Source: Thermoanaerobaculia bacterium
GTDB taxonomy: Bacteria; Acidobacteriota; Thermoanaerobaculia; Multivoradales; JAGPDF01
Reading direction: 5' to 3'
Length of the DNA stretch: 64,000 nt
Assembly: GCA_018057705.1 (NCBI GenBank)
Contig: JAGPDF010000013.1
Coordinates: 1 to 64,000 of the forward strand
Shown: positions 1 through 64,000 of the stretch, in pieces
Layout of the letters: each line of letters opens with the position of its first letter
Position numbering within the stretch: position 1 is the first letter of the stretch
Made by a program: the position numbers and the translations under genes
Notes under the pieces: model-generated
Database searches by the model: none
Told to the model about the DNA's origin: nothing
Seen by the model: only the letters and a program-made list of their open reading frames with translations

Positions 1-96
1 CAGCAGTGCCAGCACCACCTCGACCCTCGCCTCCGCCTTCAACGCGCTTCGCTTTGGCATCGCTTTCGCTCCTTCGGCCCTCAGGACCTAACATAG

Positions 97-531
97 CCTG
101 AGTCCCAGGAACTGCGAGCTATACAGGCCTGCAATGCCTTCGATCGCAACGCTGGCAGGGGTGAATTCCGCGAAAGACTGAATCGAATACTCCGCGCGTA
201 CGACTCCGGCTTCGACCTCTCAGAGGGCGGGGAGGTCTTCGCACTCTCGCCGTCTGGCCTTGAGCCGCTCCTTGAAGCGCCGGTTCCGGGCACTGATGCT
301 GAGAACACCATTTCGCGAGTTGAAGCAGCAAAAAGAGAGTTCCGACTTCACCGTGCTTCTGAATCGGAGAGGCGAGATTCGGTTCGAGAGTTGGCCGATG
401 TCCTGGAGTACCTGCGTCCAAAGTTGAAATCCGTGCTCGCCGCAAAAGATGAGCAGGACCTCTTCCATCTCGCAAGCAGTCTCGTTATCTGGCAGGGCAT
501 AAACGCAAGCAACATAGAATCAAGAGCTTAG
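97..531 (+). pseudogene. 5'-truncated remnant of a hypothetical protein
   Basis: An open frame of 144 codons follows an in-frame TAG at 94-96 and ends with TAG at 529-531, but it has no ATG, GTG or TTG near its beginning. The translation looks like real protein: charged helical segments, with stretches such as RDSVRELADVLEYLRPKLK and DEQDLFHLASS. From memory this resembles the C-terminal half of a family of hypothetical proteins that end in a helical, HEPN-like domain with an IRHHN-type motif. Here the matching place reads IWQGIN, so that motif is lost. The upstream 96 bases are not recognisable as the missing 5' part. I read it as a decayed gene fragment at the island edge. Bases 532-797 downstream hold no convincing gene. 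Confidence 0.4.
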
Positions 532-797
532 ATAGACGGTCCGATTTTGGGGTACGCCGGGGTAACAGGTAGGCCGTTTTTGGGTAACGGACCGGCATCG
601 TTTCCGCCGCAGTTACGGCACGGTCGGGAAATATGGGTACACGCACCCCTGAGCTGGGGGCGGATCGTCGCTCCTGCGCCCGCCTGCGGCTTGCAGTCGG
701 TTCGCCGGGTGTACGATCGCCCCCTTTTATGCTCAGGGCTCGTTTGGAGCCGACTGTCTCAGGAGCCAAAGAGAGCAAGCCCGCGACTTAGAGGTGA

Positions 798-1127
798 GTG
801 ATGCCACACAAAGAAATGCAACAAAGGCGGTTGGGGCAAGGATGTGGGTTCACCATCGCCTTCTTCGTAAGCTTCTTGGCCTCCCACTTCCCCTCTGCTG
901 AAGAACCGACGAGACTTCGATGGGAGGGCGCCTGTGGCGTGTTCGGTTTCCTCGTAGGTCTCTGGACGTTCTTCTACATGCGGGACGAACATAGAGAGGA
1001 AGTGAGGATTGACAAGTGGTTCCAAGAGTCTCTTAGAGAGAACTTCCCTTCGATGTTCAGGAAAGGGGATGCAGTTGAGGAGGAGGAAGAAGAAGTCGAG
1101 GTTGACGTAGAAGACCGACGGAAGTAG
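798..1127 (+). CDS. Hypothetical small membrane protein with acidic C-terminus
   Basis: 109 residues starting at GTG 798, or at the adjacent ATG 801; a purine-rich AGAGGTGAG lies just upstream. Residues about 15-30 and 45-60 are hydrophobic (GFTIAFFVSFLASHF and GVFGFLVGLWTFFYM), giving two membrane segments. A soluble tail follows and ends in a run of glutamates (EEEEEEVEVDVED). I do not recognise a family. Its codon use and lower GC match the surrounding island genes rather than the core genome. It is followed by 266 bases with no gene that I can support, then the first GYF_2 gene on the same strand. Confidence 0.55.
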   Translation: MMPHKEMQQRRLGQGCGFTIAFFVSFLASHFPSAEEPTRLRWEGACGVFGFLVGLWTFFYMRDEHREEVRIDKWFQESLRENFPSMFRKGDAVEEEEEEVEVDVEDRRK

Positions 1128-1393
1128 GAAGTGGTGACTTTGGTCTTGAGTTCTCTTGCTAGTCGACCCTTGGGGAAATTCCTCATGCCCTTTTCTTTGA
1201 CTTGGCGCGCCCTGTAGTGCCGTCGGTGCAGACCCTGCGAAGGCGCAGGGGGCGAGAACGGTCGAAGCCATCACTTGCGGGAAACCTGAAGGGCTTCCGC
1301 CTCTCAACGGGACGCCTAGCCCCGCGTATTCTGGTGGGTGGAGCTCTAACAGGTTTCTCTTTGAACTCACTGCAAGACTAGGAGGCTCTCTAG

Positions 1394-2017
1394 ATGGAGG
1401 TCTACGTAAGTAGAAACGGCGTCCGCACAGGACCCTTCACCGAAGACCAAGTAAAGTCCATGTTGGCCGCCGGCTTGATCTCGCTCGATGAACTACTGAT
1501 GGGCGAAAGGGCGGCGGACCGCACGGAACGAAGTGCTAGTTCAACCTCACCTCCGTCCGCTCCATCGCCAGTGCTTCCAACGCCCAAGCCAAGAAGAAAT
1601 ATCCCCGAATTGCCTCTTGCGTTCCGATTAGGGGCAGGCACCTTCTTAGTCTTCGGCGTCCTGGTGGCGGTCCTTCCATCGCCCTACCCCGATCTTCTCG
1701 CGGAGTTTGTGGGAGCGGCAATCAGTGGACTTTTGATGGCCTGGATAATCTTCACATTCGTGTACACGTTCGGAATCAAGGTCGGTCAGTCGATGGAGCT
1801 CAAGGGGCCACGCGGAGTTTTGCTCCGCGGACTCCCGACACTCCTGGTCGCGGTTCCGGCAATGCTCTTTGGAATCGCGCTCGGCCTGGGAGTCTTCCTC
1901 GTGATCTGGAGGGGAGAGTTCCGTTCCTTGATCGGAATTGGCATCTTCGTCGCCTGGAAGTGGTACGGATTGTCGAAGCGAAAAGTTCAAGCGAAGGAAG
2001 TATCACCGCCTGCCTAG
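1394..2017 (+). CDS. GYF_2-domain membrane protein
   Basis: 207 residues. The start is well supported by AGGAGG at 1380-1385, eight bases before the ATG. Residues 1-40 form a GYF_2-type domain (MEVYVSRNGVRTGPF, then QVKSMLAAGLIS and ELLMGER). A proline/serine-rich linker follows (SPPSAPSPVLPTPKP, about 52-66). Three hydrophobic segments lie at about 76-97, 105-130 and 150-180, then a basic C-terminus. GYF_2 domains are common in bacterial membrane proteins of unknown function; the eukaryotic GYF fold binds proline-rich peptides. The domain faces the same compartment as the N-terminus, most likely the cytoplasm. Two further GYF_2 proteins lie at 4517-5236 and 5539-7131 on the other strand. Confidence 0.75.
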   Translation: MEVYVSRNGVRTGPFTEDQVKSMLAAGLISLDELLMGERAADRTERSASSTSPPSAPSPVLPTPKPRRNIPELPLAFRLGAGTFLVFGVLVAVLPSPYPDLLAEFVGAAISGLLMAWIIFTFVYTFGIKVGQSMELKGPRGVLLRGLPTLLVAVPAMLFGIALGLGVFLVIWRGEFRSLIGIGIFVAWKWYGLSKRKVQAKEVSPPA

Positions 2018-2092
2018 CTCGCGCGAGTCTGCTCGTTCTCGGGCGCGCCTGGGCGAGGCGCGCGACAAATGAACACCACGGAGGAGAAATCA

Positions 2093-2443
2093 GTGACTAA
2101 TGGCGAGGATACGAGGCAGCTCGGAGAGCGTATGGCGACCATCCTTCGCGACTTGCAGCGGCGGTCGGGCGTCGTCTATTCAAACGCGGCAGTTATTGTG
2201 CGGGACAGTTCAGGCGCGATTTCTGCCGTGAGTCTTCGGACTAGGGGAAAGCAAGATAGAAAGGCTCCTGATGCCGCAAGTTGGGAGGAACTCCAGAGAG
2301 AAGCGCAGAGGGCTCTCGCGGAGCTTCTAGCGACGCACGAGGCGGGAACCGGAATGAGCTTTGGAGTCGACTTTCAGATCGAACGAGAAGGAAAGAGCAG
2401 TGAGATACGCAAAGTGACCATCATGTACGACGCACTCAACTAG
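2093..2443 (+). CDS. Hypothetical protein, 116 aa
   Basis: The frame is open from ATG 2069, but GGAGGAG at 2080-2087 lies at the right distance before GTG 2093, so I prefer the GTG start (116 residues). The protein is soluble and mixed alpha/beta: a helix with GERMATILRDLQRRSG, a strand-rich part (SNAAVIVRDSSGAISAVSLR), then a helix and C-terminal strands (IRKVTIMYD). No family was recognised. It sits 51 to 75 bases after the GYF_2 gene on the same strand, probably co-transcribed, and is followed by the small membrane-protein gene that an insertion sequence has split. Confidence 0.6.
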   Translation: MTNGEDTRQLGERMATILRDLQRRSGVVYSNAAVIVRDSSGAISAVSLRTRGKQDRKAPDAASWEELQREAQRALAELLATHEAGTGMSFGVDFQIEREGKSSEIRKVTIMYDALN

Positions 2444-2560
2444 CTAACGCGGAGCCGGCGATGCTCGATTGATCGACTGGCTTGACAAGTACAACGGCGG
2501 GATCGTGGGGCCGGCAACGCTGGCGCTACTCTTCGTGACGGCTTGGTACGCGCGTGGAGC

Positions 2561-2580
2561 TGCCCCGATTCGGTGGACAG
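2561..2580 (+). repeat. IS terminal inverted repeat, left
   Basis: TGCCCCGATTCGGTGGACAG. It pairs with 3879-3898 at 16 of 20 positions, and this end is downstream of orfB. Confidence 0.75.
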
Positions 2581-2594
2581 TTTGCGACTTTCGC

Positions 2595-3538
2595 TCATAC
2601 GACCGGCTGTGAGTCTGTAGTGGAGCCCCGCAGGGGCTCTATCAGTTCTTGGTTCCCACGGAAACGCGGCGTGCCGTCGAGCTCGGCGGCTGAGACCGAG
2701 TCGGCGTGACGAGCTTCGATGCGCATCGGGCTGATGTTCCCGATCGCCGAGTGCCGGCGGCGGGGGTTGTAGAAGCCTTCGATAAAGGAAAAGACCGACA
2801 TTCGAGCCTCGGCCTGGGTTCGAAACGTCTTCCGATCGAGCAGCTCGCACTCGAGCGTGGCAAAGAAGTTCTCGCACATGGCGTTGTCGAAGCAGTCGCC
2901 GACCGTCCCCATCGAAGGCCGGACATGCGCCTCGCGACAGCGTCTTCCGAATTCGATCGAGGTGTACTGCAGCCCTGGTCGGAGTGGTGAATCACGTCCT
3001 CCGGCTTTCGCCGCGCGAGCGCCATCTCGAGCGCTTCTGCGACGAGCTCGGTGCGCAGATGCGTGCGCATCGCCCAGCCGACTATGCGGCGGCTCCAGGC
3101 GTCGAGCACCACCGCGAGATACAGGAAGCCGCTCCAGGTCGGCACGTAGGTGATGTCGGCCACCCAGAGCTTGTTCGGTCCATCGGCGGAAAATTCGCGC
3201 CGGACGAGATCCGGCGCAGCCGAGGCTTTGCTACTTCGAGTCGTGGTGCACACGAAACGACGCCGACTGACGCCCTGCAAGCCCAGCTCTATCATCATCC
3301 GAGCGACTCGCTTGCGGCTCACCGCCAAGCCCTCTTCGGCGAGATCGTCGAGGAGTCGGGGGGACCCATACGTGCCTTGGGAAAGCCGGTGAAGCTCTCG
3401 GATCCGCGTCGACAGCGCCGCATCCTCGCGCGCTCGCTTCGACGGCTTGCGATCCAGCCACGCGTAGTAGCCGCTGGTGGGGACCTCCAGCACTCGGCAC
3501 TGCGTGGTTACGGGATAGTCGGCCTGATGCGCTCTCAC
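2595..3538 (-). pseudogene. IS3-family transposase OrfB, frameshifted
   Basis: This is the DDE/rve integrase half of an IS3 transposase. The first part carries the HTH_21-like region (SGYYAWLDRKPSKRAREDAAL, GTYGSPR) and the first two catalytic aspartates (KLWVADITYV; LAVVLDAWSRRIVGWAM). After HHSDQG the reading frame changes. The rest of the domain, including the glutamate in NAMCENFFATLECELLD and the conserved FYNPRRRHSAIG, lies in the next frame (2595-2912). One missing base near 2969-2972 (GGCTGCAGTAC where GGCTGCCAGTAC would keep frame) explains it. The catalytic D-D-E set is therefore split, and the enzyme is presumably dead unless the base is a sequencing error. Confidence 0.85.
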
Positions 3539-3849
3539 GAATTCGAAGACCCTGACGGGATCGAACCGGTCTCCCGAGCGAACCAGACCGCGGCTTTTGA
3601 CAGGATTTCTCGTTCGGTCTTCAGCTGCTTCACTTCGCGCCGCAGGCGACCGAGGTCGTCGCGCTCTGCGCTCGTCAAATCATCCGCTCGTCGCCCCTGA
3701 TCGACGTCCGCCTGCCGAACCCAGTTGCGGATCGCCTGGCTCGACGGCTCGAACTCCTTCGCCAGATCCTCCGGGCTACGACCGGATCGGGCCAACTCCA
3801 CCATCCGTGACCGAAACTCTGCGGGGTACTGCGCGTGACTCCTCGGCAT
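3535..3849 (-). CDS. IS3-family transposase OrfA (HTH_Tnp_1)
   Basis: 104 residues. It is a typical IS3 OrfA: MPRSHAQYPAEFRSRMVELA begins the helix-turn-helix that binds the terminal repeats (SPEDLAKEFEPSSQAIRNWV is the HTH core). A leucine-zipper-like segment near the end (LGRLRREVKQLKTEREILSKA) drives multimerisation. The C-terminus overlaps orfB by four bases, where ribosomal frameshifting would normally make the OrfAB fusion. This half is intact, so OrfA alone could still bind the element ends. Confidence 0.85.
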   Translation of the reverse strand: MPRSHAQYPAEFRSRMVELARSGRSPEDLAKEFEPSSQAIRNWVRQADVDQGRRADDLTSAERDDLGRLRREVKQLKTEREILSKAAVWFARETGSIPSGSSNS

Positions 3850-3878
3850 CCTGGTCTTGTCGCTCTAAAGAGCATGAA

Positions 3879-3898
3879 GTGTCCACGAAACCGGGGCA
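3879..3898 (-). repeat. IS terminal inverted repeat, right
   Basis: Read inward on the minus strand this is TGCCCCGGTTTCGTGGACAC, matching the left end at 16 of 20 positions. It lies upstream of orfA. Confidence 0.75.
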
Positions 3899-3942
3899 AC
3901 TCCACTTTGAGCCCAGTCCGATGTCGCCTTCTCACCAAGCGC

Positions 3943-4533
3943 CTAGGGAGTACTGAATGGAGGTGGAGGAGGTGCAGAGCCGCGGGCAACTGGCGGCTGA
4001 GGCGTGGAAGGTGCACGGCCGCTGGTTGGTGGAAGCGGAGGCGGCCCCCCGCCGTGGATGGACAACTCATCCCACCGTCGCCTTGTAAGAAGAAGTCCAA
4101 CTTGGAACGCGAGCGGAACAAAGAGCGCCGCCGACGCAACATCCCACGCATCTAGATTGAAAGCGCCCCACAAGCCTGTGTGTTCGCCTGTACTAAAGTT
4201 AGCCTGGCCCAGCTGGCTGTTCCCTTCAAGCATTTCTGCGAATGCCCGGTTTCCAGAGGCGATGCCGACCTTTGCCGAGCGAAAGCCGATAGCGGGCCAA
4301 ATATCATCCATCCATAGAAAAAAGACCGCAGTGGTGAGCATGGCGAGGACCTTCGCTGGGACTGACCTGGAGAATCGGTAGCTGATCAGAAAACCGGCGC
4401 AGCCGTAGCAGAAGGGCTCCAGAAACCTGTCCACAAAGCCGAAAAGAGCGAGTTGGACTGGGAAGGTCTCCATTGGACCTAGTCCACCAACGGGACTGTT
4501 CGGGAAGATCTGGAGCTCATGCGTCCGCTCCAT
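3943..4533 (-). CDS. Hypothetical membrane protein with proline-rich tail
   Basis: 196 residues. There are at least three hydrophobic segments (about 25-50 LALFGFVDRFLEPFCYGCAG; about 60-75 KVLAMLTTAVFFLWM; about 130-150 VASAALFVPLAFQVGLLLT). The last 45 residues form a strikingly proline-rich cytoplasm-sized tail (GGGPPPLPPTSG, then SAPPPPPFSTP). The start overlaps the end of the GYF_2-DUF2569 gene by 17 bases on the same strand, so the two are very likely translated together. Proline-rich peptides are the known ligands of eukaryotic GYF domains, so an interaction between tail and neighbour is an attractive but untested idea. No known family recognised. Confidence 0.6.
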   Translation of the reverse strand: MERTHELQIFPNSPVGGLGPMETFPVQLALFGFVDRFLEPFCYGCAGFLISYRFSRSVPAKVLAMLTTAVFFLWMDDIWPAIGFRSAKVGIASGNRAFAEMLEGNSQLGQANFSTGEHTGLWGAFNLDAWDVASAALFVPLAFQVGLLLTRRRWDELSIHGGGPPPLPPTSGRAPSTPQPPVARGSAPPPPPFSTP

Positions 4534-5236
4534 AGGTGTTTCGCACTCTCTTGGATTTCTTGAAGTAGAACCACCAAACAGTGCAGTAGAACGCTTCTTT
4601 CGATGCGGATCCGACGATCCCGCCCAGGACCGCGGTCAAAACGTCTGTCGGCAGGTCGCCCATCACTAGCAGTGTAATGAGCTCCACTCCGCCAAAGGCG
4701 GAAATGCGGAAGATGAGGAATCGCATTGCGAGAGCCCGACCGCCGGACCTGGCGCCCCAGAGGATGAGTCCGACAACAACGCTGCAGACCTGGATCAACG
4801 CGAGGCCGGTGTTCTCGACGATCACTCCCGTCTTGAGACTCGGGAAATGAGAGAAAGCTGCCTCTGCACCCTTCCACGCCTCAGTGGTCTGGTTGATAAA
4901 AAAGAGGGGCCCTAAAACTGTGAGGCCGACGCAGAAAAGCAGAAGCCAGCCACCGACGCCCGTCGGGCCAAGTGGCACGGGCATTGGCTGTGCGGGTGTG
5001 GGCGTGTAGAAGGGTTCCGAGGCCGTTAGAGTCTGGGTAGGAGCAGGGGCGGCGGCTGGCGTTGGCGGGGGCGCTAGAGCCAGAACTGTGCTCAGCGGGG
5101 CCCAGTCGGGCATGCCATCCGCCCAGGCCAGCGTGATCGGCGCGATCGACCCACTTTCAAGCATCTGTTGAATCTCTTCAGTGGTGTATGGCCCTTCTTG
5201 CTTGTTGTTCTGGAAGATGTGTACCAGCAGGCGCAT
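4517..5236 (-). CDS. GYF_2 domain fused to DUF2569-like membrane domain
   Basis: 239 residues from ATG 5236. The frame is open to 5425, but the upstream part looks like non-coding sequence and the GYF_2 domain begins at this ATG. Residues 1-50 are a GYF_2 domain (LLVHIFQNNKQEGPYTTEEI, then the TLAWADGMPDWAPL signature). A long Pro/Ala/Thr linker spans about 55-100. The C-terminal part starts with GVGGWLLLFCVGLTVLGPLF, the hallmark opening of DUF2569-like four-helix membrane domains, and contains further segments (QVCSVVVGLILWGA, LITLLVMGDLP). Function unknown. The C-terminus overlaps the start of the proline-tailed membrane-protein gene. Confidence 0.75.
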   Translation of the reverse strand: MRLLVHIFQNNKQEGPYTTEEIQQMLESGSIAPITLAWADGMPDWAPLSTVLALAPPPTPAAAPAPTQTLTASEPFYTPTPAQPMPVPLGPTGVGGWLLLFCVGLTVLGPLFFINQTTEAWKGAEAAFSHFPSLKTGVIVENTGLALIQVCSVVVGLILWGARSGGRALAMRFLIFRISAFGGVELITLLVMGDLPTDVLTAVLGGIVGSASKEAFYCTVWWFYFKKSKRVRNTYGADA

Positions 5237-5538
5237 GCTTGTCTCCAACCGAAGGACCTGCACTTCTGCTGCGCGCCCTAGGAGCGTCTTGAAGCGCGCG
5301 GCACATCGAGCGCCTCGACAGGAACGAATCGTCAGGGGGCTGGCAGGCAGCCGGTGCTGGCATGGACGCCAGACTCGCGGGGACCGCTCGCCTCCTGAAG
5401 AATCGCCGATCGAGAATGACCGCAATCATCTGGGAAGATGAACTTGACTGCAAGAGCAAGGGTCGTAATCGGTGGCGAGCTTGGGTCGACCGGCGGATCG
5501 AGCCGGATTCTTAGTCACTGAAGGCGAGCGCGGTCGGC
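5237..5538. other. Gene-free interval, 302 bp
   Basis: This lies between the two minus-strand GYF_2 genes. An open frame extends upstream from the 5236 start as far as 5425, but it is arginine/serine/proline-rich and lacks domain character. I see no gene, repeat or clear terminator. It probably holds the promoter of the downstream GYF_2-DUF2569 gene. Confidence 0.4.
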
Positions 5539-7131
5539 CTAGCGGGCAGCCCTGGCGAGCAAGGCACCCAGGATCGTCCCGAGAGCAAACTGGGCGGCGA
5601 AGACGACGGCCCAGACTTTCAAAGCCGTAACTCTCGGCCCTGCGGCAAGTGCAGCTCGGTCGCTCTTGTTGGTGATCCACCATCTTGCGATGAAGAAGTT
5701 CATGATCGCAGGAAGTACATTGGGCTTTCCGCCCGCCGCTGAGTTCAGAATTACGCCCACGAGAATACCCTGCAGAATGCAGAGTGTTATGACGACTTGC
5801 AGCGCGGCCCCACTTGGGGATGGACTGCCGGCTGCCTGGGGCCCAGCCGGCTCGGTCAGTGGCGGAAGCACTTTCGCGAGTTCAGAAGAGGGTTCAGCTC
5901 GATTCATGTGAACGGCCTCGATCAAACCCAACTCCTCAACCTCGCCAGCTCGAGCCCAATCGGTCATGCCTTCGCGCCAGACAAGTGTGTCTCGAGGATT
6001 GGAACTTGTCTCCAGGATTCTGCGCAAGGCCCCTTCGGGGATTGGCCCGCTACGCTTGCCGTCGTAGGCGTAGTACCAAACCGAAGCCTCGTCGCCCATG
6101 GATGCTCCCTCGCTGGAAGAGTCCTCTTTACTCTCGTCAGTCTTGTTCTGATCTTTCGCGGCGCGGCTCCAGCGCTCGTGAGCCAACGACGAGCTGAGCC
6201 TTCCAAAGTTGAGTTGAGGATCACCAGCTTCGCCCGTCTCTAACACTGGGGCCGGGTCGTGTTCTGAGAGTTCTTGAGCGGCCAGCCCAATCCTTTTCCG
6301 CTGTCGGTCCAACAGCCAATAGAGAGCCGTTCCACCAAAGACAAGGAGGGCGGCGATGAGGCCTTTCAGCAAAATCACGGCAAGTCCGCTTAGCGTCGAA
6401 GTCTCGTTCAGCTTCAGAATTCGCTCCGACCACGCGTGAGATGCCGTGCGCGTCCACTCCAGATCGTCGGCCGCCCCATAGCAGTAGAGAAAAAGCACCT
6501 TGCCCTTGACGTGGACAAACGCACTGGTCATTACCGACGTTACAGTTGTCGCATCTGGATCTAATTCAGCGCGAAAGTTCGTGTTCACGAATGTAGACCA
6601 AGCGAAAGCGTGATCCGAGTCTTCATGTGCCGGAAGCGGCACTACGCTTCCGAGAGCAATCTGAATCTCCGCGCCAAGACTTGCCGAGACTCCTTCGCTC
6701 ACCTTGTCGAAAAGCAAGGGCAGCTCCTTCTTCAATTTTGCAAGGCCGTCTTCAACCTGCTTGCGGCCAACCTCCTTGAGTTCCTCGAACTGCGAATGGC
6801 TTATCGACAGCGGCGCCGTACTCCGAGCTACCTGCACTCTGAAGACGCGAGTGAGTGGCGGTATCTCCCCACGGAGCGCAATCGGGATATCGCTCTCGGC
6901 GATGAAGACAGCGAGCTGTTCGTTATTGGGCCAGATGAACTGCTTCTGGAACTCGTAGACTGTCCTGAGTTCTGGAGTGAGCGCTACAAAGCCGTCCGGC
7001 GGTGGGATCTCGAGCTGCGTTCCGCCAACAGAAACCGACACACCCCCCACAGGCGGCGCAAGGCAAGTTGCGGTGGCGAGCGCTAGAACTGCGAGAGCCC
7101 TACCGGGTGCGCCTACTCTTCGAGTCTTCAA
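5539..7131 (-). CDS. Large exported/membrane protein with internal GYF_2 domain
   Basis: 530 residues. An N-terminal signal peptide (about 1-30, ALAVLALATATCLAPPVGG) leads into an extracytoplasmic domain of about 210 residues that I do not recognise. A transmembrane helix follows (about 249-274, GLAVILLKGLIAALLVFGG), then a charged linker. A clear GYF_2 domain lies at about 351-397 (VWYYAYDGKRSGPI, DTLVWREGMTDWARA). Two or three C-terminal hydrophobic segments come last (VVITLCILQGILVGVIL; VWAVVFAAQFALGTILGALLA). The topology puts the GYF_2 domain in the cytoplasm and the first domain outside, a layout suited to signalling across the membrane. The start ATG 7131 is set by the signal peptide. 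Confidence 0.7.
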   Translation of the reverse strand: MKTRRVGAPGRALAVLALATATCLAPPVGGVSVSVGGTQLEIPPPDGFVALTPELRTVYEFQKQFIWPNNEQLAVFIAESDIPIALRGEIPPLTRVFRVQVARSTAPLSISHSQFEELKEVGRKQVEDGLAKLKKELPLLFDKVSEGVSASLGAEIQIALGSVVPLPAHEDSDHAFAWSTFVNTNFRAELDPDATTVTSVMTSAFVHVKGKVLFLYCYGAADDLEWTRTASHAWSERILKLNETSTLSGLAVILLKGLIAALLVFGGTALYWLLDRQRKRIGLAAQELSEHDPAPVLETGEAGDPQLNFGRLSSSLAHERWSRAAKDQNKTDESKEDSSSEGASMGDEASVWYYAYDGKRSGPIPEGALRRILETSSNPRDTLVWREGMTDWARAGEVEELGLIEAVHMNRAEPSSELAKVLPPLTEPAGPQAAGSPSPSGAALQVVITLCILQGILVGVILNSAAGGKPNVLPAIMNFFIARWWITNKSDRAALAAGPRVTALKVWAVVFAAQFALGTILGALLARAAR

Positions 7132-7221
7132 GGTCGTATTCCTGGCTCTCGGCTGATTCGTGGATGGGGTCTCATCTTCCGGATCTTCGCTGTGATTTCT
7201 GGGGGTCGGACAAGTTGGCGC

Positions 7222-7599
7222 CTATTTGGGGGAGAGCGGACGTTCCACGCGCAGGTCGAACTCCCAGTCGTAGGTGTACCCCGGGAACTCGATGGGAACC
7301 GTGAAGGAGGCGCTGATGCGGATCCTGCCGCTAGGCAGTTCAACCTCGACAATCCCTGCATCGATTGGTAAATCGAGCTCGCGCGCCTTGCTGACCAGGC
7401 GTTGCTTGAGCAGCGAGGCGGGCGTGTCACCAGCCTCCTTCGCCTGCTCGACCATATAGTCGTAGAGTTCGGAAGCTGCGGTTTTCGCGGGCAAGAGCTT
7501 CCAGAGAACGAACAGTGTCGGCAAGGCGAACATCGCGAAAACGGTGACAAGTAAGATGCAGCCCACTCTCACTGCACCCGCCTGCCTCTGGCGATCCAT
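7222..7599 (-). CDS. Single-TM hypothetical protein (DUF4845-like)
   Basis: 125 residues. One N-terminal membrane helix (about 11-37, VGCILLVTVFAMFALPTLFVLWKLL) is followed by an extracytoplasmic domain of about 85 residues. That domain is strand-rich at its end (IDAGIVEVELPSGRIRISASF, PIEFPGYTYDWEFDLRVER). The arrangement resembles small DUF4845-type proteins (one anchor, then a helix and beta strands), but I cannot confirm this without a profile search. It is the first gene of the minus-strand group with the large GYF_2 protein, 90 bases upstream of it. Confidence 0.55.
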   Translation of the reverse strand: MDRQRQAGAVRVGCILLVTVFAMFALPTLFVLWKLLPAKTAASELYDYMVEQAKEAGDTPASLLKQRLVSKARELDLPIDAGIVEVELPSGRIRISASFTVPIEFPGYTYDWEFDLRVERPLSPK

Positions 7600-7975
7600 T
7601 ATCGGTCTCCTCTTTGCGAACTTGGTTTGCCAGTTTAGCCTGCGCCTTGCAGATCGCGCCGGCTGCCGCTACCTACAACACTTGTGCGCACCCTCGCTGC
7701 GGGCGCGGAAGCCCCAGCCGCTGCGTGTTCGCCCTCAGGTTTGTTACCGGTGGCAGGTGATGCACTCGCGCGCCCCGATCGGTGCGGCGTTCGGCCCCCG
7801 GAAAACTGAGTGCCCCGGGGCTTGCCGTCGGACCAGGCCTCATGGCTCCTGTGGCATCAACCACAGACGAAGCGAATGCCCCTTGCCATCGATATTGCCC
7901 AATTTGCGCTTCGCGCCGGGTGATAAGGCGACGCTTGGCTGTCGCATCAGCAAACGTAATCGACGAGGTGTTCCC
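7600..7975. other. Gene-free interval, 376 bp
   Basis: It lies downstream of the broken EEP gene and upstream of the single-TM gene. Short frames exist on both strands but are arginine/serine-rich, without domain character, and I do not support any of them. No repeat or terminator seen. Confidence 0.35.
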
Positions 7976-8730
7976 TCAAGAGTGGTTCGCTCGCGGCAGC
8001 AAAGTCACTGACAGCCCAAAATGGTCGGACAGTCTTCGATCGGGCCTGGGTGCGTTCGGCCACCTGGCGGTCGATTCCACGCGCCAGCTTGAATCACTCC
8101 TGGCGCAGATGTGGTCGATGCAAGCGGAGGGCGCGGAATCGCGTCGGATCGGATCGCCATCCGCCGCGGTAAGGGCAACGAGCCCAGCATCCAGCAGAGC
8201 ACTTTCGAGTGCGATGCGATTCGCACGTGAGCCATAGTAGCGAGGGCCACCCCGAACCAGATCCTGATTCAAGTCACCTAGAACGAACAACTCGACGTCC
8301 GGGTCGTTCCGCCGGATCGCCATCCAGTCTGCGGATTGGACAGAAAGCGCCGCGCGAAATGCGACGCTACCCTTACTCGGAAAGCCCCGCCACTGGCTAC
8401 CGAGCCAAGGGAGAACTGTCCCAAAGACGATGAAAGGGGGGCCGGATTCGGGTCTGATGCGAGCCGCTGCCGACCTCGCCGGATCGGACGTCGGCAGCGG
8501 ATCCAGTGGGAACCGTGACCAGAGGGTCACCCAGCGGTGCTTCTCCTCGTGAAGGCCATCACGGCCGCTTGCGGAGGAGCGGGAGAAAGCATGACCTGGG
8601 TTGAAGTCATCATGCGTTTCCGTGAGGACCCACACATCAGCCCGCTCGCGGGTAGTGTGCAGGACAAGGCCGCGCGCCGGTGAGGCGCAACGGGCAGTGC
8701 GACATTCCATGTGGCCAGCTTTAGCACCAC
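7976..8730 (-). pseudogene. Endonuclease/exonuclease/phosphatase family protein, frameshifted
   Basis: The C-terminal 230 codons encode an EEP-fold (DNase I-like) Mg-dependent phosphohydrolase. Recognisable motifs are the metal-binding glutamate in DVWVLTETHDDF, the GDLNQD motif and the terminal SDHFGLSV. The family's N-terminal strand with its conserved Asn (VLKLATWNVALPVAPHRRAAL) is present immediately upstream but in a different frame (8527-8730). A single missing base at about 8661-8672 would join the two. An internal ATG at 8710 gives an open 244-residue product, but it would lack the ATWNV strand, so it should be inactive. Either this is a decayed gene or there is a sequencing indel. 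Confidence 0.7.
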
Positions 8731-8845
8731 CTACGTCTCCTCATCGTCTCAGACAAGCCTGGGCCTGAGGCACAGTGCTCGATACCAAGTCGGCAAAGCC
8801 GAAGCGCTGTGTCCGAATTCAACCGCCTGGTCGACATGACTCGCT

Positions 8846-9460
8846 TCAGACTCTGCGCCTTGGAAGATGAATCTTGTCCCACTCGGGCGCGTAGGCTTCG
8901 GGTTCCTGCATCTTGTATACCTCTTCGACAGGCATACTTCCGATCTGCTGCTTAACGACAGCTTGTTGCTCTTTCATCAGGGCTTCGACGGCAATAGCCA
9001 CTGCTTGGCAGAGCTCCCGTACACGCGCGGCATTCTCGCCACTGAACACCAACGTACGCGCCTGGAGAGTGCCGATGCCACCAATGGCGGGCTGCCCTGG
9101 AGCCTCACGAACATGCACGGTGACGTGGTTCTCCTCGAGAGCGTTCACGGAATGTGCAGCGTACTTGTCGCGAATCACCCGAAGAAAGTCGTGAATCGCC
9201 CGCAGGTCTCCCGGGAGGGCCTTCACAACGCCAGCGTCGAGCCTCGGGCGGACCCCACTCGTGAAGCACCGTGAGTAGCGAATTGCAATGGCAGTCGAAA
9301 GCGCGTCGACTAGAACATAGCCTTTAGGCGACTGCGGATCGACTGCTTCGAGCTGCTTGCAGAAACCGATTGTTGTCTCGAGGTCATACTTCGCCCCTGC
9401 GAGGTCAGCGAGCGTTGCCGCCTCTCTTGACATGACTAATCTGGGGCTCCAAGTCGCCAT
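8846..9460 (-). CDS. Hypothetical protein with HEPN-like R-x5-H motif
   Basis: 204 residues, soluble, mainly helical. Residues about 85-110 read DLRAIHDFLRVIRDKYAAHS and contain R97-x5-H103 at the end of a long helix. That is the pattern of HEPN-type ribonuclease domains and of many uncharacterised helical proteins. The C-terminal half has a strand pair (VTVHVREAPG) and a long helix (VRELCQAVAIAVEALMKEQQ). No profile-level match can be claimed. It is the last of three same-strand genes (11272 to 8846) that all share an R-x4-6-H signature. GC is lower than in the core genes. Confidence 0.55.
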   Translation of the reverse strand: MATWSPRLVMSREAATLADLAGAKYDLETTIGFCKQLEAVDPQSPKGYVLVDALSTAIAIRYSRCFTSGVRPRLDAGVVKALPGDLRAIHDFLRVIRDKYAAHSVNALEENHVTVHVREAPGQPAIGGIGTLQARTLVFSGENAARVRELCQAVAIAVEALMKEQQAVVKQQIGSMPVEEVYKMQEPEAYAPEWDKIHLPRRRV

Positions 9461-9631
9461 CTTAGTATGCTCCGAATGACGTCAAGCGTATCCTGAACAA
9501 CCGAGCGTCAGCAGAATCCGCCGTCACCTCCTTCAGTTGTCCCTTCTGGGTGCTCGGACAGCTGAAACAAACAACGAAGCGTCCCAAAAGCTGCGCGCGA
9601 CGATCTTCTTTAGATCGCGACAAGCATTCGC

Positions 9632-10255
9632 TCATTTGCCGGGTCGGAGTGACTCGTCTAGACGGTCGCAGTAGTAGGTGTAATAGCCACGCAACGTCCC
9701 CATGCATGACTCCGCCAAATCTAAGACATCGTCGGTTCCGGCTGCGGCGAGTGCTGCTCGAACCTCGGAAGTGCGACCACGAAAAATGTAGCGCGTCTTG
9801 TCTTCTATGGACCTCATCCAAACATCTTCCTTGGGTAGATGGATGGACATGCCGGGGCGGGGGCACCGCTCCCGGTTTGGGTCATCGATCTTCGCCGTGC
9901 TCTCCACCTTAAGGGCTAGCTCCGCACCGGTGTCCGTCTTGCCGAAGGGAATGATCTGGCTGTGGCGAACGTCGACCAGGAATGGATGCTCGTGGTAGTC
10001 GGACCGTCGCAGCTTTTTGAAGAGCGATGAGGTCGGCGTCCATCCAGGAAACTGCGCGGGGATCCACTTCTTGCCAGTGACTTGCGAGAATTCGTGACGA
10101 CAGATCTCTGTAAGCTGCTGCGTGAGGCCTATGAACTCTCTAAGCGCTCTCCGTAGTTCGGCAGGGTTAGCCTGAGCTAGCCTGAGCTTTCCGAACGCGT
10201 GCTCAAGATCGCGGAAGACGATTGCACTGTCCCTGGGAGGCGCTGCTCGAGTCAT
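9632..10255 (-). CDS. Hypothetical protein, second of the HEPN-like trio
   Basis: 207 residues from ATG 10255; an upstream in-frame start at 10396 adds low-complexity sequence and is less likely. The N-terminal half is helical (IVFRDLEHAFGKLRLAQANP, RRALREFIGLTQQLTEICRH). It ends in LFKKLRRSDYHEHPFLV, which has two overlapping R-x4/5-H arrangements (R83-H88 and R84-H90). The C-terminal half mixes strands and helices (PGMSIHLPKEDVWM, RTSEVRAALAAAG). I do not recognise the family. It lies 171 bases upstream of the 8846 gene on the same strand. Confidence 0.5.
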   Translation of the reverse strand: MTRAAPPRDSAIVFRDLEHAFGKLRLAQANPAELRRALREFIGLTQQLTEICRHEFSQVTGKKWIPAQFPGWTPTSSLFKKLRRSDYHEHPFLVDVRHSQIIPFGKTDTGAELALKVESTAKIDDPNRERCPRPGMSIHLPKEDVWMRSIEDKTRYIFRGRTSEVRAALAAAGTDDVLDLAESCMGTLRGYYTYYCDRLDESLRPGK

Positions 10256-10447
10256 GGAAGTGGCTGGAGCGGCGCCTGGCAGATTATGGGCGGCACGCCG
10301 CGGCCGGGCGCCGCTGCTGAATACGCCCGTTCGATCGAACTGCCAAGTGGTGCTTCCGAACGAGTCGACGAGGGAGGGATTCATGGCAATCAGCATTTGC
10401 AGGAGACATCCAAGGAGCTCCGAAGGGGTGGATAGCCGGAAGAGCTC

Positions 10448-11272
10448 TCATGCCAACAGGCCTGCCGATTCGAGCTGACCGCGGAATATCTTCGCCCCGT
10501 ATCCGCTGACTCCGCCGTCTGGAAGTCGCTCGAGCGCAACGTGAAGCGCCAGAAGCTGCTCGCAGCTAAAACTCCTCAAAGGGGCACGTCGGAGAGCTGC
10601 TTCGGTGTCGGTCGTGGGTATTACGACGCCGAACCACGGCTCAGGCTCGGAAAGGGCGAAGACGAACACTAGACCGCTCCAAGAGTCGAACCAGAACTCC
10701 TCGCCTGCGGGGGTCAACTTGTAGCCACCGGAGAAAGATCCGAAGAACGCCGGGGAGCACTTCGGATCCGACCGCACCAATGCACCGTCGACGGTTGCGC
10801 GAACCAGTTGAATGGTGTCCTGGGTATCGGCGGAGCTGGGAAACTCGTACTGATGCTCGACTCGGTTTCTCCGGTCGACCGCTCGGGCAAGAGCGTCGGC
10901 GGCGAGTTGGTCAAAGATCCCTCGACGAACTAAGAGCGCTGCCTTCGACTCAGCATCTCGAGGCGCATCGCTGCAGAACGCGAAGCCGTCGCGGCGAAGA
11001 TATTGATCAACCAAGTTAGACAGTCCCCGTCTCGCATTCATTAGCGCAGAGACAAGAAACCGCGCCTTGTCTTTCCCGTCAGGCAGTGCGGCGGCCGCGT
11101 TAACATCCAGAATGGCCCACTCAACAAAGACAGAGAAGTCGCACCCCTGCGGCTCCATGAAGGTTGTTGTCCGAGAAAACTGGTCGGCTGAGTTTGATTC
11201 CACCGCCGTGAGCGCATCGGCTGGGTCGAGGACCTCAATAGTGGTGCGAGGGGCCGCGTGTGCAGGGGCCAT
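10448..11272 (-). CDS. Hypothetical protein, first of the HEPN-like trio
   Basis: 274 residues. A helical bundle spans about 45-145 (FLVSALMNARRGLSNLVDQY; then LAADALARAVDRRNRVEHQYE). R135-x4-H140 within RNRVEHQYEFP is the best of the three HEPN-type motifs here. A second part of about 120 residues (FFGSFSGGYKLTPAGEEFW, GLVFVFALSEPEPWFGVVIP) is beta-rich and unrecognised. The architecture, a helical N-domain with a conserved Arg-His plus a separate C-domain, would fit a HEPN effector with a sensor part, but this is inference. It is divergent from the hicAB pair. Confidence 0.55.
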   Translation of the reverse strand: MAPAHAAPRTTIEVLDPADALTAVESNSADQFSRTTTFMEPQGCDFSVFVEWAILDVNAAAALPDGKDKARFLVSALMNARRGLSNLVDQYLRRDGFAFCSDAPRDAESKAALLVRRGIFDQLAADALARAVDRRNRVEHQYEFPSSADTQDTIQLVRATVDGALVRSDPKCSPAFFGSFSGGYKLTPAGEEFWFDSWSGLVFVFALSEPEPWFGVVIPTTDTEAALRRAPLRSFSCEQLLALHVALERLPDGGVSGYGAKIFRGQLESAGLLA

Positions 11273-11463
11273 GGTTGATATGCCGCTTAACGGACCTGGA
11301 GCTGAGCGTCACGGCACCATGCCGAACCGGAGAAGCCGGACGCCCGCTCGTGCGACTGGAAACGTCGTGTCACCATCATGCTGTAGAGGGTAACATCACG
11401 TTAACTGAGCGGCGCTGCAAGCCGAAGCGGACCGGGCTCCGCTCGCGTTGCCCGCAGCGAGAA

Positions 11464-11488
11464 GATGCTATCGTAATGTGCTAGCATC
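11464..11488 (+). promoter_or_regulatory. Inverted repeat just upstream of hicA, likely operator
   Basis: GATGCTA at 11464-11470 and TAGCATC at 11482-11488 are perfect inverted repeats separated by 11 bases and end six bases before the hicA start. The AT-rich centre (TCGTAATG) could hold the -10 element. Autoregulation by the HicB ribbon-helix-helix domain is usual for this family, so this is the obvious candidate operator. Confidence 0.45.
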
Positions 11489-11493
11489 GAACC

Positions 11494-11748
11494 GTGAACG
11501 CGAGGCATCGGAAGACGCTCGCGGCAATCTTCGCGCGGCCGACGTTGGCTTCGATTCCCTTCGTGGACATCGAGGCGTTGTTCATTGCTCTGGGTGGGTC
11601 CGTCGAAGAGCGCGCGGGATCGCCGGTGAAAGTCGAGCTTGCTGGAGAGACATGGCGCTGCCACCGGCCGCACCCGGGCAAGGAAGCGGAGCGCTATCAG
11701 GTCGAGGAGGCGCGGGAGTTGCTGGAGAGAGCGGGGGTGCATCCATGA
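11494..11748 (+). CDS. hicA: HicA-family toxin (putative mRNA interferase)
   Basis: 84 residues from GTG 11494. It has the HicA/YcfA double-stranded-RNA-binding-like fold pattern: an N-terminal helix (KTLAAIFARPTLASIPFVDI), then strands with GGSVEERAGSPVKVEL, then WRCHRPHPGKEA and a C-terminal helix (VEEARELLERAGV). It belongs to the subfamily in which the histidine lies in an HRPHP motif rather than in the classical GSH motif. As a type II toxin it would cleave mRNA when free of HicB. Its stop overlaps the hicB start (ATGA). No Shine-Dalgarno sequence is obvious; an inverted repeat sits directly upstream. Confidence 0.85.
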   Translation: MNARHRKTLAAIFARPTLASIPFVDIEALFIALGGSVEERAGSPVKVELAGETWRCHRPHPGKEAERYQVEEARELLERAGVHP

Positions 11749-12083
11749 ACACGATGACGCACAAGGGTTACCTGGCGCGGGTCGAACTTGACGACCGGGA
11801 CAACATCTTCGTCGGGCGCATCCTCGGCGTGCGCAGCATCATCAGTTTCCACGGTGAGACCGTCGCCAAGCTGCGCTCCGAGTTCAGGAAGGCCGTCGAG
11901 GACTATCTGGCCGAGTGCGCGGAGGCGGGGATCAAGCCGGAGAAGCCGGCTTCGGGGAAGCTCCTGCTGCGGGTGCCGCCCGAAGTCCACGGGCGGGCTC
12001 TCGTCGTCGCCCAGGCGGCGGGGAAGAGCCTGAACCAGTGGGCGACCGAGGTCCTGCAGCGCGCTGTGAAGGCCGGCGGCTGA
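11745..12083 (+). CDS. hicB: HicB-family antitoxin
   Basis: 112 residues from ATG 11745, overlapping the hicA stop by four bases. The N-terminal part is the degenerate RNase-H-like HicB fold (YLARVELDDRDNIFVGRILG, ISFHGETVAKLRSEF, AVEDYLAECAEAGIKPEKP). The C-terminal part is a ribbon-helix-helix DNA-binding domain (KLLLRVPPEVHGRALVVAQA, SLNQWATEVLQRA). It should neutralise HicA and repress the operon. The open frame extends far upstream through hicA, but the overlapping ATG is clearly the start. The pair marks the boundary between the island and the core genome. Confidence 0.88.
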   Translation: MNTMTHKGYLARVELDDRDNIFVGRILGVRSIISFHGETVAKLRSEFRKAVEDYLAECAEAGIKPEKPASGKLLLRVPPEVHGRALVVAQAAGKSLNQWATEVLQRAVKAGG

Positions 12084-12111
12084 CCGCGTCATGGCGCCTT
12101 CAGGAGAAGCG

Positions 12112-12819
12112 ATGACAGGCCAGGCTCTCGGCGCCGCGGTGATCTCCGGCGCGGGCTCCGGCATCGGCCGGGCGGCGGCCCTGGCGCTCGCGCAGCGCGG
12201 GCATCCGCTGGTCCTCCTCGGCCGCAGTGCCGGGCCGATCGACGCGACGCTTCGCGTCGCGGGCGGTAAAGGGATCGCGGTGGTCGCTGATGTGCGGGAT
12301 GCCGGCGCGGTGCAGGCGGCGGTCGAGCAGGCGCGCGCCGCCGGTTTCCGGCCGCAGGTGGTGGTTCCTTCGGCGGGGGTCGCCCGCGTCGCGTCTTTCG
12401 GGGAGCTCACCCCCGAAACCTGGCGCGAGTCGCTGGAAACCAACCTGCTGGGAGCTGTTTTCCTTTACCGGGCTTGTCTTCCCGACCTTCTCGAACGCGG
12501 CGGGCACCTCTTCGCCTTGCTTTCGGTGGCGGCGAAGAAGGGTTTCCCGGACTGGTCGGCCTACGCGGCGAGTAAATGGGGGCTGCGTGGCGCGGTCGCT
12601 GCCTTGCGCGAGGAGCTTGCGGGCTCGGCGGTGCGGATCACCGAGATCTACCCGGGAGCGACCGACAGCCCGCTCTGGGAAGGCGTGCCGGGGGAGTGGA
12701 ATCGGGCGTCGATGATCTCCCCGGAGGCGGTTGCCAAGGCGATCGTCTGGGCGCTGGATGCGGATCCGACGACCAGCGTCGAGGAGATCCATCTGCAGCC
12801 GAGGGGCGGTAATCTGTAG
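12112..12819 (+). CDS. Short-chain dehydrogenase/reductase (SDR)
   Basis: 235 residues from ATG 12112, which has AGGAG five bases upstream; ATG 12091 is possible. It is a classical SDR: the NAD(P)-binding GAGSGIG motif at residues 13-19, an Asp in VADVRD, the Ser region LLSVAAKKG and the catalytic YAASK. The usual NNAG strand motif is replaced by PSAGVA, and the conserved helix Asn is in NLLGAVF. The enzyme oxidises or reduces an alcohol/carbonyl substrate that I cannot name. It is 28 bases downstream of hicB, but its high GC matches the core genome. Confidence 0.85.
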   Translation: MTGQALGAAVISGAGSGIGRAAALALAQRGHPLVLLGRSAGPIDATLRVAGGKGIAVVADVRDAGAVQAAVEQARAAGFRPQVVVPSAGVARVASFGELTPETWRESLETNLLGAVFLYRACLPDLLERGGHLFALLSVAAKKGFPDWSAYAASKWGLRGAVAALREELAGSAVRITEIYPGATDSPLWEGVPGEWNRASMISPEAVAKAIVWALDADPTTSVEEIHLQPRGGNL

Positions 12820-12858
12820 GCGATCGAGGCGCTCCGGGCCCTCCAGGCCCTCGGATAT

Positions 12859-12874
12859 CTCTGAGCGCTCAGAG
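12859..12874. repeat. Perfect 16-bp palindrome
   Basis: CTCTGAGCGCTCAGAG lies 40 bases after the SDR stop and about 40 bases before the ribH promoter. There is no T-run after it, so it is a weak terminator candidate. It could be an operator. Confidence 0.35.
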
Positions 12875-12913
12875 GGCGGTCGACGCACCGGCGCCGCGCT
12901 GGGCGCCCGTGCG

Positions 12914-12943
12914 TTGACAGGCTTCGCGTCCAGTTCGTAGACT
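12914..12943 (+). promoter_or_regulatory. Sigma-70-type promoter for ribH operon
   Basis: TTGACA at 12914-12919, an 18-base spacer, then TAGACT at 12938-12943. AAAGGGG follows at 12953-12959, six bases before the GTG start of ribH. Confidence 0.65.
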
Positions 12944-12965
12944 TCTCATTTGAAAGGGGTTAATC

Positions 12966-13454
12966 GTGAACTCGGGGGTTCCTGACAGCCTTTCCCTGGA
13001 CGGCACGGGGCGGCGTTTCGGCATCGTCGCGGCGCGTTTCCACGGCGCGGTGGTGGATCGTCTCCTCGCCGGCGCCGAGAGCGCGCTGCTCGCCCATGGG
13101 GTCACGGCGGCCGATATCGAGGTCGTCCGGGTGCCGGGCGCCTGGGAGATCCCTGCCGGCCTCGACGCCCTGGCGCGCAGCGGCCGGTTCTCGGCGCTCA
13201 TCGCCCTGGGCGTCCTGATCCGGGGCGGAACGCTGCACTTCGAGGTCATCGCCAACGAGTGCAGCCGCGGCATCGCGGAGGTCTCGCTGCGTCGTGAGCT
13301 GCCGGTCGCCTTCGGCGTGCTGACCTGTGAGACGATGGCGCAGGCGGTGGCACGGGCCGGCGGGGAAGAGGGCAACAAGGGCGAGGAGGCTGCCCTGGCG
13401 GCGCTCGAAATGGCGAGTCTGCTCGACCGCCTTCGCCAACACCGGGCTTCCTGA
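12966..13454 (+). CDS. ribH: 6,7-dimethyl-8-ribityllumazine synthase
   Basis: 162 residues from GTG 12966 behind a clear AAAGGGG. RibH condenses 5-amino-6-ribitylamino-uracil with dihydroxybutanone phosphate, the penultimate step of riboflavin synthesis. Family features: FGIVAARFHGAVVDRLLAGA at the N-terminus, VRVPGAWEIPAGLDALA, ALGVLIRGGTLHFEVIANEC (usual consensus GxVIRGxTxHFxxV) with its catalytic His, and PVAFGVLTCETMAQA. The C-terminus (NKGEEAALAALEMASL) matches the typical NKGxEAA helix. It heads a plus-strand unit with nusB, as in many bacteria. Confidence 0.95.
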   Translation: MNSGVPDSLSLDGTGRRFGIVAARFHGAVVDRLLAGAESALLAHGVTAADIEVVRVPGAWEIPAGLDALARSGRFSALIALGVLIRGGTLHFEVIANECSRGIAEVSLRRELPVAFGVLTCETMAQAVARAGGEEGNKGEEAALAALEMASLLDRLRQHRAS

Positions 13455-13523
13455 CCACCATCACTCGAGTCGGTAGCTCTCGTCCGCAAGGACGGAAAGG
13501 CTCTTTGAAGAGGGGTTCTGTTC

Positions 13524-14036
13524 GTGGGAAAACGTAGGATGGCAAGAGAGATGGCCCTGCAGATGCTCTTCCAGCGCGACCTGGGCGCCTCTGCCTTGCC
13601 CGACGTCCTGCGGACGTTCGACCCCGAGGACTACCTCCGGCAGCTGCGGGCCGACGAAGTCGAGACGCGGGAGGCAGAGCCCGAGACTCCGGCGCCGCCG
13701 CTGCGGCCGGTGCCGCGACCCGACGAGATCCAGGACGCCTTCCTCTATGCCGGCCGCCTGGTCGAGGGGGTCGAGAGCCACCGCGAGCAGATCGACGACC
13801 GGATCCGCGCCCAGGCGGAGAATTGGCGCCTCGAGCGGATGCCGTCCGTGGATCGCAACATCCTGCGCCTCGCCATCTACGAGATGTGGCACCAGAACGA
13901 CGTGCCCAAGCTGGTCGTGGTCGACGAGGCGGTCGAGCTCGCCAAGCGGTTCGGCTCCGAGCAGTCGGGCCGCTTCGTGAACGGCGTCCTGGATGGCCTC
14001 ATGAAGAACGAGCCGATGCCCGGGAGCCTGCGGTGA
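13524..14036 (+). CDS. nusB: Transcription antitermination factor NusB
   Basis: 170 residues from GTG 13524, 69 bases after ribH. NusB is an all-helical protein that joins NusE (S10), binds boxA RNA and supports rRNA antitermination. Visible features are RRMAREMALQMLFQRDLG at the start, RMPSVDRNILRLAIYEM and VVVDEAVELAKRFGSEQSGRFVNGVLD, all typical of the family. An insertion of about 20 residues rich in Glu/Pro (about 50-70) lengthens the middle of the protein. The stop overlaps the ATG of the next gene (TGATG), which indicates translational coupling. Confidence 0.95.
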   Translation: MGKRRMAREMALQMLFQRDLGASALPDVLRTFDPEDYLRQLRADEVETREAEPETPAPPLRPVPRPDEIQDAFLYAGRLVEGVESHREQIDDRIRAQAENWRLERMPSVDRNILRLAIYEMWHQNDVPKLVVVDEAVELAKRFGSEQSGRFVNGVLDGLMKNEPMPGSLR

Positions 14037-15145
14037 TGCGCGCTCCGGCCGGACCGGTCGCGCACGGCAAGTTGCGGGCATCGCAGGGGTCGCGGGTGTC
14101 GAGGATCTGGCGGGTGCGGCTCGCCGCGATCGGCCTGTGCGGTGCACTGCTCTCCTCCCTTCCGGCTGGCGCCGCGACCCATGTCGTGCGCGGCACCGAC
14201 AGCGCTACCATGCTGATCCCGGCTGGTGTGCAGGTCGAGTCGTATGCGAACTCGGGGTATCGCCTGGTCGTCGCCGACGCGGTGGCGCAGGTCGAGGTCG
14301 ACCTCGCGCCGCTCGCCAGCCGGCAGCGATTCGAGGAACGGGCGCTGCCCGCGGCGAGCGGTCCCGAAGCGCGCCTGGCGCGCGCCGTCGCCGCCGGGTC
14401 GAAGACGCGCTTCGAGGCGGTGTCGCGGATCCTCGGCTGGATCTCCGCCAACGTGCGCTACGAGCTCGACCGCACCCAGGCCCAGGATCCCCGGTCGGTG
14501 CTCGAGCGGCGCTCGGCCTATTGCACGGGCAACGCGCGACTCGCGGTGGCGCTGCTCGACGCGCTCGCCATCCCTGCCCGGGAGATCGCCGGCTACGTCG
14601 TGGACGATTTCTCCGGTGGTGCGGCCGCAGGTTTTCATCGTTGGATCGAAGTCTTCTACGACGACCGCGGCTGGGTCTTTTCGGACCCCCTGGCCAGCCA
14701 CAATTTCGTCGCGGCGACCTACCTCCGACTCGCCTCGAGTGTCGTCGAGAGCGATCTGCCCGGTCCCGCGCTGATGCTCTCGCGCGACAACCGCCTCGAG
14801 GAGATCGACCAGCTGGCCCAGACGCCGGCCCGGCTCGTGCTGGCGCGCGCCAACGGCGCCGGCCGGCGCTCGGCGGCGCTGCGCGTGCTCGTTCCGGGCT
14901 TTCCCGACGGCGAGGCCGAGCTGATCGGTCCCGGCAGCCGGAGATCCCAGAGCGTGCGCGGCGGCACGGCGGTCTTCCTCGGCCTGGCGCCGGCGACCTA
15001 CGAAGTGCAGATTCGCGAGCGGGGGCGACTGGAAGCGACTCGACGGATCACGATCGATGGACCCGTACTGGCGGATGTCGTCATCGCCTCGGCGACCGGT
15101 ATCGCAGCGGGAGGGGGAGTGGGAGAGGGCGACGGCAGGCAATGA
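14036..15145 (+). CDS. Exported transglutaminase-like protein
   Basis: 369 residues from ATG 14036. The N-terminus has a basic stretch followed by a signal segment (LAAIGLCGALLSSLPAGAA). Residues about 130-225 form a transglutaminase-like cysteine-protease fold with a complete triad: C163 in SAYCTGNARL, H201 in GFHRWIEVF and D217 in FSDPLA. The last 100 residues are beta-rich (RVLVPGFPDGEAELIG, YEVQIRERGR), probably a small carboxypeptidase-regulatory-like sandwich. It may cleave or cross-link peptides in the periplasm; the substrate is unknown. It is coupled to nusB and to leuS by ATGA-type overlaps, an unusual place for such a gene. Confidence 0.75.
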   Translation: MRAPAGPVAHGKLRASQGSRVSRIWRVRLAAIGLCGALLSSLPAGAATHVVRGTDSATMLIPAGVQVESYANSGYRLVVADAVAQVEVDLAPLASRQRFEERALPAASGPEARLARAVAAGSKTRFEAVSRILGWISANVRYELDRTQAQDPRSVLERRSAYCTGNARLAVALLDALAIPAREIAGYVVDDFSGGAAAGFHRWIEVFYDDRGWVFSDPLASHNFVAATYLRLASSVVESDLPGPALMLSRDNRLEEIDQLAQTPARLVLARANGAGRRSAALRVLVPGFPDGEAELIGPGSRRSQSVRGGTAVFLGLAPATYEVQIRERGRLEATRRITIDGPVLADVVIASATGIAAGGGVGEGDGRQ

Positions 15146-17640
15146 ACGGCTACGAGCACAAGCAGATCGAAGCGAAGTGGCAGGAGCGGTGGGAGCGGCA
15201 GCGCGCGTCGGAAGTCGATCTCAAGAACTCGCGCGAGAAGTACTACATGCTCATGATGTTCCCCTATCCGTCCGGAGACCGGCTGCACGTCGGTCACGGG
15301 CGCAACTACATTTTGGGCGACGCCCTCTACCGCTACCTGCGCATGCGCGGCCGGCGGGCGCTCAATCCGATGGGCTGGGACTCGTTCGGTCTTCCGGCGG
15401 AGAACGCGGCGATCCAGCGCGGCATCCATCCGCGCGACTGGACGCTCGACAACATCCGCGTCATGAAGAGCCAGTTCCGCAAGTGGGGGATCCTCTACGA
15501 CTGGTCGAAAGAGATCACCTCCTGCCTTCCGGACTACTACAAGTTCAACCAGTGGCTCTTCCTGCAGATGCTGGAGAAGGGGCTCGCCTACAAGCGCCGC
15601 GCACCGGTCAACTGGTGTCCGAGCTGTCGCACGGTGCTCGCCAACGAGCAGGTCGTCGAAGGCGCCTGCGAGCGCTGTGGCACGGCGGTCGAGCAGCGCG
15701 AGCTCGAGCAGTGGTTCTTCCGCATCACGCAATACGCCGATCGCCTGCTCGCCGGGCTGGACGGCCTCGGCGGCTGGCCGGACAAGGTGAAGGCGATGCA
15801 GCGCAACTGGATCGGGCGCTCCCAGGGCGGCGAGATCGACTTCGCGGTCGTGGGACGCGCCGAATCGATCACCGTCTTCACCACGCGGCCCGACACCATC
15901 CACGGAGCGACCTTCCTCGTGCTCGCGCCCGAGCATCCGCTGGCCGCGACGCTCATCGCCGGACATCCGGAGCGCGAAGCGCTCGCGGCATGGATCGAGA
16001 AGGTCCGCAAGACGCCGCGCATCGAGCGCGAGGGCGAGAGCTCTCCCAAGGAGGGGCGCTTCACTGGTGCGATGGCGACCAATCGCGCGACCGGCGAGGC
16101 GATTCCCATCTGGCTCGCCAACTACGTCCTGCCCGACTACGGCAGCGGTGCGATCATGGCCGTGCCCGCCCACGACGCCCGCGACCTCGCGTTCGCCCGC
16201 CAGGAGAAGCTCGCGGTGCGGCTGGTCTACCATCCCGACCGGCCGCCCGGGGGACCGGACGCAGCGCTGCTGGCGGAGGAGATGGCGGCGCCGATCCTGC
16301 ACGAAGGGCGCATCCGCGGCTGCGGGCAGTTCGACGGCCTCGCCGACGGCCCTGAGACCATCCAGCGCTTCATCGACTGGATGGAGAAGGAAGGCTGGGG
16401 GCGCGCCAAGGTGACCTACCGCCTGCGCGACTGGCTGATCTCGCGACAGCGCTATTGGGGGACGCCGATCCCGGTCGTCTATTGCGACGCCTGCGGCATC
16501 GTGCCCGTGCCCGAGAGCGAGCTGCCGATCGAGCTGCCCTACGACGTCGAGTTCACCGGCAAGGAGGGCAATCCGCTCTCGCGCTGCGAGTCGTTCGTGA
16601 ACACGACCTGTCCGCGGTGCAAGGCACCGGCCCGTCGCGAGACCGACACGATGGACACGTTCGTCGACAGCTCCTGGTACTACCTGCGCTACCTTTCGCC
16701 GCGCGATCCGCAGCGCATCTTCGATTCCGAGATCGCGGCGCGATGGGCGCCTGTCGACCAGTACATCGGCGGTATCGAGCACGCGATCCTGCACCTGCTC
16801 TATGCGCGATTCATCTGCCGGGTGGTTCACGACATGGGTCTGGTGCCGTTCGAGGAGCCGTTCACCAACCTCTTCAACCAGGGAATGATCACCCGCTACG
16901 CCGAGAAGACCGGGCGGGTGGAGAAGATGTCGAAGTCCAAGGGCAACGCGGTTTCGCCGGATCCGCTGATCGACGAGATGGGCGCGGACACGGAACGCGT
17001 CTACACTCTCTTCCTGGGCCCGCCGGAGGACGAAGTCGAGTGGAGCGACGAGGCGGTCTCCGGGGCCTACAGGTTCCTGAATCGCATCTGGCGGGTGGCC
17101 GAGCGGCTGCACGACTGCCCGCCGACCGCGCCCTCCGATGACGCCCTGGAGCGCCTGCGCCACGTCACCATCCAGCGCGTGACACGGGATCTCGATCGCT
17201 TCAAATTCAACACGGCGGTCGCCGCGCTGATGGAGTTCCTGAACGGTCTGACGCGCGCCGTGGAGGAGAAGACGGCGTCGAAGATCTGCTGCGAGGCGGC
17301 GATCGACACGCTGGTGCAACTGCTGCATCCGATGGCGCCGCACATCACGGAGGAGATCTGGGAGATGCGCGGCAACGGGCAGTCGCTGCTCGAAAGCGAT
17401 TGGCCGGTGCTCGACGAGGCGAAGCTCCAGCGGCAGCAGTTCCTGCTCGTCGTCCAGGTCGACGGGAAGCTCCGGGACCGCATCGAAGTGGAGAGCGCCT
17501 GGGGCGAGAAGGAGGTCCGGCGGGCGGTACTCCTTAGCCCGAAGGTGCGGGAGCACCTCGGAGGCAGGGAGATCGAGAAGTTCGTGTTCATTCCCGGACG
17601 GCTGGTGAACGTGGTGACTCGAAAGGACATGCCGGCATGA
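15142..17640 (+). CDS. leuS: Leucyl-tRNA synthetase
   Basis: 832 residues from ATG 15142, which overlaps the previous stop; the frame is open further upstream but this start matches the family. It is a class Ia synthetase: HVGH (HIGH motif) at 49-52 and KMSKS at 595-599. The CP1 editing domain has its threonine-rich TTRPDTIHG near 247-255. A zinc-ribbon-like CPSC...CERC pair lies near 158-180 and a second cysteine cluster is in the ZN-1-like region (CDACG, CPRC). The C-terminal anticodon-binding helices and a short tail are present. It ends with a four-base overlap with lptE, a common gene pair. Confidence 0.97.
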   Translation: MNGYEHKQIEAKWQERWERQRASEVDLKNSREKYYMLMMFPYPSGDRLHVGHGRNYILGDALYRYLRMRGRRALNPMGWDSFGLPAENAAIQRGIHPRDWTLDNIRVMKSQFRKWGILYDWSKEITSCLPDYYKFNQWLFLQMLEKGLAYKRRAPVNWCPSCRTVLANEQVVEGACERCGTAVEQRELEQWFFRITQYADRLLAGLDGLGGWPDKVKAMQRNWIGRSQGGEIDFAVVGRAESITVFTTRPDTIHGATFLVLAPEHPLAATLIAGHPEREALAAWIEKVRKTPRIEREGESSPKEGRFTGAMATNRATGEAIPIWLANYVLPDYGSGAIMAVPAHDARDLAFARQEKLAVRLVYHPDRPPGGPDAALLAEEMAAPILHEGRIRGCGQFDGLADGPETIQRFIDWMEKEGWGRAKVTYRLRDWLISRQRYWGTPIPVVYCDACGIVPVPESELPIELPYDVEFTGKEGNPLSRCESFVNTTCPRCKAPARRETDTMDTFVDSSWYYLRYLSPRDPQRIFDSEIAARWAPVDQYIGGIEHAILHLLYARFICRVVHDMGLVPFEEPFTNLFNQGMITRYAEKTGRVEKMSKSKGNAVSPDPLIDEMGADTERVYTLFLGPPEDEVEWSDEAVSGAYRFLNRIWRVAERLHDCPPTAPSDDALERLRHVTIQRVTRDLDRFKFNTAVAALMEFLNGLTRAVEEKTASKICCEAAIDTLVQLLHPMAPHITEEIWEMRGNGQSLLESDWPVLDEAKLQRQQFLLVVQVDGKLRDRIEVESAWGEKEVRRAVLLSPKVREHLGGREIEKFVFIPGRLVNVVTRKDMPA

Positions 17641-18155
17641 AGCGCTTTCCCCGTTCCGCCTTCTTTCTCCTCCTCGTCACCCTGGCCGGCTGCGGCTACT
17701 CGCTGGTCGGCAGGGGTTCGAACATTCCGGAAGAGGTCCGCCGTGTGCAGCTGGTGCCGCTCGAGAACGCCACGCCGCGCAGCCAGGTCGATCAGATCCT
17801 GACTCGCGCCCTGACGACCGAACTGGTCAATCGTCGCCGTTTCGAGGTGCTGAGCTCCGCGGAGGGTTCCGATGCCGTTCTCGCCGGCAAGGTGACCTCG
17901 TTCACCCTCAGTCCGGTGACCTTCGACAGCGAAGGACGAGCGACCGAGTACGAGATTGCCATCGTGGTGAGCGTGACGTTCAAGCAGGTGGGGACGGAGG
18001 TCCTGCTCTACGGCAACGACAACTACCTGTTCCGCAGCAGCTACGAGGTTCAGGCCTCGGAGCTCGGCTTCCAGGACCGCGAGACGCCGGCCATCGAGGC
18101 CACGGCGAAGGACTTCGCCGAGTCTCTCGTGACCGATCTGCTCGAAGGCTTCTGA
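17637..18155 (+). CDS. lptE: LPS assembly lipoprotein LptE
   Basis: 172 residues. A lipoprotein signal ends in the lipobox LAGC (FFLLLVTLAGCGYSL), and the family's GYSLVGRG follows the acylated Cys directly. The mature part has the LptE alternation of strands and helices (VQLVPLENATPRSQVDQILT, RFEVLSSAEGSDAVLAGKV). LptE plugs the LptD beta-barrel in the outer membrane and helps insert LPS. It is translationally coupled to leuS (ATGA overlap). The remaining Lpt genes in this window are at 29985 and 45655-48422; lptD is not in the window. Confidence 0.88.
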   Translation: MKRFPRSAFFLLLVTLAGCGYSLVGRGSNIPEEVRRVQLVPLENATPRSQVDQILTRALTTELVNRRRFEVLSSAEGSDAVLAGKVTSFTLSPVTFDSEGRATEYEIAIVVSVTFKQVGTEVLLYGNDNYLFRSSYEVQASELGFQDRETPAIEATAKDFAESLVTDLLEGF

Positions 18156-18174
18156 GGAGGGGTTGCGGCATGGA

Positions 18175-18198
18175 CCGGCGACCCGAGGGGGTCGCCGG
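18175..18198 (+). terminator. Strong hairpin after lptE
   Basis: A perfect 10-bp stem (CCGGCGACCC / GGGTCGCCGG) with a GAGG tetraloop lies 20 bases after the lptE stop. It is followed by a pyrimidine-rich tract (CTTCTTCTGCTTCTTCTTC) rather than a pure T-run. It separates the converging lptE and rpsT genes and may act in both directions. Confidence 0.6.
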
Positions 18199-18231
18199 GG
18201 TCCGGAGCATCTTCTTCTGCTTCTTCTTCTG

Positions 18232-18495
18232 TTACTGGGCCTTGCGCAGCGAAGCCACCAGGCGGGACTTGGTCCGCGCCGCAGTGTTGCGATGAATGAT
18301 GCCCTTCTGGGCCGTCGAGTCCACGACCTTGATGGTCAGCGGCAGGAGCTCTTGGGCCTTCTTCTCGTCGCCCGAAGCGACCGCTGCGCGCAGCTTCTTG
18401 ACGGCGGTCCGCATCCGCGAGCGCATCGTACGATTCTTGATCCGCTGAGCCTCAGACTTTTCGGCGCGCTTCTTGGCCGACTTGGTGTTCGCCAT
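18232..18495 (-). CDS. rpsT: 30S ribosomal protein S20
   Basis: 87 residues. It is typical S20: MANTKSAKKRAEKSEAQRIK at the start, RSRMRTAVKKLRAA in the middle and KGIIHRNTAARTKSRL near the end. S20 binds the 5' and 3' minor domains of 16S rRNA during early 30S assembly. AAAGGG lies at a good distance upstream of the ATG. It is a single gene converging with lptE and separated by 58 bases from the end of cpoB. Confidence 0.97.
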   Translation of the reverse strand: MANTKSAKKRAEKSEAQRIKNRTMRSRMRTAVKKLRAAVASGDEKKAQELLPLTIKVVDSTAQKGIIHRNTAARTKSRLVASLRKAQ

Positions 18496-18553
18496 GGTGA
18501 ACCCTTTCGCTTCGATCTAAGAGAATGCCCAGTCCGGGCAAAACGGGATTCTA

Positions 18554-19384
18554 CTACTTCCGGCCTCCGGGATCAACGCCAAGGCTCTGCAGTCGCTGTT
18601 TGGCCAGGTTGGCTTCGTCCGAGGACGGAAAGCTCTTGACCACGTTCTGCAGCTGCACGATACCGTCCTTCTTCTGTCCCTGCTCGAGGAGCGCGAAGCC
18701 CTTCTTGAGCAGCGCGCTCGCCGTCTTGTCGCTGCGCGGGAACTGCTTCAGCACCCGGTCGTACTCGGCGATCGCCTCGACGTACTTCTGCTGGCGGTAG
18801 AAACACTCGCCGATCCAGTAGATGGCATTGTCCGTCAGGTCGGTATCGGGAAATGCCTCCAGGTACTGCTTGAAGCCGAGCATCGCGAGGTCGTAGTTGC
18901 CGCGCAGATAATCGCTGTAGGAGGTCTGATAGAGAGTCTCCGGATCCGAGCTCACCGCGGCCGAAGGCTGCGATCCGTCCGCCGCCGCGCCCGGAATCAG
19001 GGGAGCTGTGCGCGAGGCTTTGAGGTCCTGGTTCGTGGCGGCGATCTGCTGTGAGACCTGCGCCAGACGGTAGTTGGTGTCCTCGAGCTTGTCCTGCAGC
19101 TGGGCGATCTGGGCCGAAAGGCTGTTGATGTCCAGCCGCATGTCGGCTTCGGCCTTGAGCAGCGCGTCGGTCTGGCGCTGGATCGTCGCCTCGAGCTGGG
19201 CCACTTCCTGTTTGCTCGAGCCTTGCTGCTGCAGCTGCGACGCCTGCTTCTGGACGTCGGCGATCTGGTCGCTCAGCGCGTCGATGTCGGTCGAGGAGAC
19301 GCAGCCACCGATCGCCACTCCGGCGGCGATCAGGGCTGCGAAGGCTGCGCGCTTTTGCAGAATCGTCCTGCCGGCCTGGTTCAT
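18554..19384 (-). CDS. cpoB: Cell division coordinator CpoB (YbgF), Tol-Pal associated
   Basis: About 276 residues from ATG 19384; GTG 19402 would add six. It has a lipoprotein-like signal (FAALIAAGVAIGGC), then a coiled coil (about 30-110, with repeated Gln/Leu heptads such as LSAQIAQLQDKLEDTNYRLA). A C-terminal TPR domain with three repeats follows (LYQTSYSDYLRGNYDLAMLG; AIYWIGECFYRQQKYVEAI; ALLKKGFALLEQGQKKDGI). CpoB links Tol-Pal function to peptidoglycan synthesis at the septum. It is the last gene of the tol operon. A Cys-anchored form differs from E. coli CpoB, which is a soluble periplasmic protein. Confidence 0.88.
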   Translation of the reverse strand: MNQAGRTILQKRAAFAALIAAGVAIGGCVSSTDIDALSDQIADVQKQASQLQQQGSSKQEVAQLEATIQRQTDALLKAEADMRLDINSLSAQIAQLQDKLEDTNYRLAQVSQQIAATNQDLKASRTAPLIPGAAADGSQPSAAVSSDPETLYQTSYSDYLRGNYDLAMLGFKQYLEAFPDTDLTDNAIYWIGECFYRQQKYVEAIAEYDRVLKQFPRSDKTASALLKKGFALLEQGQKKDGIVQLQNVVKSFPSSDEANLAKQRLQSLGVDPGGRK

Positions 19385-19403
19385 TCCGGGCAACGATCGC
19401 ACC

Positions 19404-19982
19404 TCAACCGACGTTCGTGCGTCCGGTGACGACGAAGTGGGCCCTGCGGTTCATGGCCCAGCAACTCTCGCTGCTCGCGGTGCACTGCGGACGCTCCTCG
19501 CCATAGCTGATCGAACGCATCCTGGACGCGGCGACGCCGAGGGAAGTGATGTAGTCGCGGGCCGATCCGGAGCGCCGGGCGCCGAGCGCGAGGTTGTATT
19601 CGTTGGTGCCGCGCTCGTCGCAGTGGCCCTCGATCGTCACTTCGAACTCGGGGTGGGCACGCAGCCAGTCGGCGTTCGCCGCCAGGCGGGCGCGGGCGTC
19701 GTCGCGCAGGTCGGCCTTGTCGTATTCGAAGAAGACGTCGCCCAGGAGGCCCTGCTTGACCAGGTAGTCGTTGATCTTCGCGAGATCGGGGTCCTTCAGC
19801 GGGTCGTTCTCGGTCGGGTCCACGACCGCCGGGCGCGCCTGCGGATTGACGTCGGTGGCGGGCGGCGGCGTGGCCACAGTGTTCGCATCGACGTCGCTGG
19901 TTTTCGGAGCCTTCTTGGCGCAAGCCGTCACGACCATGGAGAGTGCCAGCAGGGCTGTCCAGAGGATTCGACGCGTGTTCAT
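19404..19982 (-). CDS. pal: Peptidoglycan-associated lipoprotein Pal
   Basis: 192 residues. AAGGAG lies next to ATG 19988 and seven bases from ATG 19982, so the latter is chosen. A lipoprotein signal (LWTALLALSMVVTAC) precedes a 60-residue Pro/Asp-rich linker and an OmpA-like peptidoglycan-binding domain. The domain is recognised by VFFEYDKADLRDDARARLAA, EVTIEGHCDERGTNEYNLAL and ARRSGSARDYITSLGV; the Asp and Arg of these motifs contact diaminopimelate. Pal anchors the outer membrane to the wall and is pulled by TolB/TolA during division. It follows tolB by 100 bases. Confidence 0.95.
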   Translation of the reverse strand: MNTRRILWTALLALSMVVTACAKKAPKTSDVDANTVATPPPATDVNPQARPAVVDPTENDPLKDPDLAKINDYLVKQGLLGDVFFEYDKADLRDDARARLAANADWLRAHPEFEVTIEGHCDERGTNEYNLALGARRSGSARDYITSLGVAASRMRSISYGEERPQCTASSESCWAMNRRAHFVVTGRTNVG

Positions 19983-20082
19983 TTTCATCTCCTTGGTGTT
20001 GGACCGGAACGGGGACTCCTGTGGAGTCCGAAGCCGCTTGAAATCTAGCACATGCAAGTTGGAATCCAGCCCTGGATCGCGC

Positions 20083-21522
20083 TCAGGGAAGATATCCGGA
20101 CCAGTCGGGCGCGCGATTCGCGCCTTCGAATGTGAGCTGCTCCGCAGGCGCCCCGTAGCGCGCCTCCATGACGAAGATCTGGACGCCGCCGGCCCGGGTC
20201 GAGCTGAAGGCGAGCCGCCGCCCATCCGGTGAGAAGACGGGCGTTTCGTTGCTGCCGCTGCCGTCGGTCAGGCGCTGGGTGGCGAGCGTCACCAGATCCA
20301 CCAGGGCGAGATCGAAGCGGTTCTGCTGGGCGCGGGTGGCGTAGGCGATGCGCGTGCCGTCCGGGCTCCACGAGGCGCCGTCGTTGTAGTCGCCTTCGAA
20401 GGTGACCCGCCGGAGATTCGTGCCTTCGGCATCGACGACGTAGATCTGCGGCGAGCCGGAGCGGCTGGACGTGAAGGCGATCTCGTTGCCGTTCGGGCTC
20501 CATGCCGGGTTGGTGTCGATGCCGGGCGAGCTGGTCAACTGCCGGAGGTCGCTGCCGTCACGCCGGCAGGTGAAGATCTCGATGTTGGCGCCCAGACCGC
20601 GCGCGAACGCGAGACGGCGACCGTCCGGCGAGAAGGTCGGCGAGGTGTTGAGCGAGCCGCTGGTGACGACCGGCGACTTGCGGCCGCTCAGGATATCGGC
20701 GAGGTAGATCGCCGGGCCTTCGCCGCCGAAGAAGGAGACGTAGGAGAGCACGTCGCCCGTAGGGCTCCAGGCGGGCGAGAGGGAGATCGAACGGTGGCCG
20801 GTGATCCGCCGCTGGTCGAAACCGTCGTAGTCCATCAGATAGATCTCCTTCTCACCGTCGCGATCGGAGGAGAAAGCGATCGAAGTCAGGGCGATTCCGC
20901 GCTTGCCGGTGAGGTAGAGGATGATCTCGTCGGCGAAGGTGTGCGCGATGCGGCGCGCCAGGTCGAAGGTGCCCCGATAGCGCTTGCCGACGATCGGCTG
21001 GCGACTTGCGAGGTCGATGAGGCGGCCTTCGATGACCAGCCGGTCACCGTCCAGTTTGATCTCGTTCTGGAGCAGCATCTCGGCGCCCAGGGAGCGGTAC
21101 TGGTCGGCATCGTGCGCGAGGTCGCCCGTGAGTGTGAGCACCGCGAGCTCGTCGGCTTCCTGCAGACGGAAGATGCCGCTCTTCTCGAGATCGTTCCGCA
21201 GTGTCTGGTCCACGGTGCGCGCGGCGTTCCCGGCGGTGCCCTGGAGCGCAGCCAGGTTGCCGAGCGCGGGCACGGCGAGGACGATCTGGGCGCGGGTCGA
21301 GCCGTCCGGCATGACGATGGTGATCGTCGTCCCGCTCGCTCCGGGGCCGGCGGGCGCCGTTCCGGTTGCCGGCGTTCCCGGAGCTCCAGCAGAAGGGGGC
21401 GCCGGTTGGGGGGGGGCGGCGGGGGGAGCGGCCTCGACCGGCGGCTGCTGCGCCTGTGCTGCCCAGCAGGCCGCGGAGATCAGCACGACTCCGGCGGCTC
21501 GGTTCCATCGCGAGTGGATCAT
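20083..21522 (-). CDS. tolB: Tol-Pal system protein TolB
   Basis: 479 residues. A signal peptide (GVVLISAACWAAQA) is followed by a Pro/Ala-rich stretch (about 27-65) that is longer than usual. Next comes the TolB N-terminal domain (VDQTLRNDLEKSGIFRLQEA, YRGTFDLARRIAHTFADEI). A six-bladed beta-propeller of PD40-type repeats ends the protein (LSPAWSPTGDVLSYVSF, TSPTFSPDGRRLAFARGL, NPAWSPNGNEIAFTSSR, ASWSPDGTRIAYATR, TPVFSPDGRRLAFSSTR). TolB is periplasmic and shuttles between TolA and Pal. It lies 14 bases downstream of tolA. Confidence 0.95.
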   Translation of the reverse strand: MIHSRWNRAAGVVLISAACWAAQAQQPPVEAAPPAAPPQPAPPSAGAPGTPATGTAPAGPGASGTTITIVMPDGSTRAQIVLAVPALGNLAALQGTAGNAARTVDQTLRNDLEKSGIFRLQEADELAVLTLTGDLAHDADQYRSLGAEMLLQNEIKLDGDRLVIEGRLIDLASRQPIVGKRYRGTFDLARRIAHTFADEIILYLTGKRGIALTSIAFSSDRDGEKEIYLMDYDGFDQRRITGHRSISLSPAWSPTGDVLSYVSFFGGEGPAIYLADILSGRKSPVVTSGSLNTSPTFSPDGRRLAFARGLGANIEIFTCRRDGSDLRQLTSSPGIDTNPAWSPNGNEIAFTSSRSGSPQIYVVDAEGTNLRRVTFEGDYNDGASWSPDGTRIAYATRAQQNRFDLALVDLVTLATQRLTDGSGSNETPVFSPDGRRLAFSSTRAGGVQIFVMEARYGAPAEQLTFEGANRAPDWSGYLP

Positions 21523-21535
21523 GGTCGAAGGGTCC

Positions 21536-22294
21536 TCATCGGAAGATCAGGTTGACGCCGAGCGAACCCTCGCGGAAGGCGCGCGGGAGCGGCGGCAGGG
21601 GAGTCGAGGATTGCACGGCGCGCAGCGCCGCGAGATCGAAGGAGTTGATGCCGGAGGAGGTCGCGATGCGCACTTCCACGATCCTGCCGTCGCGCTGGAT
21701 TCGATAGTGCACCGTCGCCTCGACGCCCGAGCCAACCATCGGCCTCACCCAGTTGCGCTGGATCATCGAGAGCATCTGGTCGACATAGTAACCGTAGACG
21801 AAATCGGGGTTGTCGAGGCCGGCGACCGCGGCGCCGAGCGCGAGCGCGTTCGTGCTGCCGCGCTCGCTGCCCTGGACTTCAGGCTCGGCGGCCGGCGCCG
21901 CGGGCTGCGGGGCGGGTTTCGTCGCGGCAGGGGCCGGACCCGGTTTGGGCGCGGGCTTCGCTGCCGCGGGCTCGCGCAGGGTGGGCGTGTCGGGCGGCGG
22001 GGCGATCTCGGGCGGCGCCGGCTTGGGCTCCGCCTTTGGCGGCTCCGGCGCCGGGGGTGGGGGTGTCGACGGCCGGGGCCGCTCGACGCCGAGCCGTGCG
22101 GCGGGGACGATCTGCACCGCGACGTACTCGATCGGGGGCTTGTGCTCGGGCTCGAGGCGGGGCAGCACCAGGGCCGCGATGGCCAGCAGCGCGTGCAAGC
22201 CGAAGGCCGCCAGGGCGCAGCGCGTCAGGAGGGCGCCTTCCCGGTCGGTCTGGCGGCGCTCGAGCACTCCGGTGACCGCGTACGTCGAGGTCAC
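21536..22294 (-). CDS. tolA: TolA/TonB-type energy transducer of the Tol operon
   Basis: 252 residues. A single N-terminal membrane helix (FGLHALLAIAALVLP, about 31-45) is followed by a long Pro/Ala/Lys/Glu-rich periplasmic span (about 70-140). A TonB_C-type C-terminal domain ends the protein (YYVDQMLSMIQRNWVRPMV, ATVHYRIQRDGRIVEVRI, FDLAALRAVQSSTPLPPLP). Position in the operon makes it TolA, although the C-domain looks as much like TonB as like enteric TolA. It would couple TolQR proton flow to TolB/Pal. It overlaps tolR by four bases. Confidence 0.85.
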   Translation of the reverse strand: MTSTYAVTGVLERRQTDREGALLTRCALAAFGLHALLAIAALVLPRLEPEHKPPIEYVAVQIVPAARLGVERPRPSTPPPPAPEPPKAEPKPAPPEIAPPPDTPTLREPAAAKPAPKPGPAPAATKPAPQPAAPAAEPEVQGSERGSTNALALGAAVAGLDNPDFVYGYYVDQMLSMIQRNWVRPMVGSGVEATVHYRIQRDGRIVEVRIATSSGINSFDLAALRAVQSSTPLPPLPRAFREGSLGVNLIFR

Positions 22295-22731
22295 TGCCGT
22301 TTGGGCTCCGGTTTCTCGGTGACCATGCCCACCTTGCCGATGCCGCCGCGATGCAACGTGTCGAGGACGTCGATGACCTTGCCGTAAGGGGTGTCGCGGT
22401 CGCCCTTGAGAAAGACGGTCTCGTTGGCGCGGCCGCGCAGCATCGGGGTCAGAACTTCGACCAGTTTGGTCGGGTGGATCGGGCGGTCCTTGAGGTAGAT
22501 GAGGCCTTCGCGGTTGATCGACAGCACCACCGGATCCTCGCCGCGGACCGGCAGCGGCGGCGCCTCCGCCTTCGGCAGCGCGACCTCGATCCCCTGGTGC
22601 AGCATGGGTGCGGTCACCATGAAGATGATCAGCAGAACCAGCATCACATCCACCAGGGGAGTGATGTTGATCTCCGAGAGGATCGAGTCGTCGTCCTGGG
22701 TGAACCCGCCGGTCGAGCCCAGGAAGGCCAT
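22291..22731 (-). CDS. tolR: TolR/ExbD biopolymer transport protein
   Basis: 146 residues from ATG 22731, overlapping the tolQ stop by one base. One membrane helix (about 25-43) carries the conserved proton-path Asp in INITPLVDVMLVLLIIFM. The periplasmic ExbD-like domain follows (HQGIEVALPKAEAPPLPV, VVLSINREGLIYLKDRPI, VFLKGDRDTPYGKVIDVL). Together with TolQ it forms the proton-driven motor that energises TolA. Confidence 0.95.
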   Translation of the reverse strand: MAFLGSTGGFTQDDDSILSEINITPLVDVMLVLLIIFMVTAPMLHQGIEVALPKAEAPPLPVRGEDPVVLSINREGLIYLKDRPIHPTKLVEVLTPMLRGRANETVFLKGDRDTPYGKVIDVLDTLHRGGIGKVGMVTEKPEPKRQ

Positions 22732-23459
22732 CAGGTGAAATTGCGCTCGGTCAGGTTCAGGAACTCGAGGGCGAAGTCCTCCATCTGGTGGCGCAGGCGC
22801 TTGAAGCGGCCGGCGAGGAAGTTGTAGCCCACCAGGGCAGGAATCGCCGCGCCGAGTCCGGTGGCGGTGTTGATCAGCGCCTCGGCGATGCCGGGGGCGA
22901 CCGCGACCAGGGAGGTGGATCCCGTACGTCCGATGTCCTCGAACGCCCCCATGATGCCCCACACCGTGCCGAACAGGCCGATGAACGGGGTCACCGCGGC
23001 CGTCGTCCCGAGGAAGGTGGCCGATTTCGTGAGGATCTCGAGCTCGCCGGTGAGAGCTCGCCGGAGCGTCCGCTCGACGCTGGTCAGGGAGCGGATCTGG
23101 TACTGCCCACGTGCCGTCGAATCCTCGGGCTGGGCGCGAATCTGGTGGTCGATCTCCGCGTAGCCGGCCTGAAAGATTCCGACCAGGGGCGAAGAGGCGA
23201 GCTTGGCGGTGGCGGCGCTGACCTCGCTGAAGCGTTTGCTGGCGCGGAAGATCTCGAGGAACTTGCGGCTCTGCCGGTCGGCGCGCCGCAGGTGGAGGAT
23301 CTTCCAGAGAAAGATCGCCCAGGAGCCGATCGAGAAGCACAGCAGCAGCCCGAGCACCACCTGGGCCATCGGCCCCGACTGGCCGAAAGCCTCGGCGAGC
23401 CCTGTCGTCGCGGGTGTGGGGGTCTGGGCGAGCAGGGTCAGAGAGAGGATTTCAGCCAT
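22731..23459 (-). CDS. tolQ: TolQ/ExbB proton channel protein
   Basis: 242 residues from ATG 23459; the frame continues to 23516, but MAEILSLTLLAQ is the family-like start. Three membrane helices: about 32-52 (AQVVLGLLLCFSIGSWAIF), then the MotA/TolQ/ExbB core with ATFLGTTAAVTPFIGLFGTVWGIM and GIAEALINTATGLGAAIPALVGYN. The conserved Thr and Pro residues in these two helices line the proton path. It is the first gene of tolQRAB-pal-cpoB and divergent from etfB, so its promoter lies in 23460-23620. Confidence 0.95.
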   Translation of the reverse strand: MAEILSLTLLAQTPTPATTGLAEAFGQSGPMAQVVLGLLLCFSIGSWAIFLWKILHLRRADRQSRKFLEIFRASKRFSEVSAATAKLASSPLVGIFQAGYAEIDHQIRAQPEDSTARGQYQIRSLTSVERTLRRALTGELEILTKSATFLGTTAAVTPFIGLFGTVWGIMGAFEDIGRTGSTSLVAVAPGIAEALINTATGLGAAIPALVGYNFLAGRFKRLRHQMEDFALEFLNLTERNFT

Positions 23460-23565
23460 GAAGGATCGGATCTCCAGAGCCCGGAAAAGTAGCATGCCGC
23501 CGAAGAGACTGTCCACGCGCCCGACCCCGGTTTTACGAGCGCGGGGTCCGGAACGTTGACGGGAC

Positions 23566-23595
23566 CGTCGGGTCGAGCATACCTTTGACCCGACG
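23566..23595. promoter_or_regulatory. Inverted repeat in the tolQ-etfB divergent region
   Basis: CGTCGGGTC (23566-23574) and GACCCGACG (23587-23595) are perfect inverted repeats with a 12-base centre, 29 bases before the etfB ATG. A TTGACG at 23556-23561 lies at a plausible -35 place. The repeat could be an operator or a 5' UTR hairpin. Confidence 0.4.
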
Positions 23596-23623
23596 AGACG
23601 TACTTTCGAGAGAGGGCTCCCAG

Positions 23624-24412
23624 ATGAAAATTGCCGTCTGCATCAAACAGGTTCCGGACACCGAGGCGCGCCTGCGGGTCGCCAAGGATGGCCGCTGGAT
23701 CGACGAGGAAGATCTGCCGTTCGCCATCAACGAGAGCGACGAAGTCGCCCTCGAGGAGGCGTTGCAGATCGCCGAGAAGCAGGGTGGGGAGGTCATCGTC
23801 TTCAGTCTCGGGCCGGAGCGGGTGCGCGAAGCGCTGCGCAAGGCACTCGCCCTCGGCGCCGGACGGGCCGTGCATCTGCGTCACGAGGCGTTCGCGGGCG
23901 GCGATGCCTTCGCCACCGGGCGCGCACTCGCGGCAGCGATCCGGCGCGAAGCCTGCGACCTGGTGATCACCGGTTCGCAGTCGGACGACAACGGCTTCGG
24001 AGTCACCGGCACGATCGTCGCCGGCCTGCTCGAGTGGCCGCACGCCTGGCTCGTCATGGGGGTCGAGGTCGAGGACGGAGCGCGTACCCTCAAGGTGACG
24101 CGCGAGATGGAGAGCGGGCTCTCCGAGGTCTTCCGGGTCGCCCTGCCGGCGGTGCTGGAGGTGCAGGCGGGTCTCAACCACCCTCGCTACGCCTCCCTCA
24201 AGGGAATCATGGCGGCGAAGAAGAAGGAGATCGCGGAGCTCTCGCCCGCCGATCTCGGTCTCTCCGATCCTGAAGTGGGGCTCGCGGGCTCCCGGCTGGA
24301 GGTTCTCTCGGTCGGGTTCCCGGAGTCCGCGGTGGGGGCGCAGATCCTGAGCGGTGACGGCGCCGCCAGCGAGCTGATCTCGAAGCTGAAGAACGAAGCG
24401 AGGGTGATCTGA
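23624..24412 (+). CDS. etfB: Electron transfer flavoprotein subunit beta
   Basis: 262 residues from ATG 23624. Typical ETF beta: MKIAVCIKQVPDTEARLRV, INESDEVALEEALQIAE, VIVFSLGPERVREALRKALA, LVITGSQSDDNGFGVTG and LPAVLEVQAGLNHPRYASLKG. The GSQSDDNGFGVTG loop corresponds to the AMP-binding part. ETF carries electrons from acyl-CoA or other dehydrogenases to ETF-quinone oxidoreductase. The stop overlaps the etfA start (TGATGG), so the subunits are coupled. Residues after about 200 contain KGIMAAKKKEI, the usual ETF-beta tail. Confidence 0.95.
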   Translation: MKIAVCIKQVPDTEARLRVAKDGRWIDEEDLPFAINESDEVALEEALQIAEKQGGEVIVFSLGPERVREALRKALALGAGRAVHLRHEAFAGGDAFATGRALAAAIRREACDLVITGSQSDDNGFGVTGTIVAGLLEWPHAWLVMGVEVEDGARTLKVTREMESGLSEVFRVALPAVLEVQAGLNHPRYASLKGIMAAKKKEIAELSPADLGLSDPEVGLAGSRLEVLSVGFPESAVGAQILSGDGAASELISKLKNEARVI

Positions 24413-25392
24413 TGGCGAAAGTCTGCGCAGTCCTGCAGCAGCGTGAAGGCAAGATTCACCGCATGGCCTGGGAGGCCGTGGCGGCCGCCCAGCAGCTCGC
24501 GGCTCTCTCCGGCGGCAAGGCCTCGGCGGTCCTCCTCGGCAGCGGCGTCGCCGGCCTCGCCGCCGAGGTCGCGGGCTGCGATCTCGAGTCGGTGCGCGTC
24601 ATCGACCAGCCGATGCTCGCGGACTACACCCCGGGCGGCTATGTCGCGGCTCTCGCCGGCTGGATGGCGCTCGACCGGCCGGAGGTGGTGCTCTTCCCCC
24701 ACACCTACCAGACGGTCGAGTACATGCCCCGTCTGGCGCTCGCCGCCGGCGCGGCGATCATCCCCGAGGGACTCTCTTTCGAGGCCGCAGAACCCGGCGG
24801 CGGCACCATCTGGAAGCGCCCGATCCTCGGCGGCAAGCTGCACGCCAGAGTGCGCGCCAAGGGGGACGGAGCGACGATGGTCTCCCTCCAGTCGGGCGCC
24901 TTCTCGGCGGACGCGCGGCAGGCGGGCACGGCGCCGGTCCAGGCGGTGGATCTGGACCTCGCCTCGGCCTCCGCGTGGCGGGAGATCCTCGGCGTCGAGC
25001 AGGTCGGCGGCGAGACCGTCGACCTCTCGAAGGCCGACATCATCGTGGCGATCGGCCGCGGCATCGGCGGCGCCGACAAGATGGGCCCGGTGGAGGAGCT
25101 GGCCCGGCTCCTGAAGGCGGATATCGGGGCGAGCCGGCCGGTGATCGACAGCGGCTGGCTGCCGCGCGACCGGCAGATCGGATCGAGCGGACAGACCGTC
25201 GCCCCGAAGCTCTACCTGGCCTTCGGCATCTCCGGTGCGATCCAGCATCTGGTCGGCATGAAGGGCTCCGCCTGCATCGTGGCGGTGAACAAGGATGCCG
25301 GGGCGCCGATCTTCAAGATCGCGAGCTACGGCATCGTCGGCGATCTCCACGAGGTGATCCCGGCGATGGTGGCGGCGCTCAAGGAGGCGTGA
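24412..25392 (+). CDS. etfA: Electron transfer flavoprotein subunit alpha
   Basis: 326 residues. The N-terminal domain binds ETF beta ([19 protein letters not shown]). The C-terminal FAD domain shows [76 protein letters not shown] and [12 protein letters not shown], all standard FAD-binding landmarks. It makes the FAD-containing heterodimer with EtfB. Its end overlaps the end of the converging RNA methyltransferase gene by 14 bases. Confidence 0.96.
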
Positions 25393-26176
25393 GCTGCGGT
25401 GCCAGCCGGGACAGCACCAGCGCCGCGGCGACCGTGACGTTGAGCGATTCGAGCCGGCCGGCGAGCGGAATCGTCACGCTGGCGTGCAACTGTGCGCGCG
25501 TCGGCGCGGAGAGCCCGGGGCCCTCCGCGCCGAGCGCGAGGACGATCGTTTCGGCGCTGCCTCGCGGTCCGAGCTCGGCGAGAGGCAGCGCGCCGGCATG
25601 CGCCTCGAGGCCGATCCAACGGACCTCCTGCGCTGGCGCGGCGCGGAAGCGTTCGGCGGTCGCAGCCGGCTCGGCGTGGACGGCGACCGGCACCCGCAGG
25701 AGGCTGCCCGCCGAGGCCCGGAGCGCCCGCGGATGATTGGGGTCGGCGCAGCCCGGAGAGAGCAAGAGGCCGGCGGCGCCCAGCCCTTCGGCGACGCGGG
25801 CCAGCGCCCCGAGGTTTCCCGGATCCTGGATCCGGTCGAGATAGAGCCAGATCTCGCGCGGACGCGGCGTCACCCCTTCGAGTCCTGTCCGCGGCAGGCT
25901 GCAAACGGCCAGCAGGCCGCGGGGGGAGTCGGCGTCGGCAAGCGTTTCGAGAATCCGGGCGGCGGCAACCAGCGGCGGGCGCTGCAGGCGGGCAAGAACC
26001 TCCTCGCCGCGAGCGCTGCCGAGGAACTCCTCGGTGGCGACGACCGGCTGCAGGCGAAGGCCGAGCCGAAGGGCTTCGAGCACGAGATGAGGCCCTTCGA
26101 GCACCGCCTCCGTACCCCGGCTTCGCCGCACACGGCGGAGAATCTTGATAGCCTCATTCTGCGAGCTCTCGATCAT
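25379..26176 (-). CDS. SpoU/TrmH-family RNA 2'-O-methyltransferase
   Basis: 265 residues from ATG 26176; the open frame runs to 26356, but [20 protein letters not shown] is the family-like beginning. The N-terminal substrate-binding domain has VLEGPHLVLEALRLGLRLQ. The C-terminal SPOUT (trefoil knot) domain contains YLDRIQDPGNLGALARVAEG, LALGAEGPGLS and IPLAGRLESLNVTVAAALVL. These are the SpoU motifs that bind SAM and the target ribose. It probably modifies 23S rRNA or tRNA; the exact site cannot be read from sequence. Its start overlaps the divergent DUF84 gene start by two bases. Confidence 0.88.
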   Translation of the reverse strand: MIESSQNEAIKILRRVRRSRGTEAVLEGPHLVLEALRLGLRLQPVVATEEFLGSARGEEVLARLQRPPLVAAARILETLADADSPRGLLAVCSLPRTGLEGVTPRPREIWLYLDRIQDPGNLGALARVAEGLGAAGLLLSPGCADPNHPRALRASAGSLLRVPVAVHAEPAATAERFRAAPAQEVRWIGLEAHAGALPLAELGPRGSAETIVLALGAEGPGLSAPTRAQLHASVTIPLAGRLESLNVTVAAALVLSRLAPQLTPP

Positions 26177-26771
26177 GGCGCCCGATCTTAGGGAGTTCCT
26201 CGGGGAATTCCAACGCGGTATCGAAGTCTGCGTCGCCGACTCCGGCGCCGACACCCTGCTCGGTGTCCGTGACGCTTTCCGGCGCTTCTTCCGCAGTGAT
26301 TCGGGCGAGGTGGCTCCGGTCGCCGTGGTGCAGCAGGAGCTCGCGGCCCCCCTCACCGGCCTGCCGCTGTCGGATGTCGAAGCGATCGCCCGCGCGCGCC
26401 GGTCGGTGCAGCGGATGGCAGCCGAGCTCCCGGGCGTCTACCACTTCTATCTCGCCGTCGAGGCCTGCTACCACAGCCTCGACCTCGACGGGGAGACGCC
26501 GTTCTTCGTGCGCAGCTGGGCGGTGCTGCGCGGTGGGGCCGGTGAGACGCTGGGTTCCAGCGGTTCGCTGCAGCTGCCGCCGCATCTGGTCGACGGCCTG
26601 GGCATGGACCAGCTGCCACATTCGATTCCCGGCACGCGCAGGAGCGGTGGCATCGTAGCCTCCCTGACCGGTGGCCTCGAGAGCCGGCGATCCGCCGTCG
26701 CGGAGGCTACGCTGCATGCGCTGTCGACGCAGTTCTTCGGGATATTGGATACGCGGCGCACGCGCCGCTAG
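26175..26771 (+). CDS. DUF84 / NTPase_I-T family (inosine/xanthosine triphosphatase-like)
   Basis: 198 residues from ATG 26175. The order of motifs fits DUF84: a start with a short strand and [14 protein letters not shown], the central [19 protein letters not shown] helix, [15 protein letters not shown] (the strand with conserved acidic residues), then [20 protein letters not shown] and [18 protein letters not shown]. Family members hydrolyse non-canonical purine NTPs such as ITP and XTP. The last codons (DTRRTRR) are encoded by a 21-bp palindromic repeat. The gene is head-to-head with the RNA methyltransferase, with two bases of overlap, so the promoters must lie inside the partner genes. 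Confidence 0.7.
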
Positions 26772-26794
26772 GCGATACGCGGCGCACGCGCCGC
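26748..26794. repeat. Direct repeat of a 21-bp palindromic unit at a stop codon
   Basis: Two identical 21-bp copies (26748-26768 and 26774-26794), each containing GCGGCGC-AC-GCGCCGC, a 7-bp stem. The first copy is the end of the DUF84 coding sequence; the second lies just after its TAG. They may work as a double hairpin terminator. Confidence 0.65.
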
Positions 26795-26914
26795 CAGGGC
26801 CAAGCAGCGCACAAGCCGATAGGGGGAGGGCGCGGCAACCGCCGATCTTCGATTCGGTCTGATAAAGTTATCTTTTCGGGGCACACCGTCCCTTCCTTCT
26901 ACAGAGGTTCCAGC

Positions 26915-28093
26915 ATGAGCAGCCGCGACGCCAGCCTGTTTACTTCAGAATCGGTCACCGAAGGGCACCCGGACAAGATCTGCGATCAGATCTCCGACGC
27001 CATTCTCGACGATGTCCTGCGGCAGGATCCGATGGGTCGCGTCGCCTGCGAGACTCTCGTCGCGACCGGACTCGTCGTGCTCGCGGGCGAGATCACGACC
27101 ACCGGCTACGTGAACTTCTCGGAAGTGGCCCGCAAGGCGATCCGCGATATCGGCTATACCGAGCCCGGACTCGGGTTCGACTTCGAAAGCTGCGGCGTGG
27201 TGAGCGCCGTCGGCAGCCAGTCGCCGGATATCGCCCAGGGTGTCGACACGGGCGGCGCTGGCGACCAGGGCCTCATGTTCGGTTTTGCCTGCCGCGAGAC
27301 GCCGCAGCTGATGCCCTTGCCGATCATGCTGGCGCACGCCCTCACCCGCAGACTCTCGGAAGCTCGACGCGGCGGTGAGCTCGCCTGGCTCCGACCGGAC
27401 GGCAAGAGCCAGGTGACCGTGGAGTACGTCGACGGCAAACCGACCCGCGTCCAGGCGGTCGTGGTCTCGACCCAGCACGGGCCCGAGGTGTCGCACGCGG
27501 AGATCTGCAGCGAGGTCATCGCCAAGATCATCCACCCCGTCGTTCCGGCGGCCTATCTCGACGACCGCACCCAGTACCACGTCAACCCGACCGGGAAGTT
27601 CGTCATCGGCGGACCGCACGGCGACTCGGGGCTGACCGGCCGCAAGATCATCGTCGACACCTACGGCGGCTATGGCCGGCACGGTGGCGGCGCTTTTTCC
27701 GGCAAGGATCCGACGAAGGTCGATCGCTCGGCCTGCTACATGGCGCGGTACATCGCCAAGAATCTCGTCGCTGCCGGTCTCGCGGACAAAGTGGAAGTGC
27801 AGCTCGCTTATGCGATCGGCGTCGCGGAGCCGGTGTCGGTGCGGGTCGACACGTTCGGTACCGCGGTCGTCTCCGAAGAGAAGATCGAGCGTCTGGTGCG
27901 CAACGAGTTCAAGCTCAAGCCGCGCGACATCATCGCAACGCTCGACCTGCGCCGACCGATCTACCAGGCGACGGCGGCCTTCGGCCATTTCGGCCGCGAG
28001 GAGCCCGGCTTCACCTGGGAGAGGGTCGACCGCGCCGCCGAGCTGCGCGCCGCCGCCGGGGTGGGCGGAGCCGTGCCGGTCGCGGCCGTCTGA
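26915..28093 (+). CDS. metK: S-adenosylmethionine synthetase
   Basis: 392 residues. It makes SAM from Met and ATP. Landmarks: [20 protein letters not shown] at residues 8-27 (ATP and metal binding), [16 protein letters not shown] (about 118-133), and [20 protein letters not shown] plus the [19 protein letters not shown] signature (about 258-275). The C-terminal domain is intact ([17 protein letters not shown]). AGAGG lies nine bases before the ATG. A short inverted repeat (GATAAAGTTATC, 26861-26872) followed by TTTT lies upstream. I saw no SAM-riboswitch-like structure in the short leader. Confidence 0.97.
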
Positions 28094-28127
28094 GCGCTCC
28101 CGGCCGTCGCCGCCCAGGCCGCCCGGC

Positions 28128-29969
28128 ATGAACGACAAGGACGATCCCAGGCCACCGACCCCGGGGGGAGCGGACCCGCCTCCTCCCGGTCGTGGACCGG
28201 TGCGGATCCACCGCACGCAGATCGCCGCACTGCTGCGTGAGGTCGCCGTCCTCCTCGAGCTGCGGGGAGAGAATCCGTTCCGCTGCCGCGCGTTTGCCAA
28301 CGGCGCGCGCGCCATCGAGGGGATGGCCGAGGATCCGTTGGACCTCTTCGAGGCCGGCACGCTCGGCGAGGTGCGCGGCATCGGTCCGGGTCTGGTCGCC
28401 GGCATCGCGGAGATCGTTCTCACCGGTTCGCTCGCCCTCCTCGCCGAGCTGCGGGCCGAGTTCCCGGCCGGAGTGCGGGACCTCCTGCGGATTCCGGGGC
28501 TCGGGCCGAAACGGTTGCACGTTCTCCTCAAGGATCTTCAGATCGACTCCCCGGCGGCGCTCGAACGCGCCTGCCGGGAGGGCCGCGTCGCGGCCCTCCC
28601 GGGGTTCGGCGCCAAGAGTCAGGAGAAGCTCCTGCAGGGACTGGGAAGCCTGCAGCGCTTCGGCGAACGGCATCTTCAACCGGCAGCGCGGGGGGCGGCG
28701 GAGGAGCTCGCGCTACACCTCCGCGCCCATCCGGCGGTCGCCGACGTCGTGATCGCGGGCAGTCTGCGGCGCGGTTGCGAGACCATTGGCGACCTCGACC
28801 TGCTGGTCAGTGTTGGCGCTTCGGACCGCTCGGCCGTCGTCGAGCACTTCCTTGCCGCACCGTCGGTACTGCAGCCGATCGAGCAGGGTGTCACGAAGGC
28901 TGCCGTGGTCGTCGCCGGCGGCCTGCGGGCGGACCTGCGCCTGGTGGAACGCGACGAAATGCCCGCGGCCCTGCTGCACTTCACCGGCAGCAAGGAGCAC
29001 AACGTCCAGCTGCGCTCGCGCGCCAAGGGGTACGGCTGGACGCTCAACGAGTACGGGCTCCACGAGGGCGAGACCCGCTTCGCGCTCGACTCGGAGAGCG
29101 CCATCTACGGCAAGCTCGGTCTGTCCTTTCTGCCGCCCGAGACCCGCGAGGGGATGGGGGAGATCGAGCTCGCGGAAGCCGGTGCGATCCCGGCGCTCGT
29201 CGAGCTCGCGGATCTGCGCGGCACGCTGCATGTGCACACTGACTGGAGCGACGGCATCGCCACGCTCGAGACGATGGCGCTGGCGGCGGGCAACCTGGGT
29301 TGGGAGTACCTGGGCATCGCCGACCACTCGCGCGCCGCGGCCTATGCGCGCGGACTCGACGCCGCCCGCGTGCGGCGGCAGTGGGAAGAGATCGACCGCT
29401 GGAACGCCGCTGGCCGGAAGCCATGGCTGTTCAAGGGTACGGAATGCGACATCCTGGCCGACGGCGCGCTCGACTTCGACGACGAGCTCCTGCTCGGCTT
29501 CGACTATGTCGTCGCCTCGGTCCACAGCCGGTTCAACCTCTCGCGCGAAGCGATGACCGCGCGCTGGGTGCGCGCCGCGTCGCATCCGTGCGTGACCTTC
29601 CTCGGGCACCCGACCGGGCGTCTGCTGCTCGTTCGCGAACCGTACGACGTCGATCTCGACCGGGTGCTGCAGGCGGCGCGCGAGAACGGGGCCATTCCGG
29701 AGCTCAACGCCAACCCGCACCGGCTGGATCTCGACTGGCGCCAGCTCCGGCTCTGGCTCGCCGGTGGTGGCACGACCTCCATCCATCCCGACGCCCATTC
29801 GCCGCATGGGCTGACCGACGTGCAATACGGGATCGGAATCGCCCGCAAGGCGCTGGCCGTTCCCGGCCAGGTGCTCAACTGCCGGCCGGTGGGGGAGCTC
29901 CGCGACTACTTCGACGCTCGCCGGGAACGGGCGCGAGGACTCCTGGGTAGAGGCGGTCCGGGAGTCTGA
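28128..29969 (+). CDS. polX: Bacterial/archaeal-type DNA polymerase X with PHP domain
   Basis: 613 residues from ATG 28128, 34 bases after metK; a Pro/Gly-rich leader of about 25 residues precedes the fold. Domains: an 8-kDa lyase-like region with two HhH motifs (VRGIGPGLVAGIAEIVLTG, RIPGLGPKRLHVLLKDL) and the family X palm with GSLRRGCETIGDLDLLV carrying two catalytic aspartates. A third conserved Asp lies in LRADLRLV. The C-terminal PHP phosphoesterase has LHVHTDWSDG, IADHSRAA, HPTGRLL and IHPDAHSPHGL. It is probably a gap-filling repair polymerase with 3'-exonuclease or AP-endonuclease activity. The end converges with lptFG, 15 bases apart. Confidence 0.92.
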   Translation: MNDKDDPRPPTPGGADPPPPGRGPVRIHRTQIAALLREVAVLLELRGENPFRCRAFANGARAIEGMAEDPLDLFEAGTLGEVRGIGPGLVAGIAEIVLTGSLALLAELRAEFPAGVRDLLRIPGLGPKRLHVLLKDLQIDSPAALERACREGRVAALPGFGAKSQEKLLQGLGSLQRFGERHLQPAARGAAEELALHLRAHPAVADVVIAGSLRRGCETIGDLDLLVSVGASDRSAVVEHFLAAPSVLQPIEQGVTKAAVVVAGGLRADLRLVERDEMPAALLHFTGSKEHNVQLRSRAKGYGWTLNEYGLHEGETRFALDSESAIYGKLGLSFLPPETREGMGEIELAEAGAIPALVELADLRGTLHVHTDWSDGIATLETMALAAGNLGWEYLGIADHSRAAAYARGLDAARVRRQWEEIDRWNAAGRKPWLFKGTECDILADGALDFDDELLLGFDYVVASVHSRFNLSREAMTARWVRAASHPCVTFLGHPTGRLLLVREPYDVDLDRVLQAARENGAIPELNANPHRLDLDWRQLRLWLAGGGTTSIHPDAHSPHGLTDVQYGIGIARKALAVPGQVLNCRPVGELRDYFDARRERARGLLGRGGPGV

Positions 29970-29984
29970 TTCTGCGGTGGGCCC

Positions 29985-32459
29985 TCAGCTCTTCACGCCG
30001 AGGAAGAGGTATCCCGAAAGCAGCGCGAAGAGGACATTGGGGCTCCAGGCCGCGATGACGGCGGGGAACGTACCGACCTGGCCCAGAGTGCGGAAGAAGG
30101 CGAAGACCGCCAGGAAGAAGATCCCCAGGACGATCGCCAGACCCAGCCCGTAGAGGGCGCCCTTCCTCTCCAGCCGGAACGCGAACGGCAGGGCGACGAG
30201 CGACATGACCAGTGAAGCGAAGGGGAAGGCGACGCGATCCTGCAGCGCGACCTCGAGCGCCGGCACGGCCTGCCCGCTCTCCCGCACCTCGCGCACGTAG
30301 GCGCGCAGCTCGGTGAACCCCATCTCCCTCGGCCGGCGAACTTCGGCTTCGAAGTAGTCGGGGCTCTCTTCGAGGTCCACCGCGACGGGCGTGGTGAAGC
30401 TGCGGAAGGAGCGCTCGTTCAGGCCCTCGAAGGTGCGCGCCCAACCGTCGGAAACCGCCCAGCCCTTCGGCGTGTACTGGGCGTTCGCGGCCAGCAGTCG
30501 CGCCACCAGCTGGTGTTTCTCGTCGAAGTCGAAGACCTGCAGACGTTGCAGCGACGACGATTTCGGATCGAAGTTCAGGTAGTTGTAGATGAACCTTCCC
30601 TGGCCGAGGAGCCACTGCTGGTCGGCCCGCCGGACCGATCGGGGCTGCGTTCGCCCCTTGATGATGTTGTTCGCCTCCTCGACCTTCTGGTTCGACGCCG
30701 GCAGCACCTGGAGCTGCAGAAAGGCGCAGAGCATCGCGACTCCGGCGGCGCCAGCGACCGCCGGCAGCGCGACGCGGTGCAGGCTCATTCCGAGCGAGCG
30801 CAGCGCGATCACCTCGCTGGTGCGCGAGAGCAGGCTGAAGGTGATCAGAGTGGCGATCAGTACGGCGATCGGAGCGATGTCGTAGGCGGTCTGCAGCGAC
30901 TGGTACTTGTAGTACTGCAGCACGATCCTGGCCGGCGGCTGGTTCTTGAGAATGTCGTCGATATTGCCGGTCAAGTCGGCGATCGAGCTGATGGCGATCG
31001 CCGAGATCCAGACCAGGGCCAGGACCTCGCCGAGCCGCCGCAGGACATAGCGATCGAGGATGTTCGGGAAGCGCAGCCGAAGGCGCGGCAGGCGCAGCAC
31101 GACACGACGTCGGGGGCGCGCCGCCGACGTCGCATCGTGAGCCCCGGCGCCGGCGACGCCGTTCGGGCTCGCAGGGGTGCCGCCGGAGCCGCGCGAAAGG
31201 ACGGTGGTCGCGGCGAGGCCCGGCCGGCGATCCTCGTCCGGCCTTGCGGTCCGACGCTTCGACCAGGCCGATCGCCGCCGCTTCACACTCGCCCATTTCG
31301 CGCCGAGGAAGCGCTGGAGGCGGCGGGGGAGGATGCCGCGGTCGCGATTGCGCACTCCCAGCAGGACGAGACCGATGGCGAGCAGGAGGAGGTCGGGAAG
31401 CCAGATCGCGAATCCCGGAGAGAGCTTGCCCAGCCTGGCCGCGTCCTCGCCCTGGGAGAGCAGCACGTAGTAGGCGACGATCACTCCGATCGAGATGGCG
31501 AAGCCGGACGATCTCCCGCCGTGCCGGTTGGTGAAACCGAGAGGCAGGGAGATCAGGCCCATGACCAGACAGGCGGCGGGGATGGCGAACATCTTGTGCA
31601 CCCCGACGCGGGCGAGGCGACGCTGCTCGGGCGTGGCCGAGATGTCGCGGGAGAGCTTCCGGAGCTCCGCGAGCTCGAGCTCGCGCGGCCCCCGGCGGGA
31701 GGCCATGCGCGCCTTCTCTGTCGAGAGGAAGCGGTCGCGCAGAACGATGCGCAGCGTCTCGTGGCGGCTGGTTTCGTAGCGTTTCGGCGAGTGGAAGTCG
31801 AAACTGTGCTTGATCGCGTCCGCGAGCTGGAGCACGACGCGCTCCCCTTCGTCTTCGACGAGGAGCTTGCCGCGGCGGGCGACGATGACCTCCTGGCGCT
31901 CGCTGGGAACGGCATCGGCGAGGAAGACGCCCTTCCATTCCTCGTTGCGGGCCGAAGCCTCGAAGATGTAGAGGACCTTCCCCTGCCACTCGTTGTAGAA
32001 CACCCGCGGCTCGACCTGCTGGGCGACGGTGCGCGTGAGGATGTCGAGGTAGAGGCGGGAGACGGCGCGATTTCCCTGCGGCAGCAGGTAGACCATCAGG
32101 AGCCCGTTGACGACCGTCAGGAGGGCGGACAGCGCGAGGACCGGGCGCAGCAGGCGGTAGATGGACATGCCGGTGGAGCGCAGGGCGACGAGCTCGCTGT
32201 CGGAGGCCAGCCGTCCGACTCCCACCAGGACCCCCAGGAGGAGCGACATCGGAATCGTCAGGACGACGATGTTGGGCAGCGAATAGAGCACGAGCTGGCC
32301 GACGATCGGGGCCGGAAGGCCCCGGCGGATGATCATCTCCGCCGAAGCAAAGAGGAACTGGAGCAGCAGGATGAACGTGTAGACTAAAAAGCCCAGCCCG
32401 AGCGGACCGATGATCTCCCTGAGGACGTAGCGGTCGAGCCGGGCAAACAGAGGTCTCAC
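29985..32459 (-). CDS. Fused LptF-LptG LPS export permease
   Basis: 824 residues from GTG 32459, twice the size of one LptF or LptG. Residues about 1-365 are a complete YjgP/YjgQ permease: LDRYVLREIIGPLGLGFLVY, SLPNIVVLTIPMSLLLGVL, then SELVALRSTGMSIYRLL, a periplasmic jelly-roll, and three C-terminal helices. A basic linker follows (about 375-465). A second complete copy begins at about 468 (ILDRYVLRRLGEVLALVWIS, SEVIALRSLGMSLHRVALPA, FASLVMSLVALPFAFRLERK). LptF and LptG normally form a heterodimer that, with LptB and LptC, extracts LPS. Here both halves are one chain. The order, and thus which half is F or G, cannot be told. Confidence 0.9.
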   Translation of the reverse strand: MRPLFARLDRYVLREIIGPLGLGFLVYTFILLLQFLFASAEMIIRRGLPAPIVGQLVLYSLPNIVVLTIPMSLLLGVLVGVGRLASDSELVALRSTGMSIYRLLRPVLALSALLTVVNGLLMVYLLPQGNRAVSRLYLDILTRTVAQQVEPRVFYNEWQGKVLYIFEASARNEEWKGVFLADAVPSERQEVIVARRGKLLVEDEGERVVLQLADAIKHSFDFHSPKRYETSRHETLRIVLRDRFLSTEKARMASRRGPRELELAELRKLSRDISATPEQRRLARVGVHKMFAIPAACLVMGLISLPLGFTNRHGGRSSGFAISIGVIVAYYVLLSQGEDAARLGKLSPGFAIWLPDLLLLAIGLVLLGVRNRDRGILPRRLQRFLGAKWASVKRRRSAWSKRRTARPDEDRRPGLAATTVLSRGSGGTPASPNGVAGAGAHDATSAARPRRRVVLRLPRLRLRFPNILDRYVLRRLGEVLALVWISAIAISSIADLTGNIDDILKNQPPARIVLQYYKYQSLQTAYDIAPIAVLIATLITFSLLSRTSEVIALRSLGMSLHRVALPAVAGAAGVAMLCAFLQLQVLPASNQKVEEANNIIKGRTQPRSVRRADQQWLLGQGRFIYNYLNFDPKSSSLQRLQVFDFDEKHQLVARLLAANAQYTPKGWAVSDGWARTFEGLNERSFRSFTTPVAVDLEESPDYFEAEVRRPREMGFTELRAYVREVRESGQAVPALEVALQDRVAFPFASLVMSLVALPFAFRLERKGALYGLGLAIVLGIFFLAVFAFFRTLGQVGTFPAVIAAWSPNVLFALLSGYLFLGVKS

Positions 32460-32462
32460 TCA

Positions 32463-32918
32463 ATGAGCGTATCGCAGCCCCTCGCCGGACGGACGCCGGG
32501 AGCCCTGGTTCTGGAGCGCAACTATTCGTTTTCTTCGAGCCACCGGTACTACCGGCCGGAGTGGACGCCGGAGACGAACCTGGCACGCTTCGGCAAGTGC
32601 TCGAACTCGCCGGCGCACGGGCACAACTACAGGTTGACGATCGAGGTCTCGGGGACGGTCGATCCCGAGACCGGCTTCGTGGTGAATCTGCCGGATCTCG
32701 ACGCCCTGGTGCGCGACGCCGTCGTGCGCCGGCTGGACCACGCCCACATCAACGACGCCGTTCCCGAGTTCGCCGCGGGGGGGGAGATTCCGACCACCGA
32801 GAATCTGGCGGTCTGGATCGCCGGCGAGATCGCTTCGCTCCTGCCGCCGGCGAACCGGCTCGAGTCGGTCCGCCTCGCGGAGGACGACCGGCTGGCGTCG
32901 AAGTGGACGCGGCGCTGA
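32463..32918 (+). CDS. queD: 6-carboxy-tetrahydropterin synthase / PTPS-family protein
   Basis: 151 residues from ATG 32463. The zinc-binding histidines are H27 (SFSSSHRYY), H52 and H54 (SPAHGHNYRL). The catalytic Cys is C46 (FGKCSNSP), and the family motifs LDHAHIND and PTTENLAVWIAGEI follow. These belong to the QueD/6-pyruvoyl-tetrahydropterin synthase fold. QueD makes the 7-deazaguanine precursor for queuosine; a PTPS role cannot be excluded, because no other queuosine genes are near. The start codon is only three bases from the GTG of the divergent lptFG gene. Confidence 0.82.
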   Translation: MSVSQPLAGRTPGALVLERNYSFSSSHRYYRPEWTPETNLARFGKCSNSPAHGHNYRLTIEVSGTVDPETGFVVNLPDLDALVRDAVVRRLDHAHINDAVPEFAAGGEIPTTENLAVWIAGEIASLLPPANRLESVRLAEDDRLASKWTRR

Positions 32919-32973
32919 GCGATCGCGCCCGCCGGTCGAGCGAGGGCTGGGGGCCGGAGGCCCGCAGCCCTCG

Positions 32974-33058
32974 GAGACCGGCAAAAGCAAAGGACCGGTA
33001 AAGGCAGAAGACCAGTAGAAGCAACAGACCCACAAAAGCAAAAGACCGGTAAATGGAA
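32974..33058. repeat. Five tandem copies of a degenerate 17-bp unit
   Basis: Units at 32974, 32991, 33008, 33025 and 33042. The consensus is close to AAGACCGGTAAAAGCAA (for example AAGACCAGTAGAAGCAA). The array begins 56 bases after the queD stop and is A-rich against a GC-rich background. A variable-number repeat or a protein-binding array are both possible. Confidence 0.7.
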
Positions 33059-33163
33059 GTGGCAGGGGCGGCACGGGTGGGGCTGTCCGGACGGAGGCTG
33101 CGGCCGGAACAGCTGCGGCCGGAGGTGCGGACTTTCGTCGTCGGATAGAACGTCCGATAAGAT

Positions 33164-33233
33164 ACATTATGTAAACCTGCACTCGCGAACGCTGGCTGGT
33201 CACGGCTTTCTTGAGGCAGGTTTTACATAATGT
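33164..33233. repeat. AT-rich inverted repeat with 35-base centre
   Basis: Left arm ACATTATGTAAACCTGC (33164-33180); right arm GCAGGTTTTACATAATGT (33216-33233). They are complementary except for one extra base. The TTATGTAAA cores are foreign to this GC-rich sequence and resemble ends of a small mobile element or recombinase sites. Confidence 0.65.
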
Positions 33234-33363
33234 TCAGTGAGTCGCCTGGGCGGGTACGGCTTCTCTGCGGGCCCTTCCGGTGCGGCGTTCGCGGGCACTT
33301 CCTTGCGCGCCGTGGGCCCGACCCAGCCACCGCCGAGTCCACCTCTTCGTCCGGCGATGGAAA

Positions 33364-33522
33364 TGTAGGATGCGTTGAGCGCAGCGAAACGCATCGATCG
33401 CGTGCCGGACGTGGCTCCCGGTTCGGCTCCCGGCGCTACCTCTCGGAGGGCGCTGCGCCGCGAACCGCCCCTTTCCTGCCTCACCCGAACGATGCGTTTC
33501 GCTGCGCTCAACGCATCCTACA
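33364..33522. repeat. Pair of inverted REP-like elements, 33 bp each
   Basis: 33364-33396 and 33490-33522 are perfect reverse complements over 33 bases. Each copy is itself a hairpin: GATGCGTT, an 11-base loop GAGCGCAGCGA, then AACGCATC. The 93-bp centre is GC-rich. The layout matches REP doublets (BIME-like), in which two palindromes face each other. Confidence 0.75.
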
Positions 33523-33654
33523 TCTCGGTTCTGAGGTCTGAGGTTCCGGAGGCGTCACTCCAACGCCCCATGAAGGCTTTCCCTTTACTGAGAGCCTTTG
33601 CTTTTGTCTTGGCTTTTGAAAAGAAGCGCTTTGCCCTTCGGGCGGGTCTTCGCC

Positions 33655-34533
33655 TCAGGCTTCGGGCGTGTTGCGGATCTCGTCGAGGATCTGTTCCAGG
33701 GCGCGGATCAGGTCGGACTTCTCGACGGTCGACTGCCGGAACTGGAGCTGCAGCTGGAACGACTTGTCGGGGGCGCGGAATTTGAACGCGAACGGACGTT
33801 TGCGGGCGGTGCCATCCTTGCCCGCGGATCCTCTGCGGAGCTCGCTGCGCAGGTCGTCACGGCTCAGGCCTTCGCGGCCGGCGCGGGCCAGAAGAGCGTC
33901 CAGGGCGTGGGAGTCGGTGACCTTGGCGAGCTCCAGCAGGGCCGACTTGGCCTGAATTCCCAACTCCAGGGCCCTCTCGCGGACCTCCGGGGGCAGCACG
34001 AGGAGGCTGAGGCTCTCGGCCACCGAGCTGCGCGACCGCCCGACCGCCTGGGCGATCTGTTCCTGGGTGTAGCTGTGCAGGGTGCCGAGCGCCTGGTAGC
34101 CTTCGGCCTCTTCGAACGCGTTCAGGTCCTTGCGCTGGAGGTTCTCGATCAGCGTGATTTCGAGCGCTTCATCGGCAGTGACCTCGAGCTCGATGGCCGG
34201 GATCTCGAAGAGGCCCGCCTCCAGGGCCGCGCGGTACCGACGCTCCCCCGCCACGATCTCGAACTTCACGGGCGGCGGTACGCCGTCGACCGCATCCGGC
34301 TTGCGAACGAGGATCGGCTCGAGAACGCCCTTGCTGCGGATCGACGCCACGAGATCCGAAAGGTCGCCGATCTCGGTGCGCGGCTGGTTCGGGTTCGGGC
34401 GCAGGCTCGAAAGCGGCAGAAGACGGCCGACCGACGACTCGTTGCGGCTCGCCAGCTCGTCGACGAAGTGCGCGCCGTGCCGCATCTTGACCCGCAGCGG
34501 CAGGCCCCTCTTGGCAGTTCCGGCCTCAGACAC
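33655..34533 (-). CDS. parB: Chromosome partitioning protein ParB
   Basis: 292 residues from GTG 34533, overlapping the parA stop by eight bases. The ParB/Noc N-terminal CTPase region has LRPNPNQPRTEIGDLSDLVA, FEIVAGERRYRAALEAGL and TLIENLQRKDLNAFEEAEGY. The central HTH (YTQEQIAQAVGRSRSSVAES) binds parS. A C-terminal dimerisation part follows (about 245-292, with KSFQLQLQFRQSTVEKSDLI). ParB loads at parS and spreads, helping segregation with ParA. I saw no TGTTTCACGTGAAACA-type parS site in this window. Confidence 0.94.
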   Translation of the reverse strand: MSEAGTAKRGLPLRVKMRHGAHFVDELASRNESSVGRLLPLSSLRPNPNQPRTEIGDLSDLVASIRSKGVLEPILVRKPDAVDGVPPPVKFEIVAGERRYRAALEAGLFEIPAIELEVTADEALEITLIENLQRKDLNAFEEAEGYQALGTLHSYTQEQIAQAVGRSRSSVAESLSLLVLPPEVRERALELGIQAKSALLELAKVTDSHALDALLARAGREGLSRDDLRSELRRGSAGKDGTARKRPFAFKFRAPDKSFQLQLQFRQSTVEKSDLIRALEQILDEIRNTPEA

Positions 34534-35284
34534 GGCTGAGTACCTCCTCGGAGAGCTTGTAGTACTCGTACGCTCCGGTCGAGCGCGGCGCAAAGGTGAA
34601 GATCGACTCCTTGTAGGCCGGACTCTCTTCCAGTCGAACGCTCTTGGTGATCATGGTCTCGAACAGCTTGTCGCCAAAGACCTTCTGGATCTGGTCCACG
34701 ATGTCGCGCGACAGCAAGGTCCGTTTGTCGTGCAGGGTGATGACGGCGCCGAGGATTTGCAGCTGCGGGTTGGCGCGCTGCTTCACTTTGTCGATCGTCT
34801 CGAGCAGGTCGTCTGTGCCCTCGAGCGCGAAGTAGCTCGACTGGATCGGGATCAGGACGTGCGACGAAGCGACGAGCGCGTTGACAGTGATGATGCCGAG
34901 CGTCGGCGGCGTATCGAGGATGATGAAGTCGAAATTCTCGCTGACGCTCTTGATCGCATCCTGAAGCCGGAAGTGGCTGTCGAGCTCGCCGAGGAGCTTC
35001 GACTCGATCTTGGCCAGGGCGATGCTCGAAGGAGCGATCGAAAGGTTCGGCACCTTCTCCGCCAGCACGACGATGTCGGCGAGATTGACCGAGGTATCGG
35101 TCAGTACGTCGAAGATCGTTCGTTGCAGACCGTGGATGTCGAGGAACGACATCGAGCTGTTGGCTTGCGGATCGAGATCCACGAGCAGTGTCCGCAGGCC
35201 TTTGGAGGCCAGAGCGGCCGAGAGGTTGATCGCGGTGGTCGTCTTGCCGACCCCGCCTTTTTGGTTTGTGATGGCTAGGATCAT
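34526..35284 (-). CDS. parA: Chromosome partitioning ATPase ParA (Soj)
   Basis: 252 residues from ATG 35284. The frame is open to 35596, but the deviant Walker A KGGVGKTTTAINLSAALA starts at residue 9, as in chromosomal ParA. Further landmarks are LLVDLDPQANSSMSF, DFIILDTPPTLGIITVNAL, VLIPIQSSYFALEGTDDLL and GAVITLHDKRTLLSRDIV. ParA forms ATP-dependent gradients on the nucleoid that move ParB-parS complexes. It lies 145 bases downstream of the DUF151 gene, and that AT-richer gap (around 35385-35430) probably holds the parAB promoter. Confidence 0.95.
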   Translation of the reverse strand: MILAITNQKGGVGKTTTAINLSAALASKGLRTLLVDLDPQANSSMSFLDIHGLQRTIFDVLTDTSVNLADIVVLAEKVPNLSIAPSSIALAKIESKLLGELDSHFRLQDAIKSVSENFDFIILDTPPTLGIITVNALVASSHVLIPIQSSYFALEGTDDLLETIDKVKQRANPQLQILGAVITLHDKRTLLSRDIVDQIQKVFGDKLFETMITKSVRLEESPAYKESIFTFAPRSTGAYEYYKLSEEVLSRV

Positions 35285-35429
35285 CGCGGAGCCGGCAGTG
35301 TATTCAACCGCTTCCGTGCGGTCAAGCCGTACCGCCGCGGCGCCGCACCTGGCGCATTCAGGGCCATGTCGGCGCGCCGACATTCGACATAAACAACTGC
35401 AAACAATACACTTGTCGTGTTTGTGGCAT

Positions 35430-35942
35430 TTACATCGTGTACTTGCCGAGGTCCTCCGGACGCGCCTTCTCGAGCCAGTCGCGCAGGCGCTCCTCCTCTT
35501 CGCCTGCGGTCGCGAGATCGAGCTGGAGCGCCGACTCGAGCACGCTCTGGGCGACCCAGATCGCCGCGCCGGCGCGTACGGCCATGGCGACGGCATCGCT
35601 CGGCCGGGCGTCGATCTCGACGTTCTGCTCTCCCCTGCCCAATCTCAGCCGACCGTAGAAAGTCCCCTCACGCAGCTGCCAGATCTCGACGCGGACAACG
35701 TCCACGGCGAGCTCGCGGAGGATGTCGTGCATCAGGTCGTGGGTCATCGGACGCGGTTCGCGCATCCCTTCGAGCGCCATGGCGATGGCATTGGCCTCCA
35801 TCTGACCGATCCAGATCGGCAGCACCAGAGTGCCCCCGACCGCCTGCAGGAGCAGCACCGGAGTCTCGGAGGCGGGGTCGAGCAGCAGCCCCTTGACCTC
35901 CATCTCCACCCAACCCTCTCCTGGAGGTTCCGAATCGCTCAT
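35430..35942 (-). CDS. Bifunctional nuclease family protein (DUF151)
   Basis: 170 residues from ATG 35942. The BFN/DUF151 domain covers about 10-130: VKGLLLDPASETPVLLLQAV, LPIWIGQMEANAIAMALEG, PMTHDLMHDILRELAVDVVR, FYGRLRL and DARPSDAVAMAVRAGAAIWV. A 35-residue helical, acidic tail follows. Plant and some bacterial members have RNase and DNase activity; most are uncharacterised. It sits upstream of parAB on the same strand with its own leader. Confidence 0.88.
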   Translation of the reverse strand: MSDSEPPGEGWVEMEVKGLLLDPASETPVLLLQAVGGTLVLPIWIGQMEANAIAMALEGMREPRPMTHDLMHDILRELAVDVVRVEIWQLREGTFYGRLRLGRGEQNVEIDARPSDAVAMAVRAGAAIWVAQSVLESALQLDLATAGEEEERLRDWLEKARPEDLGKYTM

Positions 35943-36013
35943 CGCACGGATTGTGCGTCGTCCGCCCGCGGCGGTCAAGGCACCCTCACTGCGGGAGGCG
36001 CGGGGGCACTCCG

Positions 36014-36078
36014 GCACTCGAGAATCCAGGGCGGGCGCCTATTTGAAGCGTGGTCGCCCACCCTGAATTCTCGAGTGC
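36014..36078. repeat. 24-bp inverted repeat
   Basis: Left arm 36014-36037 and right arm 36055-36078 match at 22 of 24 positions (shared core GCACTCGAGAAT) around a 17-base centre. It lies between the DUF151 gene start and the end of miaB, and is a possible rho-independent terminator or mobile repeat. Confidence 0.7.
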
Positions 36079-36099
36079 CCGAGCGCCCCTGGGGGACGA

Positions 36100-36130
36100 G
36101 GATAAATCGGTGACAGTTTCCGATTTATCC
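36100..36130. repeat. REP-like hairpin GGATAAATCGG/CCGATTTATCC
   Basis: A perfect 11-bp stem with the 9-base loop TGACAGTTT. Hairpins of the form AAATCGG-TGACAG-CCGATTT recur, as I remember, next to REP-associated tyrosine transposases in several phyla; that link is from memory only. It lies 54 bases downstream of the miaB stop. Confidence 0.65.
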
Positions 36131-36183
36131 GGCGCGGCTTTCGCCCGGGTAGATCTTTGGTGCAGTGGGGTTCAGCGGGCGAG

Positions 36184-37662
36184 TTAGGCTGGAATGACGC
36201 GCAGCCGCGGCGCGGCCTCCGGCGTGGCGTCGGGGGCGCCAGAGGGCGCGGAGTCGACGCTCAGGAGGAAGGTACCGATCAGACTGTGAGCGTGGGTGCG
36301 GGTGATGGCGACGCGGACCAGGCTCCCCGGTCCCGGCGTCGCGGAGGCGCTCTCCGGAGCCGGGAACTGGACGATCCGGTTGCATCCGGTCCGGCCCGTC
36401 AGAACCCCGGGCGCTTTGGCCCAGCCGGTGACCAGGACCTCGATCTCGCGGCCGACGAACTCGGCATGGAGCTCCTCCTGGATTTCGGCCTGGAGCGCGA
36501 AGAGACGCTGCAGCCGCTGCTGCGCGACCGGCTCGGGAACTCCGGAGTCGGCAAGTTTCAGCGCCGCCGTGCCGGGCCGGGGCGAGTAGCAGAAGGCGTA
36601 GACGGCGGCAAAGCGCACGGCGCGCAGGAGGTCGAGCGTCGCGTCGAAGTCGGCCTCGGTCTCGCCCGGGAAGCCGACGATGATGTCGGTCGACAGCGCG
36701 ATGGTCGGACGCGCGGCGCGCAACGAGCTCACCAGTTCGAGATAGGGGGCGATGGTATACCCGCGACCCATGCGCCGCAGGACCGCGTCGCTGCCCGACT
36801 GGACCGGCAGGTGGAGTCCGTCGCAGAGGTTCGGGTGCCGGCGGAACTGCTCCACCATGCGCGGCGAGAAGTCGCGGGGGAATGAGGTCATGAAGCGCAA
36901 ACGCCGAAGGCCCGGGAGGACCGCCAGTCGGCCGAGCAGGTCGGCGAAGTCTTCTCCGTCCGCGCTTTCGGGCCGGGTGCCGGAAGGATCGAATTGCGCC
37001 GAGGGCTCCCGCCAGTGGTTGACCGTCTGTCCCAGAAGCTCGATCTCGACGAATCCGAAGTCGAGCAGATGGCGGACCTCGCGCTCGATCTCGGCGGCGG
37101 AGCGGCACGACTCCGGACCGCGGGTCGACGGCACGATGCAGAAGGTGCAGCGCTTGTTGCACCCTTCGATGATCGTGACCATTCCCTTGTAGAGGCCGTC
37201 GCGGGAGATCGAGTCAAAATCGTAGCGCCGATCGGTGGGAAACCCGGTCGCCACCACCCGCTCCCCTCCTGCCCGCCGGGCGAGAACATCCGCGAGCTCG
37301 CCCACTCTCGCCGGTCCGAGGACGAAATCGAGATCGGCGACGCGTGCCAGGATCTCCTCCCCCTCCTGCTGGGCGACGCAGCCGCAAAGCCCGATCTGGA
37401 GGTGCGGGCGGTCGCGCTTCAGCAATCGATACTCACCCAGGCGCGAATAGACCTTCTGGACCGCCTTCTCGCGCACGCTGCAGGAGTTGAGGAGGATGAG
37501 ATCGGCGTCCGTCGCCGCATGGGTCGGCAACATGCCCTGCAGCATCAGCTGGCCGGTCATCCTCTGGCTGTCCAGCTCGTTCATCTGGCAGCCCCAGGTT
37601 TCGACGTAAAAGCGGCGTAATCTTCGGGGTGACGACAGGCCGGTGGGCGGCTGCAGCTTCAC
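36184..37662 (-). CDS. miaB: tRNA-2-methylthio-N6-dimethylallyladenosine synthase MiaB
   Basis: 492 residues. Domains in order: UPF0004 with three iron-sulphur cysteines (YVETWGCQMNELDSQRM, LNSCSVREKA, LCGCVAQQEG), then a radical SAM core with CNKRCTFC, and a C-terminal TRAM domain (EFVGREIEVLVTGWAKAPG, LVRVAITRTHAHSLIG). MiaB adds the methylthio group to i6A37 of tRNA. The protein ends with a low-complexity tail of about 30 residues. It is the last gene of the minus-strand superoperon and overlaps the upstream lipoprotein gene by four bases. Confidence 0.95.
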   Translation of the reverse strand: MKLQPPTGLSSPRRLRRFYVETWGCQMNELDSQRMTGQLMLQGMLPTHAATDADLILLNSCSVREKAVQKVYSRLGEYRLLKRDRPHLQIGLCGCVAQQEGEEILARVADLDFVLGPARVGELADVLARRAGGERVVATGFPTDRRYDFDSISRDGLYKGMVTIIEGCNKRCTFCIVPSTRGPESCRSAAEIEREVRHLLDFGFVEIELLGQTVNHWREPSAQFDPSGTRPESADGEDFADLLGRLAVLPGLRRLRFMTSFPRDFSPRMVEQFRRHPNLCDGLHLPVQSGSDAVLRRMGRGYTIAPYLELVSSLRAARPTIALSTDIIVGFPGETEADFDATLDLLRAVRFAAVYAFCYSPRPGTAALKLADSGVPEPVAQQRLQRLFALQAEIQEELHAEFVGREIEVLVTGWAKAPGVLTGRTGCNRIVQFPAPESASATPGPGSLVRVAITRTHAHSLIGTFLLSVDSAPSGAPDATPEAAPRLRVIPA

Positions 37663-38471
37663 GGCTGTTCACGGGGCTCGTCGAGCACGACCGGTTCGGT
37701 CGGCTCGGCGCTCGGCGACTCGAGAACTTTGCGCTCCGGCTCGAGCTCGGAACCCTCCCGCAGCCAGCCCGGAAACGCACCGGCCTGGCGCCCCTCGGTC
37801 AGAAAGCGCTCGAGCTCCTGTTCCGACCGCTCCACCTCGCGCCGCGTCGAGTCGAGCTCGTCCAGAGTGTGATCCCACTCGGGCTTGATCTGCGAATCGC
37901 GCTGGTAGGGATCGTCGGCGGCATAGAATCGCCGGCGGAGCTCCTCCGACTTTCCTTCGAGCTCGACGACCCGGTCGGCCGACTCGCGCCAATGGCGGCG
38001 GATCTCGAGCCCCCGATTCCGCCAATAGGCCTCGTCGCGGGCGGCGTTCGCCACGGCTTCACCGACGGCCTGGGCCGTGGCCTCCTCCGCCGCCGTCGCG
38101 CCTCCGCCCTCGGCGACCGTCAACTTCTGACCCTTGGAGAACTCCGCCAAGTTGCGGTTGTCGATCACCGCTACGGGCTTTCCGGCCTGGGAGCGGCGCT
38201 CACGCTCCTCGCTGGCAGCCTGAGCGAGACTCTTCGGTCCCTCGGCCGGGCGATCGCCGTTGTCGATGACGACCACCGTCGGCGGCGGGGGTGCCGCGAC
38301 CGGTTCCTCTCCCTGGGTCTTGGGCGGCGGGGGCTCGGCCGCACTCTCCGAGATGGGCGGCAAGGCCACCGAATCGGGCACCGCGGCGCCGCAGCCGATG
38401 GCCGTCAGGAGCGCGAGCGCGGTGAGCAGCGCGCCGGTGACGCGCGATGGCCCGAGCTCACGATCTGCCAT
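37659..38471 (-). CDS. Putative lipoprotein with coiled coil, unknown function
   Basis: 270 residues from ATG 38471. A lipoprotein signal (ALLTALALLTAIGC, Cys near residue 27) is followed by a Pro/Glu-rich stretch (about 35-70). The C-terminal half is highly charged and helical (AYWRNRGLEIRRHWRESADR, VVELEGKSEELRRRFYAADD, LDELDSTRREVERSEQELER) and should form a coiled coil. No family recognised. It overlaps both neighbours (cupin by 14 bases, miaB by four), so it is firmly part of the operon. A periplasmic scaffold or wall-spanning role is possible but not shown. Confidence 0.6.
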   Translation of the reverse strand: MADRELGPSRVTGALLTALALLTAIGCGAAVPDSVALPPISESAAEPPPPKTQGEEPVAAPPPPTVVVIDNGDRPAEGPKSLAQAASEERERRSQAGKPVAVIDNRNLAEFSKGQKLTVAEGGGATAAEEATAQAVGEAVANAARDEAYWRNRGLEIRRHWRESADRVVELEGKSEELRRRFYAADDPYQRDSQIKPEWDHTLDELDSTRREVERSEQELERFLTEGRQAGAFPGWLREGSELEPERKVLESPSAEPTEPVVLDEPREQP

Positions 38472-38811
38472 AGCGGTCTTCCAGGCGGACCACATCCTCG
38501 AGCTCCGGCGTGGAGACCTCGAAGAGATCGCAGCCGGCCGCTCCGGCGACCATGCGATGCCTGGTTCCTGGAGTCACGTGATAGGACTCGCCCTCTTCCA
38601 ACCGCTGAGGGACCATTGTCCCGTTCTCCTCGACCTGCAGCTCGATGCCGCCGCGGGCGACGAAGAAGGTCTCGTCCTTGTGGTTGTGGTACTGGAGCGA
38701 GAGCGCCTCGCCGGGCTCGATATGCAGGAGCTTTCCCACGTATCGCTCGGTGTGGGCGTAGATCAGCTCGTAGCCCCAAGGCTTTTCGATACGACGCACC
38801 GGTTGCCTCAT
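38458..38811 (-). CDS. Cupin-domain protein, phosphomannose isomerase type II-like
   Basis: 117 residues. A single cupin resembling the C-terminal domain of ManC/type II mannose-6-phosphate isomerases: IEKPWGYELIYAHTERYVGK, LSLQYHNHKDETFFVARGG (metal-binding HNH...E) and YHVTPGTRHRMVAG (second-motif His). Free-standing members may isomerise mannose-6-phosphate or bind sugar phosphates. It lies 12 bases downstream of ptsI. If it does act on mannose phosphate, the neighbouring phosphotransfer genes would make a sensible context. Confidence 0.75.
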   Translation of the reverse strand: MRQPVRRIEKPWGYELIYAHTERYVGKLLHIEPGEALSLQYHNHKDETFFVARGGIELQVEENGTMVPQRLEEGESYHVTPGTRHRMVAGAAGCDLFEVSTPELEDVVRLEDRYGRS

Positions 38812-38823
38812 CAGTCGCTCACC

Positions 38824-40578
38824 TCATCCTTGTCCGGGAGCCTCGGGGAGCTCCGCCAGCAATCGATAGACCTCGGCTCCCGAGCGGGCGGCGCAGCAGG
38901 CCACCGCCAGGCGGGCCGCGTCGCCGGCACGAATGCCGGCCATCTTCAGGCGCAGCGCCGGGATCGCGCTCGGCGAGGCGGACACCCTGCGCAGGCCGAG
39001 GCCGACCAGAAGCGGCAGCATCTGGGCGTCCGCCCCCATCTCGCCGCACAGGCTGACGGGGATGCCGGCCGCGTCAGCGCTCTCGATGACGAAGCGTAAC
39101 ATGCGGAGAATCGCTGGATGGACCGGTTCGTAGAGGCTCGCCACGCTGCGATTGTTGCGGTCGACGGCCAGGGAGTACTGGATCAGGTCGTTGGTGCCGA
39201 TCGCCATGAAGTCCACGACCCGCGCCAGGCTGTCGGCGATGATCGCTGCTGCCGGCACCTCCACCATGATGCCGACCTTGACCGTGGAGCGGTGGGCGAT
39301 GCCCTCTCGCGCGAGCTCGGCGGCGGCCTCCCCGAGGAAGCCGCGCAAGGCCTCGACCTCCTCCACCCGGCTCACCATCGGCGCCATGATCCAGAGATCG
39401 CCGGCATCGGCGGCGCGCAGGAGCGCCCGGATCTGGGTGCGGAAGATGTGCGGCCGGGCGAGAGTCAGCCGGATCCCGCGCAGGCCGAGAACCGGATTCT
39501 CCTCGGCGCTGTCCATCATCTCCCGTGCGAGCTTGCGCCCTCCGAGATCGTAGGTCCGGACGACGGCCGGGAAAGGAGCGGCGGCCTCGATGAGCTGGAG
39601 GTAGACCCGCAGATGATCCTCTTCGGTGGGCAGGTGGGGGTCGGTCTCCATGTACAGGAACTCGCTGCGGTAGAGCCCGATCCCCCGCGCGCCGAGACGG
39701 TTGAGGGTGCCCAGCTCTTCCGGCAGATCGATGTTCGCCATCAACTCGACCGGGACGCCGTCCGCGGTGACCGGAGGCGACTCGCGCGACTCGGCTACTC
39801 CAGCCCCGGTCGCGACCTGCGCGGCGCGCAGCTGCTGGTACTCGGCCAGGACCTCCGGGGTCGGATGCAGAATGACCAGGCCGGCCCGGCCGTCCACGAT
39901 CACCGGGTCGGAGTTCGTCACGTAGTCGGTGACTTCCTCGAGACCGGTCACCGCGGGCAGCCCGAGCGACCGGGCGATGATCGACGTATGCGAGGTCCGG
40001 CCGCCGGCCTCGATGGCGAAGCCGACGACCTTGTCGCGGCCCAACCGGATCGCTTCCGACGGCATGAGGTCGTCGGCGACGAGGATCACGTCGCCGGTGA
40101 CGTCCGAGATCTCGTGGTGGGCGATCCCCTGCAGCACTCTCTGGAGCTGTCGACCGATGTCCTCCAGATCCTGTCCGCGCTCGCGGAGGTAAGGATTCTC
40201 GATCTCCGAGAATCGCTTGGCGAGCTCGCGCGACGTCTCGTGCACGGCCCACTCGGCGTTCACCTGCTCCTCGACGATGCGGCGCTCGACCTGATCGAGG
40301 AACATGCGGTCCGAGAGCAGCAGCGAGTGGGCGTCGAAGATGGCGGCCAACTCCTGGCCGAAGAGATGGCTCGCCTTGGCTCGTGTCCGCTGGATCTGCT
40401 GTTGCGTGGCGCTGCAGGCCGCCTTGAGCCTGGCGACTTCGGCATCGGTCTCTTCCGCGGCGATCGGGATGCGGAACACCTCGAGCGCGCGGTTCGCGAT
40501 GACGACGGCTCGACCGATCGCGACCCCTTGAGAGGCCGGCAATCCCTGCAGCGTGATCATCGGTCGGATCCCGGTCAT
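38824..40578 (-). CDS. ptsI: PTS enzyme I (phosphoenolpyruvate-protein phosphotransferase)
   Basis: 584 residues. Enzyme I takes phosphate from PEP onto a His and passes it to HPr. The phospho-swivel His is H197 in IEAGGRTSHTSIIARS. The PEP-binding barrel has GIGLYRSEFLYM, VVRTYDLGGRK, ENPVLGLRGIRL, KVGIMVEVPAAAI, IGTNDLIQYSLAVDRNN and the active-site Cys in SLCGEMGAD. There is no N-terminal GAF domain, so this is PtsI rather than PtsP. The start overlaps ptsH by four bases. No EIIB or EIIC gene is in the window. Confidence 0.95.
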   Translation of the reverse strand: MTGIRPMITLQGLPASQGVAIGRAVVIANRALEVFRIPIAAEETDAEVARLKAACSATQQQIQRTRAKASHLFGQELAAIFDAHSLLLSDRMFLDQVERRIVEEQVNAEWAVHETSRELAKRFSEIENPYLRERGQDLEDIGRQLQRVLQGIAHHEISDVTGDVILVADDLMPSEAIRLGRDKVVGFAIEAGGRTSHTSIIARSLGLPAVTGLEEVTDYVTNSDPVIVDGRAGLVILHPTPEVLAEYQQLRAAQVATGAGVAESRESPPVTADGVPVELMANIDLPEELGTLNRLGARGIGLYRSEFLYMETDPHLPTEEDHLRVYLQLIEAAAPFPAVVRTYDLGGRKLAREMMDSAEENPVLGLRGIRLTLARPHIFRTQIRALLRAADAGDLWIMAPMVSRVEEVEALRGFLGEAAAELAREGIAHRSTVKVGIMVEVPAAAIIADSLARVVDFMAIGTNDLIQYSLAVDRNNRSVASLYEPVHPAILRMLRFVIESADAAGIPVSLCGEMGADAQMLPLLVGLGLRRVSASPSAIPALRLKMAGIRAGDAARLAVACCAARSGAEVYRLLAELPEAPGQG

Positions 40579-40844
40579 TCGCTCTCTCCGAATCGGTCGG
40601 CAAAAAGGGCGGCGATCTCGTTCACCGCCCGTTCTTCGTCGGGCCCGTCGCAGCGCACCCCGAGCTTCGAGCCCTGTGGCGCGGCGAGCAGCAGAAGTCC
40701 GAGGATGCTCTTCGCGTCCACGTCCTCGCCAGCGAACAGGACGCTCACGCGACAGGAAAAACCGCTCGCGAGGTGCACCAGCTTGGCGGCCGCCCGGGCA
40801 TGAAGGCCCAGGCGGTTCACGATCTCGATCTCGCGCTCAATCAT
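40575..40844 (-). CDS. ptsH: Phosphocarrier protein HPr
   Basis: 89 residues. The catalytic His15 lies in NRLGLHARAAAKLV. The regulatory Ser46 lies in VDAKSILGLLLLAAPQG, the site modified by HPr kinase, which is encoded two genes upstream. Both sites are intact, so HPr can be phosphorylated by enzyme I at His15 and by HprK at Ser46. It overlaps the mannose-type EIIA gene by eight bases and ptsI by four. Confidence 0.95.
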   Translation of the reverse strand: MIEREIEIVNRLGLHARAAAKLVHLASGFSCRVSVLFAGEDVDAKSILGLLLLAAPQGSKLGVRCDGPDEERAVNEIAALFADRFGESE

Positions 40845-41280
40845 GGTCGGAGCACCCGACGGCCGGCGGCGGCGGCGGTCCTTTGGGATCCGCCGTGCCT
40901 CCGCGGCAGATGCTCCTTCTTCCCTTCTCTTCCAGCCAGCGGGCCGTCTCGATGAGCGGCCCCGGCAGCACCGAGGAGCAGCTCATCCGGACGACCATCG
41001 GCAGATTGACACCCGTCACCACTTCGATCCGTCCCGGCACCGCCAGGGCGATCGCCGCGTTCGAGGGCGTGCTGCCGTACATGTCCGTGAGAATGAGGAC
41101 CCCATCGCCGCGATCGAGGCCGGCGACCGCGGCGGCGATCCGCTCGCGCGCCGCGTCGATGCCCTCGTTCCATTCGAGCGACAGCGCCCGGATATCCGGC
41201 CGGACGCCGGCGATCGTCTCCGCCGCCGCGAGCAGCTCCTGCGCGAGTCGTCCCTGCGTCACCAGCAGTACGGCGGTCAA
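40837..41280 (-). CDS. Mannose-type PTS EIIA protein lacking the phospho-acceptor His
   Basis: 147 residues from TTG 41280, which overlaps the rapZ stop; no ATG or GTG gives the complete first strand. The fold is EIIA-Man: first strand TAVLLVTQGRLAQELLAAAE, then ALSLEWNEGIDAARERI, GVLILTDMYGSTPSNAAIAL and VVTGVNLPMVVRMS. In active members the first strand ends in a THG motif whose His (His10 in E. coli ManX) is phosphorylated by HPr. Here the codon is CAG and the motif reads TQG, so phosphorylation at that place should be impossible. The C-terminus adds a Pro-rich tail (GPPPPPAVG). Confidence 0.85.
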   Translation of the reverse strand: MTAVLLVTQGRLAQELLAAAETIAGVRPDIRALSLEWNEGIDAARERIAAAVAGLDRGDGVLILTDMYGSTPSNAAIALAVPGRIEVVTGVNLPMVVRMSCSSVLPGPLIETARWLEEKGRRSICRGGTADPKGPPPPPAVGCSDHD

Positions 41281-42176
41281 GATTTCGACCTTTCGAGATC
41301 TCGGTGCTTCACTCGCACCGTCCAGCTGGCCTCCCCGAGTTGCGCCGCGAGGGCCTCGACGGAGGCGACCGACCGATGCTGGCCGCCGGTGCAGCCGATG
41401 CCGATCGTGAGGTAGCTGCGATTCTCCTGCTGGTAGCGCGGCAGGAGGAAGCGCAGGAGGTCGGCGAGCCGCGTGACCAGCTCCTGGAAATCCGTCTTCT
41501 GGCGGAGGAACTCGCGCACCGGCTCGTCCAGGCCGGTGAGTGGCCGCAGGTCCGGATCGAAGTGCGGATTGGGCAGGAAACGGACGTCGAACAGCAGGTC
41601 CGCACCGAACGGGGCTCCGTGCTTGTAGCCGAAGCTGACCAGGCTCACGTTCATGACCGGCTCGTGGCCGGCGTCGCGCCCGAACTCGCGGTAGATGAGG
41701 CTGCGAATGTCGTGGATCGACCAGTCGCTGGTGTCGAGAATGAGGTCGGCGGCGCCGCGCAGCTCGCTCATCATGGCGCGCTCGGCGCGGATGCACTCGA
41801 CCACCGGCAGCTCGTCGGAAAACGGATGCGGCCGCCGCGACTCAGAGAAGCGCCGAATCAGCGCCTCTTCCGAGGACTCGAGGAAGACGAGCGTCGTCTG
41901 GATCCGGTTGCGATCGAGCTCGGCGAGGAGGAGTGGCGCCTCGGCGGCGAAGCCCGGAGCGCGCATGTCCATCACCACTGCGATGTGGTCGCGCCCAGGG
42001 ACGAAGTCGAGCGGCGCAGCCACGAACTGCCGCAGCAGCGGCAAGGGCAGGTTGTCGACGCAGTAGTACCCGAGGTCCTCGAAACACTTCGCGACGGTGC
42101 TCTTCCCCGATCCGGAGAGCCCGGTGACGAGGACCAGCCTGGCCCTAGCGGGGCTTGCCGCTTCGGCTGCGCTCAA
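41277..42176 (-). CDS. rapZ: RNase adapter / nucleotide-binding protein RapZ
   Basis: 299 residues. The N-terminal kinase-like domain has Walker A GLSGSGKS (19-26), LGYYCVDNLPLPLLRQF and VVMDMRAPGF. The C-terminal domain contains VSLVSFGYKHGAPFGADLLF, DVRFLPNPHFDPDLRPLTG and IGIGCTGGQHRSVASVEALA, the family signature. In enterics RapZ binds glucosamine-6-phosphate and steers RNase E to small RNAs; in other phyla its targets are unknown. It overlaps hprK by 32 bases and the EIIA gene by four. Confidence 0.95.
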   Translation of the reverse strand: MSAAEAASPARARLVLVTGLSGSGKSTVAKCFEDLGYYCVDNLPLPLLRQFVAAPLDFVPGRDHIAVVMDMRAPGFAAEAPLLLAELDRNRIQTTLVFLESSEEALIRRFSESRRPHPFSDELPVVECIRAERAMMSELRGAADLILDTSDWSIHDIRSLIYREFGRDAGHEPVMNVSLVSFGYKHGAPFGADLLFDVRFLPNPHFDPDLRPLTGLDEPVREFLRQKTDFQELVTRLADLLRFLLPRYQQENRSYLTIGIGCTGGQHRSVASVEALAAQLGEASWTVRVKHRDLERSKS

Positions 42177-43104
42177 GTTGCTCCTCCAGCTTGCGCGCGA
42201 ACTCGCGCGCGGAGTGCGTGCCCTGCAGCTTCAACACATGATTTCGCGCCGCGATCTCGACCAGGTTGGCGACGTTTCGCCCCAGCGCGACCGGCATGCG
42301 GATGTAGGGACAGGGCGTGTCGAGGATGCTGAACACGGTCTCATCGAGGCCGAGCCGGTCATAGGCCTGCCCCTCGCGCCACGGTTCGAGCTCCACCACC
42401 AGGTCGATCGGCTTGCGGGCGCGGATCGCCGCCAGTCCGAAGAGGTCCTTGACGTTGATGATGCCCAGGCCACGCAGCTCCATGTGGTGCTTCAACGTCT
42501 CCTCGGAGAATCCGACGAGCTCGCCGCTCGGATAGCGCTTGATCGTGACGCGGTCGTCGGAGACGAGGCTGTGGCCGCGGGTGATCAGGTCGAGAGCGGC
42601 TTCGCTCTTGCCGACGCCGCTCGATCCGATGAGCAGCACGCCCAGGCCGTAGATGTCGAGCAGCACGCCATGGAGCCGGGTCGACGGCACGAGGTGGTCT
42701 TCGAGAAACCACGAGAGCTGCTTGATCACCACCGAGGAGAGCGCCCCCGACTGCAGGACGGGAATCTGACGCGCCCGGAACTCGTGGAGGAACTCCTGCC
42801 CGGGAACCAGTGCCTTGGTGATCACGACGACCGGTATCGGCAGGGCGGCAATGCGGCGCAGCCGCTCGCGGCGTTCCCCTTCCTCGACGGTCTTCAGGTA
42901 CTCGAGCTCGCTCTCTCCGACGATCTGCACGCGGCCAGGCTTGATGTACTCGTAGTAGCCCGCGAAGGCGAGTCCGGGCTTCTGCACGCGCGGGTGCGTG
43001 ATCGGATTGTCGAGATGGTTCTCGCCGGCGAGGACGGAGAGGCGCAGATCGGCGAGCTCACCGCCGAAGAGCTCGCTCACCAACACGCTATGGGTCTCAG
43101 GCAT
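42145..43104 (-). CDS. hprK: HPr kinase/phosphorylase
   Basis: 319 residues. The N-terminal domain is about 1-130. The C-terminal kinase has Walker A GSSGVGKS at 160-167, RGHSLVSDDRVTIKR, the HprK signature ELRGLGIINVKDLFGLAAIR and ALGRNVANLVEIAARNHVLK. It phosphorylates HPr on Ser46 and also removes the phosphate. In bacteria without a sugar PTS it is thought to tune regulatory phosphorelays. The gene overlaps ptsN by eight bases and rapZ by 32. Confidence 0.95.
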   Translation of the reverse strand: MPETHSVLVSELFGGELADLRLSVLAGENHLDNPITHPRVQKPGLAFAGYYEYIKPGRVQIVGESELEYLKTVEEGERRERLRRIAALPIPVVVITKALVPGQEFLHEFRARQIPVLQSGALSSVVIKQLSWFLEDHLVPSTRLHGVLLDIYGLGVLLIGSSGVGKSEAALDLITRGHSLVSDDRVTIKRYPSGELVGFSEETLKHHMELRGLGIINVKDLFGLAAIRARKPIDLVVELEPWREGQAYDRLGLDETVFSILDTPCPYIRMPVALGRNVANLVEIAARNHVLKLQGTHSAREFARKLEEQLERSRSGKPR

Positions 43105-43588
43105 GCGATGGCTCCCCGGCGCCGGCGCGGAGCGCAGAAATCAGCTCCAGCGATCCGCGAGCCTGCAACAGGAGCTCCCGTCGTTCCGGCTCCCGCAGGA
43201 ATCGCGCGACTGTGGCCAGTGCCTCGAGGTGCCCCCCGGCGCCGGATTGAGGGGCCACGATGGCGAAGAAGACCTTCACCGGCGTGCCGTCGGGCGCTTC
43301 GAAGTCGACACCGACGGGGTGACTGGCCACCGCCATGTGAACTCTGCTGGCTCCTTCCACTCGGCAATGCGGAATGGCGAAACCGTTTCCGACAGCTGTC
43401 GATCCGAGCGCTTCGCGCTCGAGGAATCCCGACCGAATGGCGGCGGCGGACGTTTCCGTCACCGCTCGGGATACCCCGGCGGCGATCTCGTCGAGCACTC
43501 CGGACGCGGAGGTCGCCGCGAGCGCGGGCAGAACGAGCTCGGAGCGAAGCCACTTCGAAAACGTCGAATCCGGAAGTCCGCCTCTCAA
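43097..43588 (-). CDS. ptsN: PTS EIIA fructose/nitrogen-type regulatory protein
   Basis: 163 residues. It has a PTS EIIA type-2 fold with its phospho-acceptor His in the canonical motif GNGFAIPHCRVEGASRVHMA. The helical part AAAIRSGFLEREALGSTAVG and PVKVFFAIVAPQSGAGGHLEALA match the family. In the PTS-Ntr system this protein reports PEP/HPr state to potassium transport, sigma-54 functions and others. It lies three bases downstream of hpf and overlaps hprK, keeping the classic rpoN-hpf-ptsN order. Confidence 0.88.
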   Translation of the reverse strand: MRGGLPDSTFSKWLRSELVLPALAATSASGVLDEIAAGVSRAVTETSAAAIRSGFLEREALGSTAVGNGFAIPHCRVEGASRVHMAVASHPVGVDFEAPDGTPVKVFFAIVAPQSGAGGHLEALATVARFLREPERRELLLQARGSLELISALRAGAGEPSHA

Positions 43589-43591
43589 AGA

Positions 43592-44143
43592 TCAGATCTC
43601 GGGAACGATGAGGCCGTAGTCGTCGTCGTGCCGGCGGTAGATGACGCTGACTTTCTCGTTCTCCAGGTCGCGGAAGACGATGAATTCGCTGCGCGAGCTC
43701 TCGAGCTTCAGCGCGGCTTCGGTGATGGTCATCGAATGGATCTCGAGATGGCTCGACTTGACGACGATCGGCGACTCGCCCTGGCGCACACTCTCCCGCG
43801 TCAGAACCTCCACCGGCCACTGCTGAGCGCTGGCCTCGGAGCGGTCCTGGCGGCGTGGATGATCGACCTGGCGCTTGCGCGCCCTCTTCGCCTGCTCTTC
43901 CACCTTCTCGGTGGCGAGAAGGAGCGCGTCGTGCAGCTCGACCGCCTCCTCTCCGGCCAGGAACTCGCCCGAAGCGCAGCGCACCTTGATCTCGACCGAG
44001 TGCCGGAATTTTCCCGCCTCGAGGACGATGTGCGCGTCGATCGGTTCGGGGAGGAACCTCTTGAGCCTCTCCAGCTTCTCGGCGGCCAGGGTTCGCGTCT
44101 TCTCCGCGACCTGCAGGTGCCTGCCGACGAATTCGATGTTCAT
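43592..44143 (-). CDS. hpf: Ribosome hibernation-promoting factor, long form
   Basis: 183 residues. The N-terminal S30AE domain (about 1-100) has MNIEFVGRHLQVAEKTRTL, FLPEPIDAHIVLEAGK and LHDALLLATEKVEEQAKRAR. A basic linker follows, then the dimerisation domain of long HPF (about 130-183, LEIHSMTITEAALKLESSRS, EFIVFRDLENEKVSVIYRRH, DYGLIVPEI). Long HPF alone pairs 70S ribosomes into inactive 100S. Gamma-proteobacteria have the short form at this place in the rpoN cluster, so the long form here is a lineage difference. Confidence 0.95.
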   Translation of the reverse strand: MNIEFVGRHLQVAEKTRTLAAEKLERLKRFLPEPIDAHIVLEAGKFRHSVEIKVRCASGEFLAGEEAVELHDALLLATEKVEEQAKRARKRQVDHPRRQDRSEASAQQWPVEVLTRESVRQGESPIVVKSSHLEIHSMTITEAALKLESSRSEFIVFRDLENEKVSVIYRRHDDDYGLIVPEI

Positions 44144-44159
44144 GGATTCCCTCCCCTGG

Positions 44160-45632
44160 TCAGAAGATGCGTTTGCGATCCGAGGATGAAGGCACGTTCA
44201 GCTCGTCCCTGTACTTGGCCACGGTCCGCCGGGCAATCTGGATGCCTTCGCGGTTGAGGATGCGCATCAGCTCGCTGTCGGAGAGCGGATGCCGCGTGTC
44301 CTCCGACTCGACCAGCTGCCGGATCTTGCGCTTCACGGTGAGCGACGAAATATCCTCGCCGTAGTCCCGGTCGATGCCGCTGTGAAAGAAGTACTTGAGC
44401 GGGAAGAGACCGCGCGGCGTATGCATGTACTTGTTCGACACCACCCGGCTCACCGTGGACTCGTGCATGCCGATGTCTTCGGCGACGTCGCGCAGCACCA
44501 TCGGCCGGAGGTGATCCAGGCCGTGGTCGAGGAAGTCGCGCTGCTGGCGGACGATCGAGGTCGCGACCTTGTAGATCGTGCGTTGCCGCTGGTCGAGACT
44601 CTTGATCATCCAGAGCGCCGAGCGCATCTTCTCGGAGATGAACTGCTGGGCGTCGTTCTGGCGGCCCTCCTGCCGGAGATTCTTCAGCATCCTGCGGTAG
44701 GACCTCGAGATCCGCAGCCGCGGCAGGCCGTCGTCGTTCAGCTGAATGACGTATTCGTCTCCCACCCGGATGACGTGGACGTCGGGCTCGATGTAGTGCG
44801 TGCGATCGTTGGTGAACTTGCGGCCCGGCCGTGTCTGGAGGGTCTTGATCTCCTCGATGACCGGCTCCAGGTCGGCCAGGGTGACCCCGAGGGCGCGCGC
44901 GATCGTCGCGTACTGGCGGCGCAGGAAGAGCTCCCAGTGGTCCGCGAGCACCTGGCGTGTGATCGAGTCGGCCGGCTCGCCGCGCAGATCGAGCTGCAGG
45001 AGCAGGCTCTCGCGGAGGTTCTCGCAGGCGATTCCCGGCGGATCGAGCCGCCGCACCTGTTCGAGGACGGCGCGCACCTGCTCCATGGCGAGCGGCTGTT
45101 CGCGCCCCGAGCTCGCCAGCTCGTGAATCTCCTCGAGCGAGGCGGCCAGGAAGCCGTCCGGGTTCAGGTTGCCGACGATGAGCTCGGCGATCTCGCGCTC
45201 GAGCGGCGGGAAGTCCGAGAGATGGATCTGCCAGAGCAGGTGGTCGTAGAGGTCGGGCTCGCGCGTCAGGGTGTTCTCGAGCGGCGGCGCCTCGCGATTC
45301 TCGGATTCGCCGTAGCTGCCACCGTCGTCACCGGAGGCGTCGTCGAGATAGGCCTCGAACGCCACCTGCTCGAGGCGCTGGCGCTCGATCACTTCGGGCG
45401 CCGGGACCTCATCGCGGGCCTCGTCGGGCGAGAGCTCGACCGGCGAGCCGTCCTCCTCCTCCTCTTCGACCTCGCTGGCCTCCTCGAGGACCGGGTTGAT
45501 CTCGAGCTCCTGGGCGACGACCGCCTCGAGCTCGAGGCGGGTCATCTGCAGCAGCTTGATCGCCTGCTGCAGCGACGGCGTCATCACCAGCCGCTGCGAG
45601 AGCTTGAGGGAGAGTTTCTGTTCGAGAGCCAT
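44160..45632 (-). CDS. rpoN: RNA polymerase sigma-54 factor
   Basis: 490 residues. Region I at the N-terminus (LSLKLSQRLVMTPSLQQAIK, LLQMTRLELEAVVAQELEIN) contacts activators. An acidic region II follows (about 50-110). The core-binding domain is central. The C-terminal DNA-binding part has an HTH (VLRDVAEDIGMHESTVSRVV, then NKYMHTPRGLFPLKYFF). The RpoN box is IARRTVAKYRDELN. Sigma-54 transcribes from -24/-12 promoters with AAA+ activators, none of which is in this window. It sits between lptB and hpf as in proteobacteria. Confidence 0.96.
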   Translation of the reverse strand: MALEQKLSLKLSQRLVMTPSLQQAIKLLQMTRLELEAVVAQELEINPVLEEASEVEEEEEDGSPVELSPDEARDEVPAPEVIERQRLEQVAFEAYLDDASGDDGGSYGESENREAPPLENTLTREPDLYDHLLWQIHLSDFPPLEREIAELIVGNLNPDGFLAASLEEIHELASSGREQPLAMEQVRAVLEQVRRLDPPGIACENLRESLLLQLDLRGEPADSITRQVLADHWELFLRRQYATIARALGVTLADLEPVIEEIKTLQTRPGRKFTNDRTHYIEPDVHVIRVGDEYVIQLNDDGLPRLRISRSYRRMLKNLRQEGRQNDAQQFISEKMRSALWMIKSLDQRQRTIYKVATSIVRQQRDFLDHGLDHLRPMVLRDVAEDIGMHESTVSRVVSNKYMHTPRGLFPLKYFFHSGIDRDYGEDISSLTVKRKIRQLVESEDTRHPLSDSELMRILNREGIQIARRTVAKYRDELNVPSSSDRKRIF

Positions 45633-45654
45633 GAAGTGTCGGGAGTGAGGGGCG

Positions 45655-46389
45655 CTAGAGCTCGAACTGCTCGCCGAGGTAGATCTTGCGGACCTGCGGA
45701 TCGGAGGACAGCTCGAGCGGCGTGCCGGCGCGAAGAATTCCGCCGTTGTTGATGATGTAGGCGCGGTCGGTGATCTTCAGGGTCTCTCTGACGTTGTGGT
45801 CGGTGATCAGGATGCCGATTCCCATCTGTCTCAGGTGGCGGATGATACCTTGAATGTCGAGGACGGCAATCGGATCGATGCCGGCGAACGGTTCGTCCAG
45901 GAGGATGAACGAGGGCGAAAGCACCAGCGCGCGGGCGATCTCCACCCGGCGCCGTTCGCCGCCCGAGAGCATGTAGCCCATGCTCTTGCGGACCTTCTGC
46001 AGCCGGAACTCCTCGATCAGCCTGTCGATGCGCCGTTCCTGTTCGGCATGCGTGAGGTCGAGGGTCTCGAAGATCGCGCGCAGGTTGTCCTCGGACGAGA
46101 GTTTGCGGAACACCGAAGGCTCCTGCGGCAGGTAGCTGATCCCCCGCTGCGCCCGCAGGTACATCGGCAGATCGGTGATCTCGTCGTCTCCCAGCATGAC
46201 CTTGCCGCCGTCCGGAGGCGCGAGGCCCACCACCATGTAGAAGGTCGTCGTCTTGCCGGCGCCGTTCGGTCCGAGGAGCCCGACGATCTCCCCCGGCGCA
46301 ACCTCCACGGAGACGTCCTGAACGACCGTCCTCCCGCCATAGACCTTGCGGAGGTTGGTCGCCCGGAGCCGCGGTCCCGCCGCCTTCAT
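45655..46389 (-). CDS. lptB: LPS export ABC transporter ATP-binding protein LptB
   Basis: 244 residues from ATG 46389, overlapping the lptC-lptA stop by four bases. ABC ATPase landmarks: Walker [11 protein letters not shown] (40-49), Q-loop LPQEPSVFR, signature [15 protein letters not shown], Walker [14 protein letters not shown] and the H-loop ITDHNV. The FAGIDP/AVLDIQ region is the LptB-type variant. LptB dimerises under LptF/LptG to power LPS extraction; its membrane partner here is the fused protein at 29985-32459. The next gene is rpoN. Confidence 0.95.
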
Positions 46390-48422
46390 TGCGCCGCACC
46401 CACCAGGCGTGCCGAGCCCGACTCGAGGTCGTAGAGGGCCCGCTTGCCCTGGAGCGTCGCGCCGGTATCGTCTTTCATGGTCACGGGACTCCCCCGGAGC
46501 TCGATCGTCTCCGCACCGACGTCGTAGAGCGCGCTCTCGGCCTGGATCGAGCGGCCCGCGGTGGCGTCGCGCAGCAGGATCTTGCCCTTGGCGGTCATGG
46601 CTTTCATCTGCTGCGCCGCGTCGAGCTCGCCGACGAGCTCGTCGCAGGTGAGCGTCCGCGCCCCTTGCGTCAGCCGGACGCCGCCGGTGTAGGTGACGGT
46701 AGCCTCCCTCCGGCGATAGGAGAGGAAGTCCGCGATGACCTCGGTCATCGTCGCGGTATCGGAGGGGGCGGAGGGGGCGGAGGGAGCGGCCGCCGGCGCC
46801 GGACTTGCGGCCGGCTTCCGGAGGTCGATCAGGGTGCGCACTCCCCCCGAGGCAGAGAGTCGCTCTTCGGTCTCCTCGCCGTGCAACTGGTTCGCCAGCA
46901 GCAGGCTCTTGCCCTGCCAGGCGCGCACCGTTCCCTTGAGGAAGAAGCCGCGCGGCGCGTCGGTGAAGATCGCTTCGTCGGCCTGGAATTCGATCGGCTG
47001 GTCGGCGCGGAAGCCGACGCCGGCGACGGCCTTGCCGCCGCCGCGCGCCAGGACGCCGCGCACGCCCCGGTCCGCGGTCAGCAGGCCGCTCTTGCGCGCA
47101 TAGACGATTCGGGGCGCGACGAGCTCGCCGCTGTCGCTCTCGGTCCGCGCCGGATCGCCGAGCAGCTCCGAGCGCTCGGCGGCGAGGTCGAAGTGCGCCT
47201 GGTCGCCCTTGCCCTGGAACTTCGGGTCGGTCAGGGTGACGCCGCCGATCAGAACGACGCGGGCGATGCCGCCCCCAGGAGCGAATTCCGCTTCGGCGCG
47301 GTCGGCACGCCCGGAGCGCAGCGGGTCGTCCAGGCCCCGCACGTACTCGGCGAAATAGACCGGTTCGGTGCTCCTGGCGGTCTGCGGCCGTCCGCCCTCG
47401 AAGGTCATCCAGAGCGCTCGCGAGGCGAGTCCGTGGATGGTCGCGCCGTCGACCGACTCGATCAGCGCCAGGTTCTTGCCTCGTCCTTCGAGACCCATCT
47501 CCAGGGGTTCGTTCACACCCGCGGGACCGAACTGCAGGGAGAGCTTGGCGCCGCGGAAGTCGATCCGGTCGGCGGCGTCGGCGGCGACCGCGAAGTAGCT
47601 TCCCGTCAAGGCGCCATCGAGCAGGAGCAGGGCCGGCGTCTCGCCGTCCTCGGCGAGAAAGAGCTCGGCCTCGTCGGCCGCGAAATGACTGGCGCCGCGG
47701 CCGACGCGAACCGCGCCCTTGGCCCGCAGGACGCGGCCCGCCCGGTCGAGCACGACCTTGCCCGCGTCGACGGTCATGCGTTCTACCCCCGGGGGCTGGC
47801 CCGACAGCGCCACCGGGCCGCGCATCGTCATCAGGTCGAGGGCGACGTCGAACTCGAGGGCTCCCGCCTCGCCCTGCCAATACTGCCCGTGGCGGAGCGC
47901 GATCGGGCCCTCGGCGGCCAGGAGCTTGCCGCCTTTGGAGAGTTGCAGCTGGCCGCTCTCGACCGCGAGCTCACCGCCGGCGAGCTTTACGTGACCGGTG
48001 AGGAGAGCTTCCTGGGAGTTCGAGTCGTAGCTGGCACGGTCGCTCGCGACGGAGTAGCTCGTGGCCTCGCGGAAGATCTCGAAGCGCACCCCTTCGAGCT
48101 CGATCTTGCCCTCGCGCGTCGTCTGGAAGCGGTCGCCATGCACGCTGAAGACCGGCCGCCCCTCGAGCGACTGGGTGAAATCGAAGGCATCGCTGGAGGC
48201 GACCACGTTGGCGTCGCTGCCGGCGCCGTCGGAACTCGACGTGGTGGCCTCTCCGGAGGAGCCCGATCGGGGTGCGGCGATCGGCGGCTCTTCGTCAGGG
48301 GCTCCCTGGCGTCCGAGGAGGAAGAGCCCGGCCAGACCCGCCAGCGCGACGAGCAGCGCGCCCAGAAGGGCGCGCCGCAGACGCTGGATCGAACCCTGAT
48401 TCGCCCTCTTCATCACCGCCAT
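46386..48422 (-). CDS. Fused LptC-LptA-like LPS export protein
   Basis: 678 residues from ATG 48422; ATG 48413 is also possible. One N-terminal membrane helix ([20 protein letters not shown], about 10-35) is LptC-like. It is followed by periplasmic sequence made of repeated OstA/LptC-type beta strands ([60 protein letters not shown]). The last 125 residues are clearly LptA/OstA-like ([55 protein letters not shown]). The length equals LptC plus LptA plus about 300 extra residues. The chain could form a long single-piece part of the trans-periplasmic bridge. Position next to lptB supports the call. Confidence 0.82.
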
Positions 48423-48423
48423 T

Positions 48424-50148
48424 CTAGTGGGTCCGGGGATGCGCCGGGCGGCTGTCGACGAGACGCAGGCGGGGGCGGTTGCGGAAGCGGTCGTGCTCCA
48501 CCGCCGCCAGCATCTCGAACTCGCCGTCGAAGGCACCGTTGCGCGCGGCGCGCTCCGCCCACTGCCAGGCGACGACTTCGACGCTGCTGCTGCCGACGGC
48601 GGCACGGCCGTCGGCGACAGCGCTCACCAGGAACCCGCAGTGCCCGGCGCCGAAGAGGCGCAGCTCACCGGCCCTACGGCAGGGGCCGAGACGGAAGACC
48701 GGTTCGGGATTCCCCATGCCGAACGGTGCGAGTCGCGCCAGACGCTCGAGCAGCCCCGGGGTCACCTCCGCGAGGCGGAGCGGCAGGTCGTACTCGACCT
48801 CGGGCTCGAGCTTCTCGGGCGGCCAGGCGGCGGCCGCCGCCTCCCACTCCGGCGCGAGTTGTTCGAGAGCGGCGGCGTCCGAGGTCAGCCCGACCGCCTG
48901 GGCGTGCCCGCCGAAGCGCGCGAGGCGCGACTCCCAGCCGCGCAGGAAGCCGTGCAAGTCGATCCCGGGCACGCTCCGCCCCGAACCGACGGCGATCCCG
49001 TCGCCCTCCGAGACCGCGAAGAGCACGGCCGGCCGGTGGTAGAGACGAGCCAGGCGGCCGGCGGCGATCCCCACCACGCCGCGGTGCCAGGCCGTGCTCC
49101 AGCCGATGATCACGCGCGGCAGGTCGCGTCCGGAATAGCGGGCCGTGCAATCGTCCACGACCCGTTTCTCGAGGTCTCGCCGCTCGGAGTTGAAGCGTCC
49201 CAGCTGCGCAGCGAGCTCCCTTGCCCGGACCGGATCCCGGGTCAGCAGCAGCTCGAGCGCCGGATCGGCGGCCCCTAGCCTGCCGGCGGCGTTCAACCGC
49301 GGTCCGATGCGAAAGCCGACGTCGTGCGCCGAGACCGGAGCTCCGACCTCCGCTTCGGCCAGCAGCGCCTGCAGCCCCACCGATGGAGTGCTCGACAGGC
49401 TGGCGAGACCGCGGCTGGCGAGCACCCGGTTCTCGCCGACCAGCGGCGCGGCATCGGCGATCGTTCCGAGACAGGCGATCCGGAAGAGCGCGGTCCAGGG
49501 GACCTCGCGCCCGAAGCGCTGCAGCAGCGCCGCCCCGAGTTTCAGCGCCAGGCCGACGCCGGCCAGATCCTGGAACGGATAGGAGCAGCCCTCCTGGCGT
49601 GGGTTGATGACCGCTGCGGCGCCGAGCGGCCGGTTCCCCGGCAGGTGATGGTCGGTAACGATGACCTCGATCCCCCGCCGATTCGCCTCCGCGATTGCGG
49701 CGTGTGCCTGGATTCCGCAGTCGGCGGTGACGATCAGACGGCAGCCGAGCTCTTCCGCCTGCTGGATGTGCATCGCTTGCGGGCCGTACCCGCCGGCGTG
49801 GCGATTGGGCAGGATGCCATGCGCTTCGATACCGACCGCGCGAAAAACCCCCAGGAGGAGAGCCGTGGCGGTGAGGCCGTCGACGTCGTAGTCGCCGATT
49901 ACAGCGACGGGACTCCGCCGTTCGTGCGCGGCCAGGAGGAGGTCGAGCGCCTCCTGCATTCCCGAAAGCTGCAGCGGATCGTGCAGACTGTCGTGGCCTG
50001 GAGCGAGGAAGGCGGCGGCCTCGGCGACGGTCGTGACGCCGCGCTGCGCCAGGAGGAACGCCAGATCGCGCGGCAAACCCGTGACTTCGAGCTGCTGGAG
50101 GAGTTCATCTGCCGGCGCGGGCAGTCTGGCGATCCAGATCGCGGGCAC
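48424..50148 (-). CDS. recJ: Single-stranded-DNA-specific exonuclease RecJ
   Basis: 574 residues. The DHH domain has VAVIGDYDVDGLTATALLLG, GCRLIVTADCGIQAHAAIAE and VIVTDHHLPGNRPLGAAAVI, the metal-binding aspartates and histidines of the family. The DHHA1 part carries VIIGWSTAWHRGVVGIAAGR, GSGRSVPGIDLHGFL and FGGHAQAVGLT. A C-terminal OB-like domain follows (FRLGPCRRAGELRLFGAGHC). RecJ degrades single-stranded DNA 5' to 3' in RecF-type recombination and mismatch repair. It lies six bases after accA and one base before the lptC-lptA gene. Confidence 0.95.
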   Translation of the reverse strand: MPAIWIARLPAPADELLQQLEVTGLPRDLAFLLAQRGVTTVAEAAAFLAPGHDSLHDPLQLSGMQEALDLLLAAHERRSPVAVIGDYDVDGLTATALLLGVFRAVGIEAHGILPNRHAGGYGPQAMHIQQAEELGCRLIVTADCGIQAHAAIAEANRRGIEVIVTDHHLPGNRPLGAAAVINPRQEGCSYPFQDLAGVGLALKLGAALLQRFGREVPWTALFRIACLGTIADAAPLVGENRVLASRGLASLSSTPSVGLQALLAEAEVGAPVSAHDVGFRIGPRLNAAGRLGAADPALELLLTRDPVRARELAAQLGRFNSERRDLEKRVVDDCTARYSGRDLPRVIIGWSTAWHRGVVGIAAGRLARLYHRPAVLFAVSEGDGIAVGSGRSVPGIDLHGFLRGWESRLARFGGHAQAVGLTSDAAALEQLAPEWEAAAAAWPPEKLEPEVEYDLPLRLAEVTPGLLERLARLAPFGMGNPEPVFRLGPCRRAGELRLFGAGHCGFLVSAVADGRAAVGSSSVEVVAWQWAERAARNGAFDGEFEMLAAVEHDRFRNRPRLRLVDSRPAHPRTH

Positions 50149-50154
50149 CCGTCT

Positions 50155-51144
50155 TCAGGAACCGCCGGCCGCGGCGGCCCCAACGGGCCCGCCGACGCCT
50201 CCGGTCACCCCGAGCGATCGGAAGCGGCGGTAGCGCCCTTCGAGGCGCTCCTCGGGGCTCATCTTCTCGAGCACCTGGAGCGCCCTGTCGATCGCGTCCC
50301 CGAGCCGCGCCGCGCCCGCCTCGGGATCGGTGTGCACCCCCCCGGGAGGCTCGCTGACGATCTCGTCCACGACCCCGAACTTGAGGAGGTCGGGAGCGGT
50401 GATGCGCATCGCCTCCGCCGCCTGCGCCTTCATCTCCTGGTCCTTCCAGAGGATCGCGGCACAGCCCTCGGGCGAGATCACCGAGTAGACGGCGTATTCG
50501 AAGATCAGCACGCGGTCACCGACGCCCAGCGCCAGAGCTCCGCCGCTGCCCCCCTCGCCCGTCACGGCGACGACGATCGGAACCCGGAGTCCGGCCATCT
50601 CGAGGAGATTGCGGGCGATCGCCTCGGCCTGTCCGCGCTCTTCGGCGTCGAGGCCGGGATAGGCGCCGGCGGTGTCGATCAGGGTGATGACCGGCAGGCC
50701 GAAGCGCTCGGCGAGCTTCATGATGCGCAGCGCCTTGCGGTAGCCCTCGGGCCGTGGCTGGCCGAAATTCCGCGCGATGCGCTCCTTCGTGCCGCGCCCT
50801 TTGTGGTGGCCGATGATGGCGACCGAGCGGCCGCGGAATCGCGCCAGGCCGGCGACGATGGCGGCGTCGTCGCCGAACGCCCGGTCGCCGTGGAGCTCCA
50901 CCCACTCCTCGGTCATCATGCGGACGTAGTCGAGGGTGTAGGGCCTGTCCTGGTGCCGCGCGACGAGCGCCTTCTGCCAGCGCGAAAGACCCGCGAAGAT
51001 GCGCTCGGTCTCGCTGCGCAGCTCCCTGCGCAGCTCGCGCAACTCCCCTTCCCGGCCGCTACCCTCCGGGTAGCCCTCGAGCTCTTCGATCCTGTGGCGC
51101 AGGGCGACGAGGGGCTCTTCGAACTGGGCGTCCTGGAGACTCAC
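50155..51144 (-). CDS. accA: Acetyl-CoA carboxylase carboxyltransferase subunit alpha
   Basis: 329 residues. AccA and AccD transfer CO2 from carboxybiotin to acetyl-CoA, the first step of fatty-acid synthesis. Family features: an N-terminal helical pair, DYVRMMTEEWVELHGDRAFG, AIIGHHKGRGTKERIARNFG, LPVITLIDTAGAYPGLDAEE, AVTGEGGSGGALALGVGDRV and YSVISPEGCAAILWKD. The oxyanion-hole glycines are present. A Gly/Ala-rich tail ends the protein. accD is not in this window. Confidence 0.96.
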   Translation of the reverse strand: MSLQDAQFEEPLVALRHRIEELEGYPEGSGREGELRELRRELRSETERIFAGLSRWQKALVARHQDRPYTLDYVRMMTEEWVELHGDRAFGDDAAIVAGLARFRGRSVAIIGHHKGRGTKERIARNFGQPRPEGYRKALRIMKLAERFGLPVITLIDTAGAYPGLDAEERGQAEAIARNLLEMAGLRVPIVVAVTGEGGSGGALALGVGDRVLIFEYAVYSVISPEGCAAILWKDQEMKAQAAEAMRITAPDLLKFGVVDEIVSEPPGGVHTDPEAGAARLGDAIDRALQVLEKMSPEERLEGRYRRFRSLGVTGGVGGPVGAAAAGGS

Positions 51145-51211
51145 GGGGGGGACAGGTTACCGGAGGCGCGGGAAGCAGGTCAAACCGCTCTGGGCCGCGA
51201 GGCCGGTCCGT

Positions 51212-53758
51212 TCACAGCAGATGAAAGGGGTCGACGTCGACCGCGAGACCGGCGTGCGGCTTCTCCCCGAGCGCCTCGCGGATCGCCTGCCGGAGGAGGC
51301 CCCCCTGGGCGGAGCGGACCAGCAGTTGCAGCCGCCACTCGCCGCGCAGGCGCTCGAGCGGCGCCGTGGCCGGTCCGGTGACGCGCAGCTCCTCGGCACG
51401 CGGATGGCGGCCGATGCGCGCGGCGATCTCGCCGAGGCGGGCGAGGCCGCGTTCGCGGTTGGCGTCGCGCAGCAGGAGCTGCACCATCCGGGTGTAGGGC
51501 GGATAGTGGAAGATCCGCCGGAAACGCATCTCCTGTTCGGCGAACGCCACATCGTCCTGCAGCAGCGCCGCGCGGATGGCGTAGTGGTCGGGCAGGAAGG
51601 TCTGGATGACCATGCGTCCGGGACGCTCGCCGCGGCCAGCGCGCCCGGCCAGCTGGGTCAGCAGGGCGTAGGTCTTCTCCACCGCGCGAAAGTCGGGAAA
51701 TCCAAGGTAGCTGTCGGCGGAGAGGATCCCGGTGAGAGCGACGCGCGGGAAATGATGACCCTTGGAGACCATCTGGGTGCCGACCAGGATCTGGGTCTCG
51801 CCGCGCTGGAAGCGCTCGAGGATCGCCGCGGGGCCGCCGCCACGGGAGAGCGCGTCGCGGTCGAGCACGTCGACGGCGGCATCGGGGAAACGCTCCTTCA
51901 CCGCCTCTTCGATGCGCTCGGTGCCGGAACCGATCGGCTCCAGAGTCTCGGCCCGGCAGCGCGGGCAGCGCGGCGGCACGGCGAGCCGGGAGTCGCAGTA
52001 GTGGCAGATCAACTGCTCGCCGCGGCCACCCTTGCGGTGGTAGGTGCGCGGCAGGCCGCAATCGTCGCAGCGGAAGTCCTCGCCGCAGGCCCGGCAGAGC
52101 AGCAGCGGCGCGTAGCCGCGTCGATTGCGCAGCAGGATCGTCTGGTCGCCCTCGGTCAGGGCGCGCTCGATCTCGGCGAGGAGGCGGGCCGAAAACTGCA
52201 CGTCGCCGGGCAGGCGACCCTTTCCCCCCACTCCGACACTCGGTTCGTTGCGCAGGTCGACGAGGATCCCTTCGGGGAGGGCGCCGTTGCCGGCGCGCTC
52301 GGTGAGCGTCAGCGCCGCCATCCGGCCGGAGACGACCGCGAGGCGGGTCTCGAGCGAGGGCGTCGCCGAGACCAGCACGGCGACCGCGCCGGCGAGCTTG
52401 GCCCGCATGAGTGCGAGGTCGCGCCCCTGGTAGCGTGGCGACGAGTCCTGCTTGTAGGAAAGGTCCTGCTCTTCGTCGACGACGATGAGGCCGAGCCGGG
52501 TGACCGGCGCGAAGAGTGCCGAGCGCGGACCGACGACCAGCCGCGCTTCTCCGGTGCGGATGCGCGCCCACTCCTGCTGGCGCTCGGCGGCGCCGAGCCC
52601 GGAGTGCAGGACCGCGAGCTCCTTCGGAAAACGCAGACGCGCGGCCGCCGCCAGGGCGGGCACGAGGGCGATCTCGGGGACCAGCAGGAGGACACTGCGG
52701 CCGCCGGCGAGCGCGGCGGCGGCGGCGCGGAGGTAGACCTCGGTCTTTCCCGAACCGGTCATGCCGCGCAACAGGAAGCGCTCGAACTTCCCGCTGGCGA
52801 GCGCGCGCTCGAGCTCGGTCACGGCGCTCGCCTGGTCGCCACGCAGCTCGAGCAGCGGCGGCGCGGCGGAGCTGCCGTTGGCGTGGGCGAGGAGATGGCG
52901 GTCGAGTCCGAGCCGGCTCGGCTGGCTGAAACGAAGCAGGATGCCGAGACCGGTGAGGCGCCTCAAGACGGCGGCGCTGCAGCCGACGCCCTGGCGGAGC
53001 TCGTCGGCGAGCGCCGGCCGGCCGAGGGCGACGAGAAAATCGATCACCGCGCGCCCGGCCGCCGATCGCCCGGCGCGCTCGCGCTGGAGATCCGGGTCGC
53101 CGGGGGCGAGCTCGAACGCCGCGGCGTAGCGTTCGCCGCGCGCTCCGGCTTCGTCCCAGGCGAGGGCGCCCTCCTCGATCGCCTGCACGAGGACCGCCTC
53201 GATCCGGGGATCGTCGAGCTGCTCCTCGATCTCCGAGATCCGCATCTGTCCACGCTCGAGGAGCAGTCCCTGCAGGTCTCGACCGAGGGCCTCGTGATGC
53301 AGGGCCAGCGCCCCCTGGTCGGTGAGGCGGACGCGCCGGTCGCCCCACGAATCGGCCTCGGCAGGGATCATCGCCGCGAGGACGTCGCCCAGGGGTGTCA
53401 GGTAATAGTCGGCGGCGAAGCGGGCGAGCTCGAGCAGCTCGGGAGGCAGCACCGGATCGCGGTCGACGAGATTCTCGATTGCCCGGGTGGCGAAGCCCTC
53501 TGGAGCGGCGGCGCGCGTCGCGACCACATAGCCCGTCATCCGGCGGCGCCCGACCGGCACACGCACGCGCGCTCCGGGTTGGACGCGCTGCTGCTGATAC
53601 GGCGTCAGGTGGTAAGTGAAGGTCTGCCCCACCGGCAGCGGCAGAGCGATGTCCACGAACGCGGTCGCCGGCGCCACGTCGGCCCCAGCCGCTGGCTGTG
53701 GCTTCGCTGGCTCCGAGGGCCCCGGCAGCAGCGATTCCGATTGCGGCCTGTCGGCCAC
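51212..53758 (-). CDS. priA: Primosomal replication helicase PriA
   Basis: 848 residues from GTG 53758. The 3'-DNA-binding domain is at about 30-130 (FVDIALPLPVGQTFTYHLTP). Walker A GMTGSGKT is at 332-339, with LLVPEIALVPALAAA. The Walker B motif reads DEEQ where E. coli has DEEH, followed by SYKQDSSPRY. Zinc-binding cysteines follow (LCRACGEDFRCDDCG, CHYCDSRLAVPPRCPRCRAE), then the helicase motifs VGTQMVSKGHHFPRV and QLAGRAGRGERPGRMVIQT. PriA restarts stalled forks. It is the first gene of the minus-strand superoperon. Confidence 0.95.
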   Translation of the reverse strand: MADRPQSESLLPGPSEPAKPQPAAGADVAPATAFVDIALPLPVGQTFTYHLTPYQQQRVQPGARVRVPVGRRRMTGYVVATRAAAPEGFATRAIENLVDRDPVLPPELLELARFAADYYLTPLGDVLAAMIPAEADSWGDRRVRLTDQGALALHHEALGRDLQGLLLERGQMRISEIEEQLDDPRIEAVLVQAIEEGALAWDEAGARGERYAAAFELAPGDPDLQRERAGRSAAGRAVIDFLVALGRPALADELRQGVGCSAAVLRRLTGLGILLRFSQPSRLGLDRHLLAHANGSSAAPPLLELRGDQASAVTELERALASGKFERFLLRGMTGSGKTEVYLRAAAAALAGGRSVLLLVPEIALVPALAAAARLRFPKELAVLHSGLGAAERQQEWARIRTGEARLVVGPRSALFAPVTRLGLIVVDEEQDLSYKQDSSPRYQGRDLALMRAKLAGAVAVLVSATPSLETRLAVVSGRMAALTLTERAGNGALPEGILVDLRNEPSVGVGGKGRLPGDVQFSARLLAEIERALTEGDQTILLRNRRGYAPLLLCRACGEDFRCDDCGLPRTYHRKGGRGEQLICHYCDSRLAVPPRCPRCRAETLEPIGSGTERIEEAVKERFPDAAVDVLDRDALSRGGGPAAILERFQRGETQILVGTQMVSKGHHFPRVALTGILSADSYLGFPDFRAVEKTYALLTQLAGRAGRGERPGRMVIQTFLPDHYAIRAALLQDDVAFAEQEMRFRRIFHYPPYTRMVQLLLRDANRERGLARLGEIAARIGRHPRAEELRVTGPATAPLERLRGEWRLQLLVRSAQGGLLRQAIREALGEKPHAGLAVDVDPFHLL

Positions 53759-53818
53759 TAGGTGGCACCCTGCGTCAAGAGCTCCCCCCGTGCGCGTTCG
53801 GACCGGCAGAAAGTGAAA

Positions 53819-53854
53819 CGGCCGCCCCAGCTTCCGGAGAAGCGGGAGCGGCCG
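53819..53854 (-). terminator. Intrinsic terminator after carD
   Basis: Arms 53819-53834 and 53839-53854 pair at 14 of 16 positions around a CGGA loop (core CGGCCGC...GCGGCCG, GCTTC...GAAGC). On the minus strand the stem is followed by a T-rich tract (GTTTCACTTT), as expected for a terminator of carD transcripts. It separates carD from the priA superoperon. Confidence 0.75.
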
Positions 53855-53876
53855 CAGGCTTGCACGACCACGGCGA

Positions 53877-54398
53877 CTAGCTGGCGAGCAGGTCGCCCTT
53901 CTTCTTGCGTTCGATGCTGGAGGTCAGGGCGCGCTCCACCTGCTGTTCGGCGTCGCGCTCGGTCAGTCCCTTGACGTGGGCGACTTCGCTGACGATGAAG
54001 CTCTTGGCGCGCTCGTACATCTTCTTCTCACGGAAAGAGAGACTCTTCCTCTGGCTGACGAAGCGGAGGTTCTTGAGCACTTCCGCGACCTCGGTGATGC
54101 GGCCGGTCTTCATCTTCTCGACGTTCTGCTTGTAGCGGCCTTTCCAGTCCTTCTGTGCTTCGACGCTGCCGTTCTCGAGGATGCCGAACAGCGTGCGGAT
54201 CTCCTTCGCCTCGCAGAGGGGACGCAGCCCGACGAGATCGAGGTTGTCCTTGGGCACCATCACCTTGGAATTTCCCGACAGGAGCCGGAGGTGGTAACAG
54301 GTGCGCTCGGTGCCATCGATCCGGCTCGGAGCAATCTCCTCCACAACGGTTACGCCGTGATTCGGGTAGACGACCTTCTGACCGACTTTGAATGTCAC
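53877..54398 (-). CDS. carD: CarD-family transcriptional regulator
   Basis: 173 residues from GTG 54398. The N-terminal RNA polymerase-interaction (Tudor-like) domain is about 1-60: FKVGQKVVYPNHGVTVVEEI, then YHLRLLSGNSKVMVPKDNLD. The C-terminal helical DNA-binding domain spans about 65-160 (IRTLFGILENGSVEAQKDWK, LKNLRFVSQRKSLSFREKKM, YERAKSFIVSEVAHVKGLTE). CarD binds the RNA polymerase beta subunit and stabilises open complexes at rRNA and other promoters. It is transcribed alone, with a predicted promoter at 54472-54500 and a terminator at 53819-53854. Confidence 0.95.
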   Translation of the reverse strand: MTFKVGQKVVYPNHGVTVVEEIAPSRIDGTERTCYHLRLLSGNSKVMVPKDNLDLVGLRPLCEAKEIRTLFGILENGSVEAQKDWKGRYKQNVEKMKTGRITEVAEVLKNLRFVSQRKSLSFREKKMYERAKSFIVSEVAHVKGLTERDAEQQVERALTSSIERKKKGDLLAS

Positions 54399-54471
54399 GT
54401 CCTCTGCCCCCTTCTGTAACTATTGTGAAGCTGGGTACTTAGGATACGAGAGCTACAACTGCCGACGCCGA

Positions 54472-54500
54472 AGAGTAGCCGAAAACGGCGAATTCGTCAA
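54472..54500 (-). promoter_or_regulatory. Sigma-70-type promoter of carD
   Basis: Read on the minus strand: TTGACG (54500-54495), a 17-base spacer, then TACTCT (54477-54472). It leaves a leader of about 65 bases before the GTG start. Confidence 0.6.
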
Positions 54501-54571
54501 CCCCTGGGGGTAGCATAACTGCGGCGTAAGTGTCCGCTCACAAGGGAGTTTTCCACCGACTTTTCCACAGA

Positions 54572-54600
54572 TTGACAGCACCCTGCCCGGCCCGTAGCAT
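54572..54600 (+). promoter_or_regulatory. Sigma-70-type promoter of tRNA-Leu
   Basis: TTGACA (54572-54577), a 17-base spacer, then TAGCAT (54595-54600). The discriminator is GC-rich (CCCTCCCCC), typical of stable-RNA promoters that respond to growth rate and that CarD-type factors help to open. The tRNA begins 24 bases later. Confidence 0.7.
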
Positions 54601-54623
54601 CCCTCCCCCACCACCTTTTTCAT

Positions 54624-54709
54624 GCCGGAGTGGCGGAATGGCAGACGCAGGGGACTCAAAATCCCCCGTCCTCACGGGCGTGCAGGTTCGACTCCTGTCT
54701 CCGGCACCA
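54624..54709 (+). tRNA. tRNA-Leu (anticodon CAA)
   Basis: 86 bases with an encoded CCA end. Acceptor stem GCCGGAG pairs with CTCCGGC; the anticodon stem is GGGGA/TCCCC with loop CTCAAAA, giving anticodon CAA, which reads UUG codons. A long variable arm (CGTCCTCACGGGCG) marks it as class II leucine tRNA. The T loop is GTTCGAC. Discriminator base A is right for Leu. Confidence 0.95.
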
Positions 54710-54750
54710 ATGGAATCAATAACTTAGTAATCCAGCACGGCCCGCTCGAG

Positions 54751-55224
54751 CTATTCGGTCGGCATTCCAGGCGCGCGCCGGAGGCGCCGGCCCAAGCTGT
54801 ACCAGAGGAGAAAGCCGACCAGGATGGCGAGGGGGAGGCCGAAGAGGGCCATCCAGAAGAGTGGCGTGAGAACCAGGCTTTCGAAGTCCCCTCGCCGGAA
54901 ATCGCGGCCGACGACGAAGTAGTTGGTGAGGCAGCCGGCGACAGCTCCGGCCGCGAACGCCTTCAGGGTGAGGGCGATGGCGTCGAATCCCAGGTGCGGG
55001 CCGGCGGCCGCGAGCTTCGGGGCGCCGAGCCAGGCGACGCCATAGAGCCCCAGGGCCGCGATGCAGAGATGCGCCCAGTGGAACGAGCTGACGAAGCCGG
55101 CGAAGAGGGGTCCGCCGAGAGCCAGCACCATCCCCGGCACGAGGACGAATCCGAACGTCGCGACGAGGACGACGACCCGGCGAACGACCTCCAGGGGCAG
55201 ACCCGGTGCGTTCACGAGCGCCAC
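54751..55224 (-). CDS. Hypothetical multi-pass membrane protein
   Basis: 157 residues with four predicted membrane helices: VVVLVATFGFVLVPGMVLAL (about 17-38), HWAHLCIAALGLYGVAWLGA (about 49-68), IALTLKAFAAGAVAGCLTNY (about 83-102) and LFWMALFGLPLAILVGFLLW (about 122-141). The C-terminus is basic. No family recognised. It is 21 bases downstream of the VOC gene on the same strand and probably co-transcribed with it. Confidence 0.6.
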   Translation of the reverse strand: MALVNAPGLPLEVVRRVVVLVATFGFVLVPGMVLALGGPLFAGFVSSFHWAHLCIAALGLYGVAWLGAPKLAAAGPHLGFDAIALTLKAFAAGAVAGCLTNYFVVGRDFRRGDFESLVLTPLFWMALFGLPLAILVGFLLWYSLGRRLRRAPGMPTE

Positions 55225-55245
55225 CCGCCGCAGCTCATCCCGGCC

Positions 55246-55746
55246 TCACTCCGGGAGATGCCGCGGCTGGATCACCGCGTCCGGAGGCGGCAGTTGCGAG
55301 GGATCGAGGAAGAGCACCTCCACCGCCGAGCCGATCTCGGGGAACTGGAAGTAGGCGAAGTCGAAGGCGTCGTCGGCACTCCCCTCCTGCAGGCACTCGC
55401 GCCCCTGCGCTATCAGTTGGGCCTTGGCGGCGCGCACCGCTTCGACGGTCGGATAGACCAGGCAGGTATGGTGGAACCCTTCGCCATGCTCTTCGAGGTG
55501 CTCATCGCAAACGCTGCGGCCGGTGTGCGGCGAGACGAGCTCGAAGTGCCCGCCGCCGACCGCGCACAGCGCCACGCGAAAGGTGAACGGGGTCTCCACT
55601 CCGTGCACCCTCGACCTCGTGGGCACGATCGTATGCACTGCCCACGGCCCGACCCCGAGCGCGTCCGCCAGGCGCTGGGCAGTACCCTCGAGATCGCGGA
55701 CGACGAAACAGGTGTGGTGGAGGGCGGCAGGCAACGGCATCGTCAT
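55246..55746 (-). CDS. VOC (glyoxalase/dioxygenase) superfamily protein
   Basis: 166 residues. There are two paired beta-alpha-beta-beta-beta modules. The first begins LHHTCFVVRDLEGTAQRLAD, with His as metal ligand and Glu in GHFELVSPHTG. The second begins EGFHHTCLVYPTVEAVRAAK and ends with AVEVLFLDPSQLP. The spacing suggests a complete metal site (H, E, H, E) of methylmalonyl-CoA epimerase/glyoxalase type. The substrate cannot be inferred. Confidence 0.8.
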   Translation of the reverse strand: MTMPLPAALHHTCFVVRDLEGTAQRLADALGVGPWAVHTIVPTRSRVHGVETPFTFRVALCAVGGGHFELVSPHTGRSVCDEHLEEHGEGFHHTCLVYPTVEAVRAAKAQLIAQGRECLQEGSADDAFDFAYFQFPEIGSAVEVLFLDPSQLPPPDAVIQPRHLPE

Positions 55747-55797
55747 GCGTTCTCACTCCTCGCGGACCGCGGTTGAGCGCATTCTGCCGGAGCCCGC

Positions 55798-56925
55798 CTA
55801 CTCCTGCAAAGTCCCCAGCGCCGGCAGGAGCTGTTCGAAGAGGAGCTTCTGCGTCAGGCGATGCGGCTGTGGCACGCCGAAGTTGGTCGTGGTGATGACG
55901 ATGACGGCGTCGAGATCGGGTACGACTTGCACGGTGTTGCCGCCCGTGCCGTTCATCGCGAAGCTCTCGAGCGTCCTGCCGGGGAAGGCCGCCAGCGCGG
56001 GAAAGTCGTGGATCCACCACAGGTAGCCGTAGCGGGTGGTCTCGTCGATCTCGGCGTGGGGGGCGGTGGCGGCCGAGATCCACTCGGCGGAGATCACCTG
56101 CTTCCCCTGGAAGCGCCCACCGTCGGCGGCGAGCTGCCCCAAAGCCCAGAGGTCGCGGGTGCGCAGGCCGAGGCCTCCGCCGCCCTGTGCGAGACCGAGC
56201 GGCGAGTACTGCCATTCGGCCCCGGTGATTCCCAACGGTGCGAAGAGCGCCTCCTCGGCGAACTCCGCGAGCGGCTTCCCCACTGCCGACTGAACGACCG
56301 CGCCGAGGGTCGTGACCCCGGCGGTGCAGTAGCGGAAGTTGCGTCCGTACGGCGAGTCGGCGGGCTTCCTGTACCAGGCGGGAAACCCCTGAATCGGCAG
56401 GTCGAGGAAGAATCCCACCCAGTCTTCGACGAGGTACATCCTCTCCTCGTTGCCGCGCGAGAAGGAGTTCTCGTCGTCGCATTCGAGCAGCGAGCTCATG
56501 GTGAGAAGGTCCTCGACGGTGATCGCCCCCTTGCGCACATCGGGATTCTCGAGGGGCCGTTTGCCGATCGCTTCGGCGAGGTAGGGCAGGATCGGCGCGG
56601 CGACCGACGGAATCCGGCCGCGCTCGATCGCCAGCCCGGCCAGGAGTCCGGTCACGGTCTTGGTCGCCGAGCGCGTGTTTCGCCGTGCTTCGGCGCCGCC
56701 GGCGTCGAAGTATCGTTCGAAGAGGATCTCGCCCCGGCGGGCGACGAGGACGCTGGTGATCTGCTGGAAGTCCCCGCGCTCGATCGCGGCCGCGGCGGCA
56801 GCAAACTGCTGCGGCACGGGCGCCGACTCGCCAGCGCGAGCGAGCGGTGGCAGGGCGAGCGTGAAGAGTACGACCTCCAGGATAGGGAGAAGTGCGCTGA
56901 AGCGGCGGAGTCTCGAGCGGTTCAT
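55798..56925 (-). CDS. Serine hydrolase of the beta-lactamase/PBP family
   Basis: 375 residues with a signal peptide ([17 protein letters not shown], about 16-31). The class C/esterase-like fold has the SxxK nucleophile motif in [16 protein letters not shown]. Domain markers [20 protein letters not shown] (in place of the classic YxN) and [19 protein letters not shown] follow, where the third motif (HxG/KTG) reads NGTGG. Such proteins act as periplasmic esterases or peptidases. The altered second and third motifs make true beta-lactamase activity unlikely. Confidence 0.85.
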
Positions 56926-56998
56926 GGTTGCAATCTAGACGGGTTCCCGCTGCCGGTCTTGCACGAACGCAACCTTGCCTGCCGCCGGAGAAAGGGAC

Positions 56999-57676
56999 TC
57001 AGGGCGCAGCCGGATAGCCGGGGATCTTCGCCCCCAGGCGGATGTCGCGGCGCACGTTCCAGACCCCGTCTGCACCCTTCGTCGGCGTGGCGATACCGCT
57101 GCCGCCGCGCCCCCGATCCTGGCTCGCGCGCTGCTCGGGTCCGAGACGCGGATCGTCGGTGAACAGGATGTCGTCGATGTAGTAGGTGCAGCGGCCCGGC
57201 TCGATGAGGTGCATGTGGATGTGCTGCGGGATGTCCGTGCCGGGATAGCCGCCGGGCCGGATGGTGTCGAACTGGTAGGTTCCGCTGGCGTCGGTCCAGG
57301 CCCATCCGCGCAGGCGCCCGTGCCGGACCCCCGCCTGCTGGGCCGCTGGATCCGGCGGGTAGAGGCCGCCCGCGTCGGTCTGGTAGGCGTAGACGATGAC
57401 GCCGGCCGCCGGCTGCTTGCCGTTGGCAGTGAGCACGGTGCCGCGGATCCGCAGCGGCTCTCCCGGCTCGCTTGCGGGTGCGATGCGGGCCTGCGCCGGA
57501 GGCGCTGCCGGCATGCCGACGAAGACCGCCTCGCAGCCCTCGCACGGCAGACCGACGACGGGCTCCCGCGCGGGCGCGGAGTCCGCGGCGCAAGCCGGTG
57601 CGGAAAGCGCGAGCGTCACGAGAAAAGCTCTCAGCAAAGGGGTGCGGACGACTCGGCTGGGGGTCGAGCGTTTCAT
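56999..57676 (-). CDS. Exported intradiol-dioxygenase-like protein
   Basis: 225 residues from ATG 57676; ATG 57709 is also possible. A signal peptide (LLRAFLVTLALSAPACA) precedes the mature domain. The domain resembles intradiol ring-cleavage dioxygenases of the protocatechuate 3,4-dioxygenase type: IRGTVLTANGKQPAAGVIVY, a Tyr in DAGGLYPPDP, another in TIRPGGYPG, and two His in PQHIHMHLIEP. These match the usual Fe(III) ligands (two Tyr, two His). Export and a CEGCEAVF stretch near residue 45 set it apart from the cytosolic enzymes. It follows the AraC-type regulator by 38 bases. Confidence 0.8.
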   Translation of the reverse strand: MKRSTPSRVVRTPLLRAFLVTLALSAPACAADSAPAREPVVGLPCEGCEAVFVGMPAAPPAQARIAPASEPGEPLRIRGTVLTANGKQPAAGVIVYAYQTDAGGLYPPDPAAQQAGVRHGRLRGWAWTDASGTYQFDTIRPGGYPGTDIPQHIHMHLIEPGRCTYYIDDILFTDDPRLGPEQRASQDRGRGGSGIATPTKGADGVWNVRRDIRLGAKIPGYPAAP

Positions 57677-57714
57677 CGGTGGCCTCCGGAGTGCTCGGGT
57701 ACTTTTCATCGGAT

Positions 57715-58575
57715 TCAGTTCGAGCCGCGGCGGAAGGTGCGCGGGGTGACGCCGAACTGCTTGCGGAAGGCGTTGCTGAAGTGACTCTGATCGGCGAAGC
57801 CGGCGACGGCGGCGATCTCGGCCAGCGGCGCCGCCGTGCGCTGCATCATCCGCCGGGCACGGTCGAGGCGGCAGCGACGCAGATATTCGCTCGGCGAGCG
57901 TCCGAAGGCGGTCCGAAAGCGTCGTGCGAGGTGCACCGGATGCACGCCGAGCTCGCCGGCGATCTCCCCCACCGACCGGGGAGCCGCGCCCATGCAGGTA
58001 TCGCGCAGGAGCTCTCGCGCCCGCAGAAGCCAGCCCGGGACCGCGCTGCCCGTCGCGTCGCGCGGCACGCCCGTGCGCAGTAGCAACTCCAGGCAGAGCT
58101 CCTCGGTCACGCAGGAAGCGAGCGCGTCCAGGCCGCGAGCCTCGGACAGCAATTGCCGCACGAGAGGCACCGCCGCCGCCCCTACGCACACACCCTTTAC
58201 CGAGAGCTTTGTTTCCGTTTCGAGTTCCGCCATCGCAGCGTCCGAAATCGACAGCGTGGCGAACGCCGCCCGCGAGAGATCGGTCTCCTCAGCGAAGCAG
58301 TCGCGGTGCGCCGTTCCAGGAGGGCTGTAAACGATCAACGGCGGTGAGCCGTCGACCGGCAGCTCGGCGCTGGTCTCGTAGCGGCCGCGCAGCACGAAAA
58401 CGAAGTGGGCGTCGTCATGGCGGTGCGGCGCGACCTCGCGATTCGGCAGCGTCGGCGTGAACTGCGCCAGCCGGAAGCCTCCCACCTCGCGCTCTGCCGC
58501 CGCCCGGCCGAAGAAGCTGCCGAACGGCATCGACGGCGGGTGTTCGCCGACTCGGCCAGGTGGGGGGCTCGCCAT
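57715..58575 (-). CDS. AraC-family transcriptional regulator
   Basis: About 286 residues from ATG 58575; ATG 58530 is possible and neither has a clear ribosome-binding site. The N-terminal cupin-like sensor domain has REVAPHRHDDAHFVFVLRGR and YSPPGTAHRDCF. The C-terminal double HTH shows RSVGEIAGELGVHPVHLARR, FRTAFGRSPSEYLRRCRLDR and LAEIAAVAGFADQSHFSNAF, ending RKQFGVTPRTFRR. It probably regulates its own operon with the dioxygenase-like gene and the DUF4440 gene. The ligand is unknown. Confidence 0.9.
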   Translation of the reverse strand: MASPPPGRVGEHPPSMPFGSFFGRAAAEREVGGFRLAQFTPTLPNREVAPHRHDDAHFVFVLRGRYETSAELPVDGSPPLIVYSPPGTAHRDCFAEETDLSRAAFATLSISDAAMAELETETKLSVKGVCVGAAAVPLVRQLLSEARGLDALASCVTEELCLELLLRTGVPRDATGSAVPGWLLRARELLRDTCMGAAPRSVGEIAGELGVHPVHLARRFRTAFGRSPSEYLRRCRLDRARRMMQRTAAPLAEIAAVAGFADQSHFSNAFRKQFGVTPRTFRRGSN

Positions 58576-58594
58576 GCAGACTGTACGCGCCGGT

Positions 58595-59209
58595 CTACGC
58601 GAGGTTTTCCCGGCGCGCTCTCCTGACCCTGGCGAGCTTGCCCCAGGCCGCTTTTGCGCCCCAGAGGAGCAAAGCGGTGGCAAAACCCTGGAGGTACCGC
58701 AAGCGCTCCTGCGTGTCGGACTGGCCGAGGTATCGGCCGGTCACTTTCCAGTGGCCTTCGCGCCGCTCCCAGGTGTCGACCAGGCCGGAGTCGAGGCCGA
58801 AGGGGATCGGAGAGACCCGGAAGTGGAACCTCGAGCTCACCACGGCATGGTCGCCGCTCACCCGCACGCGAAACGCCTCGTAGCGCGGCCGGCTCCAATT
58901 CATGCCCACCGCGTTCCCGATCCACTCCTCGAGCAGGATCTCCTCCAGGACTCCCGGGGAGGTCAGGGCATACTCCGGTGCCATCAGCGCCCGCAGGGTG
59001 GCCTCGTCCTTCTTTTCGAGGGCCTCCATCCAGGCGACCGAGAGACGCTTGAGTTCCGCGACATCGACGGCATCGGTCGCCGGGGCGGTCTCGGCCGATT
59101 CCGCCACCAAGGCCTCCGGTGCTGCCGTCGCGGTCGCCTGCGCGGCGAGCGGCCCCGAGCCGAGCGCGGCTGCGAGTGCCAGGATTGCGAGCCTGCATGG
59201 ACCTGCCAT
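58595..59209 (-). CDS. Exported DUF4440/SnoaL-like (NTF2 fold) protein
   Basis: 204 residues. A signal peptide (LAILALAAALGSGPLAAQA) is followed by an NTF2-like domain: LKRLSVAWMEALEKKDEATL, ALMAPEYALTSP, YEAFRVRVSGDHAVVSSRFH and VDTWERREGHWKVTGRYLGQ. This order of helices and strands is typical of DUF4440. A C-terminal hydrophobic segment (YLQGFATALLLWGAKAAWG) and a basic tail are unusual. The role is unknown. It lies just upstream of the AraC gene on the same strand. Confidence 0.75.
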   Translation of the reverse strand: MAGPCRLAILALAAALGSGPLAAQATATAAPEALVAESAETAPATDAVDVAELKRLSVAWMEALEKKDEATLRALMAPEYALTSPGVLEEILLEEWIGNAVGMNWSRPRYEAFRVRVSGDHAVVSSRFHFRVSPIPFGLDSGLVDTWERREGHWKVTGRYLGQSDTQERLRYLQGFATALLLWGAKAAWGKLARVRRARRENLA

Positions 59210-59355
59210 CGGCGCGACTCCGTTCTCCGGAGCGACGGCATCGACCTCGAATGCTGCCGCCGGGTCGGCGGACTGGCGGATCGAAGCGCCACTCTTCGGA
59301 AGTTCCGACGGAGACTGTCACACCACCGGTTCCGACAGGCGGCCGGCAGAGTCGA

Positions 59356-60267
59356 TCAGGAGGCACGCTCCCTCGACCTCGCCCAGTCGCGTGCCGTGCG
59401 CCGGATCAGAAGGGCGCTCGCGGCGGCGAAGAAGAGGGCGCAGAGATAGCTCCCCTCCGGCCCCTGGGCGCCGCCGGTCAGGGCGTCCGGCCCGACCGGT
59501 GTCAGCTTCGCGATGAGCGCGGGCAGGTGGGCGTCGAAGCCGGTGATCGGCAGCTCGAAGCCGACGGCGATCAGCCAGTTCCAGCCGATGTGCCAGCCCA
59601 TGACGCCCCAGATGTTGCCGGTCGTGAGCGCCCAGGCGCAGGCGAACACGGAGAAGAGAAAGGTCCCCAGCATGATGTCCCACGCCTGATGCGGGCTGTA
59701 GTGCAGCAGCATGAAGACCGTCGAGGTGAGCACGACCGCGAGAACGACGTTGAGACGGCGGGCGATGGCCGACATCAGCCAGCCGCGGAAGAGGATCTCC
59801 TCGACGCTCGACTGAACGGCGAAACCGGCCGCAAGAGCCGTCATGCGAAGCAGCGCAGGCGCCGAGGCCCACACCGGGAGGACCTCCCCCACCGCGTAGC
59901 CGCCAGCGAGACCGATCGCAGTGACGACCAGCGTCGAGGTCGCGAGGCCGAGCCCCAGCCCGGCGAAGAAGGTCCTCCACGGCCGCTCTCCCAGCAGACC
60001 GATCGTGGCCAGCGACCGGCGCTCGACGAACCCTACCCAGGCGAAAAGGACGGCGCCGATGAGGGAGAAATCGAACAACAGCAGGGTGCAGAGTCCTGCA
60101 AAGCCGAGCGGCTCGCCCTGCCCGTCCACCAGCCCGAGCTGCAACTCGATCTTCCAGGCTGCGATCGACGGCAGAGCCACGATCAGAATGCAAAGTACCG
60201 GAGCGAGCGCGCCCCAGGGGAGCCAGCCCTTCGCGGGCTCCGGCGAGTAGAGGACGGTGGGTGTCAT
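59356..60267 (-). CDS. CPBP-family intramembrane metalloprotease
   Basis: 303 residues from ATG 60267; the frame is open further upstream but lacks protein character there. Eight or so hydrophobic segments are present. The Abi/CPBP motifs are QSSVEEILFRGWLMSAIARR (motif 1 EExxxR), MLLHYSPHQAWDIMLGTFLF (motif 2, with His) and NIWGVMGWHIGWNWLIAVGF (motif 3, His...Asn). These residues form the active site of Rce1-like glutamate/metal-dependent membrane proteases. In bacteria, members process prenylated or bacteriocin-type substrates, but most are uncharacterised. Confidence 0.88.
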   Translation of the reverse strand: MTPTVLYSPEPAKGWLPWGALAPVLCILIVALPSIAAWKIELQLGLVDGQGEPLGFAGLCTLLLFDFSLIGAVLFAWVGFVERRSLATIGLLGERPWRTFFAGLGLGLATSTLVVTAIGLAGGYAVGEVLPVWASAPALLRMTALAAGFAVQSSVEEILFRGWLMSAIARRLNVVLAVVLTSTVFMLLHYSPHQAWDIMLGTFLFSVFACAWALTTGNIWGVMGWHIGWNWLIAVGFELPITGFDAHLPALIAKLTPVGPDALTGGAQGPEGSYLCALFFAAASALLIRRTARDWARSRERAS

Positions 60268-60526
60268 GCCGGGGATCCTGGCGCCTCGGCCGCAGGTCGT
60301 CTTGCACGGATGAAACTGTCGGCAACCGTTGTCGGGGAGGCTCGCTGCGGGAGGATTCTGCAATCCGGCGCCGGTCGAGGTCGCGCCGAGCGCGGCGCCA
60401 GGGCCCCCAGCCACCCGGTGGCCCGGGTTTTGCCGCCACCTCGACCGAAGGCCCGGAACGTGCACGGCAAGTTCCCAAGCCGCGCAGCGTCCCGCACGCG
60501 GCCTTCGAGCGAAGGCGAGGCGAGTC

Positions 60527-60790
60527 ATGCGACTGAAGAACGAGCAGTGGATCGAGACCGACGATAGCCAGAGCACCGGACCCGAGGGCGCTGGCCAGGC
60601 GGGAGACACGCAGGATCTGCCCGACACCTCCGGGGAGGCGGAGGAAAGCGTCCAGGATCTGGTCGAAACCGGGCAGGACTTCCAGGCCGAGTTGGTCGAG
60701 GGGATGGAAGATGCCGCAGCCCACCCCGAGGCACCGGCGACAACGCACGAAGATCGCCGCAGCGACGTCCGCGACGTCGACCGGATCTGA
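60527..60790 (+). CDS. Small acidic hypothetical protein
   Basis: 87 residues, very rich in Asp, Glu and Gln (EEAEES-like stretches, DLVETGQDFQAELVEGMEDA), with no membrane segment or signal. A GAAGGCGAGG sequence precedes the ATG. Probably disordered. It lies 39 bases upstream of the glucose/sorbosone-dehydrogenase-like gene on the same strand. The 259 bases before it (60268-60526) show no gene. The call rests on composition and context only. Confidence 0.45.
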   Translation: MRLKNEQWIETDDSQSTGPEGAGQAGDTQDLPDTSGEAEESVQDLVETGQDFQAELVEGMEDAAAHPEAPATTHEDRRSDVRDVDRI

Positions 60791-60829
60791 GAAGAGCGGA
60801 GAAGATTGGATCGACAGGGAGAATCCGCC

Positions 60830-62128
60830 ATGAAGGTCGCCCACCGGATGTTCGTCCTCGCCTGCACCTGCGTCAGCGGCTTCGTGATCCTCGCGACGCC
60901 AGCCGCTCGTGCCACCAGGCCCTCCGGCCCCTCCGGCACTGCAGACACCGCTGCCACTGCCGCCGTCTGCCGGCCGCTCGAGAGCCGGGCGCCGAATGCT
61001 TCCGGGCAGCGGCCGGAGCTGCCGGATCAGACCCGCGCCTGCGCCCGCCCGAGTGGCGTCGCCCTCGACGTCGTCGTCCTCGCCCGCGGGCTCGACCATC
61101 CGTGGGCGGTCGAACCGATGCCCGGCGGCGACCTGCTGGTGACCGAGCGGCCGGGGCGGCTGCGCATCGTCGACCAGAGGGGTGCGATCGGGCCGCCGAT
61201 CGAGGGCCTGCCGGCGGTCGACGCGCGCGGTCAGGGAGGACTCCTCGACGTCGCGCTGAGCCGCGCCTTCGCCACCGATCGCACCCTTTTCTGGAGCTAC
61301 AGCGAGGCGCGGCAGGGCGGCAATGCGACCAGCGTCGCCCGCGGTGTGCTCTCCGCGGATCGCCGCCGCGTCGAGGCGGTGCAAGTCATCTTCCGCGCCG
61401 CGCCCGCCTACGACGGCGACAAGCACTTCGGGTCCCGCGTCGTGGTCGGCCCGGACGACACCCTCTATGTCACTCTGGGTGAGCGCTCCGACACCCGGAT
61501 GCGGCCGCAGGCTCAGCGTCTCGACAGCCACATGGGCAAGATCGTCCGCATCCGGCCGGACGGCTCGGCGCCGGACGACAATCCGTTTCGCGGCCGGTCC
61601 GACGCCCTGCCGGAGATCTGGTCCCTCGGGCATCGCAACGTCCAGGCCGGCGCCTTCGACGCCACCGGGAACCTCTGGATCGTCGAGCACGGGACGCGCG
61701 GCGGCGACGAGCTCAACCGGATCGAGAAGGGCGGCAACTACGGCTGGCCGGTTCAGGCCTACGGCGAGGAGTATGCCGGCGTCCCGATCGCCGGCGCCGA
61801 AACGCGGCGGGCGGGGATGCTCGCGCCGGTCTACTACTGGGATCCGGTGATCGCACCCTCGGGGGCAGAAGTTTACAGCGGCGCGGCGTTTCCGCAGTGG
61901 CAGGGCAGTCTCTTCGTCGGCGCTCTCAAGGAGAAACGCCTGGTTCGCCTGGAGCTCGTGAACGGTCGCGTGACCGGCGAAGAGCACCTTCTCGTCGACC
62001 GCGGCCAGCGCCTGCGCGACGTGCGCCAGGGAGGCGACGGCGCGCTCTACGTCGTGACCGACGAGAGCCCGGGCGAGCTGTGGAAGATCGTGCCGCGAGC
62101 GCCCGCGGCCGCCGCTGCCCCACGCTGA
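60830..62128 (+). CDS. PQQ-dependent glucose/sorbosone dehydrogenase-like protein
   Basis: 432 residues from ATG 60830. A signal peptide (VLACTCVSGFVILATPAARA) is followed by a Pro/Ala-rich stretch, then a six-bladed GSDH propeller. Markers: LARGLDHPWAVEPMPGGDLL, DARGQGGLLDVALS, the PQQ-contact region YDGDKHFGSRVVVGPDDTLY, VTLGERSDTRMRPQ, EIWSLGHRNVQAGAFDATGN and VEHGTRGGDELNRIEKGGNY, with GYLSGEL-like motifs replaced by SLFVGALKEKRLVRLEL. It would oxidise aldoses in the periplasm with PQQ. No PQQ biosynthesis genes are in the window. Confidence 0.88.
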   Translation: MKVAHRMFVLACTCVSGFVILATPAARATRPSGPSGTADTAATAAVCRPLESRAPNASGQRPELPDQTRACARPSGVALDVVVLARGLDHPWAVEPMPGGDLLVTERPGRLRIVDQRGAIGPPIEGLPAVDARGQGGLLDVALSRAFATDRTLFWSYSEARQGGNATSVARGVLSADRRRVEAVQVIFRAAPAYDGDKHFGSRVVVGPDDTLYVTLGERSDTRMRPQAQRLDSHMGKIVRIRPDGSAPDDNPFRGRSDALPEIWSLGHRNVQAGAFDATGNLWIVEHGTRGGDELNRIEKGGNYGWPVQAYGEEYAGVPIAGAETRRAGMLAPVYYWDPVIAPSGAEVYSGAAFPQWQGSLFVGALKEKRLVRLELVNGRVTGEEHLLVDRGQRLRDVRQGGDGALYVVTDESPGELWKIVPRAPAAAAAPR

Positions 62129-62150
62129 CCGGCGCGGCGCGGGCGCCGGC

Positions 62151-62609
62151 TCAGGCGGAGGGACGCGGCCGGACGCTCGATGGCAGGACGACGAAATCGG
62201 CGGTCCGCTCGAGCGAGTTCATCACCGCCAGGAGCTCCGGCGGCGGTGCGACGATGCGCCGCTCCGCCAGGTGCAACCAGCCGCCGGTGCTCGTGACCCG
62301 GGCGGCGAGCTCGCCGTCCGCGCGATAGATTTCGTGCCGCAGGAGGAAGCGGCTGCCGTCCTCCGCATGGCCGGCCATGGCGTAGGTCACGTCGATCCGC
62401 TCTTGCAGCCGGACTTCGCGGAAGTACTCCACCTCGTCCTTCTTCATCGCCGGTCCGATCTGCAGGCGCAGGAACTCCTCCACCGGGAATCCGTTCTCGA
62501 TCAGGTACATCTGCCGCACGTCGGCGGCCTTGTCGAGATAGGCCGTGTTCTTCATGTGCGAGTTGAAATCCATGTCGGCCCAGCCTGCATAGAGGTTCTT
62601 CCTGTACAT
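62151..62609 (-). CDS. Acyl-CoA thioesterase-like hotdog protein
   Basis: 152 residues from ATG 62609; ATG 62666 would add 19. A single hotdog fold of the 4-hydroxybenzoyl-CoA thioesterase/FadM type: WADMDFNSHMKNTAYLDKAA (Asp and Asn/His active-site region), FLRLQIGPAMKKDEVEYFRE, RIDVTYAMAGHAEDGSRFLL and HEIYRADGELAARVTSTGGW. It likely hydrolyses an acyl-CoA; the chain specificity is unknown. It converges with the dehydrogenase gene, with 22 bases between them. Confidence 0.8.
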   Translation of the reverse strand: MYRKNLYAGWADMDFNSHMKNTAYLDKAADVRQMYLIENGFPVEEFLRLQIGPAMKKDEVEYFREVRLQERIDVTYAMAGHAEDGSRFLLRHEIYRADGELAARVTSTGGWLHLAERRIVAPPPELLAVMNSLERTADFVVLPSSVRPRPSA

Positions 62610-62787
62610 GCGCGCGCTCCCGGGAAGCCGGCCGGCGAGTCGAGGGTCGCCGGCGAAGGCGCCCATCCTGAGGCTCGCGGGGGGAGTAGTTCAAGACCTC
62701 CGGGCCGTGGATGGGAATCGTCGCTCCCTCGGGAGGGCGTGGAGCGCTCCCTTGACCGCGCGGCGCGGACTCTCTAGGTTGGGGCCG

Positions 62788-64000
62788 ATGCGCTGGCTTG
62801 CGCCCCCCCTCGACGTCGCTCAGGTGGCCCTGGTGGCCCTGGCTGCAATTGCGGCGAGCGCGGCGGGCACGGCTCCCGCCGCGGCGACCGACTTCTACGT
62901 CGATCCGGTGAACGGATCGCCTGCCGGCAACGGCAGCGCAGACGATCCCTGGCGGACGCTCGAGGAGGTCGTCGCGGCGGATCTCATCGAGACCCGCCAC
63001 TGGGCGTCGCTCCCCTATCTGCCCGGAGCGACGCTCGCGGTCGTGAATGCGGGAGCGCCGGTCCGGGCGGGCGACACGATTTGGCTGCGCAGCGGCTATC
63101 ACGGCGAGCTCTTCCTGCGCGGGGCCTACAACGCGGCGCCGATCACCGTGGCCGCCGCGCCGGGCGAGGTCCCGCGCCTGCGCCGCGTCTGGCTCTCCGC
63201 CGCCCAGAACTGGATCGTGCGCGGGCTCTCGATCAGCCCGTCGCATGCCCCCGGGCCGCTCACCCAGGACACCATGGTCTTCGTCGAGAATCATGGCTGG
63301 CACGGTCCGTCTTGGGACATCGAGATCGCCGACTGCGATCTCTTCACCGTCGATGACGCCTCCTCGTGGGGGGAGAGCGAATGGGTGAACGACGCCGCCA
63401 GTGCCTTCCGCATCGACGGCGATCGCGTCACGGCGCGCGGCAATCGGGTGCGCAACGTGCGCTTCGGCATCTCGGTCTCGGGCAAAGACGCCCGCATCCG
63501 CGACAACCTCGTCGATGGCTTCTCTGCCGACGGGCTGCGGGGCCTGGGCGACGGCGGCCGGTTCGAGTACAACACGATCCAGAACGCGCTGGTCGGCGCG
63601 CCGGCCGACGGCAACCACGACGACGGTTTCCAGAGCTGGTCGGTGGGCCCGGGCGGCGTCGGAACCGGCGAAGTGCGCGATGTCGTGCTGCGCGGCAACC
63701 GGATCGTCAACAACCTGAATCCGGACCACCCGCTGCACGCGACCCTGCAGGGCATCGGCTGTTTCGACGGACTGTTCGTCAATTGGGTGGTCGAGAACAA
63801 CGTCGTCGTCACCGACCACTGGCACGGCATCAGCCTCTACGGCGCGATCGGCGGCCGGATCGTCAACAACACCGTTCTCGACCTGAACGGCCTATCGCCC
63901 GGCCCACCCTGGATCATGCTCAACAGTTCCAACGGCACGCCGAGCTCGGGCGTCCTGGTGCGCAACAACCTGGCGACCGACTACGCGATCTCGGGGACCG
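62788..64000 (+). CDS. Exported right-handed beta-helix protein, 3'-truncated by window end
   Basis: The frame is open from ATG 62788 to the last base (404 codons, no stop). A signal peptide (VALVALAAIAASAAGTAPAA) is followed by the DUF1565-like opening FYVDPVNGSPAGNGSADDPW and an imperfect repeat pattern of parallel beta-helix coils. Examples are VRAGDTIWLRSGYHGELFL, WIVRGLSISPS, RIDGDRVTARGNRVRNVRFG, IRDNLVDGFSADGLRGLGDG, VVLRGNRIVNN, WVVENNVVVTDHWHGISLYG and RIVNNTVLDLNG. Such proteins bind or cleave polysaccharides (pectate-lyase-like). Catalytic residues cannot be assigned, and the protein may be longer by several domains. Confidence 0.8.
   Translation, partial: MRWLAPPLDVAQVALVALAAIAASAAGTAPAAATDFYVDPVNGSPAGNGSADDPWRTLEEVVAADLIETRHWASLPYLPGATLAVVNAGAPVRAGDTIWLRSGYHGELFLRGAYNAAPITVAAAPGEVPRLRRVWLSAAQNWIVRGLSISPSHAPGPLTQDTMVFVENHGWHGPSWDIEIADCDLFTVDDASSWGESEWVNDAASAFRIDGDRVTARGNRVRNVRFGISVSGKDARIRDNLVDGFSADGLRGLGDGGRFEYNTIQNALVGAPADGNHDDGFQSWSVGPGGVGTGEVRDVVLRGNRIVNNLNPDHPLHATLQGIGCFDGLFVNWVVENNVVVTDHWHGISLYGAIGGRIVNNTVLDLNGLSPGPPWIMLNSSNGTPSSGVLVRNNLATDYAISGT

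Follow-up and report, generated by a model that had tools for sequence, protein, structure and literature searches.

An LptF-LptG fusion gene in Thermoanaerobaculia and its relatives in Acidobacteriota: a putative one-chain permease for lipopolysaccharide export

The DNA analysed here (the window, 64,000 nucleotides of a contig from a Thermoanaerobaculia bacterium) carries on its minus strand an ORF of 824 codons, 29985-32459, which encodes LptF, a linker and LptG. The ORF runs uninterrupted from a GTG at 32459, with an in-frame TGA directly upstream, to a stop at 29985-29987. Two complete PF03739 (LptF_LptG) domains share this frame with zero internal stops (Pfam, 504.7 bits in total; 8.9e-80 for the N-terminal domain at about residues 10-367 and 3.1e-72 for the C-terminal half), which bears out the first-pass annotation, where two full YjgP/YjgQ domains had been described in one frame. 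The basic linker of about 90 residues described there was also recovered: it spans 99 aa between the domain boundaries and is a low-complexity sequence of Ala, Gly, Ser, Pro and Arg. When the whole genome, a draft of 177 contigs, was scanned, this gene was the sole PF03739 gene detected. A divergent queD-like gene (6-pyruvoyl-tetrahydropterin synthase type, named from its sequence) lies at 32463-32918 on the plus strand, its start 4 bases from that of lptFG, although the listed start may precede the true one. The divergent pair is also kept in L005, a contig labelled Thermoanaerobaculia.

Table 1. Positions in the window of the lptFG gene parts, of the two coupling-helix glutamates and of the lptCA-lptB cluster (residue numbers refer to the encoded proteins).
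Feature	Coordinates	Strand	Evidence
LptF half, residues 1-367: TM1-3, periplasmic beta domain, TM4-6	31359..32459	-	TIGR04407 over 8-367; tree with reference LptF
Basic low-complexity linker, residues 368-466, expected to be cytosolic	31062..31358	-	26 K/R vs 5 D/E; L005 indels here
LptG half, residues 467-824	29988..31061	-	TIGR04408 over 467-820; tree with reference LptG
E89, equivalent of E. coli LptF E84, coupling helix	32193..32195	-	Glu in 20/20 N halves and 5/5 reference LptF
E549, equivalent of E. coli LptG E88, coupling helix	30813..30815	-	Glu in 18/20 C halves, Gln in 2; Glu in 6/6 reference LptG
LptB, separate ATPase partner	45655..46389	-	TIGR04406 357.8 bits, cut-off 240; only match over cut-off in genome
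LptC-LptA fusion, ~675 aa, ATGA overlap with lptB	46386..48413	-	TIGR03002, TIGR04409, Pfam LptC, LptD_N
RpoN (sigma-54)	44160..45632	-	Sigma54 AID, CBD and DBD domains
Long ribosome hibernation factor HPF, cluster end	43592..44143	-	Ribosomal_S30AE and S30AE_C domains

The same strand carries an lptCA-lptB-rpoN-hpf cluster (Table 1), the order of which matches that of lptC-lptA-lptB-rpoN-hpf, which we take to be the gene order in E. coli. The lptFG gene is situated within about 14 kb of this cluster, and a comparison of coordinates placed the distance between lptFG and lptCA at about 15-17 kb in three other genomes (G031, G055 and G060). The protein encoded next to lptB is itself a fusion, in which an N-terminal membrane anchor and an LptC-like domain are followed by an OstA-type middle with repeats and a C-terminal LptA. 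The LptA end matched TIGR03002 with 88.3 bits (cut-off 71.7) over residues 546-668 of 672. For the LptC end (residues 72-198 of 672), the NCBIfam model TIGR04409 gave 31.1 bits, which is below its cut-off of 38, and the Pfam model PF06835 gave 24.8, which is over its cut-off of 21. Three LptD_N stretches were recognised by Pfam in the same protein. It was the only LptA/LptD_N family match in the scan of the whole genome, and the scan of the proteins added a weak match of this family, under the cut-off, inside LptD. With LptB, LptD, LpxC and LptC/LptA all found in this genome, production and export of LPS by the organism are to be expected.

The two halves of the fusion were assigned with the NCBIfam equivalog models and by phylogeny. 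The whole protein scored 332 bits with TIGR04407 (LptF; cut-off 230), with the best stretch at residues 8-367, and 356.6 bits with TIGR04408 (LptG; cut-off 240), with the best stretch at residues 467-820. When the N half was scored alone, it reached 225.5 bits with the LptF model, just below the cut-off, and only 137.1 with the LptG model; the C half alone reached 230.8 bits with the LptG model, again just below the cut-off, and only 119.3 with the LptF model. A maximum-likelihood tree was built from 20 N halves, 20 C halves and reference LptF and LptG proteins with annotated starts (E. coli, Legionella, Acinetobacter, Sphingomonas, Azospirillum, Fusobacterium and others). The N halves together with LptF were separated in it from the C halves together with LptG with a support of 100/98. 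By homology and phylogeny the fusion thus consists of LptF followed by LptG, as the first-pass annotation had proposed, and not of a duplicated half.

To our reading of the related genomes, the fused gene is widespread. PF03739 was present in 144 of the 149 genomes of the window's class, and among the matches listed most frames had about 700-1060 aa and a few were short. Six short or intermediate frames were opened: those of G127 (on two contigs), G011, G057 and G048 are cut off by a contig end, and that of G056 contains the whole of F plus the beginning of G before the fetched stretch ends. Across the phylum, assigned as Acidobacteriota from the titles of L004 and L005, the family was found in 295 of 297 genomes. 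In a phylum sample followed match by match, both domains lay in one frame of 754-948 aa in all 34 genomes, which represent 34 genera. A frame of 763 aa was recorded for G020. The linker measured 33-172 residues (median 58.5) and was net positive in 50/50 loci. Extra PF03739 matches occurred in G162 (contigs C163 and C134), G061 and G057, and in G162 they correspond to two complete fused LptFG copies on different contigs. A plasmid collection was also searched for fused relatives in named organisms; none of 15 records had one place covering 80% of the query, and plasmids are a poor sample for such a gene. Every intact gene checked in the phylum was fused; judged by gene sequence, the LptF-LptG fusion represents a variant of a known machine that is fixed in this lineage, and not a local oddity.

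An assembly or sequencing artefact, in which adjacent lptF and lptG genes only seem fused through a missed stop or a frameshift, would be easiest to imagine in a draft of 177 contigs in which the halves meet at a low-complexity, GC-rich sequence. However, the same continuous frame is present in the independent genome of L005, with 92% identity in the N half and 90% in the C half, and both halves share one frame at all 50 loci analysed as well as in each of the 34 genera sampled. The nucleotide alignment of the two genes, from the window and from L005, contained no more than four gaps. They measure 9, 24, 18 and 12 nt, each a multiple of three. As these gaps are confined to the linker region, the frame has been kept while the linker drifts. 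Nothing thus indicated a missed stop or frameshift between the halves, a possibility raised in the first-pass annotation, and we regard the chance of an artefact as negligible. Equally negligible is the chance that the protein consists of the same permease twice, as F-F or as G-G: the two halves are homologous to each other (about 25% identity), but each of them scored best with a different equivalog model and the tree placed them with the two separate reference groups.

Two further explanations accept the fused frame and concern its product. The long, basic and disordered-looking linker might allow two chains to be made after all, through an internal translation start or through proteolysis. 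In 10 of the 50 loci a start codon of some kind did follow a weak SD-like motif. However, the linkers of the window and of L005 contain neither an ATG nor any start codon with an SD-like motif, an ATG combined with such a motif occurs in only 4/50 loci and at differing positions, and the frame stays open in every lineage examined; overall, we consider a two-chain product improbable. Still less probable is a permease for a substrate other than LPS, such as a queuosine precursor. Both halves are LptF and LptG equivalog matches, and the gene is the only LptF/LptG gene in a genome having LptB, LptC-A, LptD and LpxC. The idea draws on the divergent queD-like neighbour from 32463, on the clustering of PF03739 genes with queuosine genes elsewhere and on the listing of PF03739 as a candidate family of Q-precursor transporters (PMC11130926); the PF03739 proteins tested in that study, however, gave no complementation.

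The reading that we favour, with a probability of roughly 0.9, is that the fusion ORF encodes a functional one-chain LptFG permease, which would constitute the complete transmembrane part of the Lpt exporter. The protein is homologous to the solved LptF and LptG chains of LptB2FG complexes (E values of 2.8e-21 and 4.7e-15). The glutamates E84 of E. coli LptF and E88 of LptG, which we take to be the coupling-helix residues with a role in docking on LptB, have their equivalents in both halves (Table 1). In LptB, a groove receives the coupling helix of either LptF or LptG (PMC6703430). An AlphaFold2 model of the fusion, calculated from an alignment of only four sequences (the window and L003-L005), had a mean pLDDT of 38.5; the secondary-structure pattern of this low-confidence model fits six TM helices and a periplasmic beta domain per half. 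The columns of the LPS-contact lysines of E. coli TM1 were variable even among the reference proteins. In TM1 of the LptG half, the columns of E. coli LptG K34, K40 and K41 are mostly occupied by Asp, Glu or Thr in the C halves of Acidobacteriota, and the references vary there too.

In known structures, the C-terminus of LptF and the N-terminus of LptG are both cytosolic. Because the two joined ends lie on the same side, the linker needs no extra membrane crossing. The chain would be expected to form two halves of six helices each, its basic linker lying in the cytosol and connecting the last helix of LptF to the first of LptG, and one such chain would pair with a dimer of LptB. The binding of ATP would close the halves and push LPS out of the cavity that they enclose, first into the periplasmic LptC-A protein and then to LptD. 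The fusion would guarantee a 1:1 ratio of F to G and forbid F-F and G-G pairs, and the mechanism would otherwise be that of E. coli. The fixed stoichiometry and orientation of the LPS gate, to which the first-pass annotation had pointed, would follow from the presence of both halves on one chain.

Regarding the origin of the fusion, a single event is most likely, dating to the last common ancestor of the phylum or earlier, as far as the tree of the halves can tell. A single ancient fusion would be expected to leave the C halves as one group, and all 20 of them formed one group with a support of 99/97. The N halves appeared as a single group apart from reference LptF in 24% of the bootstrap trees, too few to resolve them as such, so that a single origin is likely rather than proven. 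In E. coli the adjacent genes stand in the order lptF then lptG. This is also the order within the fusion, which makes the loss of a stop between adjacent lptF and lptG the simplest route, and the fused gene most likely arose in this way.

The LptC-LptA fusion could be recognised in 75 of the 81 class genomes scanned for it. In all 30 class loci that were fetched it formed one frame of about 655-907 aa, and LptB was located just downstream in 29 of them. Across the phylum, the LptA model matched in 33/39 genomes, with none of the matches reaching the model's own cut-off in that scan, and LptB came next on the same strand in 26/30 loci. The matches listed all lay in frames of 548-963 aa and none in a frame of about 200 aa, which a separate LptA would need, although LptD may account for a few of the long frames, and at many of the loci the sequence begins inside the protein, so that the LptC end was checked in part. 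Judged by these frames, the LptC-LptA fusion is class-wide and probably phylum-wide, and it is arguably more unusual than the LptF-LptG fusion.

The best reading of these gene sets is that the working Lpt exporter would combine LptB2 with a single LptF-G chain and a single LptC-A chain, and would deliver to a separate LptD. Acidobacteriota thus appear to build their LPS export machine from fewer, tethered parts. A bolder proposal, to which we give slightly less than even odds, is that LPS transport in this phylum is permanently tethered, with an LptF-G gate and an LptC-(OstA)n-LptA protein that would make all or most of the periplasmic bridge covalent. If so, the bridge would be independent of the reversible LptC-LptA and LptA-LptA contacts, unlike that of E. 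coli.

The closest known systems are the LptB2FG(C) complexes solved from E. coli, K. pneumoniae, P. aeruginosa, V. cholerae and others. They belong to the same permease family with the same F-then-G order, they share the coupling-helix glutamates and the LptB partner with the system of the window, and in both the LptC and LptA homologues adjoin lptB, rpoN and hpf. In those complexes, however, LptF and LptG are two polypeptides, whereas in Acidobacteriota they form one chain with a linker of 33-172 residues; likewise, the separate LptC and LptA proteins are replaced by one long chain of about 550-900 residues. The fusion also follows the principle of the full-length ABC transporters, in which both transmembrane halves are on one chain: two membrane half-transporters are fused, but here the ATPase LptB stays separate. 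In Negativicutes and Halanaerobiales, a single LptF/G homologue is encoded beside LptB and two OstA proteins (PMC5007114). There too the Lpt system relies on one permease gene and not on two; the difference is that in Acidobacteriota both F and G are carried on the one gene.

In the open-licence literature, to which our search extended and outside which subscription papers lie, we found no description of a natural LptF-LptG or LptC-LptA fusion. The families of the components are themselves well known, and proteins with both domains are presumably already present in sequence databases under family names. In a survey from 2022 (PMC8871954), lptF and lptG are given as "apparently lacking" for the Acidobacteria. 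Matches were chosen in that survey by length, profile coverage and copy number, a selection that could have set aside double-length proteins. A paper on an uncultivated Acidobacteria genome simply lists "LptF/LptG" (PMC8787282). Acidobacteria are a diderm LPS phylum in which both lptF and lptG are present, as one gene; arguments on outer-membrane evolution that use the presence or absence of the separate genes consequently need correcting for Acidobacteriota. In addition, the two natural fusions offer ready-made test pieces: the one-chain LptFG for the question whether F and G need to be separable, and the one-chain LptC-A for the question whether the periplasmic bridge must assemble and disassemble.

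The most divergent fusions were those of family f38 (G173, G227, G241, G400 and others). Their PF03739 matches were broken into weak pieces, with best E values of about 1e-19 to 1e-38, and the fused frames still had 733-815 aa. This sequence divergence hints at a changed substrate or partner.

Follow-up and report, generated by a model that had tools for sequence, protein, structure and literature searches.

Introduction

Among the systems closest to the one described here are those of alphaproteobacteria, in which ManX and PtsN are both described as terminal acceptors of a permease-less PTS and are encoded in a cluster with hprK (PMC13104625). The EIIA-Man-like protein of Brucella is reported to be phosphorylated by NPr and to bind SucA of 2-oxoglutarate dehydrogenase, and its authors model the dephosphorylated protein as the SucA binder; SucA is also the sole EIIA-Man target with interaction data that we found in the literature (PMC2937029). 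For R. leguminosarum the active output form is described as unphosphorylated ManX, and in the same account an H9A variant complements the swimming defect of a manX mutant, with a growth defect as a caveat (PMC7617929). Replacement of a PTS catalytic His by Gln is on record for Crh, which is described as purely regulatory (PMC9631020). In the open-licence literature we found no prior report of a natural EIIA that lacks its His.

Results

The window, by which we mean the whole stretch of 64,000 nucleotides analysed here, carries a compact minus-strand cluster at 38.8-45.6 kb that comprises rpoN, a hibernation factor gene, ptsN, hprK, rapZ, an EIIA gene, ptsH and ptsI. Furthest upstream, and assigned as open reading frames only, are 44160..45632, which we take to be rpoN (sigma-54), and 43592..44143, presumably a ribosome hibernation factor of the hpf/yhbH type. 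These are followed by ptsN (EIIA-Ntr, 43097..43588), which keeps its His, as the initial annotation had noted, and is the sole PF00359 match of the window's genome, and by hprK (HPr kinase/phosphorylase, 42145..43104, with its Walker A motif) and rapZ (41277..42176), both supported by reading frame and profile. The EIIA gene (40837..41280) encodes a 147-residue EIIA-Man-like protein of the ManX/PtsM type; its TTG start sits within the rapZ stop (41280-41277) and its own stop at 40837 is overlapped by the ATG of ptsH at 40844, in agreement with the overlaps on both sides given in that annotation. HPr, encoded by ptsH (40575..40844), retains His15 and Ser46, and enzyme I (EI), encoded by ptsI (38824..40578), retains its active His. 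The linkage to hprK and ptsH that characterises the regulatory ManX of permease-less systems is thus present in the window. A terminator-like hairpin with a T run lies at 40607-40630 on the minus strand, within the end of ptsH and just before ptsI, where two overlapping matches against 0.7 expected may be due to chance; a scan of the window for promoters and terminators gained nothing further.

Translation of 41280-40837 on the minus strand gives LTAVLLVTQGRLAQELL..., in which residue 9 is Gln, encoded by CAG at 41256-41254. The motif reads TQG where solved EIIA-Man proteins have THG, and TQG is also what was first annotated. The protein matches the Pfam EIIA-man family (PF03610) with an E-value of 1.1e-19 and 71.1 bits against a cut-off of 21.4, and it retains Asp66, the counterpart of the Asp that pairs with the phospho-His in EIIA-Man; this Asp is kept in 12 of the 12 His-less proteins described below. 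An AlphaFold2 model built from a 76-sequence alignment has a mean pLDDT of 84.4, with values that exceed 90 in the core up to residue 100 and a low-confidence tail from about residue 126. The top Foldseek matches of the model are EIIA-Man chains (3ipr, 3lfh and 1pdo), and it overlays on 1pdo with a root-mean-square deviation of 1.9 Å and a TM score of 0.76 by query length or 0.86 by target length, which bears out the earlier impression that the remainder of the fold is intact. Profile, predicted fold and the Asp beside the active site are all those of EIIA-Man and the phospho-accepting His of the first strand is absent; judged on this sequence and model, the window protein is a member of the EIIA-Man family by descent and presumably not an active, phospho-carrying EIIA.

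The genus mate (G001) has His at this site in a protein that is otherwise 84-86% identical, and so do the six remaining members of the family, which confines the loss to one of eight family members. Across the order, 63 of 72 genomes encode an EIIA-Man, with 52 His, 8 Gln and 3 Arg at the site; for the class the figures are 135 of 148 genomes, and the 133 EIIAs untruncated at the site comprise 121 His, 8 Gln and 4 Arg. Outside the class, all 51 genomes sampled from the phylum (11 + 40) have His, in a sample drawn from the higher-scoring matches among those listed. Each of the 80 loci recovered by a pattern scan of genome contigs, one of them that of the genus mate, also has His, with patterns that included the Gln form TQGRLAQE. 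Gln occurs in the window's genome (family f1), in genera g12, g17 and g22 (all of f3) and in g11 (f9), and Arg in g5 (f3) and g37 (f15). EIIA-Man is present as one copy per genome wherever it is found, and an explanation by paralogy was rejected on this ground; the only genome with two matches is G487, where the second is a short fragment at the end of a contig. According to the initial annotation, homologues with a conserved His at the same locus would reduce the substitution to a change in a single strain. Such homologues do exist in the genus and family, but the loss recurs in other lineages, and with 11 other genomes lacking the His a single-strain accident was rejected as the whole story.

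The number of losses was estimated on a tree of 68 rows (53 His, 8 Gln, 4 Arg, 2 deleted and 1 unknown) built from concatenated HprK, RapZ, HPr and EI, with EIIA left out, under LG+G4 without a mixture; the sampling was thinned, with five rows retained for genus g6 and the remainder of the class represented by a sample. Fitch parsimony gives seven changes between His and non-His, a count that leaves room for reacquisition of His or for exchange of genes within f3, five when His and Gln alone are scored and eight when deletion is included. An irreversible count of maximal His-less clades, rooted on class outgroups, likewise gives seven losses, of which one falls in f15 and the other six in the window's order. 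In the quick tree the f3 backbone contains forks with weak support, and the placement of the f3 rows without His in one clade is rejected by an AU test with p = 0.0002, for a clade that was named after the quick tree had been seen. Mapped on this tree, the His position changes seven times, the conserved Trp and Thr once each, and the adjacent Gly and the G-x-N-L motif not at all, which makes the phosphate site the labile point of an otherwise fixed pocket. The replacements are Gln or Arg in all seven cases, with a chance probability of 0.001-0.002 under random choice among the single-base neighbours of His, a figure that rests on the seven tree-based events and becomes about 0.01 with five. 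The window tip has a branch length of 0.10, and in this lineage the loss is young, since all other members of the family, the genus mate included, still have His. The f15 protein (L234 of G261) sits on a long branch, with Arg (AGG) at the site and Ser-Glu for Thr-Pro in the pocket motif, and is probably the most degenerate protein among those without the His.

The relay that would deliver phosphate is conserved in the His-less genomes. His15 and Ser46 of HPr and the His of PtsN are kept in 12 of 12, the His of EI in 11 of 11 (G048 not being covered) and the Walker A Lys of HprK in 11 of 12, one row having Ala aligned there; the EI His was scored by alignment, since a regular-expression motif, with 76 sequences matched and 64 missed, had proved too stringent. 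Loss of the relay as a whole was rejected on the strength of these retained catalytic residues, and no partner change clearly co-varies with loss of the His, EI position 508 and EIIA position 43 being the only positions to surface. Mannose-type IIB (PF03830) and IID (PF03613) were found in none of the 148 genomes of the class, with matches in control genomes, and therefore the EIIA is not part of a mannose-type permease, with or without its His. The window's genome has one EIIA-Man and one PF00359 EIIA (PtsN), and no PF02378 IIC was found in it.

The SucA-type family PF16870 is present in the window's genome and in 10 of the 11 His-less genomes of the order (all but G040), so that loss of 2-oxoglutarate dehydrogenase is not supported as the reason for loss of the His. 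SucA is thus available as a target in the window's genome, and nothing ties it to the window EIIA. Elsewhere in the order, a 99% complete genome (G039) has a weak HPr match (L280, 61.9 bits) and no EIIA-Man, and the 9 kb that surround this HPr yielded no EI, RapZ, HprK or PtsN. A second HPr-like domain also occurs within a long open frame at each of G012:C42:31468-31701 (855 aa) and G033:C814:6772-6927 (691 aa), which are possibly fused multidomain PTS proteins.

Relaxed constraint is the most serious alternative to a functional reading of the Gln. By this account EIIA-Man is becoming dispensable in the order and loss of the His is the first step of decay towards deletion, and evidence for it comes from genus g4 of the same order, which retains ptsN, hprK, HPr and EI and has cleanly deleted the EIIA gene. 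In L278 (G008) the end of rapZ at 4078 lies 2 bases short of the ptsH start at 4081, and no EIIA match was found in the g4 cluster stretches L278 and L279 (G016); the EIIA is therefore dispensable in some relatives. The recent origin of the Gln in the window's lineage points the same way. In a rate test of 60 rows, 11 of them His-less, the tips of His-less EIIAs are somewhat longer relative to RapZ (p = 0.029), with no significant difference relative to HPr (p = 0.63) or EI (p = 0.30). For g12, dN/dS is 0.21-0.33 for EIIA against 0.06-0.13 for RapZ, and mild relaxation in some lineages is possible in view of these two results. The Pro of the LPM motif is changed in three His-less rows (one in g12, two in g5).

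Against decay, dN/dS is 0.12-0.33 in the seven pairs that include a His-less member, which falls inside the 0.08-0.45 of nine His-His pairs, these being pairwise NG86 estimates for 16 pairs that we picked, with dS often near or above 1. Elsewhere in the His-less proteins, positions conserved to at least 97% retain their residue in 112 of 120 cells. All EIIAs of g12, g17 and g5 examined hold Gln or Arg in open frames; both CAA and CAG are used for the Gln within g12, and CGC, CGG and CGT for the Arg in three g5 species, so the residue is held while its codon drifts. The restriction of the replacements to Gln and Arg also argues against simple decay, which we regard as an unlikely, although serious, explanation of the whole pattern.

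Discussion

We propose that the window protein is a natural phospho-blind ManX, a working regulator locked in the dephospho signalling state, and give this reading a probability of roughly 0.6. It is the best reading of the Gln at residue 9, the seven losses, the conserved pocket, the dN/dS values, the confinement of replacements to Gln and Arg, the intact relay, the absence of mannose-type IIB and IID across the class, the predicted fold and the Rhizobium precedent. An EIIA without the phosphoryl-accepting His would presumably be unable to report HPr~P and would stay fixed in the dephospho conformation, permanently bound to the target of dephospho-ManX, whatever that is. Phosphate would then pass from EI through HPr to PtsN alone, and HprK would continue to act on Ser46 of HPr. 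The Gln, or Arg elsewhere, probably substitutes for the His through a hydrogen bond to the conserved Asp66 that would hold the pocket in its unphosphorylated form; both side chains can donate such a bond. On the other side of the balance, the loss in the window's lineage is young and has had little time to prove function, and the g4 deletion, the longer tips relative to RapZ, the faster g12 EIIAs and the changes at the LPM Pro also count against a functional reading. The initial annotation had suggested a permanent 'unphosphorylated' signal to RapZ or HprK. The signal itself fits the purifying selection, the conserved pocket, the intact relay and the Rhizobium precedent; as for RapZ and HprK as its targets, nothing beyond adjacency speaks for them.

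The remaining alternatives are considerably weaker. The protein could act as a decoy or scaffold that docks HPr without taking phosphate, in which case it would tune how much HPr is left for PtsN and HprK and would not act on a metabolic enzyme. The conserved pocket around the missing His and the adjoining, overlapping ptsH are compatible with such a role, but binding of a different target at this place would lead one to expect the same conservation, and we consider the decoy improbable. Phosphorylation at another residue or a newly recruited acceptor is less probable still: the relay to HPr is intact, but the one His of the window protein is residue 146, in the disordered tail, and inspection of the alignment by eye reveals no alternative His common to the His-less proteins. 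A one-base sequencing or assembly error in the window's genome, to which the His of the genus mate might point, is the least credible of all, because seven further genomes, from four other genera, have Gln and another four, from two genera, have Arg, and an error would need to strike the one codon that varies naturally.

If the window protein is indeed a phospho-blind regulator, its relatives suggest a broader and more speculative model. ManX may have been switched to an always-on form by His to Gln or Arg replacement on six occasions in the order and seven in the class, as counted on our tree, as an EIIA counterpart of Crh that uncouples one regulatory PTS output and leaves the HPr-PtsN output under control; we put this forward tentatively, and rather less firmly than the reading of the window protein itself. 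The new element is the recurrence of the loss. PTS proteins are understood as phosphate carriers, and the repeated loss of the phosphate site of one EIIA, with the rest kept, suggests that the dephospho form does the work, an idea that has so far rested on engineered Rhizobium mutants. The H9Q and H9R alleles that occur in nature, for which the His-bearing genus mate can serve as a control, offer a route to the role of ManX in a permease-less PTS.

Comparison with known systems places the window protein within this regulatory branch of the family. The EIIA-Man of E. coli (1pdo, 2jzn) is its kin in fold and sequence, but carries a phospho-His, which we take to be His10, and feeds a IIB, whereas no mannose-type IIB was found in the window's genome. 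The EIIA domain of DhaM (3ct6) belongs to the same superfamily by fold and is a weaker structural match (TM about 0.5), and inspection of the window's reading frames by eye reveals no Dha kinase gene adjoining the EIIA. The ManX or EIIA-Man-like protein of the alphaproteobacterial PTS-Ntr (R. leguminosarum, S. meliloti and the PtsM of Brucella), as these systems are described, shares the family, the absence of a IIB or IIC partner and the position beside hprK and the HPr gene (PMC13104625, PMC2937029, PMC3665714). In those accounts the alphaproteobacterial ManX has a His, is phosphorylated or taken to be so, and serves with PtsN as a terminal phosphoacceptor, whereas the window EIIA has Gln. 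The laboratory H9A ManX, as reported, is the man-made equivalent of the window protein (PMC7617929). Crh of bacilli, as it has been described, shares with the window EIIA a Gln in place of the PTS His, but is an HPr-like protein that coexists with a normal HPr and still receives phosphate on Ser46, whereas in the window it is the single EIIA-Man copy that has changed, with no second phosphosite known. The window protein has the EIIA-Man fold in place of the HPr fold, Gln15 and HprK-phosphorylated Ser46 that define Crh, and the likeness between the two is one of logic, arrived at by convergence, and not of descent.
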